Source of the DNA: Anaerolineaceae bacterium | GTDB taxonomy: Bacteria; Chloroflexota; Anaerolineae; Anaerolineales; Anaerolineaceae | Assembly: GCA_030653365.1 (NCBI GenBank) | Contig: JAURZL010000018.1 | Span: 372,001 to 436,000 of the forward strand | DNA: 64,000 nt | Direction of reading: 5' to 3' | Shown here: in pieces, positions 1-64,000 of the stretch | Position numbering within the stretch: position 1 is the stretch's first letter | Layout of the letters: each line of letters starts with the position of its first letter | Position numbers and translations under genes: made by a program | Notes under the pieces: generated by a model | What the model was told of the DNA's origin: nothing | Databases searched by the model: none | What the model saw: the letters and a program-made list of their open reading frames with translations, nothing else

Positions 1-465
1 TTCTGTTATCCACACACCTAAAATTAATACCGCGACACCTACTGTGATACTTGCATCAGCAATATTCCAAACAGGAAAGTTACCTATTGAGATGAAGTCT
101 GTCACGTGCCCAATGGTTAATCGGTCAATCAAGTTTCCCAATGCACCACTAAGTTGTAAACTCATCGCCAATCGCAATGACCAATCCGACTGTGGTACCC
201 TGGGAAAGTAGAAGATGATGACTAAAGCAACAATAATTGCTACGATTGAAAAAATATCACCGAATCCCTGGAACATACCAAAGGCTACCCCTGTGTTGGG
301 CACATTAATAATTCGGGCATATGGCAACATCCAATCCCACGGTGCCCATACATCGGTCCATAATTCAAAATTTTGCCGAATAATGTACTTTGTAAATTGA
401 TCCAGACTGATAATAACAGTGGCGACAACGATTAATAATGAGTATGTTCGCAATAATTTCTTCAA
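1..465 (-). CDS. lspA: signal peptidase II (lipoprotein signal peptidase), 3' end truncated by window start
   Basis: Reverse-strand translation from a TTG at 465 gives LKKLLRTYSLLIVVATVIISLDQFTKYII...NTGVAFGMFQGF...GALGNLIDRLTIGHVTDFISIGNFPVWNIADASITVGV, the typical LspA NTGxAFG and FPVxNxADxxI motifs; missing from the ORF track because it runs off the window. Confidence 0.93.
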   Translation of the reverse strand, partial: MKKLLRTYSLLIVVATVIISLDQFTKYIIRQNFELWTDVWAPWDWMLPYARIINVPNTGVAFGMFQGFGDIFSIVAIIVALVIIFYFPRVPQSDWSLRLAMSLQLSGALGNLIDRLTIGHVTDFISIGNFPVWNIADASITVGVAVLILGVWITE

Positions 466-515
466 AAAAGACCTCAAATACAATTTGTAAATATTGCTGT
501 TTAATTAAACCAGAT

Positions 516-1043
516 TCAAAACCAACTTAAATTACCCGAATTGATTTTACCGTACTTTTTTGAATCATTGGTGAAAACAAAAAGTTGGTCTAATTTTCGA
601 GTTTTAAAATTCAATAAATTTGAGATTTCTTTTTGATCGATTGAATATTCTGTCATATATAAATGTGAATTACAACTTCTCCGACAGTCACTTGATCCAA
701 ACCTGGGGACGGAGGTAAATTCCGCATAATTGCTTTCAAGAATTTGGCTCCATTCACATTCTTTTTCGAATTGCAATGTGAAAATTAAATATTGGAATTC
801 CAAAAAAGGAGTCAAATAATCTAAATGCCAGAATTTTTTCTTTTCAAGCCGTAAATGACGCTTCACCCTGGCTCTCAAACCACCAGGTCCTTTAGCACTT
901 CCCAAATAAAAATAATTTCCTGGCTCAAATTGAATGCAGCCTAATTTTCCAATTTGAACAAATAATTGCGTTTCCAGTGAAAAAACAAGACAGTAACTAC
1001 CTTTTTCTTTTGGAATTTGGGCATCAACTATTAAGTGTTTCAT
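516..1043 (-). CDS. DUF123 / GIY-YIG-like nuclease family protein
   Basis: KGSYCLVFSL...GCIQFEPGNYFYLGSAKGPGGLRARVKRHLR...FWHLDYL matches the DUF123 pattern; start moved to M6 (MKHLIVD) because GGAAGA lies upstream. Confidence 0.75.
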   Translation of the reverse strand: MKHLIVDAQIPKEKGSYCLVFSLETQLFVQIGKLGCIQFEPGNYFYLGSAKGPGGLRARVKRHLRLEKKKFWHLDYLTPFLEFQYLIFTLQFEKECEWSQILESNYAEFTSVPRFGSSDCRRSCNSHLYMTEYSIDQKEISNLLNFKTRKLDQLFVFTNDSKKYGKINSGNLSWF

Positions 1044-1131
1044 GAAATCTTCTTCCAATAATGATTTAAAATAAACCAGGCAACTCTACATGGATGAGAA
1101 TTGCCTGGATGTAGATTTTTTATTTTTCCCT

Positions 1132-4100
1132 TTACTTGATTCTTTCAACACCCAGTCTAACAGTTTCTCCATCGAATTCACTGCTAATTTGAACCAGATT
1201 CTCGAATGGTTCTTCTTCCAGTAACTCAAGGGTCAGTGTCTCATTTTTAATGTATTCTGAGAATTCCCCAACGGCTTCTGATAATTTTGGTGAGGCACTG
1301 AAAACAAGCTTTATTCTGTCAGATATCTCAAAATCTGCAGTTTTTCTTAAATCCTGGACTCTGCGAACAAACTCCCTTGCCAATCCTTCTTTTTCCAATT
1401 CTGGCGTCAAATCAGTTACCAAAGCTGCCAGATATGCTCCTTCTGAAGCTACAGCGTACCCCTCTTTAGCCATAGCTCTGATCTCAACTTCTTCCGGTAA
1501 AATTTGATATTTCTCCCCATCCATTTCGACTGTGAGCGGTTGATTTGCTAATAGAGTTTTTGCTGCACTTTCAGAATCAAATTCCATAATTACAGTTCGC
1601 AAGCCAGGGAATTTAGGGCCATATTTCTGCCCTAATTGTTTTGGAAGAGGCTTAACTTCATAAGCTACCGCTTCTGTTGCGGCATCCAAAGCCCGAACAG
1701 TTTTCACATTCAATTCATCTTCCAGAATATCAGCATATTTTTGTATTACTACCCGCTCTTCTGCGTTTCCTACGGAAAAAGCTGCTTCTGACAATGGTTG
1801 CCGAACTTTTCGATTGGCTTTATTTCGGGCAGCATGGCCAACTGATGCCAATTTCATGACCAGATCCATTTCCCGGTTTAAATTCTCATCAATTAATTCA
1901 GCATTAAATTCTGGCCAACGAGTTAGATGGACAGACACTTCTTCTGTTTGATCCATACCAAGAACAAGATTTTGATATAGTTCTTCTGCCATGAAAGGCA
2001 TCGTTGGTGCTAACAATTTGCTCAACGTGACAAGAGATTCATAAAGAGTGGCATAAGCTGCAAATTTATCCCCATCCGATTCGCTCTTCCAAAAGCGACG
2101 ACGAGATCTTCTCAGGAACCAGTTGGACAATTGGTCTACAAACACTTCAATCGGTCTGGTAGCTCCTAATACATCGTAATTTTCCAGTGCAACGGTAACA
2201 TCACGAACCAATGTATGCAGAGCACTTAACACCCATCGATCCAAAGCGCTGTAATCAGGAGTGACTTCGGGATCCGGTTTCCATCCATCCAAATTAGCGT
2301 ATGTAACAAAAAATGAATAAGTGTTCCATAAGGTTAGTGTGAAATTCCTCAAAACTTCGCCAACCAGATCACTGGAGAAGCGGCGTTCCTGTCCTGGAGG
2401 ACTGGCTGTGTAAAGATACCAACGCATTGCATCAGCACCGTTCTTTTCGATAACCTCCCAGGGACTGACCACATTTCCACGGGATTTGGACATTTTGTAT
2501 CCATCACCATCTAAAATCAATCCCAAACAGATTACATTCTTAAAGGCAACCTCATCGTGCAATAATGTGCTGATCGCATGTAAGGAATAAAACCAACCTC
2601 GGGTTTGATCTACAGCTTCACAAATAAAATCCGCAGGAAATTGTTGTGTAAATTTATCCTCATTTTCAAATGGGTAATGCCATTGAGATACCGGCATGGA
2701 ACCAGAATCAAACCAGACATCAATGAGTTCCGGAACCCGCATCATCCTTCCACCACATTCTGTGCAGGCTAAAGCGATTTTATCGACATATGGACGATGG
2801 AGATCCAGATCTCTAAGATCCTGCCCGGATAGATGCGATAATTCAGCAACCGAACCAACACAAAGCTGATGATCGCAGGATCCACATTGCCATACCGGTA
2901 AAGCAGTACCCCAGAAACGTTCTCGCCCCAATGCCCAATCAACATTGTTTTCCAGCCAATTTCCGAATCTACCATTCTTGATATGTCCTGGATACCAATT
3001 TATTTTTTCATTTAGTTCAACCAATCGTTGCTTGAAAGCACTGGTGCGAATATACCAGGTTGGACGGGCATAATACAACAAAGGAGTCGAACACCGCCAA
3101 CAAAATGGATACGTATGGACGATGGTTCCTGACCTGAACAATAATCCTCGCGCATTTAAGTCAGCAGTAATTCCTGGATCTGCATCTTTTACAAAAACAC
3201 CAGCCCAAGGTTCGACTTCCTGAATGAAGCAGCCATCCGGTGCAACTGTCTGTAAAATGGGTAAATCCTGTTCATTGGAGATATTCATATCATCAGCGCC
3301 AAAAGCAGGAGCAATATGAACCAAACCGGATCCATCTTCAGTCGTAACAAAATCACCCAATACAACACGATGGGCAGGTTTTTCTAATGGCAAAAATTTA
3401 TATAATGGCTCATATTGGTGACCTTTTAATTCTTTACCTTTAAAGCGGTTCACAATTGTGTAGGATTCCTCACCAAAAATCTTTTCCAATAATGCTTCGG
3501 CTAAAATTAGTTTCTCTTTGTGATCATCATGTAGCGTTCGTTCGATTTTTACATATTCGACATCCGGACCCGCTGCGATAGCCACATTAGCTGGTAGTGT
3601 CCAGGGAGTGGTTGTCCACACCAGGAATGAAGTATCTTTTTCATCCAATAAGCGCATCCGAACAAAGATTGAGGGATCTTCGGCATCTTCATACCCTTGC
3701 GCCACTTCATGATCCGATAAAGGAGTTCCACAACGAGGACAATAAGGTACGACTTTGAAACCCTGATAAAGCAGATCCTTGTCCCAATACTGTTTCAGAA
3801 TCCACCAAACCGATTCAATATACGAATTCTCGTAAGTAATGTATGCGTTTTCTAAGTCAACCCAGAACGCGATTCGATCGGTTAATCTTTCCCATTCCTG
3901 GATATAGGTAAAAGCAGATTCTCGACATAAAGCATTGAATTTATCAATGCCGTAATTCTCAATATCTTGTTTATTGGTAAAGCCAAGTTGTTTTTCCACT
4001 TCAATTTCTACAGGTAAACCGTGTGTATCCCAGCCCCCACGCCGCGATACGTAGTAACCCTGCATTGTTTTATATCTTGGAAAAATATCTTTAAATGCCC

Positions 4101-4284
4101 GAGCCAATACATGGTGAACACCAGGGCGGCCATTGGCAGTTGGAGGACCTTCATAAAAAACATATTCCGGCTTACCATCATGGTCCTGCATGGTTTTGTG
4201 AAAAACATCTTTTTCTTTCCAATACGCTAAGATGCTTTCTTCCATCTGATTGATATTTAATTTCGGTGAAACTGGTCGAAACAT
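1132..4284 (-). CDS. ileS: isoleucyl-tRNA synthetase, type 2 (IleRS2-like)
   Basis: 1050 aa; YEGPPTANGRPGVHHVL in the HIGH position, KMSKSRGNVVSPW, DVWFDSGSMP, preceded by a T-box leader. Confidence 0.96.
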   Translation of the reverse strand: MFRPVSPKLNINQMEESILAYWKEKDVFHKTMQDHDGKPEYVFYEGPPTANGRPGVHHVLARAFKDIFPRYKTMQGYYVSRRGGWDTHGLPVEIEVEKQLGFTNKQDIENYGIDKFNALCRESAFTYIQEWERLTDRIAFWVDLENAYITYENSYIESVWWILKQYWDKDLLYQGFKVVPYCPRCGTPLSDHEVAQGYEDAEDPSIFVRMRLLDEKDTSFLVWTTTPWTLPANVAIAAGPDVEYVKIERTLHDDHKEKLILAEALLEKIFGEESYTIVNRFKGKELKGHQYEPLYKFLPLEKPAHRVVLGDFVTTEDGSGLVHIAPAFGADDMNISNEQDLPILQTVAPDGCFIQEVEPWAGVFVKDADPGITADLNARGLLFRSGTIVHTYPFCWRCSTPLLYYARPTWYIRTSAFKQRLVELNEKINWYPGHIKNGRFGNWLENNVDWALGRERFWGTALPVWQCGSCDHQLCVGSVAELSHLSGQDLRDLDLHRPYVDKIALACTECGGRMMRVPELIDVWFDSGSMPVSQWHYPFENEDKFTQQFPADFICEAVDQTRGWFYSLHAISTLLHDEVAFKNVICLGLILDGDGYKMSKSRGNVVSPWEVIEKNGADAMRWYLYTASPPGQERRFSSDLVGEVLRNFTLTLWNTYSFFVTYANLDGWKPDPEVTPDYSALDRWVLSALHTLVRDVTVALENYDVLGATRPIEVFVDQLSNWFLRRSRRRFWKSESDGDKFAAYATLYESLVTLSKLLAPTMPFMAEELYQNLVLGMDQTEEVSVHLTRWPEFNAELIDENLNREMDLVMKLASVGHAARNKANRKVRQPLSEAAFSVGNAEERVVIQKYADILEDELNVKTVRALDAATEAVAYEVKPLPKQLGQKYGPKFPGLRTVIMEFDSESAAKTLLANQPLTVEMDGEKYQILPEEVEIRAMAKEGYAVASEGAYLAALVTDLTPELEKEGLAREFVRRVQDLRKTADFEISDRIKLVFSASPKLSEAVGEFSEYIKNETLTLELLEEEPFENLVQISSEFDGETVRLGVERIK

Positions 4285-4297
4285 CTTTCCTCCTGAT

Positions 4298-4592
4298 TAA
4301 AAATAAAAATCTCATCCCTGGATCAGGGACGAGATCAATTCCCGCGATACCACCCTGTTTTTCACAATACATTTGTGAACACTCAGTCAGGTGCATTAAC
4401 TTTCATCAATAAACCCACACCATGGTTAACGATTGGTGACTCCGTCGCCCTTACTGCTGATCAAATCAGGTTCAGTTTGAAACTCCGGAAGGATTTTCAG
4501 CAAGTTTTCAAACCTGGCTCACACCAGTCCCAGGATCGCTGTTTGAATTTTAATGCTTACTCGTTTCCATCATTGCTTTTTTTAATGTCCCA
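4298..4592 (-). ncRNA. T-box riboswitch leader upstream of ileS
   Basis: Reverse strand carries AGGGTGGTATCGCGGG (canonical T-box/antiterminator motif) followed by a terminator hairpin ATCTCGTCCCTGatcCAGGGATGAGATTTTTATTTTT just before the ileS RBS AGGAGG. Confidence 0.92.
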
Positions 4593-4593
4593 A

Positions 4594-4622
4594 ATCATAC
4601 CAGAATTCTTGTTAAAATTCAA
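4594..4622 (-). promoter_or_regulatory. sigma70-type promoter for the ileS T-box transcript
   Basis: Reverse strand TTGAAT-N17-TATGAT immediately upstream of the leader. Confidence 0.7.
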
Positions 4623-4637
4623 TTCTCCAGCAAAGAA

Positions 4638-5405
4638 CTAATCGATTTGTGGTTTACCATCTGATTTTTGTAAATAATGCGAAATGATCACCACCAGGAA
4701 TAAATACATCGCTACAAGTATCATGCCGCCAACAATCCATTGACCAAAAAAGGCTAATAATGATCCAATGATAAGAATTAATGTCAAAGCCAACATTAGG
4801 CGTTCAAAATAAAATTCTTTCTTTCCTTGAAGTAGTGAGGATTTATACATTAAGTAAATCCCAGTCCCAATCAAGAAGGTGCCAAGCAACAATGCGAGTA
4901 AGAAAAATTGATTACTTTTAAGAAACGGCACATTAATGACCATTACTCCACAGGATGCAGTCGTGAGGGAAACACCGCGACTACTGATTATATTTACCCG
5001 AAATAAAACAAATCGATCCCAAGCTGCATCCTCTGGATAAATATACCAGTGAACCACCTCAGATTCACCAGGTTTCAATTCAAGACTCGTCTCGTCAGAT
5101 GCTATATATATTACAAATCCTAAGGATTTATTTCCCCGAACAACCTTTCTGACATCTTTGTCATATGTATTTTCTATTCCAATAGAAATGATCCCAAAAT
5201 CAGACGTTGTTATTAGTGTAGGACATATCAAATTAAATTCAGATTTCTTCGCATGGGTAGCAGGTTGAAACATATACCCTTCAAGATCTGCCCAAACTGA
5301 CCCTGTCCAGAGAAATAAACCAATCAGTAATCCTAAAGAAAATAAAACAATGGATGAAATGATGTAGAACTTCGAATTTTTTATCATACAAAAACTCCAG
5401 AACAA
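4638..5405 (-). CDS. hypothetical membrane protein with several C-terminal TM helices
   Basis: N-terminal signal/TM segment, beta-rich extracytoplasmic region, C-terminal hydrophobic helices. Confidence 0.7.
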   Translation of the reverse strand: MFWSFCMIKNSKFYIISSIVLFSLGLLIGLFLWTGSVWADLEGYMFQPATHAKKSEFNLICPTLITTSDFGIISIGIENTYDKDVRKVVRGNKSLGFVIYIASDETSLELKPGESEVVHWYIYPEDAAWDRFVLFRVNIISSRGVSLTTASCGVMVINVPFLKSNQFFLLALLLGTFLIGTGIYLMYKSSLLQGKKEFYFERLMLALTLILIIGSLLAFFGQWIVGGMILVAMYLFLVVIISHYLQKSDGKPQID

Positions 5406-5555
5406 TGATTCACGCAGAGTATATCACAAGGAAACCAAATCATTCTCAACAAATTTCATCTCATTACTTTGTAATTGTTAAGGAATATTCTCTCTCATTT
5501 TCAAGATTAATAAAAAGAAGAGCTTTGGGAAACTTGAGAAAAATCGATTGTTTTA

Positions 5556-6863
5556 TTAATCAATAATTTCATAAAACAAAGGCAAGGGCTCGCATTTTTC
5601 ATCCTCAATCCTATGTGCTTTTAGAACTAGTTGCTTTGCAAGTTCTAATTTTTCTTTGGAATTAGCATGGATTGTAAATAATGGTTCACCAGCAATCACA
5701 TAATCACCCACTTTGTGATGCACGACTATTCCAACAGCATGATCCACAGGATCACCTTTTTTGGCTCGCCCTGCACCTAAATCAACTGAAGTTTCACCAA
5801 TTACACGTGCATCAATCCAATGCACATAACCATTTTTATCAGCATTTGTCGTTTCAATAAACTCTGCTTTTGGTAATAAATCAGGTTGATCGATATATTC
5901 CACCTCTCCCCCTTGAGCAATCACCATTTGACGGAACTTTTCCCAGGCTTTCCCATTCTTAAGCACATCTTCCACCATTTGGCGAGCTTGAATCAAGCTT
6001 TTCGCTTTCTTCCCCAGCATCACAAGATATGCTGCTGCTGCCAAACAATGTTCCACAAAATCATTTGGTCCTCCCCCGTGAAGGGTGTCAATTGCTTCCA
6101 ACAGTTCCAGTGAATTTCCAACCGCGTTTCCTAACGGTTGGTTCATATCTGAAAGCATGCACACTGCTTTTCTCCCGGTGATTTGTGCGATTGATACCAA
6201 TAACCGCGAAAGCGTTCGGGCATCTTCCAGAGTAGTCATAAAGGCACCTACCCCAACTTTTACGTCCAAAACGATGACCTGGGCACCACCCGCTATTTTT
6301 TTACTCATCACCGAGGATGCAATTAATGGCATAGAAGGAACGGTTCCAGTGACATCGCGCAAGGAATACATTTTTCCATCAGCCGGTGCCAAATCCCCGC
6401 TTTGACCGGACAACACAATTCCGATTGATTTTAGTTGTTGTATAAATTCTTCCCGGGATAAATCAACTCGATAACCTGGGATTGATTCCATTTTGTCCAA
6501 CGTGCCACCACTAAAACCTAATCCACGACCAGACATTTTTCCAAAAGGCAAACCACAGGCAGCAACAAGCGGTTCGACAACCAGGGTTGTTTTATCGCCT
6601 ACCCCACCAGTCGAGTGTTTATCCAAATATATTTCAACGACGTCCGAAAGGTCAAGAACATCACCAGAATGAGCCATTGCCAGTGTGAGATTGGTCGTTT
6701 CCTGATCAGTCATCCCATTTAACAAGACAGCCATAGCCCAAGAAGCAGCTTGATAATCAGGAATATCACCAGATGTAAATCCATTAATAAAGAAATTTAT
6801 TTCATCTTGGCTGAGTTCTTGATTATCTCTCTTCTTGATGATGATATCAACAGCTTTCATCAT
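5556..6863 (-). CDS. pyrimidine-nucleoside/thymidine phosphorylase
   Basis: DKHSTGGVGDKTTLVVEPLVAACGLPFGKMSGRGLGFSGGTLDKMESIPGY. Confidence 0.95.
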   Translation of the reverse strand: MMKAVDIIIKKRDNQELSQDEINFFINGFTSGDIPDYQAASWAMAVLLNGMTDQETTNLTLAMAHSGDVLDLSDVVEIYLDKHSTGGVGDKTTLVVEPLVAACGLPFGKMSGRGLGFSGGTLDKMESIPGYRVDLSREEFIQQLKSIGIVLSGQSGDLAPADGKMYSLRDVTGTVPSMPLIASSVMSKKIAGGAQVIVLDVKVGVGAFMTTLEDARTLSRLLVSIAQITGRKAVCMLSDMNQPLGNAVGNSLELLEAIDTLHGGGPNDFVEHCLAAAAYLVMLGKKAKSLIQARQMVEDVLKNGKAWEKFRQMVIAQGGEVEYIDQPDLLPKAEFIETTNADKNGYVHWIDARVIGETSVDLGAGRAKKGDPVDHAVGIVVHHKVGDYVIAGEPLFTIHANSKEKLELAKQLVLKAHRIEDEKCEPLPLFYEIID

Positions 6864-6887
6864 TTCTCCTCCCAGAAGTTGCCTTTT

Positions 6888-6925
6888 TAAAAACGAAAGA
6901 ACGCCTAAAACTTTCAGACGTTCTT
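6888..6925 (-). terminator. rho-independent terminator downstream of jag
   Basis: Reverse strand AAGAACGTC-loop-GGCGTTCTTTCGTTTTT, a 9-bp stem with one G-T pair. Confidence 0.65.
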
Positions 6926-6935
6926 AATTATAAGA

Positions 6936-7676
6936 CTATCGTTTCTTTAATACGATTGTAACTTTTCGATTTGGTTCTTCACCAACACTTTCCGTGGTAA
7001 CAAATTCGTGATCTCGTAACTCGAGATGGATCACTCTTCTTTCATTTGCCGGCATCGGCTCCAGATTTTGTCGACGACCAGTGTGAATAACTTGTTCAGC
7101 CATTCTGCGCGCAAGAACTTGTAATTGATGTTCACGACGTTCTCTATATCCCTGTACATCAATCATCAAAGGTACCCATTCTCCTTGTTCTTTGGCGATA
7201 ATCAAACTGCTGATATATTGAAGTGAATTTAAGGTTTCACTTCTTCGACCAATCAAAATACTAAGATCTTTTCCTAAAATTTCGACATGAACCATTTTTT
7301 GATCGCGCTCATCAACCGGATCGATATATTTTGCTTCAACTTTTGCAGTGATATGCATTTTTTGGAGTAATTCCCAAACTACATCTTCAGATAATTTAAG
7401 AACTGGATCTTTGTGGTCATTATCAGGTTTTACTTCTGAAACTACAGGCTTTTTTTCGATCTTCTGTAATGGTTCAGTTTGTTGTTTTTCTCCATTTTTT
7501 AGGGAGAGGCGGACGCGTGCTTGACGACTACCTAATCCGAATAATCCTTTACTTCCCTGATCTAATACTTCGACTTCTAGCTGGTCGGAAGCTATCCCTA
7601 AAGTTTTAGCACCTTGTTCGATTGCTTCTTCAACTGATGGAGCAATGAATTCCTGGGTAATTTTTTTATATTCCAT
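6936..7676 (-). CDS. jag: Jag/KhpB RNA-binding protein (Jag-N, KH, R3H)
   Basis: SVEEAIEQGAKTLGIASDQLEVEVLDQGSKGLFGLGSRQARVRL, KH region ILIGRRSETLNSLQYISSLI, R3H region PMPANERRVIHLELRDH. Confidence 0.94.
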   Translation of the reverse strand: MEYKKITQEFIAPSVEEAIEQGAKTLGIASDQLEVEVLDQGSKGLFGLGSRQARVRLSLKNGEKQQTEPLQKIEKKPVVSEVKPDNDHKDPVLKLSEDVVWELLQKMHITAKVEAKYIDPVDERDQKMVHVEILGKDLSILIGRRSETLNSLQYISSLIIAKEQGEWVPLMIDVQGYRERREHQLQVLARRMAEQVIHTGRRQNLEPMPANERRVIHLELRDHEFVTTESVGEEPNRKVTIVLKKR

Positions 7677-7691
7677 GTGAATTCCAACTTT

Positions 7692-8486
7692 CTACTTTTT
7701 TCGTTTGACAGTCACTGCAACTGGCTTTTTCCCAGGAATGAGATTGTTCCAGTTAACTTTGCCTAACATAGCATATTGACCGATACCAATCAGGTTTGAG
7801 ACCAAAAAATACAAAGATAAACCTGATGCCAGGGTCAGTGCCAAATATCCCATAAAGAATGGCATGTAGATATTCATCATATTTCCCATCATCGCTGTTT
7901 GATCTTTCGGATTAGTGGAAGGGGGTTGGATCAATTTTGATTGCACATAGGTTGAGATCACAACAAGAATCGCTAAAATCGGGATACCAAATGGAAGAAA
8001 TGGTAAATTCAAACGTTCTGGCTGACCTAAATCCATCCATAGAAAAGTACTGTTTAATGGAATAATATTGGACACATCCAGGAAATCAGAATAAACATGC
8101 CTGACAAGATTAAGGACTTCGACAGGGGTAGCTGCCAGAGCAGCAATAATGGTTTGATATAAGGCGATGATGATTGGAAATTGGATCAGGGTAGGTAAAC
8201 AGGAAGCAAAAGGATTAATGCCTTTTTCCTTATAGTATTTCATCTGTTCCTGAGCTAATTTCTCTTTATCACCCTTATATTTTTCCTGAATTTTCTTCCA
8301 GTCTTCGTCTTGCTGCATATTCTGCATACCCTGCGCACCCTTGATTTGTTTCACCATCAATGGATGGGTAATCAATCGAATCAAGATCGTGAAAAGTATG
8401 ATAGCAACACCGAAGCTGTTACCAACCAAGTTGTATATAAACAACATTACGTTAATAAAGGGAGTAATTACAATTGCATCCCACAT
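7692..8486 (-). CDS. yidC: YidC/Oxa1 membrane protein insertase
   Basis: FGVAIILFTILIRLITHPLMVKQIKGAQGMQNMQ...FASCLPTLIQFPIIIALYQTI. Confidence 0.95.
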   Translation of the reverse strand: MWDAIVITPFINVMLFIYNLVGNSFGVAIILFTILIRLITHPLMVKQIKGAQGMQNMQQDEDWKKIQEKYKGDKEKLAQEQMKYYKEKGINPFASCLPTLIQFPIIIALYQTIIAALAATPVEVLNLVRHVYSDFLDVSNIIPLNSTFLWMDLGQPERLNLPFLPFGIPILAILVVISTYVQSKLIQPPSTNPKDQTAMMGNMMNIYMPFFMGYLALTLASGLSLYFLVSNLIGIGQYAMLGKVNWNNLIPGKKPVAVTVKRKK

Positions 8487-8500
8487 TTTTTAACCTGCCT

Positions 8501-9553
8501 CTACTTTTGCGGAGTGAATTTCCAGATCTCATTGCCATTAAAATCAAAGGCTTTGATCACTTCTTCACCCTGAGAAATGCCTAATACCAACAGTCCGTCA
8601 ACGATAACTGGACCGGTGTACAATTTTCCGGTAATGGAACGTGTCCATAAAATATTTCCGTCAAAATCCAATGCAATCAATTTGCCATTTTCACCAGCAA
8701 AAACAACGCCACCGGTCATCACTGCTGGTGCGCCGGAAACCATCTCACTCATAACATAATCCCAAATAACATTGCCGTTTGTGGAGGATACTGCAAATAT
8801 CTTGCCAACTGTATCACCATAATAGACCACGCCATCGTGATATACAGGTTGTGACCATAATCCAACTTCTGATAGGTTTTTCCAAAGGATGGATCCATTT
8901 TTGGCGTTGATTGCAACCACTTCATTTGCAAGTGTAGCAACAAATATCGTGTCAGTATCAAAGGAAGGACTGTAAACAATCGCCCCTCCCATATCAACTT
9001 CCCAAACCAGGACACCACTTTTAATATTTATGGCATAAAGATAATGGTCCATGGAAGACAGGTAAACCACATCTTCATGCACAAGCGGTGTTGACCAGAG
9101 CGCATGACGAGCTTTAAATGTCCATTTTAGATTTCCATTCAAGTCAAGGGCATATAAATTGTGATCCGCATTTGGCGCAATAATTGTGTCTCCTGCTACC
9201 ACTGCTCCGCCAATATACCGATTTTTTGCATCATCAAATATCCAGGAAACGGCTCCAGATTGAGTATTGAGAGCATACAAAGAATTCTTATAATCGCCAA
9301 CGATAATATTGGATCCATTAATTGCTGGATTTGCAAAAAACGTCTTTGCTGCTTCTACTTTTTCCGGATAACGCCAATTCATGCTGCCATCTTTTGAACG
9401 TAAAGAATACACTTCATTTGCATAGGCAACATAAACAGAATTTTCATCTCCTGAGATGCCGGGCCAACCACTGGCCATAAGGACGCCGCTACAGGCAGTC
9501 AGACTCAAAGCCAGCATGACAAACATTATGAGAATTAATATTTTTTTCTTCAT
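8501..9553 (-). CDS. lipoprotein with PQQ-like (BamB-like) beta-propeller repeats
   Basis: Internal start MKKKILILIMFVMLALSLTACSG gives a lipobox; repeats such as YALNTQSGAVSW, YAINIKSGVLVWE, VAINAKNGSILWK. The ORF-track start (9715) overlaps yidD and is unlikely. Confidence 0.85.
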   Translation of the reverse strand: MKKKILILIMFVMLALSLTACSGVLMASGWPGISGDENSVYVAYANEVYSLRSKDGSMNWRYPEKVEAAKTFFANPAINGSNIIVGDYKNSLYALNTQSGAVSWIFDDAKNRYIGGAVVAGDTIIAPNADHNLYALDLNGNLKWTFKARHALWSTPLVHEDVVYLSSMDHYLYAINIKSGVLVWEVDMGGAIVYSPSFDTDTIFVATLANEVVAINAKNGSILWKNLSEVGLWSQPVYHDGVVYYGDTVGKIFAVSSTNGNVIWDYVMSEMVSGAPAVMTGGVVFAGENGKLIALDFDGNILWTRSITGKLYTGPVIVDGLLVLGISQGEEVIKAFDFNGNEIWKFTPQK

Positions 9554-9602
9554 TGAACTCTTTAATTTCAGGGGTTTGTTAAATTTAATAAACCTGATTT
9601 TT

Positions 9603-9884
9603 TCAAGGAACAGGGTCATAACCACCGGGGTTAAATGGATTGCAACGCAAAACTCGCCAAATTGCCATGAATAAACCTTTAATAAAACCGTGTTTATAAA
9701 TGGCTTGATACCCATAATGAGAACAACTGGGGTAAAAGCGGCAAGTATTTGCTGGTAATGCTGGTGAAATTAGTTTCTGATAAAAACGAATTAAAACCAA
9801 TAAAATCCAACGCGGGAAATTCCTTAAAGTAAGAGGTAATGTACTTAAGGAAGGCTCATTCGGATACTCGTGAAGATAACTCAT
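9603..9884 (-). CDS. yidD: membrane protein insertion efficiency factor YidD
   Basis: [36 protein letters not shown]...[14 protein letters not shown]; 4-nt overlap with rnpA. Confidence 0.95.
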
Positions 9885-10234
9885 TCTCTTTCACTTTCTT
9901 CCAAAAAAAGTCCCGCACGCTTTAGCAATTGGATTTCAGCTGCTAAAATTTCTTCAAAGGCAGCTTCCGATATTGGTTTTCTTGCCAGAAACACCAGATC
10001 CCAACCAGGCTGAATATTTGTGAATAACGAGCTCAAACTGGCTCGCATCCGGCGTTTCGCACGATTTCTTGTAACAGCATTTCCAACAGCTTTACCAGCA
10101 GATACTCCGATTTTGAGTAACCCATCAGGGTTTGGCAATTTGATCAAAACGATTAATGAATGGGCATAAGACTTTCCAGATTGCCTTACTCGTTGAAAAT
10201 CGTTTGATCGGGTTAATCGATAGTTGCGTTTCAC
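9881..10234 (-). CDS. rnpA: ribonuclease P protein component
   Basis: [23 protein letters not shown]...[26 protein letters not shown]. Confidence 0.95.
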
Positions 10235-10294
10235 TCATTTACCTGTCCGCCAATCATTAATTGACAGGTTTAATCCAAACAAAGAATGCAAGCC

Positions 10295-10462
10295 TTACCA
10301 GCTAATTCTTTTGACGTGTGGCAGGGTTACAGCAAGTTGACTGCGACCACGCAAACGTCGTCGTTTTAAAACTGCACGTCCACCCTTAGTCGCCATGCGT
10401 GCTCTGAAGCCATGCACACGAATACGATGTTTTTTCTTCGGTTGGTATGTCCGTTTGGGCAT
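10295..10462 (-). CDS. rpmH: 50S ribosomal protein L34
   Basis: Hand translation: [55 protein letters not shown] (55 aa); absent from the ORF track because of the length cutoff. Confidence 0.97.
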
Positions 10463-10517
10463 AGATTTTTCCTTTCAAAATTTGATGTGTCCTAAACTAG
10501 AAAACCGACAAGCGATT

Positions 10518-10546
10518 ATTATACCGCAACGATATGCTGCGGTCAA
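10518..10546 (-). promoter_or_regulatory. sigma70-type promoter of the rpmH operon
   Basis: Reverse strand TTGACC-N17-TATAAT. Confidence 0.8.
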
Positions 10547-10686
10547 ACTTGATCGGTGTTTTTCGCAGTCAATTCCAGTTTATTTCTTCAGCAAGAACTT
10601 TAAAAGCCTTGCATTATAATTACTGGTACCTAGATCATGATTTTACCAGAAATTCTTCTGTTTATATAGAATCGGAGATGCTTTCA

Positions 10687-11640
10687 ATGTTTACTCCCCA
10701 TATTACAAATAAGGTTGCGATTGTTGGTATTGGTAATGTTGGAGCCACGCTTGCATATGCATTAACCCTCTCTGGCTTAGCCACGGAAATAGTTTTAATT
10801 GATCGAAATGCATATAAGGCTGAAGGAGAGGCAATGGATTTAATGCACGCTGTCCCTTTGGTACGCCCTACAAAAGTTTATGCTGGAGATTATAAGGATG
10901 TCAAAGGAGCTGCCATCACTGTCGTAACTGCTGGAACCGCCCAAAGGCCAGGTGAAACCAGATTGGATCTGGCTCAAAGAAATACTGATATTTTTAAACA
11001 GATTATCCCGGAAATTGTAAAAAATAATCCCGAAGGATTAATTTTGATCGCCACCAACCCTGTAGATGTTCTGACATACGTATCGATCAAAGTATCAGGT
11101 TTGCCGTCGCAAAGAGTATTTGGTTCTGGAACAATACTAGATACAGCCAGGTTTCGTTACCTTTTATCAAAAAAGTTTGATGTCGATCCAAGATCTGTGC
11201 ATGCGTATATTGTTGGTGAACATGGGGATAGTGAGGTTCCTGTCTGGTCCTTAGCAAATATTGCAGGAATGACCTTGACAGATTATTGTAAAACTAATAA
11301 TTTGGGCTGTAGAGATGATGATCTTACCCAAATTTTTGAACAAACACGCGATGCTGCCTATCATATTATTGAAAGAAAAGGTGCCACCTATTACGCGATC
11401 GGAACAGGATTGGAAAGGATTATTGAAGCTGTTATACGAGATCAAAGTACGGTATTATCAGTTTCCTCATTGATTCAAAATTATTATGATCTTTCTGATG
11501 TATGTTTCTCATTACCAACTGTTATTGACCGCGGTGGCATTGAACGGGTTTTAAAATTGAAATTAGATGATGAAGAAAAAAATGGATTGATCAATTCAGC
11601 TGCCATACTTAAAAACACAATCAAAAATTTAATTTTTTAA
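10687..11640 (+). CDS. ldh: L-lactate dehydrogenase (LDH/MDH family)
   Basis: KVAIVGIGNVGATLAYALTLSGLATEIVLIDRN...TAGTAQRPGETRLDLAQRN...VFGSGTILDTARFR...VGEHGDSEVPVWS; start uncertain (10678 or 10687). Confidence 0.9.
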   Translation: MFTPHITNKVAIVGIGNVGATLAYALTLSGLATEIVLIDRNAYKAEGEAMDLMHAVPLVRPTKVYAGDYKDVKGAAITVVTAGTAQRPGETRLDLAQRNTDIFKQIIPEIVKNNPEGLILIATNPVDVLTYVSIKVSGLPSQRVFGSGTILDTARFRYLLSKKFDVDPRSVHAYIVGEHGDSEVPVWSLANIAGMTLTDYCKTNNLGCRDDDLTQIFEQTRDAAYHIIERKGATYYAIGTGLERIIEAVIRDQSTVLSVSSLIQNYYDLSDVCFSLPTVIDRGGIERVLKLKLDDEEKNGLINSAAILKNTIKNLIF

Positions 11641-11673
11641 TGTTCTTAAGTACCATTTCATCTTGGTAGACAA

Positions 11674-11710
11674 GGTGTTTTTGGTTAACACAAACCAGCC
11701 AAAATCAACC
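11674..11710 (+). repeat. dispersed hairpin element, copy A
   Basis: CAAGGTGTTTTTGGTTAACACAAACCAGCCAAAATCAACCGTTAACC; shares CAAGGTGTTTTTGG exactly with copy B. Confidence 0.5.
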
Positions 11711-11840
11711 GTTAACCGCGATTTTTTGAGATGCTTCAATCAAATCCAATCAATCGTTTTTCCTATTCTTGCTTTTTGGGAACATTTCTAAGGCCTTCAT
11801 CGTCTCTATTATGTACCACTATATTATTAAGGAGTAAGAA

Positions 11841-12809
11841 ATGAGAAATTTAAAAGTATTTATAGGTATTATATTGATTGCATTTTTAGCCGCCTGCAGT
11901 ATTCCCGGCACATCACCAACAGTATCACCAGAAGACATACAGAAAGCTTTAGATGCCATCCGCACCGAAGTAGCCCAAACAATGGCTGCTGAAATTGAAA
12001 AAGGTGTAACATCCACAACTGGGCCAGAGCTCCCGACATTAGCTCCTACGGCAACTTTGATGCCAACTGAAATACCATTGCCATCATCAACCCCGCTTCC
12101 GACAGCTACTCAGATCGTGTTACCAACAGCAATTCCAGCAACACCAACGGCGACAGCAACTGATATTCCCAAAGCGATTATCACCGTCATTGGTGTGGAA
12201 AAGAATACTGCAGTGACAGTTCAGGCTGATATTTTCCCAGCTAACCAGGTTTTCAAAATTCGGGTAGGTCCTTTTGATACTTTCTTCAAAGATGCCGTGG
12301 AAGTTGGAACAATCAATTCTGGAAATGGTGGATCATTCAAATTCACTGTGCTTCTACCTGGTCAGGTAAAAGATGTTGAAAGAATTACTGTTCGTTTGGA
12401 TAGTGCAGCTGGAGTATTTGCATACAACTACTTCAAAAATGAAACAAGTGGCACAATCCCGGCAGTTGCAACACCTGTAACCAGCTCAATCTGTGAAGTG
12501 TCTGTTTCACCAGCTTTATCTACAGTAATGAAACCAGGTTATGATTTCGATGCAGTTTGGACAGTGAAAAATATCAGTGGAAAAACCTGGGAATTGGGTA
12601 CAACAGACTACAAGTATGTCAGAGGTACAGAATTACATAAGTATGAGAAATTCTTTGATCTCAACGAGGTTGTAAAGTCAGGCGATTCAGTAAAAATCAG
12701 GATAGATATGCTCGCCCCAATTACAGTTGGCACTTACACCACCAATTGGGCTGTAGTTCAGGGAAGCACAATTATTTGTAACCTGCCACTAACAATCATT
12801 GTGAAATAA
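11841..12809 (+). CDS. lipoprotein with Pro/Thr linker and C-terminal NBR1-Ig-like domain
   Basis: Lipobox FLAACS, PT-rich linker, CEVSVSPALSTVMKPGYDFDAVWTVKNISGKTWELGTTDYKYVRG...GTYTTNWAVVQG. Confidence 0.8.
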   Translation: MRNLKVFIGIILIAFLAACSIPGTSPTVSPEDIQKALDAIRTEVAQTMAAEIEKGVTSTTGPELPTLAPTATLMPTEIPLPSSTPLPTATQIVLPTAIPATPTATATDIPKAIITVIGVEKNTAVTVQADIFPANQVFKIRVGPFDTFFKDAVEVGTINSGNGGSFKFTVLLPGQVKDVERITVRLDSAAGVFAYNYFKNETSGTIPAVATPVTSSICEVSVSPALSTVMKPGYDFDAVWTVKNISGKTWELGTTDYKYVRGTELHKYEKFFDLNEVVKSGDSVKIRIDMLAPITVGTYTTNWAVVQGSTIICNLPLTIIVK

Positions 12810-12894
12810 ATTTCTTGGAATATTAAAGAGGCTGACCCAAAAGTAAAGAGGTCAGCCTCTTTTCAAATTAAAGAAGGTTTAATACAATTAGGGG

Positions 12895-14451
12895 ATGAAA
12901 AAGAACAATGTAACATTCAAAGAATACCAAATGGGACAACCCATGTTGTTACCACCGAATCTAGAAGAACTCATACCTGAAAAGCACTTAGTAAGGGTAA
13001 TCAATCGGGTGGTAGAAGAGATGGATCTAAGTGAGATCATAAGTGGGTACAAGGGAGGTGGAACCAGCAGTTATCATCCTAAGATGTTACTGAAATTGAT
13101 CGTATACGCTTATGCCGAGAAAAACTATTCTGGGCGCCAAATAGCCAAAGCGATCCGTGAAAACATAAACTACATGTGGTTAAGTGGCGGGAATCGACCG
13201 GATTTTCGGACAATAAATCGCTTTCGGGGAGAGAGATTGAAAGGAAAGATCCAGGCAGTATTTACAGAAGTATTGGAATATTTAATTGAACACAAATTCA
13301 TCAAATTAGAGAATTACTTTGTAGATGGAACAAAGATAGAAGCGAATGCAAATCGTTATAGTTTTGCCTGGAAGAAGAGTACTCAGAAATACAAGAAAAA
13401 CTTACAAGCCAAAGTAAAAGAACTATTTGTTGAGATCGATAAAATCAATGCGGCTGAAGAAGCGGAATATGGGGATCGCGATTTGGAAGAATTGGGGGAA
13501 GAAAGTGAAATTGACACAGAGAAACTGAAAGACCTGGCAAAGAGATTAAGCAAAAAACTGGAAGAAGAACCTGCAAACAAAAAACTAAAAAAGAGCTTGA
13601 AGAAACTGAAGAGTGATTTCATTCCACGGATGGAGAAGTATGAAAATTATGAGAAAGTAATTGGAAAACGCAATAGCTTCTCTAAAACCGATCATGATGC
13701 AACCTTTATGCGTATGAAAGATGACCATATGAGAAATCGGTCCTTGAAACCTGGATATAACGTGCAGATTGGAACAGAGAACCAATTTATTGTCGGGTAC
13801 AGTCTCCATCAAGTTTCAACAGATAGTTCAACTTTGCCAGAACATTTACGCCAAGTAAAAGAGAATCTAGGAGTGCTCCCGAAGACATTGATCGCAGATG
13901 CTGGATATGGGAGTGAAGAGAATTACTTATTATTAGAGAACGAAGAGATTGAAGCGTATGTCAAATACAATACTTTTTATAAAGAGAGTAAGAAAAAACG
14001 AAAAGGGAATGAAAAGGATAGGTATTTAGCACGGAATTTTCATTATGATGAAGAAAATAATGTATTTATTTGCCCAGAAAATAAGTGCCTGCTATATGAA
14101 GGCCAAAAGCGGGTTAGGACAGATGCTGGCTTCCTAACCGAAAGGAAAACCTATCGTTGTCATGATTGTGGAGATTGTGCGGTACGTGACTTATGTACTC
14201 AATCTAATTATGGTCGCAGTATACAATACAGCCACCGATTAACCAACTTTCGGAAAAAAGCTTTTGAAAGATTGAATTCCGAAGTAGGGAGGAAGCTAAG
14301 AAAACTGCGATATCCTGAGGTGGAAGCAGTATTTGGATTGATTAAGTGGAATAAAAAATTCCGTAGATTCAATCTCAGGGGTTTAGAAAAGGTTACAGTA
14401 GAGTGGGGGTTGGTCAGTATTGCACATAATATAGCAAAAATAGCGGCTTGA
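12895..14451 (+). CDS. IS1182-family transposase
   Basis: KNNVTFKEYQMGQPMLLPPNLEELIPEKHLVRVINRVVEEMDL...YHPKMLLKLIVYAYAEKNYSGRQIAKAIRENINYMWLSGGNRPDFRTINRFR...YFVDGTKIEANANRYSF. Confidence 0.93.
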   Translation: MKKNNVTFKEYQMGQPMLLPPNLEELIPEKHLVRVINRVVEEMDLSEIISGYKGGGTSSYHPKMLLKLIVYAYAEKNYSGRQIAKAIRENINYMWLSGGNRPDFRTINRFRGERLKGKIQAVFTEVLEYLIEHKFIKLENYFVDGTKIEANANRYSFAWKKSTQKYKKNLQAKVKELFVEIDKINAAEEAEYGDRDLEELGEESEIDTEKLKDLAKRLSKKLEEEPANKKLKKSLKKLKSDFIPRMEKYENYEKVIGKRNSFSKTDHDATFMRMKDDHMRNRSLKPGYNVQIGTENQFIVGYSLHQVSTDSSTLPEHLRQVKENLGVLPKTLIADAGYGSEENYLLLENEEIEAYVKYNTFYKESKKKRKGNEKDRYLARNFHYDEENNVFICPENKCLLYEGQKRVRTDAGFLTERKTYRCHDCGDCAVRDLCTQSNYGRSIQYSHRLTNFRKKAFERLNSEVGRKLRKLRYPEVEAVFGLIKWNKKFRRFNLRGLEKVTVEWGLVSIAHNIAKIAA

Positions 14452-14467
14452 AAACCGCTATTTTTTT
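14435..14467 (+). terminator. rho-independent terminator overlapping the transposase stop codon
   Basis: AATAGCGG-cttgaaaa-CCGCTATTTTTTT. Confidence 0.8.
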
Positions 14468-14641
14468 GTCTCAATTTGTAAATATTGATTTGTTGAGGTT
14501 TTTGACTACTTAATTTGATGCTTTTGAGTCAACCTCTTTAATTTAACAGTCATCCGAATTAATGATTTGGATAAAAATCTTTTTAATTGATGTAAATAAA
14601 GCAGATAAAATCTTATGCAATTCTATATTAATTATAAAGAA

Positions 14642-16105
14642 TTATTCAGCTGAAATTGAATCAACACCATAGTATTCAGCAGCGCAAATATTTATCCAAT
14701 GAGTTGAATTAGTATTTATATCTTCTAATCCCAAAATATTAATTGGTATCATCATAACAATTAGATCTGTTTCCCCAGATAATATTTTTTCTTTAATTTG
14801 GAATTCACGTTCCTCCCAGCTAATTGCATATTTAACTGCTTCTGGCCTTTGGAGATAGACTTGTCGAGCTTCAAAAATTGGAACTGCTACTAAAAAATAT
14901 AAAATGTAGAAACCAATAATTAAAGAGAGAGTCTTTTTGTGATTTTCATTTATTGTGACAATTTCTATGAAAAATAGCCCAATAATTATTGAAACAAAAT
15001 TTATTAAAAACACTAATAAAAAAGTTGGAAAAATTAATACTCTGGTTTCCGGAGCTTGTGCTGTCACCCAAGTAGATGGAAGAAAGCAGACAAATATCAG
15101 GATTAATAATCCAGAAATAATCATGAAAGAAAATTTTATAACTTGATTAAATAATATTTCTTTTCCAAAATAAAAATGTTTCCTAACAAAATACGTCATG
15201 AGAATCAATAATGAACTGATTGGCCAAATAATATTTATGTTTTTTACAAACCATAAGACTAGATATTTAAAAAAATATCTGAAAGAATTATATAGAAAAA
15301 TCAGCAATCCTTGATTTGGAAGAAGTTGCCTTAATCTGATTTCATTTCCAGGTGCTGACACCATAATTACTAAGCCGATGATTGACCCGATTAATGCAAC
15401 CATCCACAAATTTTTTATTGATAAAAATCTTTGTTTTATAGACAAAACAAGGATAATCATACATAGTAAAACAATCTGTAAAACAGATAACACCTCTGAA
15501 AATCCACTTCCTACAAACGCCAGGAAAAATATAAATAGACCAACAAGCAAATTGGCAATCCAATGTTGAAAAGGAAATTTTTTTCTAAATAAAATAATTA
15601 GTCCAAATAGAAAAAAAACAAAATTAATGGGGAAAAGGTAGGTAACCGCACCTGTCATCCAATATAAATTCTGTCCAATATTTGGTAAAGTAAAAAATGT
15701 TGTGAAAATAATACCAACCGATATTAATAAAGATAAAATTCGGCGATTAATAATTTGGAAATTTTTAATTATGGAGTAGAACAGAAAATAACCCGAAATT
15801 AAAATCATGAATATGAAAATCGTTGGTAGATACTTAATAATATTTGAATCAAACAATTCAAAGATTGACACAAAGAAGGTAAATGAAACCCGACCAGTCC
15901 AATTGTTATACCAAAATGATTGTGCTGGCCAAAAACCTAATGTAGCAAGCTTTCCCGAAGTGCAATAATCATCTGCGATGTAGCGTGAAAAACTACCTAT
16001 ATAGCCATGCATCATAATTGCAATGAAAAAAGTCAGGATCAATAAAACCATGATAGAAAAAAATAAAATATGTTTTTTGCGTAACAGGTCAAGATCAATA
16101 TTCAT
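14642..16105 (-). CDS. polytopic membrane protein (DUF6056-like, glycosyltransferase-C-like)
   Basis: Many TM helices; N-terminal YIADDYCTSGKLATLGFWPAQSFWYNNWTGRVS motif. Confidence 0.7.
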   Translation of the reverse strand: MNIDLDLLRKKHILFFSIMVLLILTFFIAIMMHGYIGSFSRYIADDYCTSGKLATLGFWPAQSFWYNNWTGRVSFTFFVSIFELFDSNIIKYLPTIFIFMILISGYFLFYSIIKNFQIINRRILSLLISVGIIFTTFFTLPNIGQNLYWMTGAVTYLFPINFVFFLFGLIILFRKKFPFQHWIANLLVGLFIFFLAFVGSGFSEVLSVLQIVLLCMIILVLSIKQRFLSIKNLWMVALIGSIIGLVIMVSAPGNEIRLRQLLPNQGLLIFLYNSFRYFFKYLVLWFVKNINIIWPISSLLILMTYFVRKHFYFGKEILFNQVIKFSFMIISGLLILIFVCFLPSTWVTAQAPETRVLIFPTFLLVFLINFVSIIIGLFFIEIVTINENHKKTLSLIIGFYILYFLVAVPIFEARQVYLQRPEAVKYAISWEEREFQIKEKILSGETDLIVMMIPINILGLEDINTNSTHWINICAAEYYGVDSISAE

Positions 16106-16303
16106 TTAATTATCAGTTAATTGGTTTTTTTTATGTTATCCGGTATTGATTCATTTGTAAAAATCTGACGATAAGATTAATAATTTTAGAAATTTTTTAT
16201 CCCTCAATATTATACATGTATCAGGAAACGAATTTTTTTTGGGATTGGATATTTTTATATGTTCACAATGCAAATTTTGTGTCATTCTATTTTTAGTGGT
16301 CAA

Positions 16304-16338
16304 GGTGTTTTTGGAGGTGATTCTCATCAAAAACATCC
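16304..16338 (+). repeat. dispersed hairpin element, copy B
   Basis: GGTGTTTTTGGAGGTGATTCTCATCAAAAACATCC; outer stem GGTGTTTTTG/CAAAAACATCC plus inner GGA-GGTGAT-TCT. Confidence 0.55.
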
Positions 16339-16349
16339 ACTAACCCAAT

Positions 16350-17648
16350 TTATTGAGGTGAAACATTTTTTTTATTTTCAATTTTCCCCCAAAGTCCATG
16401 ACTGGAAAAGCGCTGAATTTTAACATGATTGATTTGGTTCGCCAGGTTTCCAGGCGAATTAGTGGCTATGCGCAAATTATTTCCAGTGAGACCTTTCATC
16501 AACCATCTTCCTTCAGGTAAATCCTCACCACTCTCCCATAAGACTTCTACTGTTTTGCCCAGATATGCGAATTGGTAATTGTGTGTCATCTCAGCAAAAA
16601 CTGCTCGCATTGCTGCAGATCGTTGCTTGCGGACAACTTTTGAAATTTGATTCTCATAGTTGGCTGCCGCAGTTCCCGGACGGGCTGAAAATGGGAAAAT
16701 ATGTCCACCAGTAAAATTTATCTTCTTAACAAAATTCATTGATTCCTCGAAAAATTCATCACTTTCTCCGGGAAATCCAACAATCATATCCGTGGTGATC
16801 GCCATTTCAGGGATAACTGCTCTGGCATCCTGCACAATTTGCATATATTTTTCAGGGGTAGTTTTACGAGCCATTTGCTTGAGAATAGTCCCTGACCCGG
16901 ATTGGAGAGGCAAATGGAGATGGGGACAAAGCCTTGCATCTTCCCAAAGACTGAAGAAATTTTCTCCCAAATCCCATGGTTCAAGGGAAGATAACCGCAA
17001 TCGGGATACTGATGTGTCTTTTAAAATCAATTCAATCAGATCACGTAAATGGGTTTTATGATCAAAATCCTTACCCCATGAGCCCAGATGGACGCCGGTT
17101 AACACAATCTCTTTAACACCACCATCCAGGGCACTCTTAACATCATACATAATTTCCGCTAAAGTTCGACTGACCCCCTTACCCCGCGCTACCTTTGTGA
17201 TACAAAAAGTACAAAAATTATCACAGCCGTCCTGTACCTTTAAGAAAGCTCTTGTACGCAAATGTTCTCCTGGCAAAGGTTCACGGGCAATTGGTTCAAG
17301 ATCAAAAATCAATGGCGTAATTTTCAAATAATCTGAAACAAGGCTGTCTTTATTTTCATTTAATACAACATTTTCAACACCAGGTAAATTTAATGCTGCA
17401 TGTGGCTCCAAAGTAGCCCAACAACCAGTTGCTATAATTTGGCCAGCACCTTTTTTTGCTGCCTGACGAATCTTTTGACGGGAATCCGATGCAGCTGCAC
17501 TGGTCACAGCACAGGTATTAACAATAACCAGATCTGCATGGGTTGGATCTGCAACAACATCATGACCTGCCTGCCTGAATTGGGCAGCCATAATTTCAAT
17601 TTCACTCTGGTTTAAGCGGCAACCAATCGTATCAAAAAAAACTTTCAT
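16350..17648 (-). CDS. mtaB: tRNA (N6-threonylcarbamoyladenosine-C2)-methylthiotransferase MtaB
   Basis: MKVFFDTIGCRLNQSEIE, radical SAM CxxxCxxC DGCDNFCTFCITKVARGKGVSR, GFPGESDEFFEES. Confidence 0.92.
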   Translation of the reverse strand: MKVFFDTIGCRLNQSEIEIMAAQFRQAGHDVVADPTHADLVIVNTCAVTSAAASDSRQKIRQAAKKGAGQIIATGCWATLEPHAALNLPGVENVVLNENKDSLVSDYLKITPLIFDLEPIAREPLPGEHLRTRAFLKVQDGCDNFCTFCITKVARGKGVSRTLAEIMYDVKSALDGGVKEIVLTGVHLGSWGKDFDHKTHLRDLIELILKDTSVSRLRLSSLEPWDLGENFFSLWEDARLCPHLHLPLQSGSGTILKQMARKTTPEKYMQIVQDARAVIPEMAITTDMIVGFPGESDEFFEESMNFVKKINFTGGHIFPFSARPGTAAANYENQISKVVRKQRSAAMRAVFAEMTHNYQFAYLGKTVEVLWESGEDLPEGRWLMKGLTGNNLRIATNSPGNLANQINHVKIQRFSSHGLWGKIENKKNVSPQ

Positions 17649-17664
17649 ACCACCATAATCAACA

Positions 17665-18336
17665 TTAAGGCTGAAAGACTGTTAAATTATCAAAGAAGAT
17701 ATCAACTCCGGGTTCATCAAAACTGCCGGCAATTAAACCAACTTCTCCATTAATAAAACCATCATCCGTAATTGAAAATTGATTTTCTCCATTAATATCA
17801 AAACTTAACTGATTTCCTTCGCAAATTACCGATAAATTATTTATAGCTCTGCCTTTATTAACAGAAGAAGCAAATTCCATAGATTGGTCATTTATTAACT
17901 GATATATCCCTTCTTCTACTTTAATAATTCCAGCATACCCGTCACTGCTGATAACAAAAGCATAAAAGTTTTTATCATCCTGCATTCTGCAAATGACCCC
18001 ATAGGAATTATTATCGGGACCATCAATCTTTATGGCTTCGACTTCAATACGAACATCCTGAAATTGGTAACCTGGAGTAGACCAAAAGTCCAAATTGGAT
18101 TTATCAATATAAAAACGCAACCCATCCACCTGATAGATTACAAACGAACCATCCTGGTTCCATGTTTTCCAGCCACTTTCAGAACTAGAAAATGTGTCAC
18201 TCAAAAGAACTGATCCAGGTAATGGAACTTCCGTCTCCCTGGTTGGAATAAGATCCAACACTGAACACGCAGTTAATGACAACAAAACTAAAATTGAAAA
18301 TATAATGTTTTTCATCAATATCGATAATTTTAACAT
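17665..18336 (-). CDS. lipoprotein with a LamG/DUF1080-like beta-sandwich domain
   Basis: Lipobox LSLTACS; LLSDTFSSSESGWKTW...YGVICRMQDDKNFYAFVISSDGYAGI...GLIAGSFDEPGVDIFFDNLTVFQP. Confidence 0.75.
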   Translation of the reverse strand: MLKLSILMKNIIFSILVLLSLTACSVLDLIPTRETEVPLPGSVLLSDTFSSSESGWKTWNQDGSFVIYQVDGLRFYIDKSNLDFWSTPGYQFQDVRIEVEAIKIDGPDNNSYGVICRMQDDKNFYAFVISSDGYAGIIKVEEGIYQLINDQSMEFASSVNKGRAINNLSVICEGNQLSFDINGENQFSITDDGFINGEVGLIAGSFDEPGVDIFFDNLTVFQP

Positions 18337-18350
18337 GATTTGTCCACATT

Positions 18351-19748
18351 TTATGGGCTTAAGAAATTTCTTGCTAGCCTGATGATTTCTTTACTTTCTG
18401 AAAACTCAATACTGCGATTAAGAAAATAGGCAGCTAATTCCTTTTTGTCTTGAAGGACAAAAAGCTGACCGAGATGTAAATTTACAATATCAGATTCAGG
18501 GGCTATTTCATATGCCAGCGTCAAAAATCTTTCTGCTGAAGTGTAATCATCTAACAATAAGAACAACCAGCCAATTACATCGTTTGCTTCCCAATTTTGA
18601 TCATCAATTATAAGAGCTTGCCGGGCTGCTGGTAAACCAATCGCTTGGATCTCAATACGGAAGTCACCACAAAAACGGGCAAGCGTTATCCAATTATATG
18701 CATTGCTTGGATCAACTTCCACTGCATTTATGAAAGCCTGCAATGCTTTGTCTAAATTACCAGAGGAAATATATGTATTGCCAAGCTCTTGTTGCCAGAC
18801 TGGTTGATCGGGTTCTTCGTCAGTCAGGGACTGGTATATTTCCAAACTTTTCACAATATCATTTTGAGATCGCCAGTAGGAAGCCAGATATGCTCTTGCA
18901 ATTTTTGATTGGGGTGATAAGGTTAATGCTTTTTCGAGTGCAAAATACCCATTTTCCCCGGTATTTGTTAAGGCATTACCATAAAAAGCCCAACCTTCTG
19001 CATATTCAGGATCCAGACGGGTTGCATTAGCGTATGCAACCACAGCATAATTCCATTGATTTATTTTTGAAAAAATATTCCCTGCCAAAATCAATTGATA
19101 TACAGGATTTTCATTCTCCAAAATCAATTCCAGGTCGCCAGAAATTGTTTGTAGTTTACCGTTCTTAATGCTTAATAGTGTTTTTTGTGCTGCGCTGGGA
19201 TCAAAAATCACCTGGGATAATAGCAAAGGAGTAACCATTTCGGTACTTTCGGGGAAGAGCTGTTGCCATTTTAATAATGTCAGATAGGCTCCATACCAAT
19301 CATTTGCAGATTGTTGAATTTGAACCAATTCTTGAAAATCATCTTCTTTGATGTCAGACACCTCAAGAATTCCTTGCCAGGTTGAATATGCATCCTCTAG
19401 CTGATTGGTGTTCCAAAGTGCATTACCAAGCATTATTTTTTGTTTGGCAGATAATGGCTGCAAAATTTCTACTTGTTTAAAGGAATAAATCGATCCCAAA
19501 AAATCATTTTGTTTATATTGATCTTCAGCTAATTGTTGCCATAAAGGAGACTGCCATGGTTGATGTCGTAATATAACAAAAGCATTCTCCGTCCAAATGT
19601 TACTCTGAGTTGTGTTTTTGTTTTGGTTCAATTGTTGCCAAAAACTTTCGATTGATTTTGAATAAGGAGTTAAATCCATAGAAATGGCAACAATTAATGG
19701 CAAAATGATGATGTAAAAAGAATTTATAAGATTATCAAATTTTTTCAT
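18351..19748 (-). CDS. tetratricopeptide repeat protein with N-terminal TM/signal
   Basis: TPR units such as AEGWAFYGNALTNTGENGYFALEKALTLSPQS and PVWQQELGNTYISSGNLDKALQAFINAVEVDPSNAYNW. Confidence 0.85.
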   Translation of the reverse strand: MKKFDNLINSFYIIILPLIVAISMDLTPYSKSIESFWQQLNQNKNTTQSNIWTENAFVILRHQPWQSPLWQQLAEDQYKQNDFLGSIYSFKQVEILQPLSAKQKIMLGNALWNTNQLEDAYSTWQGILEVSDIKEDDFQELVQIQQSANDWYGAYLTLLKWQQLFPESTEMVTPLLLSQVIFDPSAAQKTLLSIKNGKLQTISGDLELILENENPVYQLILAGNIFSKINQWNYAVVAYANATRLDPEYAEGWAFYGNALTNTGENGYFALEKALTLSPQSKIARAYLASYWRSQNDIVKSLEIYQSLTDEEPDQPVWQQELGNTYISSGNLDKALQAFINAVEVDPSNAYNWITLARFCGDFRIEIQAIGLPAARQALIIDDQNWEANDVIGWLFLLLDDYTSAERFLTLAYEIAPESDIVNLHLGQLFVLQDKKELAAYFLNRSIEFSESKEIIRLARNFLSP

Positions 19749-19772
19749 AGAAGATGAAAACCGTATCTGGTT

Positions 19773-20414
19773 TTAGCGGCCAAACCAGATGAGAAAAAGA
19801 CTCGCATATTCTGCTAATGTTTGCCGCCACCCCTCAGAAGATAAGTACCAGGTCAATGGCCTGTACCAGCTATCCTCAACCGGATGAACCAGAACTTTGA
19901 TATCTGTATCAAAAAATTCATGATCAAAAATTATCATCGTTCGGCGTGTATGGTATGGGGCTGTGATCACTAAGATTGATTTAATATTTCGTTTTTGGGC
20001 TAAAATCTTAATCGCCCTTGCTTCTTCTAAAGTCGATGAAGCTTCACCTTCTGTAAACAACATTGAATCAGCCGGGACTCCTCCCTCCATAGCAATTCGC
20101 ATGAGCATTTCACTATATGTGCGTCCTTCCCCTATGTCCTCTGTATGAGTTTTAGTTATGACAAAATATTTTCCATAGCTTTGTTTATACCATTTTACAG
20201 CTTCTAAAATCCGGTCACCTTCGTCTCCACTGAGAACAACAATTGCATCCACCGGTTTGACCCGATCCCCAACATTCAAATAAGAAGCCGCTCCTACCAT
20301 ACTAAACCAAATGGCGACCAAAATAAGAAGTATCACCAGGAAAAAGATCAGGCATCCATGCAAAAATGATCTAGATTTTGAAGGTGGAGAGCTGTTAAAA
20401 GTTTGATCGTTCAT
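19773..20414 (-). CDS. YdcF/SanA/ElyC family (DUF218) protein
   Basis: DAIVVLSGDEGDRILEAVKWYKQ...STLEEARAIKILAQKRNIKSILVITAPYHTRRTMIIFDHEF. Confidence 0.88.
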   Translation of the reverse strand: MNDQTFNSSPPSKSRSFLHGCLIFFLVILLILVAIWFSMVGAASYLNVGDRVKPVDAIVVLSGDEGDRILEAVKWYKQSYGKYFVITKTHTEDIGEGRTYSEMLMRIAMEGGVPADSMLFTEGEASSTLEEARAIKILAQKRNIKSILVITAPYHTRRTMIIFDHEFFDTDIKVLVHPVEDSWYRPLTWYLSSEGWRQTLAEYASLFLIWFGR

Positions 20415-20415
20415 G

Positions 20416-21576
20416 TTACCAGCCGATTTTAACTAATGCCTTTTGCATACGTTCAAGACCTTCCAACATGACACTTCTGGGGCAGCCAAAATTAAACCGG
20501 ATAAATCCTTCGCCACCGCTGCCAAAAATTTTTCCATCATTGAAAGCAACACCTGCTTCGTTCAGGAAAAATTCATACGGGCTCTTCTCAACCGAAATAT
20601 TCCGGCAATCCAACCAGGCAAGGTATGTGCCTTCGATTGAGGTAATATTTATATTCGGAATAGTAGTCAGAATAAAATCATTAAGTGTCTGCCAATTCCC
20701 TTGCAAATAGGACAATAATTGCAATAACCACTCTTCTCCATAATTATAAGCAGCCAATGCTGCCGTTAGTCCTAACACATTTGGGCTTGACACCAAACCT
20801 TTACGGGCTTTTTTAACAGTTTCCATCAGATCAGGATTTTGTATGATCGCAAAAGAAAATCCCAGACCGGCAATGTTGAAGGTCTTACTGGGCGCCATCA
20901 ATGTGATTGTTTTCTGTGCTATTTCGGGACTCAATGAAGCAATCGGAATATGTTTATTCCCCTGATAAATAATATCCGCATGGATTTCATCTGAACAAAT
21001 AAAAACATTATTTTGCAGACATATTTCAGCCATGTTTTGCAATTCTTCCCGTTTAAAAACACGTCCAACCGGATTATGTGGATTACATAACAGGAATAAT
21101 TTCGTTTTATCATTTATTGTTTTTTTGAACAAATCGAAGTCTATGGAATAATAATTCTTTGAGTCCAATATCAAAGGTGCATTTTGTTGAATTGCCTTAG
21201 CGTAATGAGGTGCAAATAAAAATGGAGGATAAACCGGGGGTTGTATCAAAACACCTTCCCCTGGTTGTGTAAGAGCATGTACTAATAAATTAAATCCGGT
21301 AACAACACCGGGCAAGAAAAGGATTTCCTGTGGATTAACCTTCCATTGATATAAATATTCCATTCGTATACAAATGGATTCTATAAGCAAAGAATCATCG
21401 GATGGATAACCAAAAATTCCATGAGAAACTCGTTCTTGTAGAGCATCAATGACAGGTTGGGGAGATTGGAAATCCATATCTGCTACCCAAAAAGGCAAAA
21501 TATTCTCTCCATATTTATTCCACTTTTCACTATCTGTATTTCTTCTGGGGATTACTTCATCAAAGTTATATTGCAT
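20416..21576 (-). CDS. MalY/PatB-type PLP-dependent aminotransferase / cystathionine beta-lyase-like
   Basis: MQYNFDEVIPRRNTDSEKWNKYG...PFWVADMDFQSPQPVIDAL...LCNPHNPVGRVFKREEL...SDEIHADIIY...APSKTFNIAGL. Confidence 0.92.
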   Translation of the reverse strand: MQYNFDEVIPRRNTDSEKWNKYGENILPFWVADMDFQSPQPVIDALQERVSHGIFGYPSDDSLLIESICIRMEYLYQWKVNPQEILFLPGVVTGFNLLVHALTQPGEGVLIQPPVYPPFLFAPHYAKAIQQNAPLILDSKNYYSIDFDLFKKTINDKTKLFLLCNPHNPVGRVFKREELQNMAEICLQNNVFICSDEIHADIIYQGNKHIPIASLSPEIAQKTITLMAPSKTFNIAGLGFSFAIIQNPDLMETVKKARKGLVSSPNVLGLTAALAAYNYGEEWLLQLLSYLQGNWQTLNDFILTTIPNINITSIEGTYLAWLDCRNISVEKSPYEFFLNEAGVAFNDGKIFGSGGEGFIRFNFGCPRSVMLEGLERMQKALVKIGW

Positions 21577-21653
21577 AGAACCTCAGCATGAATTCATCGC
21601 TTACAATGATTGGTAACATCTCTATAAACTGGGGTTGGCAATTGTTATTAGCA

Positions 21654-21680
21654 GGTATCACCACCAAAAACACCCTGACC
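21654..21680 (-). repeat. dispersed hairpin element, copy C (right arm degenerate)
   Basis: Reverse strand GGTCAGGGTGTTTTTGGTGGTGATACC; inner GGT-GGTGAT-ACC retained, right outer arm not recognisable. Confidence 0.45.
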
Positions 21681-21851
21681 GAAATTAAGTGAAAGGAAAC
21701 CGATCGTTGTTGAGCAAAATAATAACAGTTGTAGATATAACGATTATACTTTCAGAAGAATTGGTTGTCGAACAAAGGCATAAACTCTGAATTAAAAAAA
21801 CAAAACAATTCTGATGTCCAGTAAAATAAGTAAAACAATGGAAAATAAAAA

Positions 21852-22742
21852 ATGAACTTACCGCAAATAAATCTTCTTACATCCCCTGATTGGTCCGATT
21901 ATGAACTGGTTGACAGTGGTAACGGATCAAAACTAGAGCGTTATGGGACTTACTTAATCAAAAGACCTGAGCCTGAAGCGATCTGGAAACCAGCAAAACC
22001 AGAAAAACTTTGGAGCCAGGCACATTGTGAATTCCTTCCTACCACTGAGAAAAATGGCGGTCATTGGATTGAACATCGCCAGATGGATGACCGATGGATG
22101 ATGCAATACAAAAATCTTTCATTCTGGGTGCAAAGAACAGCTTCCCGTCATCTGGGTGTTTTTCCGGAACAAGCTATTCAATGGGATTGGATTCAGCAGC
22201 AAGTAACAACTGCAGGAAGACCGCTCAACGTACTAAATTTATTTGGTTACACCGGAATTGCTAGTCTGGCTGCAGCCAAAGCTGGAGCATTTGTGACTCA
22301 CCTGGATGCATCAAAGAAGGTAAATGTATGGGGTCAGGATAATCAGGCTGCATCTGGTATTTCGGATAAGAAAATCCGTTGGTTGGTAGATGATGCGTTT
22401 AAATTTGTGAATCGTGAAATCCGCCGAAATAGCCGCTATGATGGGATCATTCTTGACCCGCCAAAATTTGGAAGAGGACCAAAAGGGGAAGTCTGGGAAT
22501 TTTATAAGATTTTTCCCGATCTTCTGGAAAGTTGCCAGCAAATAATCAGTGATAAGCCGGTTTTTATCCTGGTAACTGCTTATGCGATTAAAGCATCTGC
22601 ACTTACCTTGTACTATGGGATAGAAGAAATGATGCGTAAACATAAAGGCACTACATCAGTCGGTGAAGTGGTTTTACAGGAAAAAAATGGCAAACACGCA
22701 GTTTCCATGGCAATTTTCGGTCGATGGACAAATAATTCTTAA
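21852..22742 (+). CDS. class I SAM-dependent methyltransferase (RlmI/RlmK-like C-terminal fold)
   Basis: VLNLFGYTGIASLAAAKAGAFVTHLDASKKVNVWGQDN...DGIILDPPKFGRGPKGEVWEF. Confidence 0.87.
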   Translation: MNLPQINLLTSPDWSDYELVDSGNGSKLERYGTYLIKRPEPEAIWKPAKPEKLWSQAHCEFLPTTEKNGGHWIEHRQMDDRWMMQYKNLSFWVQRTASRHLGVFPEQAIQWDWIQQQVTTAGRPLNVLNLFGYTGIASLAAAKAGAFVTHLDASKKVNVWGQDNQAASGISDKKIRWLVDDAFKFVNREIRRNSRYDGIILDPPKFGRGPKGEVWEFYKIFPDLLESCQQIISDKPVFILVTAYAIKASALTLYYGIEEMMRKHKGTTSVGEVVLQEKNGKHAVSMAIFGRWTNNS

Positions 22743-22757
22743 TCAAAGGAAATCTCA

Positions 22758-23621
22758 ATGAGTGAACAAACTAAATTTGCAATTATAGGTGCAGGTGCCA
22801 TGGGGGAAGCCATTATTGGAGGTTTATTACGACAAAGTTTGACGTCTCCAGAAAATATCCGCGCATCAGAACCAAGAATAGAACGTTGTGAAGAATTATA
22901 TGAAAAATATGGCGTAGCAACTTCCTCTGATAATCTACAAGTTTTAGAAAATACCGATGTGGTTGTATTGGCTGTAAAACCACAAAGATTAGAAAAAGTG
23001 CTTTACGAATTAGCTGGTAATATTCCAACCAATGCCGTCGTTATCAGCATAATTGCCGGCGCATCGATTGAGAAACTCTCTAAGGGATTGTCTCATGATT
23101 CGATCATCCGAACCATGCCGAATACACCAGGTCAGATTGGAAAAGGCATTACTGTCTGGTTCGCCTCCCCAACAGTTTCAACTTCTCAAATGAATAAAGC
23201 AAAATTGATGTTGCAGGCATTAGGCAAAGATATTCAGGTGGATGAAGAATATTATCTTGATATGGCGACGGGAATTTCCGGCACTGGACCAATGTATGTT
23301 TATTTATTTATGGAAGCATTTATGGATGCTGCGGTTCACCTGGGATTCTCGCGGCATATTGCAGAACAACTGGTGATTGAAACCATTCGTGGGTCGGTTG
23401 ATTATTATGAAAGCCAATCAGTGCATGTTGCCGATCTGAGAAATAAAGTCACCTCACCGGGTGGTACATCAGCAGCAGCTTTGTATTATTTGGAAAAAGC
23501 AGGGTTCAGAACCGCCATCTCAAGAGCAATTTGGGCAGCTTATGAACGCTCGCAGCAATTAGGGAAAGGGAAATTGGATCAACATCCCGAAAAAAAAAAC
23601 GATAATGGAAAAATTGATTAA
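22758..23621 (+). CDS. proC: pyrroline-5-carboxylate reductase
   Basis: KFAIIGAGAMGEAIIGGLL...VVLAVKPQ...SIIAGASIEKL...RTMPNTPGQIGKGIT...SGTGPMYVYLFMEAFMDAAVHLG. Confidence 0.94.
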   Translation: MSEQTKFAIIGAGAMGEAIIGGLLRQSLTSPENIRASEPRIERCEELYEKYGVATSSDNLQVLENTDVVVLAVKPQRLEKVLYELAGNIPTNAVVISIIAGASIEKLSKGLSHDSIIRTMPNTPGQIGKGITVWFASPTVSTSQMNKAKLMLQALGKDIQVDEEYYLDMATGISGTGPMYVYLFMEAFMDAAVHLGFSRHIAEQLVIETIRGSVDYYESQSVHVADLRNKVTSPGGTSAAALYYLEKAGFRTAISRAIWAAYERSQQLGKGKLDQHPEKKNDNGKID

Positions 23622-23635
23622 TCACGGAGCCAACA

Positions 23636-24574
23636 ATGAATTATCGCAATCTTGGAAATACAGGCGTCAAAGTTTCGGTCGTAGGAATTGGCACCAATCG
23701 ATTTGGATCAGAGAAAACACCGCAATCAGAAGTGAACCGGATCATTGATTGTGCACTTGATTTAGGGATTAATCATCTCGATTCAGCTGATGCTTATCAA
23801 AGTGGAAACTCGGAAATTGTTCTGGGCAATGCGCTAAAGGGAAAATGGGATCGGATTTTCCTTGCTACCAAATTTTTTCACTCAACAGGTGAAGGAATTA
23901 ATGATCGTGGAGCTTCCCGATATCACATCTTTAATGCTGTTGAAGCAAGTCTAAAACGATTGCAAAGTGATCACATCGATCTCTATTATCTTCATCGTTG
24001 GGATGTTGATACACCGATCGAAGAAACTTTGAGAACTTTGGATGGACTGATCCAGCAAGGCAAAGTTCGTTATATTGGTGCATCCAATTTTACAGCCTGG
24101 CAGCTTGCCAAAGCAAATTTGTTGGCAGAATTCAAAGGCTGGAATGCTTTTGTAGCCATCCAATCCCATTATCATATGTTTGAGAGGGATCTTGAAAAAG
24201 AAGTGATCCCCTATAGTCAATCAGAAAATGTTGCTTTAATTCCCTATTTTCCGCTTGCAGGTGGATTCCTGACCGGAAAATATCAAAAGGGAAAACCTGC
24301 ACCTGCAGGATCGCGCGGCGAAAGCAACGAATATGTCCAGAAATATATGACTGACAAGAATTATGCTATTTTGGAAAAATTAAAAGCATTCGCCTCGGTT
24401 CATGGACATCAAATGAATGAACTGGCTATCGCCTGGCTTCTGGCTCAACCGCAGGTTGCCTCTGTCATTTCCGGTGCAACGAAATTGGAACAAGTCAATC
24501 AAAATTCAGTAGCGAGTGAGTGGGTTTTATCCCAAAATGAGATCGAGCAAATAGAAGTTATCCTGAAGGAATAA
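23636..24574 (+). CDS. aldo/keto reductase
   Basis: MNYRNLGNTGVKVSVVGIGTNRFG...LDSADAYQSGNSEIVLGNAL...DHIDLYYLHRWD...IGASNFTAWQL. Confidence 0.93.
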   Translation: MNYRNLGNTGVKVSVVGIGTNRFGSEKTPQSEVNRIIDCALDLGINHLDSADAYQSGNSEIVLGNALKGKWDRIFLATKFFHSTGEGINDRGASRYHIFNAVEASLKRLQSDHIDLYYLHRWDVDTPIEETLRTLDGLIQQGKVRYIGASNFTAWQLAKANLLAEFKGWNAFVAIQSHYHMFERDLEKEVIPYSQSENVALIPYFPLAGGFLTGKYQKGKPAPAGSRGESNEYVQKYMTDKNYAILEKLKAFASVHGHQMNELAIAWLLAQPQVASVISGATKLEQVNQNSVASEWVLSQNEIEQIEVILKE

Positions 24575-24634
24575 ACCAAAAATTTCTTATCATTTTGAAT
24601 TGACATAATTCCATACCTCTCCTAAACTTGTCTA

Positions 24635-26197
24635 ATGCTTGCACGCGTTTTTTCTTGTGGCGTCATCGGTCTTGATGGCGTCGTCATCGAAGTAGAAGTA
24701 GACTCAAGCAACGGACAATCCAAAGTGTTGATTGTAGGTCTACCCGACGCAGCGGTTCAGGAAAGTCGTGAACGCGTTCAGTCTGCCATTAAAAACAGTG
24801 GCTTTATGTTCCCCCGCAAAAGAGTAACCATCAACCTGGCTCCGGCAGATGTTCGAAAAGAAGGTCCTGCGTACGATCTACCCATTGCGGTAGGCGTTTT
24901 GGCTGCCAGCCGGCAAATTAATCCCATGAAATTGGAAAAAAGCCTGGTCGTCGGTGAATTATCTCTGGATGGGACATTACGTCATGTTCGTGGAATCCTA
25001 CCCATGGCGGCATTGGCAAGGCAGGAAGGTTTTCAGAGAATAATTGTTCCAAAAATCGATGCGGTCGAAGCATCCTTAATACCTGATCTGGAAATAATTG
25101 CAGTTGACTCATTAAGTCAGTTGGCGTCCTGGTTGCAGGGAGAAGTGGAAATTGAAATTCCAAAGCCATCATTCGTTAATGATGACTCCAGCTTGCGTTT
25201 TCAAACTGATTTTCAAGAAATCAAAGGGCAGGAGCATGTCAAACGTGCCCTGGAAGTTGCTGCAGCTGGTGGACACAATGTAATGCTCATTGGTCCACCA
25301 GGTTCAGGAAAAACATTAATGGCACGCGCTTTACCTTCAATCATGCCAAATATGACGATTGATGAAGCTTTGGATGTCACCCGTATCTATTCAGTGGCTG
25401 ACCAACTTCCAGCTGACATACCATTGATGCGAACAAGACCCTTCCGCTCACCGCACCATACGATCAGCCATGCCGGACTTGTCGGAGGTGGAAACTGGCC
25501 GCATCCCGGTGAAATATCTCTGGCACATCGTGGTGTGCTGTTCCTGGATGAATTGCCTGAATTTGGATCACGCGTACTAGAAGTAATGCGCCAACCCATG
25601 GAGGATAAAGTCGTAACCATCAGTCGCGCGCAAGGATCACTCACCTTCCCTGCCAATTTCCAGCTCATCGGGGCGATGAATCCATGTCCCTGTGGATATT
25701 ATGGGGACCCGGTCAAACCTTGTACCTGTGCGCTTGGTATGGTAAGTAAATATCAAAAGAGAATTTCTGGTCCATTATTGGATCGCTTCGATATTCATGT
25801 CGAAGTACCACGGGTTGAATATGACAAATTGACCAACCAGCGTCTGGGCGAATCCTCAGCGCTGATCCGCGAGCGAGTGGAAGCAGCACGTCAACGCCAG
25901 ATTTTACGTTTCTCAGAAAATGGAAGTGACTCGGAAAACAATCACAAAATCGGTATGACAGCCAACGCAGATATGGGCGTGGGAGAAATTCGCAAGTTCT
26001 GTAAGGTGGATGACGCAGGAGAAACCCTCATGCGTGCAGCGATGCGCCAATTACAGCTTTCCGCCAGAGCATTCCACCGGGTGTTGAAGCTTGCTCGAAC
26101 CATCTCTGATCTGGCTGGAAGTGAAGATATCGCCACCAATCATTTAGCAGAAGCATTGCAATATCGACCGAAAGTCATGATGGAAATTCAGGGATAA
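24635..26197 (+). CDS. comM: YifB/ComM family Mg-chelatase-like AAA+ ATPase
   Basis: MLARVFSCGVIGLDGVVIEVEVDSSNGQSKVLIVGLPDAAVQESRERVQSAIKNSGF...GHNVMLIGPPGSGKTLMARALPSIMP. Confidence 0.95.
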   Translation: MLARVFSCGVIGLDGVVIEVEVDSSNGQSKVLIVGLPDAAVQESRERVQSAIKNSGFMFPRKRVTINLAPADVRKEGPAYDLPIAVGVLAASRQINPMKLEKSLVVGELSLDGTLRHVRGILPMAALARQEGFQRIIVPKIDAVEASLIPDLEIIAVDSLSQLASWLQGEVEIEIPKPSFVNDDSSLRFQTDFQEIKGQEHVKRALEVAAAGGHNVMLIGPPGSGKTLMARALPSIMPNMTIDEALDVTRIYSVADQLPADIPLMRTRPFRSPHHTISHAGLVGGGNWPHPGEISLAHRGVLFLDELPEFGSRVLEVMRQPMEDKVVTISRAQGSLTFPANFQLIGAMNPCPCGYYGDPVKPCTCALGMVSKYQKRISGPLLDRFDIHVEVPRVEYDKLTNQRLGESSALIRERVEAARQRQILRFSENGSDSENNHKIGMTANADMGVGEIRKFCKVDDAGETLMRAAMRQLQLSARAFHRVLKLARTISDLAGSEDIATNHLAEALQYRPKVMMEIQG

Positions 26198-26366
26198 TTA
26201 TTCTTTTTAATTATCTAGAACCATTCCCTTTCCCTTTTTTCCTTAAATACAACCTTTACCTTTTTTGGCAATTGCAGATAAGCATATACATTTTTTTGGT
26301 CTCATAGTCTTCTGCTTGTATAGTGAAACCATAAAATTTATCCTGAATACAAGAGGGAAAGATTAA

Positions 26367-28733
26367 ATGCATCCAATTCGTGATTTCAAAGCCATTATTT
26401 TTTTGGCTCTCATATTCATTTTGGTCCTGTCTTCCTGTAATTTACAAAGATTTGCCAATAAACCTGGTGATTTCTGTTCGGCTATAAAGCTCACAGAAAA
26501 AAGTGGTAAACCAATGGATCAAATTCCACTGATTGGATTCCCTGAGGGATATGATGACATTTATGTAAATTTGATTGTAGAAGGTAAAAAAACCGATCTT
26601 TTTACATTTATTTCGGTTGAATCCCCGAACAATTATTCATTGGTTGTTCCATTGCATCCAGATGGAATTGGTGGTGGAAAAATTGAATTTGAATTCACAG
26701 ATGAAAAGGTCAGTTGTAACCCTATCCAATTTACAATTGAGAGTCTGCCACTTGCTCCTGGCGCATTTGAAAAATTAATAAATGTTATTGACAATAATTA
26801 TCGTCAGTACGCAACTGCAGCAAACATTTCAAATGAACTTTTCGAAAACGAACAAATCCCTTCTGATTTAACACCAATGGCATTGGCTCATTTTTTGTTA
26901 AACGGAGCTAATAATCAAAATTCTCTGAAAAATATAGCATCTGCAACAGCCCCAATTCTAGATGAAGAAAATGTTGATGTTGAGCTATTGGACGCACTGA
27001 CCGCTCACCTGAATCTGGTTGAATGGGGGCTGGAAAGTTCATCGATATTTGCTGAAGCTACTCTCGAATCTTATCCTCCTATCGGAAAGCTTACACTTCA
27101 GCCTTTGGAACAATATTCAGCTGCTACACTCAGCAGTGCAATGCAAAAACAAGCAACCTGCTATCGCCAATTAAATGGAGCAGCTGGGGATGTTATCAAG
27201 AAAACAGAGGCTGGTTTAGCTGTAGTTGGTCTAGCGATGCCTGTGCCTGTGGCGTTAATATCATTGGCTGGACTCGCCCTTAAAGCACCTGCAGAGTTTT
27301 GTGCATATACTTTACCATCTAAATTTTCTAGTGTTGAAATTGATATTTCCATTAGTAACTTTCCAGAAGATTATGACACTGATGAACATTTCGGAGGAGT
27401 TGTCAACTCCGTCAATGTTACACCTGTTAGTGAAGGATTTACTATCACAGGAATGGTAATCGATGCTGCCAGTAATCTTTTATCTGGTGGAAAAATTTTA
27501 TCAAAAGCTGTAAATGGTGTGGAGGTGTCAAACAAATCTGTAGAAGTTGTTGATAAAGTCTTAACAAGGTCAGGTTACGCGGATAAAATTTGCCAATTTA
27601 ATACTGACTGTAAAGATTTTACATTGACCCATCCTCCAGAAACTTTTCCAGCTGTCAATATTGCAAATAGCAACTATATTGAATTGGAGACACTTCCCCG
27701 TCCAGATTTTGCGATTTCATTAAATCCTGGAAATGCACAAAGATATATACCCGCTGAAGTAGGATTAGGCGCGCTTAGCGTAAAGTCAATTTCTGGTGTT
27801 TTTGGAGATGAATATCTCCAGAAAGAAATACCTGTGCGTGTGAGTGAAATATCTGTTGACGTTCAACCCAGCAGTGTCACCTTGGAAGTTGGAGAGTCGC
27901 AAAATTTTACGGTAATAATAGAATCTGCCGAGCACCCGGACAAAAATGAATGGCGATTGACAGATCCGGATGGTGGGGAAACTGTTGTAGCAATTAATGC
28001 AAGTGAGTATACCTTTGTTGCACCTGATTTTGACCTTAGACCTCCAAGAGATGAATGCGATCCGGAGGAACAGCAACAATTATGGGTATTAAGCGTAATA
28101 TCAACTACTGACACTGGTTTAAGAAAAAATCCAGAACCAGAACGTTCCGACCTGTCAACAATTGTTGTAACAAAAAAACCTGAACCTTCTAATGATCCTG
28201 GCAAGTGTAAAACTCCCACGCCATCGCCAGATACATGTCTGGTCGGTACATGGGTGTTAAACATTGAAGCTTATCAGGAATTCATGGATTCGCTAACTGA
28301 GGAAGCGAGTCGCCAGGGCGATGGAAGAACAATGACCTGGAGATATGTTAGTGGAGAACAAAAGGTGCAGTTTTACCAAGAACACACATATAATTTCTGG
28401 CAGGATAATTTCGCTTTTACAGTAAATATGAATGGAGCGAGTTTGCCTTTCACACTTAATGGCTCTAGTCAAGGTGATTATTCATCCATCGATGGAGTAC
28501 TTTACTTAAAGGACGAAGAATCTTTCACGGATATCAAGACCCGTTTTCCAGTACCTTTGACCGCAGAAGGATTTATACGAATAAGTGATTTATATCTTAG
28601 TATGAATGAAGGTGTGATTGGTGCAGAAGGCATCACCGTATTGGAAAAGGATTATGGGGCTTACCGTTGTAATGGGAATCAATTAACGATCTTACTTACT
28701 CCATATCCAAATATCGTCTACGACAGAGAGTAA
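26367..28733 (+). CDS. large secreted lipoprotein of unknown function with Ig-like segment
   Basis: Lipobox LVLSSCNLQ; 788 aa; internal hydrophobic segment; Ig-like DVQPSSVTLEVGESQNFTVIIESAE. Confidence 0.75.
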   Translation: MHPIRDFKAIIFLALIFILVLSSCNLQRFANKPGDFCSAIKLTEKSGKPMDQIPLIGFPEGYDDIYVNLIVEGKKTDLFTFISVESPNNYSLVVPLHPDGIGGGKIEFEFTDEKVSCNPIQFTIESLPLAPGAFEKLINVIDNNYRQYATAANISNELFENEQIPSDLTPMALAHFLLNGANNQNSLKNIASATAPILDEENVDVELLDALTAHLNLVEWGLESSSIFAEATLESYPPIGKLTLQPLEQYSAATLSSAMQKQATCYRQLNGAAGDVIKKTEAGLAVVGLAMPVPVALISLAGLALKAPAEFCAYTLPSKFSSVEIDISISNFPEDYDTDEHFGGVVNSVNVTPVSEGFTITGMVIDAASNLLSGGKILSKAVNGVEVSNKSVEVVDKVLTRSGYADKICQFNTDCKDFTLTHPPETFPAVNIANSNYIELETLPRPDFAISLNPGNAQRYIPAEVGLGALSVKSISGVFGDEYLQKEIPVRVSEISVDVQPSSVTLEVGESQNFTVIIESAEHPDKNEWRLTDPDGGETVVAINASEYTFVAPDFDLRPPRDECDPEEQQQLWVLSVISTTDTGLRKNPEPERSDLSTIVVTKKPEPSNDPGKCKTPTPSPDTCLVGTWVLNIEAYQEFMDSLTEEASRQGDGRTMTWRYVSGEQKVQFYQEHTYNFWQDNFAFTVNMNGASLPFTLNGSSQGDYSSIDGVLYLKDEESFTDIKTRFPVPLTAEGFIRISDLYLSMNEGVIGAEGITVLEKDYGAYRCNGNQLTILLTPYPNIVYDRE

Positions 28734-28784
28734 AGAAAATTATTTGCCCCTGGCCTGTTGATTGATTGAAGTTTCTTCAATTAC

Positions 28785-28943
28785 TCACCAACATAAATCA
28801 ATTGCCAGAAAACCATTGATGTGGTTCCCTGCCATTTCTCTCAATCGAGAAAATCCATGAGCTTGCAAAGCATTACACTCAGTCTTCAGATCACTGAAGG
28901 TGGAGCTAACAAAAATTCTAAATGTGCATGCAGTTTGTGACAT
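28785..28943 (-). pseudogene. truncated DUF4062 (STAND-associated) domain remnant
   Basis: Reverse strand MSQTACTFRIFVSSTFSDLKTECNALQAHGFSRLREMAGNHINGFLAIDLCW* then in frame VIEETSINQQARGK*; matches the DUF4062 pattern FVSSTFxDxxxERxxL...FPRLRE...IDLRWGVxEExxxxQQ with a stop at the conserved G. Confidence 0.72.
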
Positions 28944-28971
28944 GACCACGAGCCACCCATTACTTTCGAAG

Positions 28972-30624
28972 TTATTGAGGCTTACTCAAGATAAATAGAC
29001 CACGAGAACTATCTGTCACAAACACCACTTCATCCGTGGCAAAGATACTGGAAACATCATCAATTTCAGCATATTTGGCAACCAATTTAGGATGGGCGGG
29101 GTCGTTGATATCAATTGCCACAATACCGCTCTCCAGGGTTTGGTTCCAGGTTCCGTGATCGAGACCAAAAGAAAAACTCAGGTAGACCATTTCACCACTG
29201 AGAGATGCTTCCATGAAGCTTTGGCGGCTGGCAGCCCCGGGTGGTATAAGTTCGTAGTTGCCGATCAGTTCCATAAACCTTCCCATTTTAATTGGCTTTG
29301 CAGGATTGCTGATGTCCACGATGATCAAGCCTTCATCCCAACCAGTGATGTAGGCTCTTTGGTCGATCAAGATGATACTGGACCCCCAGCCGGTATCGAC
29401 ACTGGCAATTTCAGCAGGTTCAGCAGGGTTGTGGAAATCCACAATATGTAAACGGTTGGCGATCATATAAACGATACCATCTTTAACCGCAACGCCAGGA
29501 TATGCGACATTGGAATAAAAGGAGAATTCCCCAATAGTTTCAGGCTGTGATGGGTCGCTCACGTCAACTGCGATCAAAGTGTCGCTGCGTGTCAGGTACA
29601 CGGTTTGATCTTCCACAGCTAAATTTTTTATTGAGCGGTGCCCCATGGTTAACTCCCCTAGAAAACGGGGAACTGAAGGTGTTTGGATATCCAATATTAT
29701 TAATCTATCACCTATTGCTGATGAGCCACTAATTCCACCCTGATCTGTTATGTATGCTATTTGACCGTCCACAATGACGTTTTGGGCATTATCGAGGGGG
29801 TATGATCCAATTTCTTTCGGATTTGAGAAATCGCTCACATCCAATATCTTCAGTCCATCCCCACCATTGGCGATATAGGCTATGTCGTTTTGGATAATCA
29901 CTTTCAGGGTTTCACGTGAGGTCAACCAGCTGCCAATCAAGTCAAAATGTGGCAGCGGTGTTGGGGTAGATGTTGGGGTTATAGGCTGCGTTGCAATCAT
30001 TTTTGGATCAACCGGTGTCATTTGACCTATCGACACATTTTCTGTTGGTTTGATTGTAGATGGTTCTCCCCACAGCTTTGGGATAATAATCGCAGCAATG
30101 ATCGCAAGTCCGACAATTCCCAATAAAATCGGCAACATGATTATTGGCTTCCATCTTTTTACTGGCGCTTTAGAATATGCTGCTGGAGGTTTGAGGTTTT
30201 CTTCAAAAATTGCTTTTTCACCCCCAGCCATAAAGTGTTGTAAGGTTGTTTGCAGTTTTTCAATATGCCTCTCAAGAGGTGGTGTAATCGCATCCAACCA
30301 GTGTTCAGTGGAAAGGAAATATGCCATGGCACCAGTAGGGTCGATGTTCTCAATTCTGAATGGGATTATTATTACATTATTGGCAACTGCTCGCTCAACT
30401 TCTCTGACAACTTGATTGGAACGGTTAGAATTCTCTGAGAGAATAATCACCATTAATTTACAATTCTGAATGCCTGCAATAATTGCTTCCCCCCAGGATG
30501 TCCCCGGTGTAATATCACGAGGTGCTACCCAACAACGGATACCTCTGTTTTCTAAACCAGCTACAACCGCATCAGCAACCGGCTTGTCTTTGTTTGAATA
30601 ACTGATAAAAACATCATGAGCCAT
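28972..30624 (-). CDS. TIR domain - TM helix - LVIVD-repeat beta-propeller protein
   Basis: MAHDVFISYSNKDKPVADAVVAGLENRGIRCWVAPRDITPGTSWGEAIIAGIQNCKLMVIILSENSNRSNQVVREVERAV; TM PIIMLPILLGIVGLAIIAAIII; repeats AYIANGGDGLKILDVSDFSNPKEIGSY and AYITGWDEGLIIVDISNPAKPIKMG. Confidence 0.92.
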   Translation of the reverse strand: MAHDVFISYSNKDKPVADAVVAGLENRGIRCWVAPRDITPGTSWGEAIIAGIQNCKLMVIILSENSNRSNQVVREVERAVANNVIIIPFRIENIDPTGAMAYFLSTEHWLDAITPPLERHIEKLQTTLQHFMAGGEKAIFEENLKPPAAYSKAPVKRWKPIIMLPILLGIVGLAIIAAIIIPKLWGEPSTIKPTENVSIGQMTPVDPKMIATQPITPTSTPTPLPHFDLIGSWLTSRETLKVIIQNDIAYIANGGDGLKILDVSDFSNPKEIGSYPLDNAQNVIVDGQIAYITDQGGISGSSAIGDRLIILDIQTPSVPRFLGELTMGHRSIKNLAVEDQTVYLTRSDTLIAVDVSDPSQPETIGEFSFYSNVAYPGVAVKDGIVYMIANRLHIVDFHNPAEPAEIASVDTGWGSSIILIDQRAYITGWDEGLIIVDISNPAKPIKMGRFMELIGNYELIPPGAASRQSFMEASLSGEMVYLSFSFGLDHGTWNQTLESGIVAIDINDPAHPKLVAKYAEIDDVSSIFATDEVVFVTDSSRGLFILSKPQ

Positions 30625-30809
30625 GATATTAACCAGATTTATGATTGAAATGATGGAGATCGTACAAATAAGTGTAGATGCTTCCTAAACTGGAAATTAA
30701 GAAATTAATAAATAATTTTCTTGATCTAGTGAAATTATTTATGAAGCCAGAGGCAATTTTTTCTATTAATTTTTTCATCTCGGATTCCTAATGCAGATCA
30801 ATCATTCCT

Positions 30810-31598
30810 TTACACTATATTTTTCTCCATAATATGTTGGACAACCGCTTCTGCAGCCTGTTGGTAGGGGCAGAAAAAGTGAATTTGTGGTTTTCGGGAG
30901 AGGTCTAATAATTCTGCTAATCCACTATGGTGCAATCGAACCCATACCGTTACTTCTGGATTTATCTTTTGGATCTTGTACGCTACTTCAAGATTGAGTG
31001 CATCCTCACCTGCAGTTAAAATAACCAGTTTGGCTGAGCGGATATTTGCCTGCTCCAACGTTTCTACATCTGCCATATCACCCTGAAAATGAACCGTTTT
31101 ATTATTGTTTAATCCCAATTCAGCCAATAATCCAGACCTGGGATCAATCAGGACTAAATCCATCAGAGGTTGTTCAAGTATCATTCGCTTTAACAATTGA
31201 CGTCCCATTTCTCCCACACCACACATGACTGTATGATTTACAAAGGTTTTTACAACCATTAAATCCCATTCCTTTCTATTCACATTGCGTTGCATGTAAA
31301 TCGAAAAAATTCTTAATACCCCTTCCCCAAGAATAATCGCCATTCCAATTGGCATAATGAAAGCCATTAAGACGGGGATGATTCTTCCCCCAATATCAAT
31401 GTTGTTGATTGTGGCGAGATAAAATGAATCTACAAATAGTTGTGGCCATCCTACATGAGGAGAATTACCAAATAATTTGAGGAGAATTGCCCCCAGAACC
31501 AACAATAAAACAAACAATAGCAGGTTAATCCAAACTGAGGAAAATATTATCCTCAGGTCCCGCCAGGTTTGTTTTATCATCCGATACGCCTCTTTCAC
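30810..31598 (-). CDS. two-TM ion channel with TrkA-N/RCK regulatory domain
   Basis: Two TM helices around a pore-like loop (FVDSFYLATINNIDIGGRIIPV), then VMCGVGEMGRQLLKRMI...LVLIDPRSGLLAELG...VHFQGDMADVETLEQANIRSAKLVILTAGEDALNLEVAYKIQ. Confidence 0.88.
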   Translation of the reverse strand: MKEAYRMIKQTWRDLRIIFSSVWINLLLFVLLLVLGAILLKLFGNSPHVGWPQLFVDSFYLATINNIDIGGRIIPVLMAFIMPIGMAIILGEGVLRIFSIYMQRNVNRKEWDLMVVKTFVNHTVMCGVGEMGRQLLKRMILEQPLMDLVLIDPRSGLLAELGLNNNKTVHFQGDMADVETLEQANIRSAKLVILTAGEDALNLEVAYKIQKINPEVTVWVRLHHSGLAELLDLSRKPQIHFFCPYQQAAEAVVQHIMEKNIV

Positions 31599-31600
31599 GT

Positions 31601-34366
31601 CTATTCTTTTAATTTAATAATTTTGTAACCAACATTTTCCAAAATCCAGGGGATTGCATGTGTAATAACACGATCAAGATTGCGGTAATGTTCACTTAAG
31701 AGCTCGCCTTCAGCAAGACCCATTTTTTGGATATAACATTTTCCATATACTGCTTCAGCAATCTTTCGTTCTCCTTCATCCCAGGCAACCAGGGCATCAT
31801 GTTGTTTATTTGGTTTATTCTTTACCGAAGAATATGACCAACCTGAGTCAATATGATGACGCACCCACCGAATATGTTCTAATTGGCTAATCTTTTCGAA
31901 TTCCTGTTTATCCAAAAAATCAGCCTGAGTTTTTGCATCCAATGGGACTATCATGAATCCGACCGCAGCTAGTTTCTCAGGAATTTTCCTGGCATTATGG
32001 TAGTTTTGAGAAACTTCATCCAGTGGCATATCATCAGGAAGATTTTTCATTTGCTCATAATTTGCATGAAATTCTTCTTTAGTAATTGAAAGCGGATGGC
32101 GGTCTTTGACGATTGAAAATACCAATGAATAAATTGTATGGATCCCGACTGCCATCTTTTCAACGATATGTTCATCCAAGGTAATATCATTTACCAGATG
32201 ATAAAAGGCTTCGCCACCTTCAAAATATTTAGGTTTTTGTGAAATTAATTCATAAAATTGTTGTCCATCCACATGTAAATTCATTTGTGATTCAGGGGGT
32301 AAATCTGAGCGATGGTATTTTTCTTTCCCAAACAATTGACTGGTCTTAAAAATGGTTTCCATCGAACGCGTCCCATGTTTATATTTTGGAACCAGCAACA
32401 GGGCATTTAAGACACCATCGTCAATATGAAGAACTCCATTTGCAAAGAGGTGTCTGTAACCAATTTGAAGCAAACTATTGACTAAAATCGCCCTACGTAT
32501 GATATATTCCGGATCAGTATTCTTTGCCAGATTCATGAGGGTTACTCCATCAACAGTTTCACAATCTGATTTTTGGAACGCATAAGGTAAGACCGGGTTA
32601 GGACCCATTACATTAATAAATCCCTTGATACGACTTAAGAAATCAGGACCTTTCTCTGATACTTTAACCTGTCCTTTAAGTTCAAATTCTTCCATACTGG
32701 AACAAGTCCCACCTGCGAAAACAAAGATTGATTTGCCAATATTATGAGTTAGTTGACCTTCTTGAAATTCACCATCCTGCATCGGTGCCAAAAAATATCG
32801 TAGCCAGGCGAGATTTTTGCTATCAAATTCATCCCAAAAGACTAATGGAGTCTTACCTGAGAGGGAAATATCACGCACCGCATGGAAAGCCTGATAAAGA
32901 TCAGTAGGATTATCCTCATTAAATTGTGAAAGATTAAATGTAATGTCTTTAATTTCCTGATCAGGTAAATCCAGTGCTTTTGCTAATTGTTTTATACTGA
33001 AAGACTTGCCGGATCCAGGTGAACCAAAAACTGCAATCGAAAGTGGTTGGTTGTTCTTGTTGAGAAGGTACTCAGTTATCAATGATTTAAGATGGTGCAG
33101 GAATTCGATTTCTTTCCTATCTACTGTGAGTAGGAAATTATATTTGGCGATTGGAATATTCCAGCTTTGCAAAGCCTTCATTGGGCCAAACAAGGCGATC
33201 TGACGGGCTAATGAATACAGATCCCATTTTGTCATGCCTAATAATGACCAATCTTTATGTTCATAAGCCTTACCGATAATGTTATCCTGACAATAAGATT
33301 CAAATAATGAGTACTCCAATGAAACAGGACTAAACTCATGTGTCTTTTTTGAGCCATAAATCTTACATATTTCAATAGGAATTATTTTAAGCGGTAAACT
33401 TCCTTCAGATACATTTGCACCTTCCAAAGACATTGCTCGTCTGGCTAACAAATGAGCTCTTATAGCCTGATCAAAATCAATATCTATCCCGTTGTATGGA
33501 AATAATATCTCTTTGGATATTAATGAAATTAATAATTCCAGGTCACCAGGAAGATATCCGGGATGCGCTCTCTCCCAATAACCTTCATTGCCCATTGAAT
33601 CAAAAAATAATTTTATTTCCAGTTTTTGGTTATTGTTATTTACAGGATTATGGATTAACAAACTACCAGTACTGCCAAAGGAAATAATAATATATTCAAT
33701 TGATCTCAACGGATGAAGATTAATATTCCGTTTAAAATAGATTTCGTTAATAATATCTTGAATAGTTTGTTCCCAGGATAAACCTTTACTGATGGAGGTG
33801 TTTAATTTACGTAAATCATCAGCTCGAATTACGATGATTGATTTATTTCCTGCGCTTTTTTGAAATTCCTCCCAAAGATTACCCTCAAACAAAGGAGAAA
33901 AACTTCGATATAGAATCCATTTGTCGGTAAGCACAGCAGAAAGGTTGGGAATTTTCAGGTTTCTGATATCCATTCCCCAATCCTGGAATATCACCAGGTC
34001 AGCTTCTACAATTTTATTGATTATTGAATCTCCCAATTCGGGATGGTATGATTGTCCAACATGAACAATTTCCTGGACTCTCCAGGGTTTATTCTTCCCA
34101 TCATTGTATTGTTTCCAAGTAGCAAAAGCATGATTGACTGAATTATCCACAGGTGTAATTTTCTCAATGTAGTCTTCCTGAATGCCCGCATCAACCACCG
34201 TCCAATCAATTACGGGATTAGATTCGGAAAAGTAATTCTTTACAATTTCCAAAAATTTACGAGTACTGGTTTCTCCCCATAATTCTTTAAAAACATTTTT
34301 CCCAATGGCAGCAGGAACTATGTTCCAGTGAATCGCATTATCACTCAGCAAAAAGATATTTTTCAT
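31601..34366 (-). CDS. large protein with AAA ATPase core and C-terminal RyR-like domain
   Basis: Walker A VFGSPGSGKSF, Walker B PLVFWDEFDS; C-terminus LEHIRWVRHHIDSGWSYSSVKNKPNKQHDALVAWDEGERK resembles prokaryotic RyR domains; stop codon lies 2 nt before the channel gene start. Confidence 0.82.
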   Translation of the reverse strand: MKNIFLLSDNAIHWNIVPAAIGKNVFKELWGETSTRKFLEIVKNYFSESNPVIDWTVVDAGIQEDYIEKITPVDNSVNHAFATWKQYNDGKNKPWRVQEIVHVGQSYHPELGDSIINKIVEADLVIFQDWGMDIRNLKIPNLSAVLTDKWILYRSFSPLFEGNLWEEFQKSAGNKSIIVIRADDLRKLNTSISKGLSWEQTIQDIINEIYFKRNINLHPLRSIEYIIISFGSTGSLLIHNPVNNNNQKLEIKLFFDSMGNEGYWERAHPGYLPGDLELLISLISKEILFPYNGIDIDFDQAIRAHLLARRAMSLEGANVSEGSLPLKIIPIEICKIYGSKKTHEFSPVSLEYSLFESYCQDNIIGKAYEHKDWSLLGMTKWDLYSLARQIALFGPMKALQSWNIPIAKYNFLLTVDRKEIEFLHHLKSLITEYLLNKNNQPLSIAVFGSPGSGKSFSIKQLAKALDLPDQEIKDITFNLSQFNEDNPTDLYQAFHAVRDISLSGKTPLVFWDEFDSKNLAWLRYFLAPMQDGEFQEGQLTHNIGKSIFVFAGGTCSSMEEFELKGQVKVSEKGPDFLSRIKGFINVMGPNPVLPYAFQKSDCETVDGVTLMNLAKNTDPEYIIRRAILVNSLLQIGYRHLFANGVLHIDDGVLNALLLVPKYKHGTRSMETIFKTSQLFGKEKYHRSDLPPESQMNLHVDGQQFYELISQKPKYFEGGEAFYHLVNDITLDEHIVEKMAVGIHTIYSLVFSIVKDRHPLSITKEEFHANYEQMKNLPDDMPLDEVSQNYHNARKIPEKLAAVGFMIVPLDAKTQADFLDKQEFEKISQLEHIRWVRHHIDSGWSYSSVKNKPNKQHDALVAWDEGERKIAEAVYGKCYIQKMGLAEGELLSEHYRNLDRVITHAIPWILENVGYKIIKLKE

Positions 34367-34390
34367 TTTTTAGTCCTTTGGGAATGTTTA

Positions 34391-34419
34391 TTGAAAAAGG
34401 AAGAAAGCTATGACATAAT
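34391..34419 (+). promoter_or_regulatory. putative sigma70 promoter for the SLOG-like gene
   Basis: TTGAAA-N17-CATAAT in the 100-bp divergent intergenic region. Confidence 0.6.
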
Positions 34420-34466
34420 CAATTTTTATTGTACAAAATTATTTTACAAAATGAAAGGACATTGGT

Positions 34467-35048
34467 TTGGGGAAACCATCTACTTCCACAGAATTAAAGA
34501 TAGCTGTGACTGGACACCGGTTTATTGATTCGAATCAAATCCTTCTTGATTCGATCAATTCAATCATTCATGAATTATTAGACAAGAATATTGGCATAGT
34601 TTTTTTTCTTTATTCTGCACTGGCTGAAGGGAGTGATCAATTAGTTGCAGAATTAGCTTTACTTCATGAAGAAATTCAACTTATTGTTCCATTGCCTATA
34701 CCCTCTTCAGAATATTTGGATGATTTTGAAACGCATGTTGGTATTCAGAAATTTACTGAACTGGTTCAATCAGCTCATAGAATCATTCAATTACCAGACC
34801 AACCTAACCATGAATCTGCGTATCAATTTCTAGGAGAATACCTGGTGCAAGAATGCGATATCATAATAGCAATTTGGAATGGGGAGTTTTCACAAACAAA
34901 AGGTGGAACGGGTGAGGTTGTAAAATTTGCAATCGAAAAGAAGAAGCCAGTCTATTGGATATACTCTAATCAATTAGACGGCGTAGCAATTAATTCTTTG
35001 AAAGATAAGAAACAAATTGGTGAGGTTGAATATTTTAGAGATGCTTAA
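34467..35048 (+). CDS. SLOG-like (Rossmannoid nucleotide/ligand-binding) protein
   Basis: TTG start with AAAGGA upstream; LKIAVTGHRFI...YSALAEGSDQLVAELALL...LIVPLPIPSSEYLDDFE...AYQFLGEYLVQECDIIIAIWNGEFSQTKGGTGEVVKFAIEKKKPVYWI. Confidence 0.75.
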   Translation: MGKPSTSTELKIAVTGHRFIDSNQILLDSINSIIHELLDKNIGIVFFLYSALAEGSDQLVAELALLHEEIQLIVPLPIPSSEYLDDFETHVGIQKFTELVQSAHRIIQLPDQPNHESAYQFLGEYLVQECDIIIAIWNGEFSQTKGGTGEVVKFAIEKKKPVYWIYSNQLDGVAINSLKDKKQIGEVEYFRDA

Positions 35049-35134
35049 TTACGACTAAATAGGAAAATCCTCATCAAGTAAATCTTGAAGAAAATAAGCA
35101 TTATTCGAGAATAAATACCTTTGATGAGGAATCG

Positions 35135-36019
35135 CTACTCTATTCCCAATCTTGCAACCATCTTTGCTACGTCTGCCTCATCTCGTGGCCGTTCAATATC
35201 TGCGTACAATTCCCAGGTTTCTATATGTGAAACCGATTCACCACAGGCGATCGTTGTAATTGGTCCGAGCGTCTCCAATTCGATGAAGCGCGCATTACAG
35301 TAACATTCGGTTGAGCTGTCCTGATCATAATAGAGAACCGTCGGATCATACATAGCCCGTTTTACGAACAGATTACCATCCAACCAATACGCTAACCAAC
35401 CACGCGGATTAGGGAAACCAAATTTGAAAGGTGCTTCCACACTAGCGTCCAGCAAAATGTAATCATTTCCCCAGTGGACTTTTGGAGTAGTCATATCAGA
35501 ATATGGCCAAAGCACCAAAGAACGGTTTGGTAATAATCCAGTGTCCTTTTTTGATTGTGGCAGGATAGCGATTCCGCCGGTTTTGAATTGCGTTATCGCC
35601 CAGGGAGCGCCAATCAAAGGTTCATTCCCGCAATTCTTCAATACATGTTCCAATGTAACAACAGGTTTGTCAGGATCAAGTTTCACACGAATGGACTTTT
35701 CTACCCCGGATTGCAATTCGATTTCCTTTAAAATCAGAATAGTATCTTTATCAGGAATAATTTCGACTGGTTGATCGTCCAACTCATAGGTCAGCGGAAT
35801 ATTTTCTGGTGCAACCCATAATCGATGACCACCATAAAAATGATAAGAATTTCCATCTGGTAATTCAGTCGTGAAATCTGGTAATTCCGCTAGAAGATTT
35901 GGTTTTCCATGGAAATTTAATCCTAGGATTCGTGGACCAATTGAGCGTGAGATCGTTAGCTGGAGTTGTTTGTTTTCAATGATTACTGAAGCTTGATTCT
36001 GAAATTGAATTGATTTCAT
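35135..36019 (-). CDS. galactose-mutarotase-fold-like hypothetical protein (possibly DUF4380-like)
   Basis: FYGGHRLWVAPENIPLTYELDDQPVEI...VTLEHVLKNCGNEPLIGAPWAITQFKTGGIAILP. Confidence 0.6.
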   Translation of the reverse strand: MKSIQFQNQASVIIENKQLQLTISRSIGPRILGLNFHGKPNLLAELPDFTTELPDGNSYHFYGGHRLWVAPENIPLTYELDDQPVEIIPDKDTILILKEIELQSGVEKSIRVKLDPDKPVVTLEHVLKNCGNEPLIGAPWAITQFKTGGIAILPQSKKDTGLLPNRSLVLWPYSDMTTPKVHWGNDYILLDASVEAPFKFGFPNPRGWLAYWLDGNLFVKRAMYDPTVLYYDQDSSTECYCNARFIELETLGPITTIACGESVSHIETWELYADIERPRDEADVAKMVARLGIE

Positions 36020-36182
36020 GGATGTTCCTGAGGAAATAATTTTATGAAATGTTAATGGAAGGGATTATATCACTTAAGCTTCATGAAATTCCTCAAAAGA
36101 GTGAAGAAAGGTACGATTACATATCTAAAAATAGACTTTATAAAACACAATGACTTATCAATAGATCAAAACTGAATTCGAA

Positions 36183-36725
36183 TTATTTCTTCAATTGATT
36201 GGCAAATTTTTCTTTAAATTTCTTTACTTTCGGATTGATTACTACCTGACAATAACCTGCCCATGGGTTCTTTTCAAAATAGTTTTGGTGATACTCTTCA
36301 GCAGGGAAAAATTCTGTCAATAATTCAACTCGTGTGACGATTGGATTTTTCCAAATCTTTGAATTGTCTAATTCATCAACAAATTTCTGGACAGATTCCA
36401 ATTGCATTTCATCATTCACCAGAATAATCGAACGATACTGGGTTCCAACATCTGCACCCTGTCGATTCTGTGTTGTTGGGTCATGAAATTGAAAAAATAT
36501 CTCAAGTAAATTAGTTAATGAAAGTAGGTACGGATCAAAAGTGATTTCCATTACTTCAGCATGCCCTGTTCTTCCAGAACAAATTTGCTCATAGCTCGGG
36601 GAAGTAACTGTTCCTCCAGCATAACCAACAACAACTTTATTGACACCTTTTAATTGGGAAAAGATTGGATCCAGGCACCAGAAACATCCACCACCAACAA
36701 CAATTTTTTCAATTTTTTCACTCAT
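36183..36725 (-). CDS. msrA: peptide-methionine (S)-S-oxide reductase
   Basis: VVGGGCFWCLDPIFSQLKGVNKVVVGYAGGTVTSPSYEQICSGRTGHAEVMEITFDP. Confidence 0.96.
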   Translation of the reverse strand: MSEKIEKIVVGGGCFWCLDPIFSQLKGVNKVVVGYAGGTVTSPSYEQICSGRTGHAEVMEITFDPYLLSLTNLLEIFFQFHDPTTQNRQGADVGTQYRSIILVNDEMQLESVQKFVDELDNSKIWKNPIVTRVELLTEFFPAEEYHQNYFEKNPWAGYCQVVINPKVKKFKEKFANQLKK

Positions 36726-36804
36726 ATCATATTCCTTTAAATACCATTATTATTTTTGAGTATAAGGAGTTTTGGAATTAGTGCAAAAATCAGCATAACC
36801 TGTT

Positions 36805-36833
36805 AAAAAGAAAACCGGCTTTCACCGGTTTTC
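36805..36833 (-). terminator. rho-independent terminator after serA
   Basis: Reverse strand GAAAACCGG-tgaaag-CCGGTTTTCTTTTT. Confidence 0.85.
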
Positions 36834-36855
36834 ATCTTCTTTGTTTCGAAAGTAA

Positions 36856-37779
36856 TTATTTATTTACCTGGAACCTCACATCACCTTTTTCAAAGAAATT
36901 TACAATTTGTTTGATGGCTGCCAACCCTGCATTAACATTCGCTTCTTCAGTCTGTGCACCCATTTTCTTTGGGGTAAAGAAATAGCGGCCACTAAATTTT
37001 TCTTTAATTTCAGCAGCGCAAGCTGGTTCGACGTCTGAAAGGTAAGAAAAATCTGGACGGTCAACAAAAACCTTCAACAAATCTTCCTCATTTACGACTT
37101 CTTTTCGAGCTGTATTTACCAGTGTGGCTGGTTTTGGCATACTCGACAGGTATTGATAGTTAATTGAATTTCTGGTCTCTGCATTTGCAGGGATGTGTAA
37201 GGAAACATACTGTGATTTCGTATATAACTCATCAGTAGTTGCAACCCAATTCACGCCATCTGTCTCGATTTGTTCACGTGGAATATAAGGGTCAAATGCA
37301 AACACTTCCATTCCAAATCCTTTGGCTATTGATGCAACACTTTTCCCAACATTACCATAAGCATGAAGACCCAATGTCTTTCCTTTTAGTTCAGATCCTG
37401 ATTTGCCATTAAATTGCTTTCTTGCCTGGAATATCATCATGCCAATCGCCAATTCAGCAACCGCATTGGAATTCTGCCCTGGGGTATTCATTGCTACTAC
37501 ATTGTGTTTTGAAGCAGCAGCAAGATCGATATTGTCATAACCAGCGCCTGCACGTACTACGATTTTTAACTTCTTAGCAGCGTCGAGAACTTCAGCATCA
37601 ACGATATCACTACGGATGATGACAGCATCTGCATCCTCGACTGCTTTCAGCAAATCAGATTTTTCAGTATATTTTTCTAATAATGAGATTTCATATCCTG
37701 CCTGAGAGGCGATCTCTTTAATATATCCAACAGCTTCAGCAGCAAATGGTTTTTCAGTTGCTAACAATACTTTAGTCAT
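36856..37779 (-). CDS. serA: D-3-phosphoglycerate dehydrogenase / 2-hydroxyacid dehydrogenase
   Basis: VVRAGAGYDNIDLAAASKHNVVAMNTPGQNSNAVAELAIGMM...GKTLGLHAYGNVGKSVASIAKGFGMEVFAFDPY; directly downstream of serC. Confidence 0.9.
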   Translation of the reverse strand: MTKVLLATEKPFAAEAVGYIKEIASQAGYEISLLEKYTEKSDLLKAVEDADAVIIRSDIVDAEVLDAAKKLKIVVRAGAGYDNIDLAAASKHNVVAMNTPGQNSNAVAELAIGMMIFQARKQFNGKSGSELKGKTLGLHAYGNVGKSVASIAKGFGMEVFAFDPYIPREQIETDGVNWVATTDELYTKSQYVSLHIPANAETRNSINYQYLSSMPKPATLVNTARKEVVNEEDLLKVFVDRPDFSYLSDVEPACAAEIKEKFSGRYFFTPKKMGAQTEEANVNAGLAAIKQIVNFFEKGDVRFQVNK

Positions 37780-37806
37780 TTTATTCCATCCAATCTTTTT
37801 GAATAA

Positions 37807-38877
37807 TTAATGTAATTTTTCAAAATCTTGCATGCAGCTTACTAATGCGTTGACGCTCTCGATAGGCATAGCGTTGTATAAGGATGCGCGGAAGCCACCT
37901 ACATCACGATGCCCTTTAATACCAACCATCCCTCGTTCACTGGAAAATGTCTGGAATTCTTTTTCAAGATCTTTATAATTTTCGGTCATAACGAAGCAAA
38001 CATTCATTAATGAGCGATCTTTTTCATCTGGCACTGTGCTGACGAAAAGCTTATTACGATCAATTTCATCATATAACATTTTCGCTTTTTCCTGATTGAC
38101 CTTTTCGATAGCCTCCAAACCACCAAGATCCTTCAACCATTTCAATGTCTGGAGGGCAGTAAAGATCGCGAACACAGGTGGAGTATTAAACATGGAGCTA
38201 CTTTTAATATGGGTTCGATAATCAACCATGGTTGGTAAGGGCCGACTTACTTTACCTAATAATTCTTCTTTGACAATCACAAATGTCATACCAGCTGGTG
38301 CAAGGTTCTTCTGGGCACCACCATAAATCAGACCATATTTAGATACATCCATTGGTCGACTAAAAATATCTGAAGACATATCAGCAATCAATGGAACAGG
38401 AGAGTTCAAATCCTCTTTTATTTCGGTTCCATAAATCGTATTATTGGTTGTAATATGGAAATAATCCACATCCGTTGGGATGTCGTATCCACGTGGAATA
38501 TAGGTGAAATTCTTATCTTCAGATGAGCCAAGGACTACTACCTCACCAAACAATTTCGCTTCTTTGGTTGCTTTTTTCGCCCAGCTCCCAGTTACTAAAT
38601 AGGCTGCTTTAGTTTCAAGCAAGTTATAAGGTATGGTGAAAAATTGTGTACTGGCTCCTCCACCTAAAAATAAGACTTTATATCCTTCTGGAATATCCAA
38701 TAATTCTTTGAATAATGCCATTGCCTCTTCATTTACCGCGTCAACTTCCTTACTACGATGGGATACTTCAAGCAGCGATAAACCAGTTCCGGCAAAATTC
38801 TTTACTGCTTCTGCTGTTTGATCAATAGCGATTTGGGGTAATATCGATGGTCCAGGATTAAAATTATGTTTTTTCAT
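37807..38877 (-). CDS. serC: phosphoserine aminotransferase
   Basis: [77 protein letters not shown]. Confidence 0.96.
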
Positions 38878-38989
38878 TCCTACTTCCTTTTAATTGTTTT
38901 ATTTTTGATAAGATTATTATATGAGATTGACAGAGTAGATGCACTTGATAAATTTCATTATTAATTACGTATTTATCTCTTTATTTTTA

Positions 38990-39469
38990 TTACTCATGTG
39001 TTGAACCATCTGGCATAATAGCTCCAGAAAGTGATTTTGCCCTTAGTATTTTATGATCTGGGATATTCGAGCCTGTCAAATCAGCATCAGTAAGGTTAGC
39101 ATTTGTAAGATCAACCCCGCCTAAATTTGCATCAATCAAATTTGAACCGGATAAATCTGATTCAGACAAATCGGCTTCGGCTAAATTCGCTTCGCGCAAA
39201 TCTGCATTACGGAAGATTGCTCCCCGAAAATTTGATCTGCGAAGATCCGCGCCAATTAAATTCGAATTCTCAAAATTACATCCCCCGAATTTTCCCTCTG
39301 ACAAATTCGCCCCTCTAAGGTCTGCACCACTCAAATTCGCATTGTAAAAAATGGATGAAGATAAATCTACCCCTCTTAATACTGCACCATTTAAATCAAC
39401 ATCACTCAACCATAAAGGTTTAACTTGATTAATTAACATATAAATTTCATAACGAGAAAATTCAGACAT
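38990..39469 (-). CDS. pentapeptide repeat protein
   Basis: Tandem A(D/N)LxX repeats: NLSGADLRGANLSEGKFGGCNFENSNLIGADLRRSNFRGAIFRNADLREANLAEADLSESDLSGSNLIDANLGG. Confidence 0.9.
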   Translation of the reverse strand: MSEFSRYEIYMLINQVKPLWLSDVDLNGAVLRGVDLSSSIFYNANLSGADLRGANLSEGKFGGCNFENSNLIGADLRRSNFRGAIFRNADLREANLAEADLSESDLSGSNLIDANLGGVDLTNANLTDADLTGSNIPDHKILRAKSLSGAIMPDGSTHE

Positions 39470-39724
39470 TATTTTGCCTCTATTCAAAAAATGAAATCCA
39501 TCAAAATATTAAACGACCTCAAAATTTTATAGAATTTACCATGAAGTCAAATTCTTTCTACAATAATATTGTATTACAAATTCATGGTTTTGGATCATAG
39601 ATGTTTGTTCAGAAACCTTTTTCCAGTAAAAGTAAAAGTTCATTAACCCAAGGAGACTCTGATTGTCTGAATCTTTTTGGGGATTAACAGGAAAGAAAGG
39701 TTTTATATTTGTAAAATTTTTTCC

Positions 39725-40744
39725 TTAATTCGTTGAAGCGCAGCGGAAACCAAGATTGTTATACCAATATTTGGGAACTGATTTATATCGCAATGATGAT
39801 CTTATCCACCAGGTGCCATTACTCCACGGACCACCACGCCATATATAATAATAGCCATCATCTGCTTCACGACCATCATCTGGATTGTAAGGATACAACA
39901 TTGGAATAGAACTGGTCCACTCCCAAACATTTCCCGACATATCCATCAATCCATAAGGACTTGCTCCATTAGGGAAACTTCCCACAGGGGCTGTATCACC
40001 AAACCCATCATCAAAACTTGGATTGGCATGCTCTTTCGGACAATTAATATCACAGAAATTGGCTTTGTCATTTGAAATCGGATCATCCCCCCAGGGATAT
40101 CTACGTCCATCGGTTCCACGGGCAGCTTTTTCCCATTCAGCTTCAGTTGGAAGTCTTTTCCCAGCCCATTCGCAAAATTGATTTGCCTGCCACCAATCCA
40201 CCATCATCACTGGGTAATCATCGAATTCCGGATTTCCATAATATTCTTGACGGGTATTAGAGCTATTGATATGCGGTGGCTGACAATCTCCATTTTCCAC
40301 ACACAAAGCGTATCGTTCGTTTGTCACTTCGTATTTATCAATCCAATAGGCATCCAGGTAAACTGTGTGCATAGGAACTTCTGGATATGCTACTCCATTA
40401 TCCAAAGCATGTTGTGCGTCTGTATCCTTGGTTCCCATAATAAACTCACCAGCAGGAATAAAAATCTCTTCAGTGAAATCTATTTTAGATATTCTGAAAT
40501 TTGGATCACTTTTTTCTGTGGGTACAAGTGTCGGTTCAATCGTTGGTGTTGGTGGCATTACTGTTTCAGTCGGTATCAATGTAGGCAAGGGTGATGGTTC
40601 TATCACTTCCTTTACTGTTGCGACAATTGTGTTAGTTGGTTGTAATTCATTAAAATCCATGGAAGGATTGAAATTATTGCATGCACTGAGTGTAAATATA
40701 ATAACCATCATTGTGAACAACAAGGATTTTTTTGGGTTATTCAT
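39725..40744 (-). CDS. formylglycine-generating enzyme (SUMF1)-like lipoprotein
   Basis: Lipobox TLSACN, PT-rich linker, FIPAGEFIMGTKDTDAQ...DAYWIDKYEVTNERYALCVENG...GKRLPTEAEWEKAARGTDGRRYPWGDD...GLMDMSGNVWEWTSS...LGFRCAS. Confidence 0.93.
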   Translation of the reverse strand: MNNPKKSLLFTMMVIIFTLSACNNFNPSMDFNELQPTNTIVATVKEVIEPSPLPTLIPTETVMPPTPTIEPTLVPTEKSDPNFRISKIDFTEEIFIPAGEFIMGTKDTDAQHALDNGVAYPEVPMHTVYLDAYWIDKYEVTNERYALCVENGDCQPPHINSSNTRQEYYGNPEFDDYPVMMVDWWQANQFCEWAGKRLPTEAEWEKAARGTDGRRYPWGDDPISNDKANFCDINCPKEHANPSFDDGFGDTAPVGSFPNGASPYGLMDMSGNVWEWTSSIPMLYPYNPDDGREADDGYYYIWRGGPWSNGTWWIRSSLRYKSVPKYWYNNLGFRCASTN

Positions 40745-41000
40745 TGGTCTTGCTCCTTAATGGAAAGATGTTAACTTTTTCACTATCATTACTTTACCAA
40801 AATTTCGCATCACAAATTTTACTACCAATTTTGTCGGTTGAAGAATTGTTGTTTTTTCATTGAAAATAAAATAAAATGATTTCATTAAGTAGAATCTCTC
40901 TTTTACTCAAATATTTTTATTGTCATTATGATGAAAAAGGATATAATAAACAAATTCAGGGCATTTATTTATATTTAATTGATTGGGTGGGCGATTTTTG

Positions 41001-42986
41001 ATGAAGAATTTTTCAAAATTTTTTATTCTAGCAACAATCTTCATCTTTGTTTTTATCTATTCATCGATTAATGTATCAGCTCAGGAAGAAGAGCCTCCTG
41101 TAAGAGAAAAAATAATCGAGAATACATTTATCCAATATACCTGGAGGTTGGTGACAAGAACTGGAACACCAGTATGTACAGTGGTTATAAACCATGAGGG
41201 ATTCCCTTCCGGTCAGGAAACACTGGCAGGCTGTAACGAAGCCTGGATGAATCTATTTCCAACTCCAACAGTAATCGCCACTGGCACTCCCACTCCTCAA
41301 CCCACAGCCACTCCCATAAACATTAATCAATTATTTCTAGACACCTATTGGGTATTTGTATCTTCAGAAGAAGTAACACTTGTGACAAAAGTTACTATTC
41401 CGGATATGATAATAAATATTAATGCTCCAGGGTTACCTGTCAATGCACCATATGTAATTATTAAAGCTATCGAACCATATTCCGAATACCAAATTACTAG
41501 AATCGCTGGCACAGTCAACGACCAGCCTTTTGAATGTTTTTCTGATCAATGTATAGTACCTTTATTATACGATTCTCAGATTCGTTTTTGGGCTGAGAGT
41601 AGTTTTGGTGATCAAACAAAAGTAATTACTGCGATTGTAAGAATCTATGTCAGCAATAATTTTTATAATGTTCGGGTTACATCAATTGATCAACTATTAG
41701 GGTTCACAGATTCATGCCGGGAGATTTGGCGAGAAACAGCGTTCGGGGAATCTCCAGCCTGGGTTGTTTTCCCTGAATCTCCCGATATTTTAGCAACATT
41801 TGATAAATTACATTATTTGGCAGGAAAGTTAATCTTACATAGATTTGTTGATGCTTCTACATGTCCAAGTGGAGGCTTATTTGCTAATGGAGCACCCAAT
41901 GCCTGTGGTCTTGAAGTGGTAGAAGATGCCATGTTTGCCTGGCAGAACCGATTTGATCCAATTATTTGGTCATCTGCAAGAGAAGCAGGGATCCCCCCCA
42001 TTTTTATTAAGAGTATTATTAAGCAAGAATCTCAATTCTGGCCAGAGAATGCAAGATATATTTACGAAGAATATGGTTTTACTCAAATCAATGAATTAGG
42101 TGCTGATGTTGCACTTCGATGGAATGAAGACTTGAAGAACCAGATCTGTTCAGGGCTTTTATTTGATTGTGATAAGTCATTTGTAAGTATGAATGCATTT
42201 GAACAGGCAATGTTGCGAGGTGGATTGATCCAATCAATTGATGCATATTGTCCTGCCTGTGAAAACATGGTAAATCTGGCAATTGCTGAACAATCCATCG
42301 CCATCACAGGTCAAGTTATAAAATCAAATTGCTCTCAAGCAAATTATATTGTCAAAAATTTGGAGCTGAAGCCAACAATCACTGATATGTGGAAATTCAC
42401 AATTTTATCCTATCACGGTGGTTATTACTGTCTAGAAAATAGTCTTGAGGAAGTGAAGCGAAAAGGATTGGAACCAAATTGGGCAAATGTTTCTGCTAAC
42501 CTAGTTTGCCCAGAAGCCCGTACCTATGTAGATTCAGTTTGGGATAATTTAAGCAATTTCCAGCTTCATTACGCCCCGCAACCAACACTTGCACCTGAAC
42601 AACTAGAACCATCCGGCCAAAGCGATCTTGTACAATTGCCTCCAACTCCTACACCTACTCAAACTCCAACACCTCAAACCTATCTTTCCAGTGGTAAGAT
42701 CAATGTGTATCTTTATGTCGACACGAATATGAATTTTGTCATGGATGAAGACGAACTGGTAAATAATGCCAATATTCTGGTGGAATTTTCTAATGGAACA
42801 ACGAAAACAGTAACGGTTAATAATGGTGAAGCAATTATAGAATACGAAAACCAGTTTAAAGACTCAGATGTCAAAATTACTGTTATTGAAATTTATCAAT
42901 CTTCACAAGTACGAATCCCTGAAAGTGGAGAGCTTTTTACAATCTTACGGATTCCTCCACCTGAATTACCCGGGTTACTTCCGTAA
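41001..42986 (+). CDS. secreted protein with lytic-transglycosylase-like domain and C-terminal SdrD/Cna-B-like domain
   Basis: Signal peptide; IKSIIKQESQFWPENARYIYEEYGFTQINELGADVAL is SLT-like with a Glu; PT linker; GKINVYLYVDTNMNFVMDEDELVNNANILVEFSNG. Confidence 0.7.
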   Translation: MKNFSKFFILATIFIFVFIYSSINVSAQEEEPPVREKIIENTFIQYTWRLVTRTGTPVCTVVINHEGFPSGQETLAGCNEAWMNLFPTPTVIATGTPTPQPTATPININQLFLDTYWVFVSSEEVTLVTKVTIPDMIININAPGLPVNAPYVIIKAIEPYSEYQITRIAGTVNDQPFECFSDQCIVPLLYDSQIRFWAESSFGDQTKVITAIVRIYVSNNFYNVRVTSIDQLLGFTDSCREIWRETAFGESPAWVVFPESPDILATFDKLHYLAGKLILHRFVDASTCPSGGLFANGAPNACGLEVVEDAMFAWQNRFDPIIWSSAREAGIPPIFIKSIIKQESQFWPENARYIYEEYGFTQINELGADVALRWNEDLKNQICSGLLFDCDKSFVSMNAFEQAMLRGGLIQSIDAYCPACENMVNLAIAEQSIAITGQVIKSNCSQANYIVKNLELKPTITDMWKFTILSYHGGYYCLENSLEEVKRKGLEPNWANVSANLVCPEARTYVDSVWDNLSNFQLHYAPQPTLAPEQLEPSGQSDLVQLPPTPTPTQTPTPQTYLSSGKINVYLYVDTNMNFVMDEDELVNNANILVEFSNGTTKTVTVNNGEAIIEYENQFKDSDVKITVIEIYQSSQVRIPESGELFTILRIPPPELPGLLP

Positions 42987-43000
42987 AATCAGGAAATTTT

Positions 43001-44770
43001 ATGAAGAAGAAAACAGACAAAGATAATAAAAATCTAAATGAAAATGAGAAACCTGAAATTTTAGAAAATGATTCTGGTTCGATTTCCGATCAGTTAAACA
43101 AGAAATTTTCAAATAATATAGATGATCGTTTGGATGAAATTAAAAAATTAGCTTCAGATTTTTCAATGAGTGATGAATCGATTGAAGAAAATGCTGGAGA
43201 ATTTGACAATGAATTTATTGGATCTGATCCTGACGGGACAGAAGATGATTATCTTGATAGATTGAGTGTTTTAGATCAAGAAGTGTCCCCATTTATAAAT
43301 GAAGATGAAAAAGAAGACTTCCTAGACCAACGATTAGATCAAATCAATAAACAAGCAGCGAATATTGAACCTGAAGAATTTGAATATTTACGGAAATCCA
43401 GTTCTGTTCCCTTTGCACCAATTCCAAATTTTGAGGATTTCGAAGGTAAAAAATCGCAAGAACTTCCGAAGAAGAGAATTGATACTATTGAAGATATAGA
43501 AAATGATACTGAATTAGATGAAGCAATTAGTCAAAATAATGAAGATTTTTTGAACAAATTAACATCTTCTTTGGAGGAGGATCCTCAATATCAAGATTTG
43601 TCATCCAATAATGATGAATCAAAACATGTTTTTAAAACATTTGACGAGAAATCAGATGGATCTGAATTGATCGAGGAAATCGAACATGAGATTGATAACG
43701 CAAATAAGGCAGTTAATCCATTTCTAAATGACCATGATTCTCTTTCTTCAGATGATTTCCTGGCTAATCTCAACAAGTTGACACTTGATGAAGATGATCT
43801 GGATCAGACTATTAATGATATCGATCCTCTTGGCAAAATGTTTGAAAACGAATCAATGTTATCATCTACTTCCTGGAAAGATGTTCTGGAATCCACAGAT
43901 GATGATGAATCTGGTAATGCACGAAAAGTTTTTGATTTTAATAATGAACAATCTTTTGATGAGTTCATCAATAATATGGATGGGGTAGAAGAAAAAGAAA
44001 AATCAGAATTTCCTCTACTTGGTGATGGCACCAAAGAGAACTTTGAAGAAATGCCTGTTGACACCAATATGGATGATGACAGCTTCCAGGAATCAGATGA
44101 TGGTCAGACCGAAGAAGAAGATGAATCAGTTGAAAACCTTCGAAGATCGTTCATAGATGAGTTTGACCAGGATGCCTGGAACGAGGAAACAGAAAATCAA
44201 GAAAAGAAAAAATGGCTGCCAAGAAATATTGATACATTCAAAAATTGGTTTTCATCACTAAGTATCGCGGAAAGAATCTTAATTTTCTTAAGTTTTCTGA
44301 TTAGTTTAGCTGTTGTTGTATCGATTGTTTTGGTAATTACACAATGGAGAGTTAATAACAGAAATATAGCAAGCCCCCCACCGGCAATTGAAGCTTCAGA
44401 CACTGATTTAATTTATCCAACAGGTTTACAGCTTCCAGGTGGTTGGTTCTTCTTTTTACAAAGAGGAGAAATTAAAAACAATAAATGGGAACCACAAAAT
44501 GCAGAGTGGTTATCCAATACAAAATTACGAAAAGTTGTTGCCATTCCATGGTCAAATCAAACAGAAGCGGTCATTCAATCTCTCACCAGCGAAGATGAAA
44601 TCAGTATTTACATGAACAATAACGACATAATCATTTATCAGGTTGAAGAGGTTCTTCAGATTTCCAGGGACAATGTCCGAATTCTTTCTGATACTGAACC
44701 ATCTTTAGTAGTTATTCTGTTCCGTGAGGATAATGAAAATCGCTGGTCTGTAATCGCAAAACCAAAATAA
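43001..44770 (+). CDS. very acidic single-pass membrane protein with sortase-fold-like C-terminal region
   Basis: About 400 aa Asp/Glu-rich N-terminus, one TM (ILIFLSFLISLAVVVSIVLVI), C-terminus resembling a sortase barrel without catalytic His/Cys. Confidence 0.65.
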   Translation: MKKKTDKDNKNLNENEKPEILENDSGSISDQLNKKFSNNIDDRLDEIKKLASDFSMSDESIEENAGEFDNEFIGSDPDGTEDDYLDRLSVLDQEVSPFINEDEKEDFLDQRLDQINKQAANIEPEEFEYLRKSSSVPFAPIPNFEDFEGKKSQELPKKRIDTIEDIENDTELDEAISQNNEDFLNKLTSSLEEDPQYQDLSSNNDESKHVFKTFDEKSDGSELIEEIEHEIDNANKAVNPFLNDHDSLSSDDFLANLNKLTLDEDDLDQTINDIDPLGKMFENESMLSSTSWKDVLESTDDDESGNARKVFDFNNEQSFDEFINNMDGVEEKEKSEFPLLGDGTKENFEEMPVDTNMDDDSFQESDDGQTEEEDESVENLRRSFIDEFDQDAWNEETENQEKKKWLPRNIDTFKNWFSSLSIAERILIFLSFLISLAVVVSIVLVITQWRVNNRNIASPPPAIEASDTDLIYPTGLQLPGGWFFFLQRGEIKNNKWEPQNAEWLSNTKLRKVVAIPWSNQTEAVIQSLTSEDEISIYMNNNDIIIYQVEEVLQISRDNVRILSDTEPSLVVILFREDNENRWSVIAKPK

Positions 44771-44932
44771 TCCTCGGATAGCACCTTAGGTGCTCGTAAA
44801 ACCAGCAGCTTTTTCATGAAGAATGCAATCTAAAATACCGTATGATATTTGAACCTTCAATGACAAATAACATATATGAGGGTTCTTAAGAAAACTCTAT
44901 AATCATTAACATCCCTTAGTTGAGGAATAATT

Positions 44933-46723
44933 ATGTGTGGAATATTTGGAATCGTATACAAGCAGGATCGGCTTTTAGGACCTACATTAATTGATGCAGG
45001 CTTGCGGTTATCATACCGAGGATACGATTCTGTCGGTATAGCTACTATTCTCGAGAATGGTGTGATCGACCTGCGAAAAGATGCAGGAAAAGTAAAAAGC
45101 GTTGCTGAAAAATACAATTTTAAAGAGATGATTGGACAAAGAGCAATTCTCCAATTAAGGTGGGCAACATTCGGAGAACCATCATTAGTAAATTCTCAAC
45201 CTCATTTAGACTCCGAAGGTTTAATGGTTGGCGCACACAATGGGAATGTAGTGAACAATGTCGAATTAAGGGAAGAATTCATATCTGAAGGAATGACTGT
45301 CAGATCGATGAATGATGGAGAAAGCTGTGTGCATGCAGTTGAGCGGTTTACAAAAAAAGGTTTTTCCATGTTGGAAGCAATCCAAAAAGCGTATGATGTG
45401 CTAAAAGGCGATTACGCATTTGTGATAACGAAGGCTAATGATGATAAATTATATGCTTTCAAAAAAGGATCCGGATTGGTCGCTGGGATTGGTGACGATT
45501 TCACCTGTGTATCCTCTGATTTGCCTTCCATTCTTCCTCTCACCAGAAATGTTGTATTTATGAATGACGGTGAGATTATTGAACTCTCCGCTGATCATTA
45601 TAAAATATTCTCTGTTTCGGACGGAACTCCAATTGAGCGTGCTGTGGAAATAGTGGAAGATACAATGGAAGCCGCACAAAAAGGTGGATTTGAGCATTTT
45701 ATGCTCAAAGAAATTCATGAACAACCAAAAGTTGCAAAAGAATTAATCCATTTAATGAACAATTCCTCTGCTGTTGAAGTAACCATTGAGGCATTAATCA
45801 ATGCAAGAAATATTTTCTTTATTGGCTGTGGAACAAGTTACAATGCTTGTGTAACCGGGTCAGTTTATTTCAACAGAATTTCTGGCAGAACAACGATTCC
45901 TGTAGCAGCAACACAATTTATAGCACAATACAATCGTTCCATTGGTCCAGAAGATGTCGGTATCTTCGTGAGTCAAAGTGGTGAGACAAAAGATGTGTTA
46001 AATGCTGTAGAAATTGCAAAACAAAAAGGTATGAAGGTCTATTCATTAGTAAATGTGGTAGGTTCAACGCTAACCAAATTATCTGAACGTTGGCTGCCAC
46101 TCGCTTGTGGATACGAGATCAGTGTGCCTGCAACAAAAACTTTTACCAATCAGCTGGTCGCTTTCTTATATCTTGCATATAAAATGGCAAAATTTGATAT
46201 TTCGGATTTGGAAAAAATTCCTGGTTATATGCAATCAACAATTGATGACACAAAAGACCAGGTTCTCGATGTCCTTCCGTATCTGGAAAATTGGAATGAT
46301 CTTTACAGTTTGGGTTATGGGGTCACCTTCCCAATTGCATTGGAAGGTGCCTTAAAATTAAAAGAAATTACATATGCACATTGCGAAGGGATGCTTTCCA
46401 CTGAATTTAAACATGGACCTCTTGCAGCGGTAACATTGGACTATCCAATTCTATTTACCACGATCGAAGAGGATATCTCTTTGATTATTTCTGGAATTAA
46501 TGAAGTTACCTGTCGGGGAGCGAGAGCAATTGTTATTGGACCAGAAGATAATAGACTGAAATCCAACGCCCAACATACCATCACAATCTCACAACCGACA
46601 CCAGAAATTGCATCAATTTTATCTATTGTGCCACTCCAATTACTCTCCTATTACATGAGTATTCAACGAGGATTTGATCCGGATTTCCCTCGAAATTTAA
46701 GCAAAACATTGACCGTGGATTAA
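44933..46723 (+). CDS. glmS: glutamine-fructose-6-phosphate aminotransferase (isomerizing)-like
   Basis: MCGIFGIVYKQDRLLGPTLIDAGLRLSYRGYDSVGIATI plus two SIS domains (FFIGCGTSYNACVTGSVYF, GYGVTFPIALEGALKLKEITYAHCEGMLSTEFKHGP). Confidence 0.88.
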   Translation: MCGIFGIVYKQDRLLGPTLIDAGLRLSYRGYDSVGIATILENGVIDLRKDAGKVKSVAEKYNFKEMIGQRAILQLRWATFGEPSLVNSQPHLDSEGLMVGAHNGNVVNNVELREEFISEGMTVRSMNDGESCVHAVERFTKKGFSMLEAIQKAYDVLKGDYAFVITKANDDKLYAFKKGSGLVAGIGDDFTCVSSDLPSILPLTRNVVFMNDGEIIELSADHYKIFSVSDGTPIERAVEIVEDTMEAAQKGGFEHFMLKEIHEQPKVAKELIHLMNNSSAVEVTIEALINARNIFFIGCGTSYNACVTGSVYFNRISGRTTIPVAATQFIAQYNRSIGPEDVGIFVSQSGETKDVLNAVEIAKQKGMKVYSLVNVVGSTLTKLSERWLPLACGYEISVPATKTFTNQLVAFLYLAYKMAKFDISDLEKIPGYMQSTIDDTKDQVLDVLPYLENWNDLYSLGYGVTFPIALEGALKLKEITYAHCEGMLSTEFKHGPLAAVTLDYPILFTTIEEDISLIISGINEVTCRGARAIVIGPEDNRLKSNAQHTITISQPTPEIASILSIVPLQLLSYYMSIQRGFDPDFPRNLSKTLTVD

Positions 46724-47042
46724 TTAACCCAAATCCGGTATCAGTTTTGTTTTGGAGAAAACATGGATTTTGACCATTTTTTTTTCCTTATCTAAGATCA
46801 ATCCGACAATGATTTGAGTCACTGCACCTCTTCAAATCATTTCATGTGAAATAGTGGTTCGATAAGACCTCCTGTAAACCTATATCCGTTTTTCCGTAAC
46901 CATATTTTCTCGATGACACAATACGAAATCTAAATGTCATTTTGCTTTGGGGTATCACGCTTATTTGAATTTTTTTCTTATTTTTGAAACGAAAAATCAA
47001 TTATCTGCGTATATAGTTAAAATGAATAGGATGGTGAAAATT

Positions 47043-47234
47043 ATGGATGAGAAAAGATTATCAAGATCCAGAGAGAATAGAATGGTTGGTGGTGTTTGTG
47101 GCGGTTTGGGAAATTATTTTAATGTGGATGCGACTGTCGTAAGACTTTTATTTGCATTAAGTTTCTTCTTTTTATATCCAGGTACATTTTTAATTTATCT
47201 TTTATTATTAATCATCATGCCTGAGGAAAGATAA
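47043..47234 (+). CDS. PspC domain protein
   Basis: MDEKRLSRSRENRMVGGVCGGLGNYFNVDATVVRLLFALSFFF; start moved from the ORF-track start. Confidence 0.88.
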   Translation: MDEKRLSRSRENRMVGGVCGGLGNYFNVDATVVRLLFALSFFFLYPGTFLIYLLLLIIMPEER

Positions 47235-47276
47235 AAAGAACAAATTTCATCAAGTTACTATTAATCGGGATAGGAT

Positions 47277-47310
47277 GGTGTATTTGGCGGTGATGCCCGT
47301 CAAATACACC
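47277..47310 (+). repeat. dispersed hairpin element, copy D
   Basis: GGTGTATTTGGCGGTGATGCCCGTCAAATACACC; near-perfect outer stem and inner GGC-GGTGAT-GCC. Confidence 0.6.
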
Positions 47311-47353
47311 ATAACCGTCTGAAAAAAAGAGAAAAAAGAGTAATAATGGTTTT

Positions 47354-48043
47354 TCATCCATTACTTTTTTTTTCTCTCATCCGTTTCCTAGTCTGCAAAA
47401 CAACTCTAAAAAAGTTTTTTATATGGTTTAAAGGTCGAATATGGCTTTTCTCATCACCATATATGGTCTTTATTGGCACCCAGCCAATCGTAAATCCTGA
47501 TTTAAGACAGTTAACAATAACCTCTACCTCGAATTCAAAACCAACTTCATCACTTTGTAAAACATTTTCCATAAGTCGTTTACTTAATAATCGATATCCG
47601 GATTGATTATCCAGAATCGGCATACCCATTGCCCAGGAAAACGCCCATTTTCCAATAAAATTTGCCAATTTTCTCGAAAATGGCATTAATGAAAAATCAC
47701 GAAAACCAATGATTAAGTCCGGCGACTCTTTTTCATACAATATAAGAAATTTATGAATCTCAAGTACATCATGCTGTCCATCTGCATCAATGGTTATTGA
47801 AAAATCATAATTCAGTTGAAGCGCCTCCTTAAATCCTCTTTGTAAAGCTGCTCCTTTTCCTTGATTTGGATTTTGAATAAAAACACGAGCACCATTTTTT
47901 TCTGCGATTATTGCCGTAGTGTCTATTGAACCGTCATCTACCACTAAGGTTGGCAAGAATTGGGTTGATAAATTAACTACATTTGAAATATGTTTTTCTT
48001 CGTTGAAAGCAGGGATGATAATACATCCATTTTTTGGAATCAT
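47354..48043 (-). CDS. family 2 glycosyltransferase
   Basis: CIIIPAFNEEKHISNVV...TLVVDDGSIDTTAIIAEKNGARVFIQNPNQGKGAALQRGFKEA...ITIDADGQHD. Confidence 0.93.
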   Translation of the reverse strand: MIPKNGCIIIPAFNEEKHISNVVNLSTQFLPTLVVDDGSIDTTAIIAEKNGARVFIQNPNQGKGAALQRGFKEALQLNYDFSITIDADGQHDVLEIHKFLILYEKESPDLIIGFRDFSLMPFSRKLANFIGKWAFSWAMGMPILDNQSGYRLLSKRLMENVLQSDEVGFEFEVEVIVNCLKSGFTIGWVPIKTIYGDEKSHIRPLNHIKNFFRVVLQTRKRMREKKSNG

Positions 48044-48212
48044 AAGATTTCTCTTTTCAAAAATTCTTCAATAAATTCACTGGTGATTATATCCAAGAAA
48101 CGTTTTTTATTGAAAATATCAGATAAAAATTGTGAAATTCATAAAAATAAGCCTAATTAATCTCATTCACCTTACAAAATTCAATTTAATGTAACCAATT
48201 TCCAAAAAACGC

Positions 48213-48241
48213 TTGCATTTGAAATAAAAATCCGCTAAAAT
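48213..48241 (+). promoter_or_regulatory. dcw cluster promoter
   Basis: TTGCAT-N17-TAAAAT immediately upstream of MraZ-box-like repeats. Confidence 0.75.
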
Positions 48242-48281
48242 GTGGATAATTGTGGAGATAAGTGGGAGAAAGTGGAGCGCC
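48242..48281 (+). promoter_or_regulatory. MraZ operator: four direct 10-bp repeats
   Basis: GTGGATAATT GTGGAGATAA GTGGGAGAAA GTGGAGCGCC. Confidence 0.8.
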
Positions 48282-48321
48282 GGGATGCCGGCGTTCTGCG
48301 ATTATAGGAGTTGTAGAACTT

Positions 48322-48756
48322 ATGTTCCTTGGTACATACGAACACACATTAGATACAAAAGGCAGAATGACGATTCCCGTTAAGTACCGTGAATTAGTAT
48401 CTGAAGGAGCATACGTAACAAAAGGGTTTGACCAGAATCTGATGGTTTTGACAAACAAAGTTTTTCAGGCCCTTTTTGAACGTGTTACCAGTATGAACAT
48501 GGCCGATCCCACTGCCCGAGAATTGAGACGATTAATGTTTGCCAATGCTTTTGCGGTTGAATGTGATAAAGCAGGCCGCATACTTATTCCTCAAATCTTA
48601 CGAACTCACGCATTACTCCAAGGAGATTCGGTAATTTTGGGAAATGGAAGTTATTTTGAAATCTGGTCTCCGACCCTCTGGCAGAATCATTCAGAAAAGC
48701 TTGAAGGCAGTGATGCAAATAATGAACGATATGCAAACTTGGACTTATCACTTTAA
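48322..48756 (+). CDS. mraZ: transcriptional regulator MraZ
   Basis: MFLGTYEHTLDTKGRMTIPVKYRE; dcw context. Confidence 0.95.
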   Translation: MFLGTYEHTLDTKGRMTIPVKYRELVSEGAYVTKGFDQNLMVLTNKVFQALFERVTSMNMADPTARELRRLMFANAFAVECDKAGRILIPQILRTHALLQGDSVILGNGSYFEIWSPTLWQNHSEKLEGSDANNERYANLDLSL

Positions 48757-48758
48757 TC

Positions 48759-49703
48759 ATGTCCACTCCACAATCAGCTGTTCCTCATACCCCAGTACTT
48801 TACCATGAAATCATAAAAGCGCTTGCACCCTTCTCTGGTGGCCTTTATATAGATGGAACGGTAGGAGCTGGAGGTCATGCCTGGGGAATATTAGATGCCT
48901 CAAATCCGCATGGAAAATTACTTGGATTAGACCTGGACCCCCAGGCGCTGGTTATCGCAAACCAGCGCCTTTCTCTATTCAAAGATCGAGTTTTCATCAT
49001 CCAAGGCTCTTATATTGAATTGTCCTCATTCGCTCAAGAGTTAGGTTGGAATTTTATTGATGGAATTATTCTTGATTTAGGAGTATCTTCCATCCAGCTC
49101 GACTCGAAAGAAAGAGGGTTTTCCTTTCAATACGATGCTCCCCTGGATATGAGATTTGGAGACCACCCAACCAGTAATGCTGCTGATGTGATCAATAATT
49201 ATTCGGAAAATGAATTGGCTGAGTTGATCTGGCGGTATGGAGAAGAAAAAAATGCAAGAAGAATTGCAAGATTAATTGTCCAGAATCGCCCTATCAGTAC
49301 GACGTTTGAATTAGCCAATTTGACCAAAAAAGCATACGGAAATAAATTCAGTCAAATCCATCCAGCCACCCGAACATTTCAAGCGATCCGAATCGTTGTT
49401 AATCAGGAAATGCAAGCAATTGAAACAGTAATTCCACAGGCTATTAAGTTACTAAAACCTGGTGGAAGACTGGCAATCATCTCTTTCCATTCTTTAGAAG
49501 ATCGAATTGTAAAAACAATCTTTCGGTTGGAAAGTAAGGATTGTTATTGCCCACCCGAACAACCTGTTTGCACCTGTAACCATATTGCAACTATTAAGGA
49601 GGTTAATCGAAAACCTATTCAAGCAACCCAACAAGAAGTGTCTGAAAACCCTCGTTCTAGAAGTGCTAAGTTAAGAATTGCAGAAAAGCTTAATCTGGCA
49701 TGA
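48759..49703 (+). CDS. rsmH: 16S rRNA (cytosine1402-N4)-methyltransferase
   Basis: HTPVLYHEIIKAL...YIDGTVGAGGHAWGIL...GIILDLGVSSIQLDSKERGFSF. Confidence 0.96.
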   Translation: MSTPQSAVPHTPVLYHEIIKALAPFSGGLYIDGTVGAGGHAWGILDASNPHGKLLGLDLDPQALVIANQRLSLFKDRVFIIQGSYIELSSFAQELGWNFIDGIILDLGVSSIQLDSKERGFSFQYDAPLDMRFGDHPTSNAADVINNYSENELAELIWRYGEEKNARRIARLIVQNRPISTTFELANLTKKAYGNKFSQIHPATRTFQAIRIVVNQEMQAIETVIPQAIKLLKPGGRLAIISFHSLEDRIVKTIFRLESKDCYCPPEQPVCTCNHIATIKEVNRKPIQATQQEVSENPRSRSAKLRIAEKLNLA

Positions 49704-49742
49704 GTTGTGCAAGTTCAATTGTAATAATATCGGTAGGTAGAC

Positions 49743-50207
49743 ATGAAAAAGAAATTAACACAAGCTCATCAACAAAAACCATGGAGGATACAAATTCAAC
49801 GTCTTGGATTTATTCTCCTTGTTTTGGTTGTAGCAGTGTTATCTTTTTTTATGAACCTGAACTTTACATCCAAAGCAGCCCAAGCTGGTGTGCAAATACG
49901 AATATTAGAAGCTGAAAGAGAGTCTCTTATTCGGTCAATTTCTGCCAATCGTACTGATTTAGCGATGTTAACTTCAGCTACTGTAATGCAAAATCGGGCA
50001 AAAGAATTAGGATTTGTTCCAGCTACAAGAGCTGATATCGAGTATTTATACATTGAAGATTATGTTGGCAAGCAACCACAACCAGTTTCCCTTCCTCCTA
50101 CAGTCAGGAATCAGGAAACAAATTATTTAACACCGGCATTCACACAATCTATCTGGGATTGGTTGTACCAGGGCACTTTTATTATGTTGGATCAAGAAGG
50201 CAAATAA
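49743..50207 (+). CDS. FtsL-like cell division protein
   Basis: Short single-TM protein with coiled segment between rsmH and the ftsI-like gene. Confidence 0.6.
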   Translation: MKKKLTQAHQQKPWRIQIQRLGFILLVLVVAVLSFFMNLNFTSKAAQAGVQIRILEAERESLIRSISANRTDLAMLTSATVMQNRAKELGFVPATRADIEYLYIEDYVGKQPQPVSLPPTVRNQETNYLTPAFTQSIWDWLYQGTFIMLDQEGK

Positions 50208-50208
50208 T

Positions 50209-52011
50209 ATGAAACAGGGAATGATTCGTTTTTATCTAGTTGGTATTGCAATTATTTTATTTTCCATAACTATCGTAGTTCGAATGGTTCAAATTCAAAC
50301 CGATCCAGTTTTTTCGGAAATTAGTAAAAAAGTTGGAAATCAGGCAATGTATAAACCCAAAGAATTTGAAGCTGTTCGAGGTAATATTTATGACCGTTGG
50401 GGAAACCTATTAGCTGGCAATAATGAGGTGTTCGAAATTGGTGTTAACTTAAACCAGGTTAACCAAAACAATAAGGAAGAGATTATCAGTTACCTATCCA
50501 GTCTGACTGGATTGAGCAGAGATTATGTAAAAGGACGAGTTGAAATTTCATACCAACCAGACCCATTGAAAGAAAATTATGCTGTTTTTTCAACAGTTGC
50601 AAGAAATGCTTCCGAAAAAATGGTTGAAGACATTGCTGCTGCTAAAGAAACAAATAATGCTTTGTATCCTGTAAGTTGGACTGGACGACTGCAACGCACA
50701 TATCCTGATAATCGTTTAGCAGCCAATTTATTAGGTTTCTATAGTTCCCAAGGTTTTTTTGGGGTTGAAGGATTTTACGATAATATTCTCTCCACAGTCG
50801 AATCCTCAACTTACATCTCCATGAATCCATATGATGTCATGGAAATTCCAGAAATTCCACATGGTGCCAGTGTAATTCTGACGATTGACCGTGAGATTCA
50901 GGCAAGAATTGAGGAGATACTCGATCGATCTATAAACGATTCCGGTTCAGCATCAGGTACAGTAATCATCATGGATCCAGAAACAGGTGAGATTCTTGCC
51001 ATGGCAACAACCCCGCGTGCAGACCTGAATCAATCTTCAGAGAAAATACTGGCTGAATATCCGACTTTAAATGTTGAAGGGTATGATGTTCAGACCCCAT
51101 ATAATCGTGCAATCATGCAAACCTATGAACCTGGTTCAGTATTTAAGGTATTTACACTCGCAGCAGCTTTAGATTCAGGTGCGATCACACCAGAAACAGA
51201 ATTCATCGATACTGGTGTTGTGAACATCGGAGGTATGACAATTTATAACTGGGATTATGGAGCCTGGGGGCCTCAGGATATGACGGGCTGTATGCAACAT
51301 TCTTTAAATGTGTGTTTGGTCTGGATGGCACAAGAAACAACTGTAAAGACTTTTTATGAATACCTGACTGCCTTTAATATTGATCGCAAAACAAATATTG
51401 ACATGGATGGTGAAACCAGTTATCCGTTTTTATCTCCAAGCAATCCAACACCATTTGGCTCCGATCCTAACGCTCCTCGCTGGTATGAAGGAATGATTGG
51501 TCCACATTCATTTGGTCAGGGTGTCTCTGTAACCCCCATTCGAATGATCACCTCAATTTCTGCATTAGCGAACGATGGTCGAATGATGGCTCCACATATT
51601 CAAAAAGCAGTTGTACAGGATGGAAGAATCCGATACTATAATCCAAAAATTGTTTCAACACCCATCAAACCAGAAACGGCACAAACAGTTACAGAGATGT
51701 TGGCAAATTCCCTGGAACTTGAATCCTCTGATGCCTATGTGGAAGGATATCGCATGGCTGGGAAAACAGGTACGGCTGAAATAGCAAGCCGAACCGGTTA
51801 TTTAAAAGGTGTAACAAATGCATCCTTTGTTGGATGGGGTCCGATAGATGATCCACAATTTATCATTTATATCTGGTTAGAAAAACCAAAAACAAGCATC
51901 TGGAGTTCTGTTGTGGCAGCTCCGGTCTTTAAAGAAATTGTTGAAAACCTGGTGATATTAATGGATATACCACCGGACCATATTCGATTAGAAATGGCGA
52001 GTACTCAATAA
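50209..52011 (+). CDS. ftsI: peptidoglycan transpeptidase (FtsI/PBP2-like)
   Basis: RGNIYDRWGNLLAGN; YEPGSVFKVFTLAAALDSG (SxxK); KTGTAEIA. Confidence 0.92.
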   Translation: MKQGMIRFYLVGIAIILFSITIVVRMVQIQTDPVFSEISKKVGNQAMYKPKEFEAVRGNIYDRWGNLLAGNNEVFEIGVNLNQVNQNNKEEIISYLSSLTGLSRDYVKGRVEISYQPDPLKENYAVFSTVARNASEKMVEDIAAAKETNNALYPVSWTGRLQRTYPDNRLAANLLGFYSSQGFFGVEGFYDNILSTVESSTYISMNPYDVMEIPEIPHGASVILTIDREIQARIEEILDRSINDSGSASGTVIIMDPETGEILAMATTPRADLNQSSEKILAEYPTLNVEGYDVQTPYNRAIMQTYEPGSVFKVFTLAAALDSGAITPETEFIDTGVVNIGGMTIYNWDYGAWGPQDMTGCMQHSLNVCLVWMAQETTVKTFYEYLTAFNIDRKTNIDMDGETSYPFLSPSNPTPFGSDPNAPRWYEGMIGPHSFGQGVSVTPIRMITSISALANDGRMMAPHIQKAVVQDGRIRYYNPKIVSTPIKPETAQTVTEMLANSLELESSDAYVEGYRMAGKTGTAEIASRTGYLKGVTNASFVGWGPIDDPQFIIYIWLEKPKTSIWSSVVAAPVFKEIVENLVILMDIPPDHIRLEMASTQ

Positions 52012-52018
52012 GGAAAAA

Positions 52019-53431
52019 ATGCTGACATTAGCCGATATTTTTGAAGCAATTACCAATACCAGACCCACTGCCCCGCAAATCATTAGCGAGGCAGCGGTTG
52101 ATTCACGTCAGGTGATTCCAGCTGGTTTGTTTATTGCATTACAAGGCGAACAACAAAATGGACATCAATATGTCAATGAAGCATTTAAGCGTGGTGCCCA
52201 GGCAGTCCTTATAGAAAAAGATATTGAAACTCATGCACCTATTGTTGATGTTCAGAATGGTACTTTTCCTTCAGATATGCCATCCTTTGATCAACCTATC
52301 GCCATTAAGGTCGGTAATACACTGGAAACACTGCAAAAAATTGCAGCATTTTGGCGTAAAAAGTTAAATATTCGGGTTATCGGTATAACAGGTTCGGTTG
52401 GAAAATCAACCACAAAAGAATTGGTTGCAGAAGTCCTAAGTCAGAAATACAGAACCGTTAAAAATATTGGAAATCTGAACAATGAAATTGGATTGCCTCT
52501 TTCTATCTTAAGAATGACCGAAAGTCATCAACGCGCGGTCTTGGAAATGGGTTTTTATATTCCGGGAGAAATAAAACTATTATGTGAAATAGCTGACCCG
52601 ATTACAGGTATCATCACAAATATTGGAACTGTTCATGCTGAACGAGCAGGTTCCATTCAAGCCATTGCACAGGGCAAAGCTGAATTAATAGAGTATTTGC
52701 CATCAAATGGAACAGCTATTTTAAATTATGACGATCCATGGGTTCGCCCCATGGCAGAGAAAACTAATGCCAGGGTTCTTTTCTACGGGTTGAATCCAGA
52801 AGCCCATCTCTGGGCAGATCAAATTGAAGGTTTAGGTTTGCAAGGTATTCGTTTCTGCTTGCATTATAAAAATGAAAGATTATTTCTACGCGTTCCACTG
52901 ATCGGTCAGCATTCTGTTCATACTGCATTAAGGGCAGCTGCTGTCGGCTTGACGGAAGGACTCTCCTGGCAGGAAATTGTTCATGGATTACAACAAGGCC
53001 ATACTCAATTAAGATTAGCAGCAGTGACAACACCTACCGGTGCTCTCATTTTAGATGACACTTACAATGCATCTCCCTATTCAGTAATGGCTGCCCTCAA
53101 TTTGCTGGATGAATTACAGGGAGAAAAATGTGCTGTCTTAGGGGACATGTTAGAATTAGGCCTTTATGAAAAACAAGGTCACGAAATGGTCGGTGTTCGA
53201 GCTGCTCAAGTAGTTAAAAGATTGGTCACCGTTGGAGAACGGGCAAAAATCATTGCGATGGCAGCCAGGCGATCAGGTCTTTCTAACGCCATGATAACAA
53301 GTGTCGATACAGTTGATGAAGCAATAAAAGCTTTAGAAGGAACATTACAAAAAAATGAAGTTGTCTTAATCAAAGGTTCACATGGCCTGCACATGGAACA
53401 GATCGTTTATGCCCTGGAGGTTAATGCATGA
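52019..53431 (+). CDS. murF: UDP-N-acetylmuramoyl-tripeptide-D-alanyl-D-alanine ligase
   Basis: DSRQVIPAGLFIALQGEQQNGHQYV...VIGITGSVGKSTTKELVAEVLSQKY...LDDTYNASPYSVMAALNLL. Confidence 0.93.
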   Translation: MLTLADIFEAITNTRPTAPQIISEAAVDSRQVIPAGLFIALQGEQQNGHQYVNEAFKRGAQAVLIEKDIETHAPIVDVQNGTFPSDMPSFDQPIAIKVGNTLETLQKIAAFWRKKLNIRVIGITGSVGKSTTKELVAEVLSQKYRTVKNIGNLNNEIGLPLSILRMTESHQRAVLEMGFYIPGEIKLLCEIADPITGIITNIGTVHAERAGSIQAIAQGKAELIEYLPSNGTAILNYDDPWVRPMAEKTNARVLFYGLNPEAHLWADQIEGLGLQGIRFCLHYKNERLFLRVPLIGQHSVHTALRAAAVGLTEGLSWQEIVHGLQQGHTQLRLAAVTTPTGALILDDTYNASPYSVMAALNLLDELQGEKCAVLGDMLELGLYEKQGHEMVGVRAAQVVKRLVTVGERAKIIAMAARRSGLSNAMITSVDTVDEAIKALEGTLQKNEVVLIKGSHGLHMEQIVYALEVNA

Positions 53432-54420
53432 ACGAAACTCCCATGGCATTGGCGCTGAGTGGAATCAGCTTCATGATGGCGGTTATTTGGGGTCCTCCAC
53501 TATTAAGGGTATTAAGACATTTCAAAATTGGAAAAATAATCCGGGTTGAAGGACCATATTCCCATATCAGTAAAATGGGAACTCCTACCATGGGTGGCGT
53601 TATGTTTATTGCGCCAGTCGTATTATTGACTGTTTTGTTAAATGCTGCTTCTTTGTTAGGGCTGAATGTTCTGGGTCGATCTGTTCTTTTACCTTTGGGA
53701 ACCTTGGTTGTTTTTAGCATTTTAGGGATGATTGATGATTGGGAAGGTGTTCGCGAATCCCGGAAAGGTATTGGATTGCGGGCTCGTACAAAATTCATCA
53801 TCCAGATTATCATTGCAACCGCCATCGGAATTATCCTCAAGTATGTTCTGGATGTCCCTGAAATGTTTTGGCCAGGAGTCCGAATAGAAATTCCACTTGG
53901 AATATTTTACGTTCCGATTGCAATTGTTACCATTGTCGGTTTTTCAAATGCAGTTAACCTGACAGATGGTTTGGATGGGTTGGCAGGATTGATCTCTGCG
54001 ACCGCATTGACGGCGTTTGGTGCGATTGCATTGATCCAGGGGCAAATCTACCTTGCCCGCTTTTGTTTCACGCTTGTTGGTGCAATTTTTGGGTTCTTGT
54101 GGTTCAATGTCCATCCAGCCCAATTGTTCATGGGCGATACAGGCTCATTGGCGTTAGGCGCTACCTTAGGCGTTGTGGCACTGATGACCGGTCAATGGTT
54201 ATTATTGCCGATCATTGCGATTATCCCCCTCAGCGAAACCTTAAGTGTGATGTTACAGGTAACCTATTTCAAACTTACTGGCGGAATGCGTTTGTTCAAA
54301 ATGTCTCCATTACACCACCACTTTGAATTAAGTGGATGGAGTGAAACCCAGGTTGTTCAACGTTTTTGGTTGGTCAGCCTGATTGCAGCATTAATTGGAA
54401 TTGCGTTGGCATTAATATGA
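53428..54420 (+). CDS. mraY: phospho-N-acetylmuramoyl-pentapeptide-transferase
   Basis: GTPTMGGVMFI...MIDDWEGV...NLTDGLDGLAGL...MGDTGSLALG...PLHHHFELSGWSE. Confidence 0.96.
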   Translation: MNETPMALALSGISFMMAVIWGPPLLRVLRHFKIGKIIRVEGPYSHISKMGTPTMGGVMFIAPVVLLTVLLNAASLLGLNVLGRSVLLPLGTLVVFSILGMIDDWEGVRESRKGIGLRARTKFIIQIIIATAIGIILKYVLDVPEMFWPGVRIEIPLGIFYVPIAIVTIVGFSNAVNLTDGLDGLAGLISATALTAFGAIALIQGQIYLARFCFTLVGAIFGFLWFNVHPAQLFMGDTGSLALGATLGVVALMTGQWLLLPIIAIIPLSETLSVMLQVTYFKLTGGMRLFKMSPLHHHFELSGWSETQVVQRFWLVSLIAALIGIALALI

Positions 54421-55802
54421 AAACGAATTGGCAGGATAAAAATGTTCTAATCATTGGTGCTGCCCGGCAGGGTTTATCTTTGGCACGTTTTCTTTGTGTT
54501 CAAGGTGCTACTGTAACTTTAAACGACGGAAGACCAGAAAGTGAATTGCAAACCTCGATTGACCAATTAAATGGTCTACCCATCCATTGGGTTATGGGAC
54601 AACATCCTTTCAACTTATTAGAAAACATTGATCTTGTCTGTGTTTCAGGTGGTGTGCCTCTTGATATTCCATTGATTATTGAAGCATCCAAAAGAAATAT
54701 TCTCCTCTCAAATGATTCGCAAATATTCATGGAAACAGTTGCCGCTCCGGTGATAGCCATAACGGGATCCGCTGGAAAAACAACAACCACATCATTAATG
54801 GGTGACATTGCCAAAAGAGCAGCCCAATCAGATCAGAAAGTTTGGGTAGGTGGAAATATTGGAAACCCATTGATCAGTCAGGTTGAAGAAATTTTCAAAA
54901 ACGATATTGTCATTTTGGAATTATCCAGTTTCCAGCTTGAATTGATGACAAAGTCCCCGCATATCGCAGCAATAACCAACATAACACCTAACCATCTGGA
55001 CCGTCATAAAACATTGGACGCATATACAGCTGCAAAATCTCACATTCTCCTTCACCAAACATCAGCTGATTATGCAATTATTAATCGGGATGATTCTGGA
55101 GCCTCAAGTTTGAAACCCCTAATAAAAGGGCATTATGTCAGTTTTGGACTTTCTCCTTTACCAGAAAACGAAAATGGGGTCTTTGTTCAAGATCAATCAA
55201 TTCTTGTTTCGATCCATGATCAAATACAAGAAATCTGTACTTTTCAGGATATTCCATTAAAAGGCATCCATAATATTTACAATGTCCTGGCTGCATGTGC
55301 AATTTCTGGAGTTGCTGGTTTCGACGCTCAGTTGATAAAAAAAGCCATCAAAGAATTTAAAGGCGTACCACACCGACTTGAATTGGTTAGAACCTGGAAA
55401 GGTGTGCAATGGATTGATGATTCAATAGCTACAGCCCCCGAACGGACAATGGCAGCCATCGAATCTTTTAGCGAACCGATTATTTTGTTATTGGGAGGGA
55501 AAGATAAGAATCTCCCATGGGAAAAATTACTCCAACTCGTCAATGAAAAAGTTGACCATGTTGTTTTATTTGGAGATGCTGCATTGAAAATAAAAGATTA
55601 TATAGCAGGCATGGCATTTCAAAATCAAAGATTTTCATTACACTGCTGCACTCACCTACAGGAGGCAGTTCAATCAGCAAACAAGATTTCTCAACCAGGA
55701 GATATTGTTTTATTGTCTCCCGGGGGGACCAGTTATGATGAATTTAAGGATTTTGAAGAGAGAGGAGAAAAGTTTCAATTATGGGTTCAACAACTCGAAT
55801 AA
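54417..55802 (+). CDS. murD: UDP-N-acetylmuramoylalanine-D-glutamate ligase
   Basis: NVLIIGAARQGLSLARFL...VIAITGSAGKTTTTSLMGDI...ITPNHLDRHKTLDAYTAAK...LLLGGKDKNLPW; ATG in 4-nt overlap with mraY. Confidence 0.95.
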   Translation: MKTNWQDKNVLIIGAARQGLSLARFLCVQGATVTLNDGRPESELQTSIDQLNGLPIHWVMGQHPFNLLENIDLVCVSGGVPLDIPLIIEASKRNILLSNDSQIFMETVAAPVIAITGSAGKTTTTSLMGDIAKRAAQSDQKVWVGGNIGNPLISQVEEIFKNDIVILELSSFQLELMTKSPHIAAITNITPNHLDRHKTLDAYTAAKSHILLHQTSADYAIINRDDSGASSLKPLIKGHYVSFGLSPLPENENGVFVQDQSILVSIHDQIQEICTFQDIPLKGIHNIYNVLAACAISGVAGFDAQLIKKAIKEFKGVPHRLELVRTWKGVQWIDDSIATAPERTMAAIESFSEPIILLLGGKDKNLPWEKLLQLVNEKVDHVVLFGDAALKIKDYIAGMAFQNQRFSLHCCTHLQEAVQSANKISQPGDIVLLSPGGTSYDEFKDFEERGEKFQLWVQQLE

Positions 55803-57037
55803 ATCCTAAAAAATCAAACCAACAAACGCCAAAAATACCTTTTTGGAAGACCATTGATATTCCTTTGGTCCTGATTGTTCTTGCTTTATACGCATTCGGA
55901 TTGGTAATCCTTTATTCAGCATCCATGCCGATTGCTTTTTATTCAAGAACACCTTCCACACCATGGGACTATGTTTCGAGGCAGGCAATGTTTGGTTTGA
56001 TCGGCTTAGCCGGTGCATTTTTTATTGCCTGGATCGATTATCGTGTCTGGAAGAAATTCATGTTGCCAGCATTATTGGCAACCTGGGTAGTTTTATTTTT
56101 GGTCTTAATTATCGGTTCAGTCCGCCATGGTTCCACGAGAACTTTCTTTGATGGCAGTGTGCAACCATCCGAATTATCCAAAGTATTGATCATGCTTTAT
56201 CTTTCATTCTGGATCAAAAGCAAACAGGATAATCTCAAAAAATTAACATTCTGGGTTATACCGATTGGATTTGTTTTAGGTGTGACCGCAGTTTTATTAA
56301 TTCTCGAACCTGATTTTAGTGCTGTATTGACTCTTGTACTAATCAGCAGTTTAATTTTGTTCCTGGCGAATCTGGATTGGAAACAAATCATACTGATAGG
56401 TGTTTTTGCTGTCTTATCATTCTATTTAATTATCCAAATCAGCACCACTGGCAGTATTCGCTGGGGGCAATTCATTACAGGTTACAGAGACCCCCATTTA
56501 GCCCTAACCCAGGTTAAACGATCAATTGAATCAGTTGTCAATGGAGGATTCTTTGGCGTAGGAATAGGACAGGGAACCGTCAAGTTTACTGGTCTGGAAG
56601 TTGGACAATCCGATACGATCTTTACAGTTATCGCTGAAGAGATGGGGTTATTAGGCAGTAGTGTTGTTTTATTGCTGTTCATACTCTTGTTATGGAGAGG
56701 TTTTAAAATCGCACTAGAAAGCGAGGATCTTGCTGGGAGATTAATTGCTGCTGGTATCAGTTCATGGATTGTAATTGAAGCCTTTATCAACATCGGTAGC
56801 CTGTTTAATATCGTTCCGATTGGAGGAAATACACTTCCGTTTTTCAGTTTAGGTGGATCAAGCCTGGTCTCCATCCTTACAGGGATTGGATTTGTGCTCA
56901 GCGTAGGAAGAATCAATCAGATTAAAAAGATTCAAGAAAGGAGCCCATTTAGTGCGCTTGTTGATTTGCGCTGGCGGGACAGGCGGCGGAGTGTACCCCG
57001 CACTGGCCGTCCTGCAAGCAATGGAAGACAATTATAA
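55781..57037 (+). CDS. ftsW: FtsW/RodA/SpoVE family peptidoglycan polymerase
   Basis: Polytopic; LILEPDFSAVLTLVLISS...TVIAEEMGLLGSSVVLLLF...GNTLPFFSLGGSSLVSILTGIGFVLSV. Confidence 0.93.
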   Translation: MGSTTRINPKKSNQQTPKIPFWKTIDIPLVLIVLALYAFGLVILYSASMPIAFYSRTPSTPWDYVSRQAMFGLIGLAGAFFIAWIDYRVWKKFMLPALLATWVVLFLVLIIGSVRHGSTRTFFDGSVQPSELSKVLIMLYLSFWIKSKQDNLKKLTFWVIPIGFVLGVTAVLLILEPDFSAVLTLVLISSLILFLANLDWKQIILIGVFAVLSFYLIIQISTTGSIRWGQFITGYRDPHLALTQVKRSIESVVNGGFFGVGIGQGTVKFTGLEVGQSDTIFTVIAEEMGLLGSSVVLLLFILLLWRGFKIALESEDLAGRLIAAGISSWIVIEAFINIGSLFNIVPIGGNTLPFFSLGGSSLVSILTGIGFVLSVGRINQIKKIQERSPFSALVDLRWRDRRRSVPRTGRPASNGRQL

Positions 57038-58061
57038 TGATTTCCTTTGGGTGGGCGGTCAAGGTGGGATGGAAGCTGAATTGATCAAGCGTCTGAACCT
57101 CCCCTACGAAGAAATTCCAGCAGCTGGTGTGCATGGAATTGGTTTGCGTTCCCTGCCTGGTAATCTTTATAAACTCATTAAAGGTGTAATTAAATCTGCC
57201 CAAATCCTCAGAAGATTTCAGCCTGATGTGATTTTTTATACGGGTGGATTTGTGGCAGCGCCGATGGCGGTCGCGGGATTCAGTACCCCATCCGTTTTAT
57301 TTGTTCCTGATATTGAGCCTGGTTTTGCCTTAATTTTTCTTTCTAAATTTGCACATGCAATTGCCTTAACCACTGAAAACTCGAAGGATTTCTTCAAAAA
57401 AACAAAGAAATTAAAGGTAACAGGCTACCCTCTCAGAAAAGAATTAAGGGTATATCAAAAAGATGAAGCCATGCAGATCTTCAAACTGGATGGCAATTTA
57501 CCTGTGATTTTGGTGTATGGAGGAAGTAAAGGGGCTCATTCAATCAATCTGGCTATCTTGAATAATCTGGATGTCTTACTCTCAAAAGTTCAAATTATCC
57601 ATATTACGGGAAATAACGATTGGGCTGATTTTCAGAAAGTCCACCAGAAATTATCCCCTGAATTGGCAGCGAACTATCAGATTTACCCCTATCTCCATGA
57701 CGAAATGTCCGCTGCATTCTCCTGTTCGGAATTGTGTATTTCCAGAAGCGGTGCATCTACTCTGGGTGAATTACCATTCTTTGGGGTTCCTGCAATTCTT
57801 GTCCCGTACCCATACGCCTGGCGTTATCAAAAAACCAATGCACAGTACCTGGTTGATCATCAGGCAGCCATTTTGATTCCAAATGAGGAATTAGATGCCA
57901 GATTAACCCAACAAATCCTTAATTTAATTAATTCGCCTGATCAATTGGTGGAAATGAGCAAAGCAATGAAATCACTATCAAAACCAGATGCTGCTGATCA
58001 GATCGCTTCCCTCATTAGTCAACAGGTAACACCAACCTCCCGGAAAGGTGGTCTTTCATGA
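56952..58061 (+). CDS. murG: UDP-GlcNAc-undecaprenyl-PP-MurNAc-pentapeptide GlcNAc transferase
   Basis: GTG start; RLLICAGGTGGGVYPALAVLQAM...FLWVGGQGGMEAELI...ISRSGASTLGELPFFGVPAILVPYPYA. Confidence 0.93.
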   Translation: MRLLICAGGTGGGVYPALAVLQAMEDNYNDFLWVGGQGGMEAELIKRLNLPYEEIPAAGVHGIGLRSLPGNLYKLIKGVIKSAQILRRFQPDVIFYTGGFVAAPMAVAGFSTPSVLFVPDIEPGFALIFLSKFAHAIALTTENSKDFFKKTKKLKVTGYPLRKELRVYQKDEAMQIFKLDGNLPVILVYGGSKGAHSINLAILNNLDVLLSKVQIIHITGNNDWADFQKVHQKLSPELAANYQIYPYLHDEMSAAFSCSELCISRSGASTLGELPFFGVPAILVPYPYAWRYQKTNAQYLVDHQAAILIPNEELDARLTQQILNLINSPDQLVEMSKAMKSLSKPDAADQIASLISQQVTPTSRKGGLS

Positions 58062-58597
58062 TTTCATTAGATGTCATCTTTTGGATGTATGTTTGTTTAT
58101 TTGCATTAATTGGGGCAATGCGTGGTTGGGCTCGGGAATTATTGGTGAGTTTTAGTGTAATTCTTGCATTATTTGTTCTTTCAGTACTTGAGCGGTTTGT
58201 ACCTTTTATTCGAGATACTTTGATGGTGAATTCCCCCGAATCATTTTTCTGGTTAAGAGCAATTCTGCTGGGTTCATTGGTCTTTTTCGGATATCAAACA
58301 CCAAAATTTCCAAAAATCGCAAATTCTGGCAGATTTGTCCGCGATCATTTTCAGGATATTTTATTAGGATTATTCCTGGGAGCAGTAAACGGATATCTGA
58401 TCTTTGGCAGTCTTTGGTTTTTCCTCGATGATGCCAGTTATCCTTTTTCATTCATCATCAGTCCAGATTTAAATTCAGAAATTGGTATCGTCACCCAGGA
58501 ATTGCTTGCATTTATGCCACCTGAATTACTTGGTGCGCCAACGATCTACTTTGCTGTCGCAATTGCATTTGTATTTGTTTTGGTGGTCTTTCTATGA
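58058..58597 (+). CDS. CvpA-like hypothetical membrane protein
   Basis: Four hydrophobic segments; 4-nt overlaps with both murG and murC. Confidence 0.65.
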   Translation: MISLDVIFWMYVCLFALIGAMRGWARELLVSFSVILALFVLSVLERFVPFIRDTLMVNSPESFFWLRAILLGSLVFFGYQTPKFPKIANSGRFVRDHFQDILLGLFLGAVNGYLIFGSLWFFLDDASYPFSFIISPDLNSEIGIVTQELLAFMPPELLGAPTIYFAVAIAFVFVLVVFL

Positions 58598-59979
58598 ACA
58601 AACATGTATTTTTCATTGGAATCGGTGGAACCGGTTTATCTGCAATTGCCCGATTGTTGAAAGAGAAAGGGTATATTGTGAGCGGCTCTGACCAACAAAT
58701 CTCTGATTTTGCCAGAGATCTGATTTCTAATGGAATTACAGTTTATGAAGGTCACTCTCCTGATCATCTGGTTGGTGTCGATGTAGTCATTCGTTCATCA
58801 GCAATTTCCGATCAAAATCCGGAAGTGCAGGCAGCTCATCATATGAGAATTCCTGTTTATAAACGCTCAGATATTCTCGGAGAATTAATGAGCGATAAGG
58901 TAGGAATTGGCATTGCGGGAACCCACGGAAAAACAACCACAACCGCTATGGTTGCTACCATGCTGGCAAAAGCCGGGCTTGATCCAAGCTATATTATTGG
59001 CAGTGTCTCTAAAGATCTGGGGAATAATGCCCATTATGGCCAGGGGAAATACTTCGTTATTGAAGCAGATGAATATGATCGCATGTTCCTGGGGTTATCC
59101 CCCACATTTGGCGTAGTGACCAATTTGGAACATGATCATCCTGATTGTTTCCATACCTTTTCAGATTATCTGCAAGCTTTCAGAGCATTTTTGGAAAGAG
59201 TTATTGCAGATGGAAAAATTCTGGTGTGTTTCGATGATCCCGGCGTCCAAAAACTCTTACCAATGATCTCCACCCAATCAGTGATAACCTATGGTTCCAC
59301 CCCGGAATGTGATTATCAGGCTCTGAACATTCAGAGGAACGAAAAAGGTGGGTATAGTTACATCGCATGCTATAAGCATGAGGAATTAATTTCTGTCGAA
59401 TTGAAAGTTCCCGGATTACACAATGTTCAAAATTCTCTGGTTGCCATCGCAATTGCGCATCAACTGGATTTAAATTTGGAAAATTCTGCTAAATCTCTTT
59501 CCGAATTTTCTGGAACAACAAGACGCTTCGATATTATTGGGGAAGTGAATCAAATCACAATTATTGATGATTATGCTCACCACCCCACAGAAATTAAGGC
59601 AACCCTGCAAGCGGCGAGAAGTCGTTATCCTGAAAATAAGATTTGGGCGATCTGGCAGCCGCATACCTATTCCCGTACACAGACATTATTTGATGAATTT
59701 AAAAATTCATTTTCTGAGGCAAACCATGTGATTGTCAGTCAAATATACGCCTCAAGAGAAATTAATGATAAATTTTCCGCATCTTTGGTCGTTGATGCGA
59801 TGGTCCATCCGGATGCAAAGTATATTGCATCCCTCAAAGATATTTCCAATTACCTGGTTGAACAACTTAAACCTGGTGACATCATGCTCGTTTTTTCAGC
59901 TGGTGATGCTGTCCAGATCAGCAAAAACGTAATGTCAAGGCTAACCCAAAAGGAGAATAATGATGAGATACGAAAATAG
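58594..59979 (+). CDS. murC: UDP-N-acetylmuramate-L-alanine ligase
   Basis: HVFFIGIGGTGLSAIARLLKEKGYIVSGSD...GIAGTHGKTTTTAMVATMLAKAGLDPSYIIG...DDYAHHPTEIKATLQAAR. Confidence 0.96.
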   Translation: MNKHVFFIGIGGTGLSAIARLLKEKGYIVSGSDQQISDFARDLISNGITVYEGHSPDHLVGVDVVIRSSAISDQNPEVQAAHHMRIPVYKRSDILGELMSDKVGIGIAGTHGKTTTTAMVATMLAKAGLDPSYIIGSVSKDLGNNAHYGQGKYFVIEADEYDRMFLGLSPTFGVVTNLEHDHPDCFHTFSDYLQAFRAFLERVIADGKILVCFDDPGVQKLLPMISTQSVITYGSTPECDYQALNIQRNEKGGYSYIACYKHEELISVELKVPGLHNVQNSLVAIAIAHQLDLNLENSAKSLSEFSGTTRRFDIIGEVNQITIIDDYAHHPTEIKATLQAARSRYPENKIWAIWQPHTYSRTQTLFDEFKNSFSEANHVIVSQIYASREINDKFSASLVVDAMVHPDAKYIASLKDISNYLVEQLKPGDIMLVFSAGDAVQISKNVMSRLTQKENNDEIRK

Positions 59980-60148
59980 TTTTGATACAGAAGTCCAAAA
60001 AATTGACATATTTCCATACCTGTCAATCCAAACGGACAACAAAGATAAGGGGAGCTTTGAAAAATCTAAATTACTGGAAAAAAATCGTTCTTCCGAGAAC
60101 AAAAAAGAAATTGTTCATAAATTAATCAAATATTTTAAAAATGCATAA
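59960..60148 (+). CDS. small hypothetical protein between murC and murB
   Basis: 62-aa ORF preceded by AAAAGGAGAATA, overlapping murC by 20 nt and ending 9 nt before murB. Confidence 0.55.
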   Translation: MMRYENSFDTEVQKIDIFPYLSIQTDNKDKGSFEKSKLLEKNRSSENKKEIVHKLIKYFKNA

Positions 60149-60157
60149 AGGTAAATC

Positions 60158-61129
60158 ATGCTAAAAATGTCCCAACAGGGAATTGATATCCTTCAGAATA
60201 AATACGGAAAACGATTGCTACAACAGGTTTTGTTGAAGAATTATTCAACAGCGCGTGTTGGTGGAAATGCTACCTGGTTTATATCTGTAAAGAATGTCAT
60301 TGAATTATCTGATGTTATTCAAACCTGTTGGGAACATGATCAGAATTACTTCCTTTTGGGATCTGGTTCTAATATTTTATTCAGTGATTCTGGTTTTGAA
60401 GGTCTGGTTATTCTTAATCATGCCAAGAATATCATGATCAATATTGTTGATGAAACTCCAATGATTCAAGCTGAGTCTGGCGCGAATCTTGGTTTGGTGG
60501 CACGAAAAGCAGCTCTGGCAGGCCTTTCTGGTCTGGAATGGGCTTCCACAATTCCCGGAACAATCGGAGGGGCTGTCTTTGGGAATGCAGGTGCTCATGA
60601 CGGAGACATGAACAGCAATCTTTTATTGGCTGAAATCTTGCAACACGATACAGGAAAATCTGTTTGGAAAAACAATGATTTTGAATTTCGTTATCGTAGC
60701 AGCATTCTAAAGCGACAACCAGGAAAACGGGTAATTTTATCAGCATCATTAAATTGCAGATATGATGACCCAGAAAAGATAAAAGAAAGGATGAATGCAT
60801 TTAGTAATTACCGCCGACAGACTCAACCACCAGGAGCTAGTATGGGCTCAATGTTCAAAAATCCTCCTGGAGATTACGCAGGAAGACTAATTGAAGCTGC
60901 GGGTCTCAAAGGTTTTAAAATCGGTGGGGTTAAAGTCAGTGAAGTACATGCCAACTTTTTTGTAAATGACGAAAATGCTACGGCAATGGATATTTATCAA
61001 TTGGTTCAGCATGTAGATAAAACAGTCAAACAGAAATTTGATGTACAGCTTGCAGTAGAGGTTGAAATGGTAGGGTTCAATCAGATGTCAGAAAATTACA
61101 CAGCAGACCATGGAGAGGCTTCGATATGA
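60158..61129 (+). CDS. murB: UDP-N-acetylmuramate dehydrogenase
   Basis: YSTARVGGNATWFI...LLGSGSNILFSDSGFEGLVI...AGLSGLEWASTIPGTIGGAVFGNAGAHDGDM...PPGASMGSMFKNPPGDYAGRLIEAAGLKG. Confidence 0.95.
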   Translation: MLKMSQQGIDILQNKYGKRLLQQVLLKNYSTARVGGNATWFISVKNVIELSDVIQTCWEHDQNYFLLGSGSNILFSDSGFEGLVILNHAKNIMINIVDETPMIQAESGANLGLVARKAALAGLSGLEWASTIPGTIGGAVFGNAGAHDGDMNSNLLLAEILQHDTGKSVWKNNDFEFRYRSSILKRQPGKRVILSASLNCRYDDPEKIKERMNAFSNYRRQTQPPGASMGSMFKNPPGDYAGRLIEAAGLKGFKIGGVKVSEVHANFFVNDENATAMDIYQLVQHVDKTVKQKFDVQLAVEVEMVGFNQMSENYTADHGEASI

Positions 61130-62247
61130 ACCAATTAACGGTTGGTGTTTTATTTGGTGGAAGATCAGGAGAGCATGAAATATCTCTCCTTTCAGCACGT
61201 TCAGTCCTGGACAATATAGACAGGCGGAAATATAAAGTTGTGGAAATTGGTATCACCCATCAAGGTGTGTGGTTTGTTGGGAATGATGTCTTATCTTCCT
61301 TCGAGCGCAATGATATCTCGGGATTGAAACCAGCAACATTGATTGCTGAACCAGGCAGCCATATCCTTTATGCACGGGAACAAAATGGGGAAAGAATCGT
61401 ATTTCATCCATACGAGAAAATTGATGTGATCTTCCCTGTAACACATGGTCCTTTTGGGGAAGATGGAACGATTCAAGGTCTCTTAGAAATCACTGAAATC
61501 GCTTTTGTTGGCGCGGGAGTACTGGGATCATCTGTTGGCATGGATAAAGCTGTCTTCAAACAGATTATGCGAGCCAATCAGATTTCAGTGGTAGAAGATC
61601 TACTTTTTACCCGTAAAGAAATCGAAGAGAATATTTCACAGGTAATAACAAAAATTGAAACAATGGGACAATACCCCTATTTCACCAAGCCATCCAACAT
61701 GGGATCATCGGTCGGAATCAATAAATGCAGAGACAGGCACCAACTCCAGGATGGTTTGGTGGACGCTGCATTATATGACCGACGCATTTTAGTGGAAGTT
61801 GGCTTAGAAAAACCTCTTGAAATTGAAATATCCGTTTTGGGAAATGAAAATCCGATCATATCTGTTCCAGGAGAAATCGTACCTGGTGACGAATTCTATA
61901 GTTATGATGACAAATATATTAATGGTATTTCAAAATCAATTATTCCAGCTGAATTATCCGAAGAGATGATAGGTGAAATTCAAAAAACCGCGCTAAAAGC
62001 CTATACACTGATTGATTGTGCTGGTATGGCACGCGTTGATTTCATGGTCAATCGTGATGAAAACAAAGTTTATCTCAACGAACTCAATACAATTCCGGGA
62101 TTTACTCAAATCAGTATGTATACAAAATTATGGGAAGCCAGCGGTGTTTCGTTTCAAGAATTAATTGATCGATTAATTAAATTAGCCATTGATCGAAAAA
62201 ATGAAACAAATCGTTCAATCCATCAATACCAGAGGAAAAGTTTATGA
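61126..62247 (+). CDS. ddl: D-alanine-D-alanine ligase
   Basis: VGVLFGGRSGEHEISLLSARSVLDNI...HGPFGEDGTIQGLLEI...TKPSNMGSSVGINKC...YLNELNTIPGFTQISMYTKLWEASG. Confidence 0.96.
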   Translation: MNQLTVGVLFGGRSGEHEISLLSARSVLDNIDRRKYKVVEIGITHQGVWFVGNDVLSSFERNDISGLKPATLIAEPGSHILYAREQNGERIVFHPYEKIDVIFPVTHGPFGEDGTIQGLLEITEIAFVGAGVLGSSVGMDKAVFKQIMRANQISVVEDLLFTRKEIEENISQVITKIETMGQYPYFTKPSNMGSSVGINKCRDRHQLQDGLVDAALYDRRILVEVGLEKPLEIEISVLGNENPIISVPGEIVPGDEFYSYDDKYINGISKSIIPAELSEEMIGEIQKTALKAYTLIDCAGMARVDFMVNRDENKVYLNELNTIPGFTQISMYTKLWEASGVSFQELIDRLIKLAIDRKNETNRSIHQYQRKSL

Positions 62248-63266
62248 GAAACGCATCCAGCATTTCAAGAGCCACGCTTGTTCGTGAACGACAAAAACAG
62301 CAGACCGAGGATAAGATTAAGCACACGACCAAAACGGTTCAACAACCCGTAAAAAAAAATCTGCCAATGGTCAGCCGAAATGGGGCATTTGCAGTCGCAT
62401 ATTCTTCTGCTCCAAAACAAGCCACCCGCCGACAATATAACTATGCTGTTGGGGCAACTGGCGCAGAAATTCGTATACCAGCTATATCTTCCATCAATAT
62501 TGGTTGGCGCTTCCTTTCATTCTTTTTTGGAATCTTTTCCCTGGTAGGAATTTATTTATTATTCAATTCTTCAGAATTTCAAGTTCACCAAATTCAGACA
62601 AGTGGTTTACAACGTCTTTCAGCAAATGATTTAGATGCTGTCATGAAAATTTCCGGCGAATCAATCATATGGTTTGATGCCAATCAAGCCACAAAAGATT
62701 TATCCCTGGCATTTCCAGAGCTGAAGGATTTGCGAATAACTGTTGAAATGCCAAATATGATACAGATCTCAGCAGTAGAAAGACAACCAGTTCTGCTCTG
62801 GCAAACAGATAAGCAGGCATATTGGTTGGATGATGAAGGCGTGCTCATTCCTCCACGTGGAGAAGTCGGAGAATTACTGACAATTCATGCCAATTCTGCA
62901 CCCCCTTTGGTGAAATCGATGCAAGAAACAGAAACAACCGCATTAATGGAACAAAACTCTGGAACAACACAACTTTCCATCGCTCAATTACAAGGCTGGG
63001 GAGAAACAGTTGATCCAGTTATGATTGATGCTGCATATCAGCTCATGGCTCAAATCCCTATAGATTCAAAAATTCTATATAATCAAGTTAATGGATTGGG
63101 ATGGAAAGCTGAACAAGGATGGGATGTGTTTGTCGGGTTGACATTAAATGATATTAATTATAAATTAATAGCTTATCAAGCACTTGTTGAGAAATTTTCA
63201 GCTGAAGGAATAAATCCCAGCATGGTCAGTATCGAGTTTGCGCTAAGACCTTATTATCGGGAGTAA
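62244..63266 (+). CDS. ftsQ: FtsQ/DivIB-type cell division protein (POTRA)
   Basis: Basic N-terminus, one TM, FQVHQIQTSGLQRLSANDLDAVMKISGESIIWFDANQATKDLSLAFPELKDLRITVEMPNMIQISAVERQPVLLW. Confidence 0.88.
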   Translation: MRNASSISRATLVRERQKQQTEDKIKHTTKTVQQPVKKNLPMVSRNGAFAVAYSSAPKQATRRQYNYAVGATGAEIRIPAISSINIGWRFLSFFFGIFSLVGIYLLFNSSEFQVHQIQTSGLQRLSANDLDAVMKISGESIIWFDANQATKDLSLAFPELKDLRITVEMPNMIQISAVERQPVLLWQTDKQAYWLDDEGVLIPPRGEVGELLTIHANSAPPLVKSMQETETTALMEQNSGTTQLSIAQLQGWGETVDPVMIDAAYQLMAQIPIDSKILYNQVNGLGWKAEQGWDVFVGLTLNDINYKLIAYQALVEKFSAEGINPSMVSIEFALRPYYRE

Positions 63267-63273
63267 ATCAAAG

Positions 63274-64000
63274 ATGGAAGAACCAATTGTCGTTGGAATA
63301 GATATAGGAACAACAAAAGTATGCACATTGATCGGCCGCATTGAAGGCGATCATGGTATACGGATTCTTGGTGTGGGAATTGAACCTGCATTGGGAATTA
63401 AGAAAGGAACCATCATTGATTTAGCAGCTGCCACTCAATCTGTCGCACGCTCTGTTGAAAAAGCACAACGCTCCTGTGGTCTGGAAGTTTCCGAAGCATT
63501 TATCAGTTTGGCTGGATCACAAATTTCCTCCGTTAATAATCGCGGGGTTGCAGCAGTAACAGGTGGTGTCATTGATTTAAGTGACATGCATCGAGCCTTG
63601 GAAGCTGCCCAGGCTGTCAATATTCCGCATAATCGCGAAATTCTACATGTCATCCAACGTGGTTTTATCGTTGATGGACAGGATGGGATCCGTTCCCCCA
63701 TCGGGATGCATGGCTATCGCCTGGAAGTGGAAGCACATATCATCACCGCGGCTGAATCCACGGTGGAAAATATCCGTCAGGCAGTAGAAGGTGCAGGCAT
63801 TCAGGTCAGCCAATTCATTCTCAATCCATTGGCTTCTGCAGAAGTTGTATTATCTGAAACCGAACGCAATATGGGGGTGATTGTCTGCGATATTGGCGGT
63901 GGGACAACCGATCTGGCCATTTATATCGATGGTGATGTCTGGCACACGATGGTTCTCGCCGTTGGTGGTAACCACATAACCTCCGATATTGCTCATGGTT
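63274..64000 (+). CDS. ftsA: cell division protein FtsA, 3' end truncated by window end
   Basis: Hand translation MEEPIVVGIDIGTTKVCTLIGRIEGDHGIRILGVGIEPALGIKKGTIIDLAAATQSVARSVEKAQ...VCDIGGGTTDLAIYIDGDVWHTMVLAVGGNHITSDIAHG. Confidence 0.95.
   Translation, partial: MEEPIVVGIDIGTTKVCTLIGRIEGDHGIRILGVGIEPALGIKKGTIIDLAAATQSVARSVEKAQRSCGLEVSEAFISLAGSQISSVNNRGVAAVTGGVIDLSDMHRALEAAQAVNIPHNREILHVIQRGFIVDGQDGIRSPIGMHGYRLEVEAHIITAAESTVENIRQAVEGAGIQVSQFILNPLASAEVVLSETERNMGVIVCDIGGGTTDLAIYIDGDVWHTMVLAVGGNHITSDIAHG

What the first reader, a model, noticed from the sequence alone, without database searches (positions are those of the whole stretch)
31601..34366. AAA ATPase with C-terminal RyR-like domain and a possible ribokinase-like N-terminal domain
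Seen: clear Walker A (GSPGSGKS) and Walker B (LVFWDEFD) mid-protein and a C-terminal RyR-like LEHIRWVRHHIDSGWSYSSVKNKPNKQHDALVAWDE. The first ~300 aa (ADDLRKL...IEYIIISFGSTGSLLIHN...GYLPGDLELLISLI...DFDQAIRAHLLARRAMSLEGAN) look like a degenerate PfkB/ribokinase fold: NxxE-like region, TxGxxG-like strand, and a GxGD-like loop reduced to PGD. A ribokinase-like/AAA/RyR fusion would be an unusual architecture that suggests nucleoside or ADP-ribose sensing.
Basis: partly seen in the sequence, partly recalled or inferred. Interest (0 to 1): 0.72.

Follow-up and report, generated by a model that had tools for sequence, protein, structure and literature searches.

The report
AAA–RyR sensor beside a channel cassette
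A bacterial motor protein that joins a worn-down sugar-kinase fold to the ligand-binding domain of our muscle calcium channels is conserved next to a nucleotide-sensor gene and an ion-channel-like gene, which points to an uncharacterised and now testable bacterial (probably anti-virus) signalling system that responds to nucleotide signals.

Summary
The minus-strand ORF at 31601–34366 (921 aa) has three parts. First, an N-terminal PfkB/ribokinase fold: the AlphaFold model has pLDDT 90 and all 50 listed PDB matches are PfkB kinases, although no sequence search detects the relationship. The usual catalytic Asp is not conserved in the family. Second, a divergent AAA+ ATPase with its motifs intact. 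Third, a true RyR domain (family profile vs RyR2, E 7e-42). Its residues H831, W834, H856 and D898 correspond to the four ligand/catalytic residues of RyDEP, a phage RyR enzyme that binds and cleaves 2'/3'cADPR (2026 preprint).

A scan of 85,462 genomes found 321 relatives; 81 loci were studied. Repeated partners are a YpsA-like SLOG protein (41/81, fused in 8) and a 2TM–RCK channel-like protein (25/81, mostly with its own RyR domain). TIR genes (26/81) concentrate within 1 kb. The window has all of these: divergent SLOG, channel 2 bp downstream, then TIR–β-propeller. SLATT pores, a caspase or DUF4062 proteins occur elsewhere.

Best reading: an ADP-ribose-type nucleotide sensor that gates or licenses a membrane/NADase effector, probably for phage defence. 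Ligand, channel activity and defence are untested.

The parts
31601..34366 (-). Main protein, 921 aa: PfkB-fold domain, AAA+ ATPase, RyR domain
   Evidence: ORF; domains
33332..34363 (-). PfkB/ribokinase-fold domain, about residues 2-345; catalytic Asp not conserved in the family
   Evidence: AF2 pLDDT 90; Foldseek top 50 all PfkB, 5.7e-9; residue counts
32207..33091 (-). AAA+ ATPase domain, about residues 426-720
   Evidence: Walker A, Walker B, SR arginine-finger-like and HGxRS sensor-2-like motifs in 69-76 of 76 homologues
33002..33025 (-). Walker A GSPGSGKS (448-455)
32822..32845 (-). Walker B LVFWDEFD (508-515)
31604..32089 (-). RyR domain (760-921) with H831, W834, H856, D898
   Evidence: Profile vs RyR2 7e-42; residues match RyDEP H75/W78/H100/D117
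30810..31598 (-). 2TM + RCK (TrkA-N) channel-like protein, 262 aa, GTG start 2 bp after the main stop; lacks the RyR domain seen in most relatives
   Evidence: TrkA_N 5e-16; profile aligns with MthK TM+RCK; two TM segments
34467..35048 (+). YpsA-like SLOG protein, 193 aa, divergent from the main gene
   Evidence: AF2 pLDDT 92; Foldseek YpsA 1.7e-8, DprA, LOG, ThsA SLOG; SLOG Pfam families in relatives
28972..30624 (-). TIR domain + TM + LVIVD beta-propeller protein, 550 aa, candidate signal maker or effector; Glu74 kept
   Evidence: TIR_2 1.6e-23, LVIVD 1.2e-30; one of 3 TIR_2 in the genome; Glu in 36 of 37

Best explanation
The protein is the ATP-driven sensor/switch of a nucleotide-signalling cassette. 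A TIR enzyme (or the SLOG protein) makes or processes an ADP-ribose-type signal when the cell is challenged. The RyR domain, helped by the YpsA-like SLOG partner, binds that signal. The AAA+ module, with its inactive PfkB-fold domain as a ligand-binding or docking platform, converts binding into a change that opens or licenses the membrane partner. That partner is a 2TM–RCK channel-like protein here and a SLOG–SLATT pore in other lineages. The outcome would be ion leak and/or NAD+ loss that stops growth, most likely as phage defence. Shown: the folds, the retained motifs, the gene linkage and the gene fusions. Inferred: the ligand, the direction of signalling, channel activity and a role in defence.
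For: RyR residues H831/W834/H856/D898 equal RyDEP H75/W78/H100/D117, with all four in 53 of 77 main-protein RyR domains; RyDEP binds/cleaves 2'/3'cADPR and animal R12 binds adenine nucleotide. SLOG adjacent or fused in 41/81 loci, 8 fusions; channel in 25/81. SLOG fold closest to YpsA, and matching the ThsA SLOG bound to 3'cADPR at 1.2e-3; YpsA-like SLOGs include cADPR sensors (PMC9503650). TIR density 115/Mb in the first kb against about 12/Mb at 5-8 kb; in the window's genome one of only three TIR_2 domains lies here. AAA+ motifs kept in nearly all 76 homologues. Membrane and effector partners are swapped: SLATT fusions, a caspase-like gene, DUF4062 proteins, and an Arcobacter plasmid with RyR, NAD-binding and DUF4062 genes near a type I restriction gene.
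Against: No biochemistry. 29 of 81 loci (many with short flanks) show neither SLOG nor channel nearby, including all Clostridium copies; 55 of 81 lack a TIR within 8 kb. H856 is replaced (N/D/S/Q) in 20 of 77 main RyR domains, and the channel RyR domains keep all four residues in only 3 of 18. The window lies in ordinary housekeeping genes, not a defence island, and PADLOC gives little on neighbours. The channel-like protein has no known selectivity filter.
Confidence: 0.55

Rival explanations
1. A housekeeping ion-homeostasis regulator. The AAA–RyR protein senses adenine-nucleotide or energy state (ATP/ADP, NAD) and tunes a K+-channel-like protein; TIR neighbours are incidental.
For: RCK partner; animal R12 binds ATP/ADP; solo chromosomal copies in Clostridium and Chlorobiaceae; no defence island in the window.
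Against: Patchy presence (5 of 399 genomes of the phylum), TIR enrichment that falls with distance, SLOG fusions and SLATT/caspase/DUF4062 swaps.
Confidence: 0.22
2. The RyR domain is an enzyme (glycosidase) like RyDEP that clears cADPR-type signals, so the protein switches signalling off instead of reading it.
For: Both catalytic residues of RyDEP (H75, D117) have equivalents in most main-protein RyR domains.
Against: Of nine phage RyR proteins in that study only RyDEP cleaved; six of the eight homologues bound without cleaving, so the residues do not predict cleavage. Fusion to an AAA+ module and linkage to a channel fit a sensor better.
Confidence: 0.13
3. The PfkB-fold domain is an active nucleoside or sugar kinase that makes the messenger.
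For: PfkB fold and GGAA-like helix in relatives; the window has PGD at the loop.
Against: Asp is absent at both candidate catalytic positions in the family (275: Y46/L9/K8, D only in the window; 277: S47/T15/E4), and the window itself has lost the GGAA motif.
Confidence: 0.07

Closest known systems
RyDEP and phage RyR-domain proteins (PF02026; PMC13232231)
   Same: RyR domain with the same four ligand/catalytic residues at the same spacing
   Different: Phage proteins act against defence and the tested part is the RyR domain alone; here the domain sits in a host AAA+ protein with a PfkB-fold domain and channel/SLOG/TIR neighbours
Thoeris (ThsB TIR + ThsA SLOG effector)
   Same: TIR gene next to a gene with a YpsA-like SLOG domain; SLOG model also matches ThsA SLOG:3'cADPR
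   Different: SLOG is free-standing or fused to AAA–RyR or SLATT, not to SIR2; extra AAA–RyR and channel genes; NCBIfam/PADLOC Thoeris matches to the TIR are weak and far below cut-off
Animal ryanodine receptor R12 domain and TRPM channels
   Same: RyR domain and SLOG domain linked to an ion-channel-like membrane protein
   Different: 2TM–RCK architecture, separate genes, an AAA+ ATPase, unrelated pore
Nucleotide-centric conflict systems of Burroughs et al. 2015 (SLOG, SLATT, TIR)
   Same: SLOG sensors, SLATT pores, TIR effectors and swappable membrane effectors
   Different: The PfkB–AAA+–RyR protein was not found described in the papers searched; whether the 2015 survey listed it could not be checked

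Membership tests
RyR domain (PF02026) | Sequence similarity to the R12 repeat | tested here: met
   Single protein 7e-7; family profile 7e-42; single-protein Pfam score below gathering
RyR domain (PF02026) | Ligand residues H, W, H, D of RyDEP | tested here: met
   H831/W834/H856/D898 in the window (D after a ~25-aa insertion); 53 of 77 relatives have all four
RyR domain (PF02026) | Binding of cADPR isomers or adenine nucleotides | not testable with these tools
   needs ITC or shift assays
PfkB/ribokinase fold | Three-dimensional fold | tested here: met
   E 5.7e-9, probability 1.00, TM by target 0.44-0.58
PfkB/ribokinase fold | Sequence similarity to PfkB (PF00294) | tested here: not met
   no match
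PfkB/ribokinase fold | GxGD catalytic Asp | tested here: not met
   not conserved at either candidate position in 75 homologues; placement by sequence/secondary structure only
AAA+ ATPase | Walker A, Walker B, arginine finger, sensor 2 | tested here: met
   ATPase activity itself not testable; clade unresolved
SLOG superfamily (partner 34467-35048) | Rossmannoid SLOG fold and glycine-rich loops | tested here: met
   Foldseek YpsA 1.7e-8; G14, R16, G53 invariant and GGT loop in 41-42 of 43
Thoeris | TIR gene plus ThsA with SIR2 (or other known ThsA effector) and SLOG | tested here: not met
   No SIR2 or ThsA gene among the four cassette proteins; weak TIR-only matches to Thoeris models
K+ channel of 2TM–RCK type | Two TM segments and an RCK/TrkA-N domain | tested here: met
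K+ channel of 2TM–RCK type | TVGYG-type selectivity filter | tested here: not met
   Loop reads NNIDIGG in the window and ESGxxxGP-like in others

The most novel reading that the evidence does not exclude
A previously undescribed prokaryotic immune system in which a PfkB-fold–AAA+–RyR protein, with a YpsA-like SLOG partner, reads TIR-made cyclic ADP-ribose isomers and opens a 2TM–RCK channel: a bacterial counterpart, and possibly a source, of the cADPR/RyR and SLOG/TRPM channel signalling of animals, which phages could counter with free-standing RyR proteins.
Probability: 0.3. Interest if true: 0.88.

Novelty: new variant of a known kind. Interest (0 to 1): 0.62.

Why it matters
RyR domains were reported in 2026 to bind and cleave the cADPR isomers used in bacterial and plant immunity, but only in phage proteins that defeat defence. 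Here the same residues sit in a widespread bacterial AAA+ protein linked to SLOG, TIR and channel genes, giving a likely host-side user of RyR-domain signalling. If true, it would put RyR and SLOG modules next to membrane channels in bacteria, a concrete route to the old question of how animal ryanodine receptors and TRPM channels came to respond to ADP-ribose compounds. It also supplies named residues for mutation.

Tried and rejected
Sequence-only tests of the ribokinase idea (Pfam on 75 members; PDB profile search; hhalign against 17 PfkB proteins) were negative, so the fold claim rests on predicted structure alone. First-pass iterative HMM searches for SLOG and channel partners drifted into the main protein through shared RyR regions and were redone with domain-limited seeds. 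The viral-contig scan failed three times; phage records were searched instead and gave only RyR-domain hits. Burroughs et al. 2015, the most likely prior description of parts of this network, is not held. Thoeris membership was considered and rejected (no SIR2/ThsA). No clear defence-island signal was found with PADLOC.

Full report
WHAT IS THERE. Pfam sees AAA and RyR just below its cut-offs. A PDB sequence search with the single protein puts ryanodine-receptor chains first (7e-7). With 36 family members as a profile the RyR match to RyR2 reaches 7e-42, and bacterial 'putative ryanodine receptor' structures 2e-18.

N-TERMINAL DOMAIN. No sequence method finds PfkB: Pfam on 75 homologues, a PDB profile search and hhalign against PfkB proteins of related genomes all fail. 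The AlphaFold model of residues 2-430 is confident (pLDDT 90, pTM 0.92), and Foldseek against the PDB returns only PfkB kinases in its 50 listed rows (5.7e-9, probability 1.00; TM by target mostly 0.50-0.58). By inspection the order of strands and helices is that of a ribokinase. Most relatives keep a GDVTxDW first strand and a GGAA helix, which the window protein has lost. The catalytic Asp is not kept: at position 275 the family has Y46/L9/K8 and Asp only in the window; at 277 it has S47/T15/E4. Other residues are invariant: D184, R186, S197, W198, E199, E261, G274, G316. I read this as a PfkB-fold binding or docking module, not a working kinase.

AAA+ AND RyR. The AAA+ Walker and arginine-finger motifs are kept in nearly all 76 homologues, so ATPase activity is expected; the clade is divergent (best PDB matches VPS4, about 0.006, apart from a short 7e-4 match). 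In the RyR domain, H831, W834 and H856 have the same spacing (3 and 25) as RyDEP H75, W78 and H100. D898 corresponds to D117 after an insertion of about 25 aa; relatives without the insertion, such as L002, have the exact spacing of 17. All four are present in 53 of 77 main-protein RyR domains. RyDEP uses these residues to bind and cleave 2'/3'cADPR (PMC13232231), and animal R12 binds adenine nucleotide on the equivalent Trp (PMC12627627).

THE CASSETTE. A scan of 85,462 genomes gave 321 relatives, and the best 80 were kept, from Chloroflexota, Acidobacteriota, Chlorobiota, Bacillota, Actinomycetota, Planctomycetota, an archaeal MAG and others (tree). Two plasmid records carry the AAA-containing protein, and a third matches only in the RyR domain. 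Among 81 loci (the window included), a SLOG protein lies within 3 kb in 41, fused to the C-terminus of the main protein in 8. A 2TM–RCK protein lies within 6 kb in 25, most of them with their own C-terminal RyR domain. Many loci are short contigs, so these are lower bounds. The SLOG model (pLDDT 92) matches YpsA best, then DprA, LOG and the ThsA SLOG:3'cADPR structure. The channel profile aligns with MthK from the TM part into the RCK domain, without a K+ filter. In other loci the SLOG is fused to SLATT-type 2TM pores (SLATT_1 4.3e-7, above cut-off, in L023).

THE WINDOW. It holds SLOG (+, divergent), main (-), channel (-, 2 bp later) and TIR–TM–LVIVD propeller (-). The genome has a single RyR, a single SLOG of this type and three TIR_2 domains, one of them here. 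Across loci, TIR genes concentrate next to the main gene: 17 in 148 kb in the first kb against 3 in 257 kb at 5-8 kb. L044 has the same main-channel-TIR order; L013 has a caspase-like gene after the channel; several loci have DUF4062-type proteins instead (the caspase and DUF4062 labels there are by eye, except on the annotated Arcobacter plasmid).

HOW IT PROBABLY WORKS. Shown: folds, motif retention, linkage, fusions and partner swapping. Inferred: a TIR-made or SLOG-processed ADP-ribose compound is read by RyR and SLOG; the AAA+ module uses ATP to convert this into opening or licensing of a membrane effector and/or NAD+ loss. Confidence 0.55 for this class of mechanism, about 0.3 for the specific cADPR-gated channel version. 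Main objections: no biochemistry, many solo copies in Clostridium and Chlorobiaceae, TIR in only a third of loci, and an ordinary chromosomal setting in the window.

NOVELTY. I found no paper describing the PfkB–AAA+–RyR protein or this cassette, but the library lacks the 2015 survey most likely to mention parts of it, so I rate it a new variant of the SLOG/TIR nucleotide-signalling kind rather than categorically new.

Noticed in passing
window 30810-31598 and L044:10412-11191: The window's channel is 66% identical to that of L044 and its TIR domain 53%, while the main proteins are only 34% identical and sit far apart in the tree. This suggests that the channel–TIR module and the main gene exchange partners, or that the window's main protein evolves fast.
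   Followed up: partly
L094 (CP146529.1, Arcobacter plasmid): A NAD-binding protein, a stand-alone RyR-domain protein and a DUF4062 protein lie between an integrase and a recombinase, beside a type I restriction subunit: RyR and a possible channel without the AAA protein.
   Followed up: partly
L023:4157-6391, L071:5866-7575, L059:9805-11736, L088:15446-17161: SLOG domains fused to SLATT-like 2TM regions near the main gene, a likely alternative membrane effector (Pfam support is firm only for L023, weak or absent in the others).
   Followed up: partly
phage records H1-H15 (Gordonia, Vibrio, Arthrobacter, Pseudomonas, unnamed phages): The RyR domain of this family matches unannotated phage proteins in the RyR part only, candidates for RyDEP-like sponges or glycosidases.
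   Followed up: no
L088:7713-10429: In one acidobacterial genome the main protein is split into two adjacent ORFs (432 and 471 aa), a second copy besides L067 on the same contig.
   Followed up: no
window 12895-14451: A transposase-like ORF (518 aa, IS1182-like by eye) lies about 17 kb from the cassette.
   Followed up: no
L040, L033, L032, L073, L012: Large proteins that begin with a VFxSSTFxDxxxER motif (DUF4062-type by eye) flank the main gene where no TIR was found in some loci.
   Followed up: no
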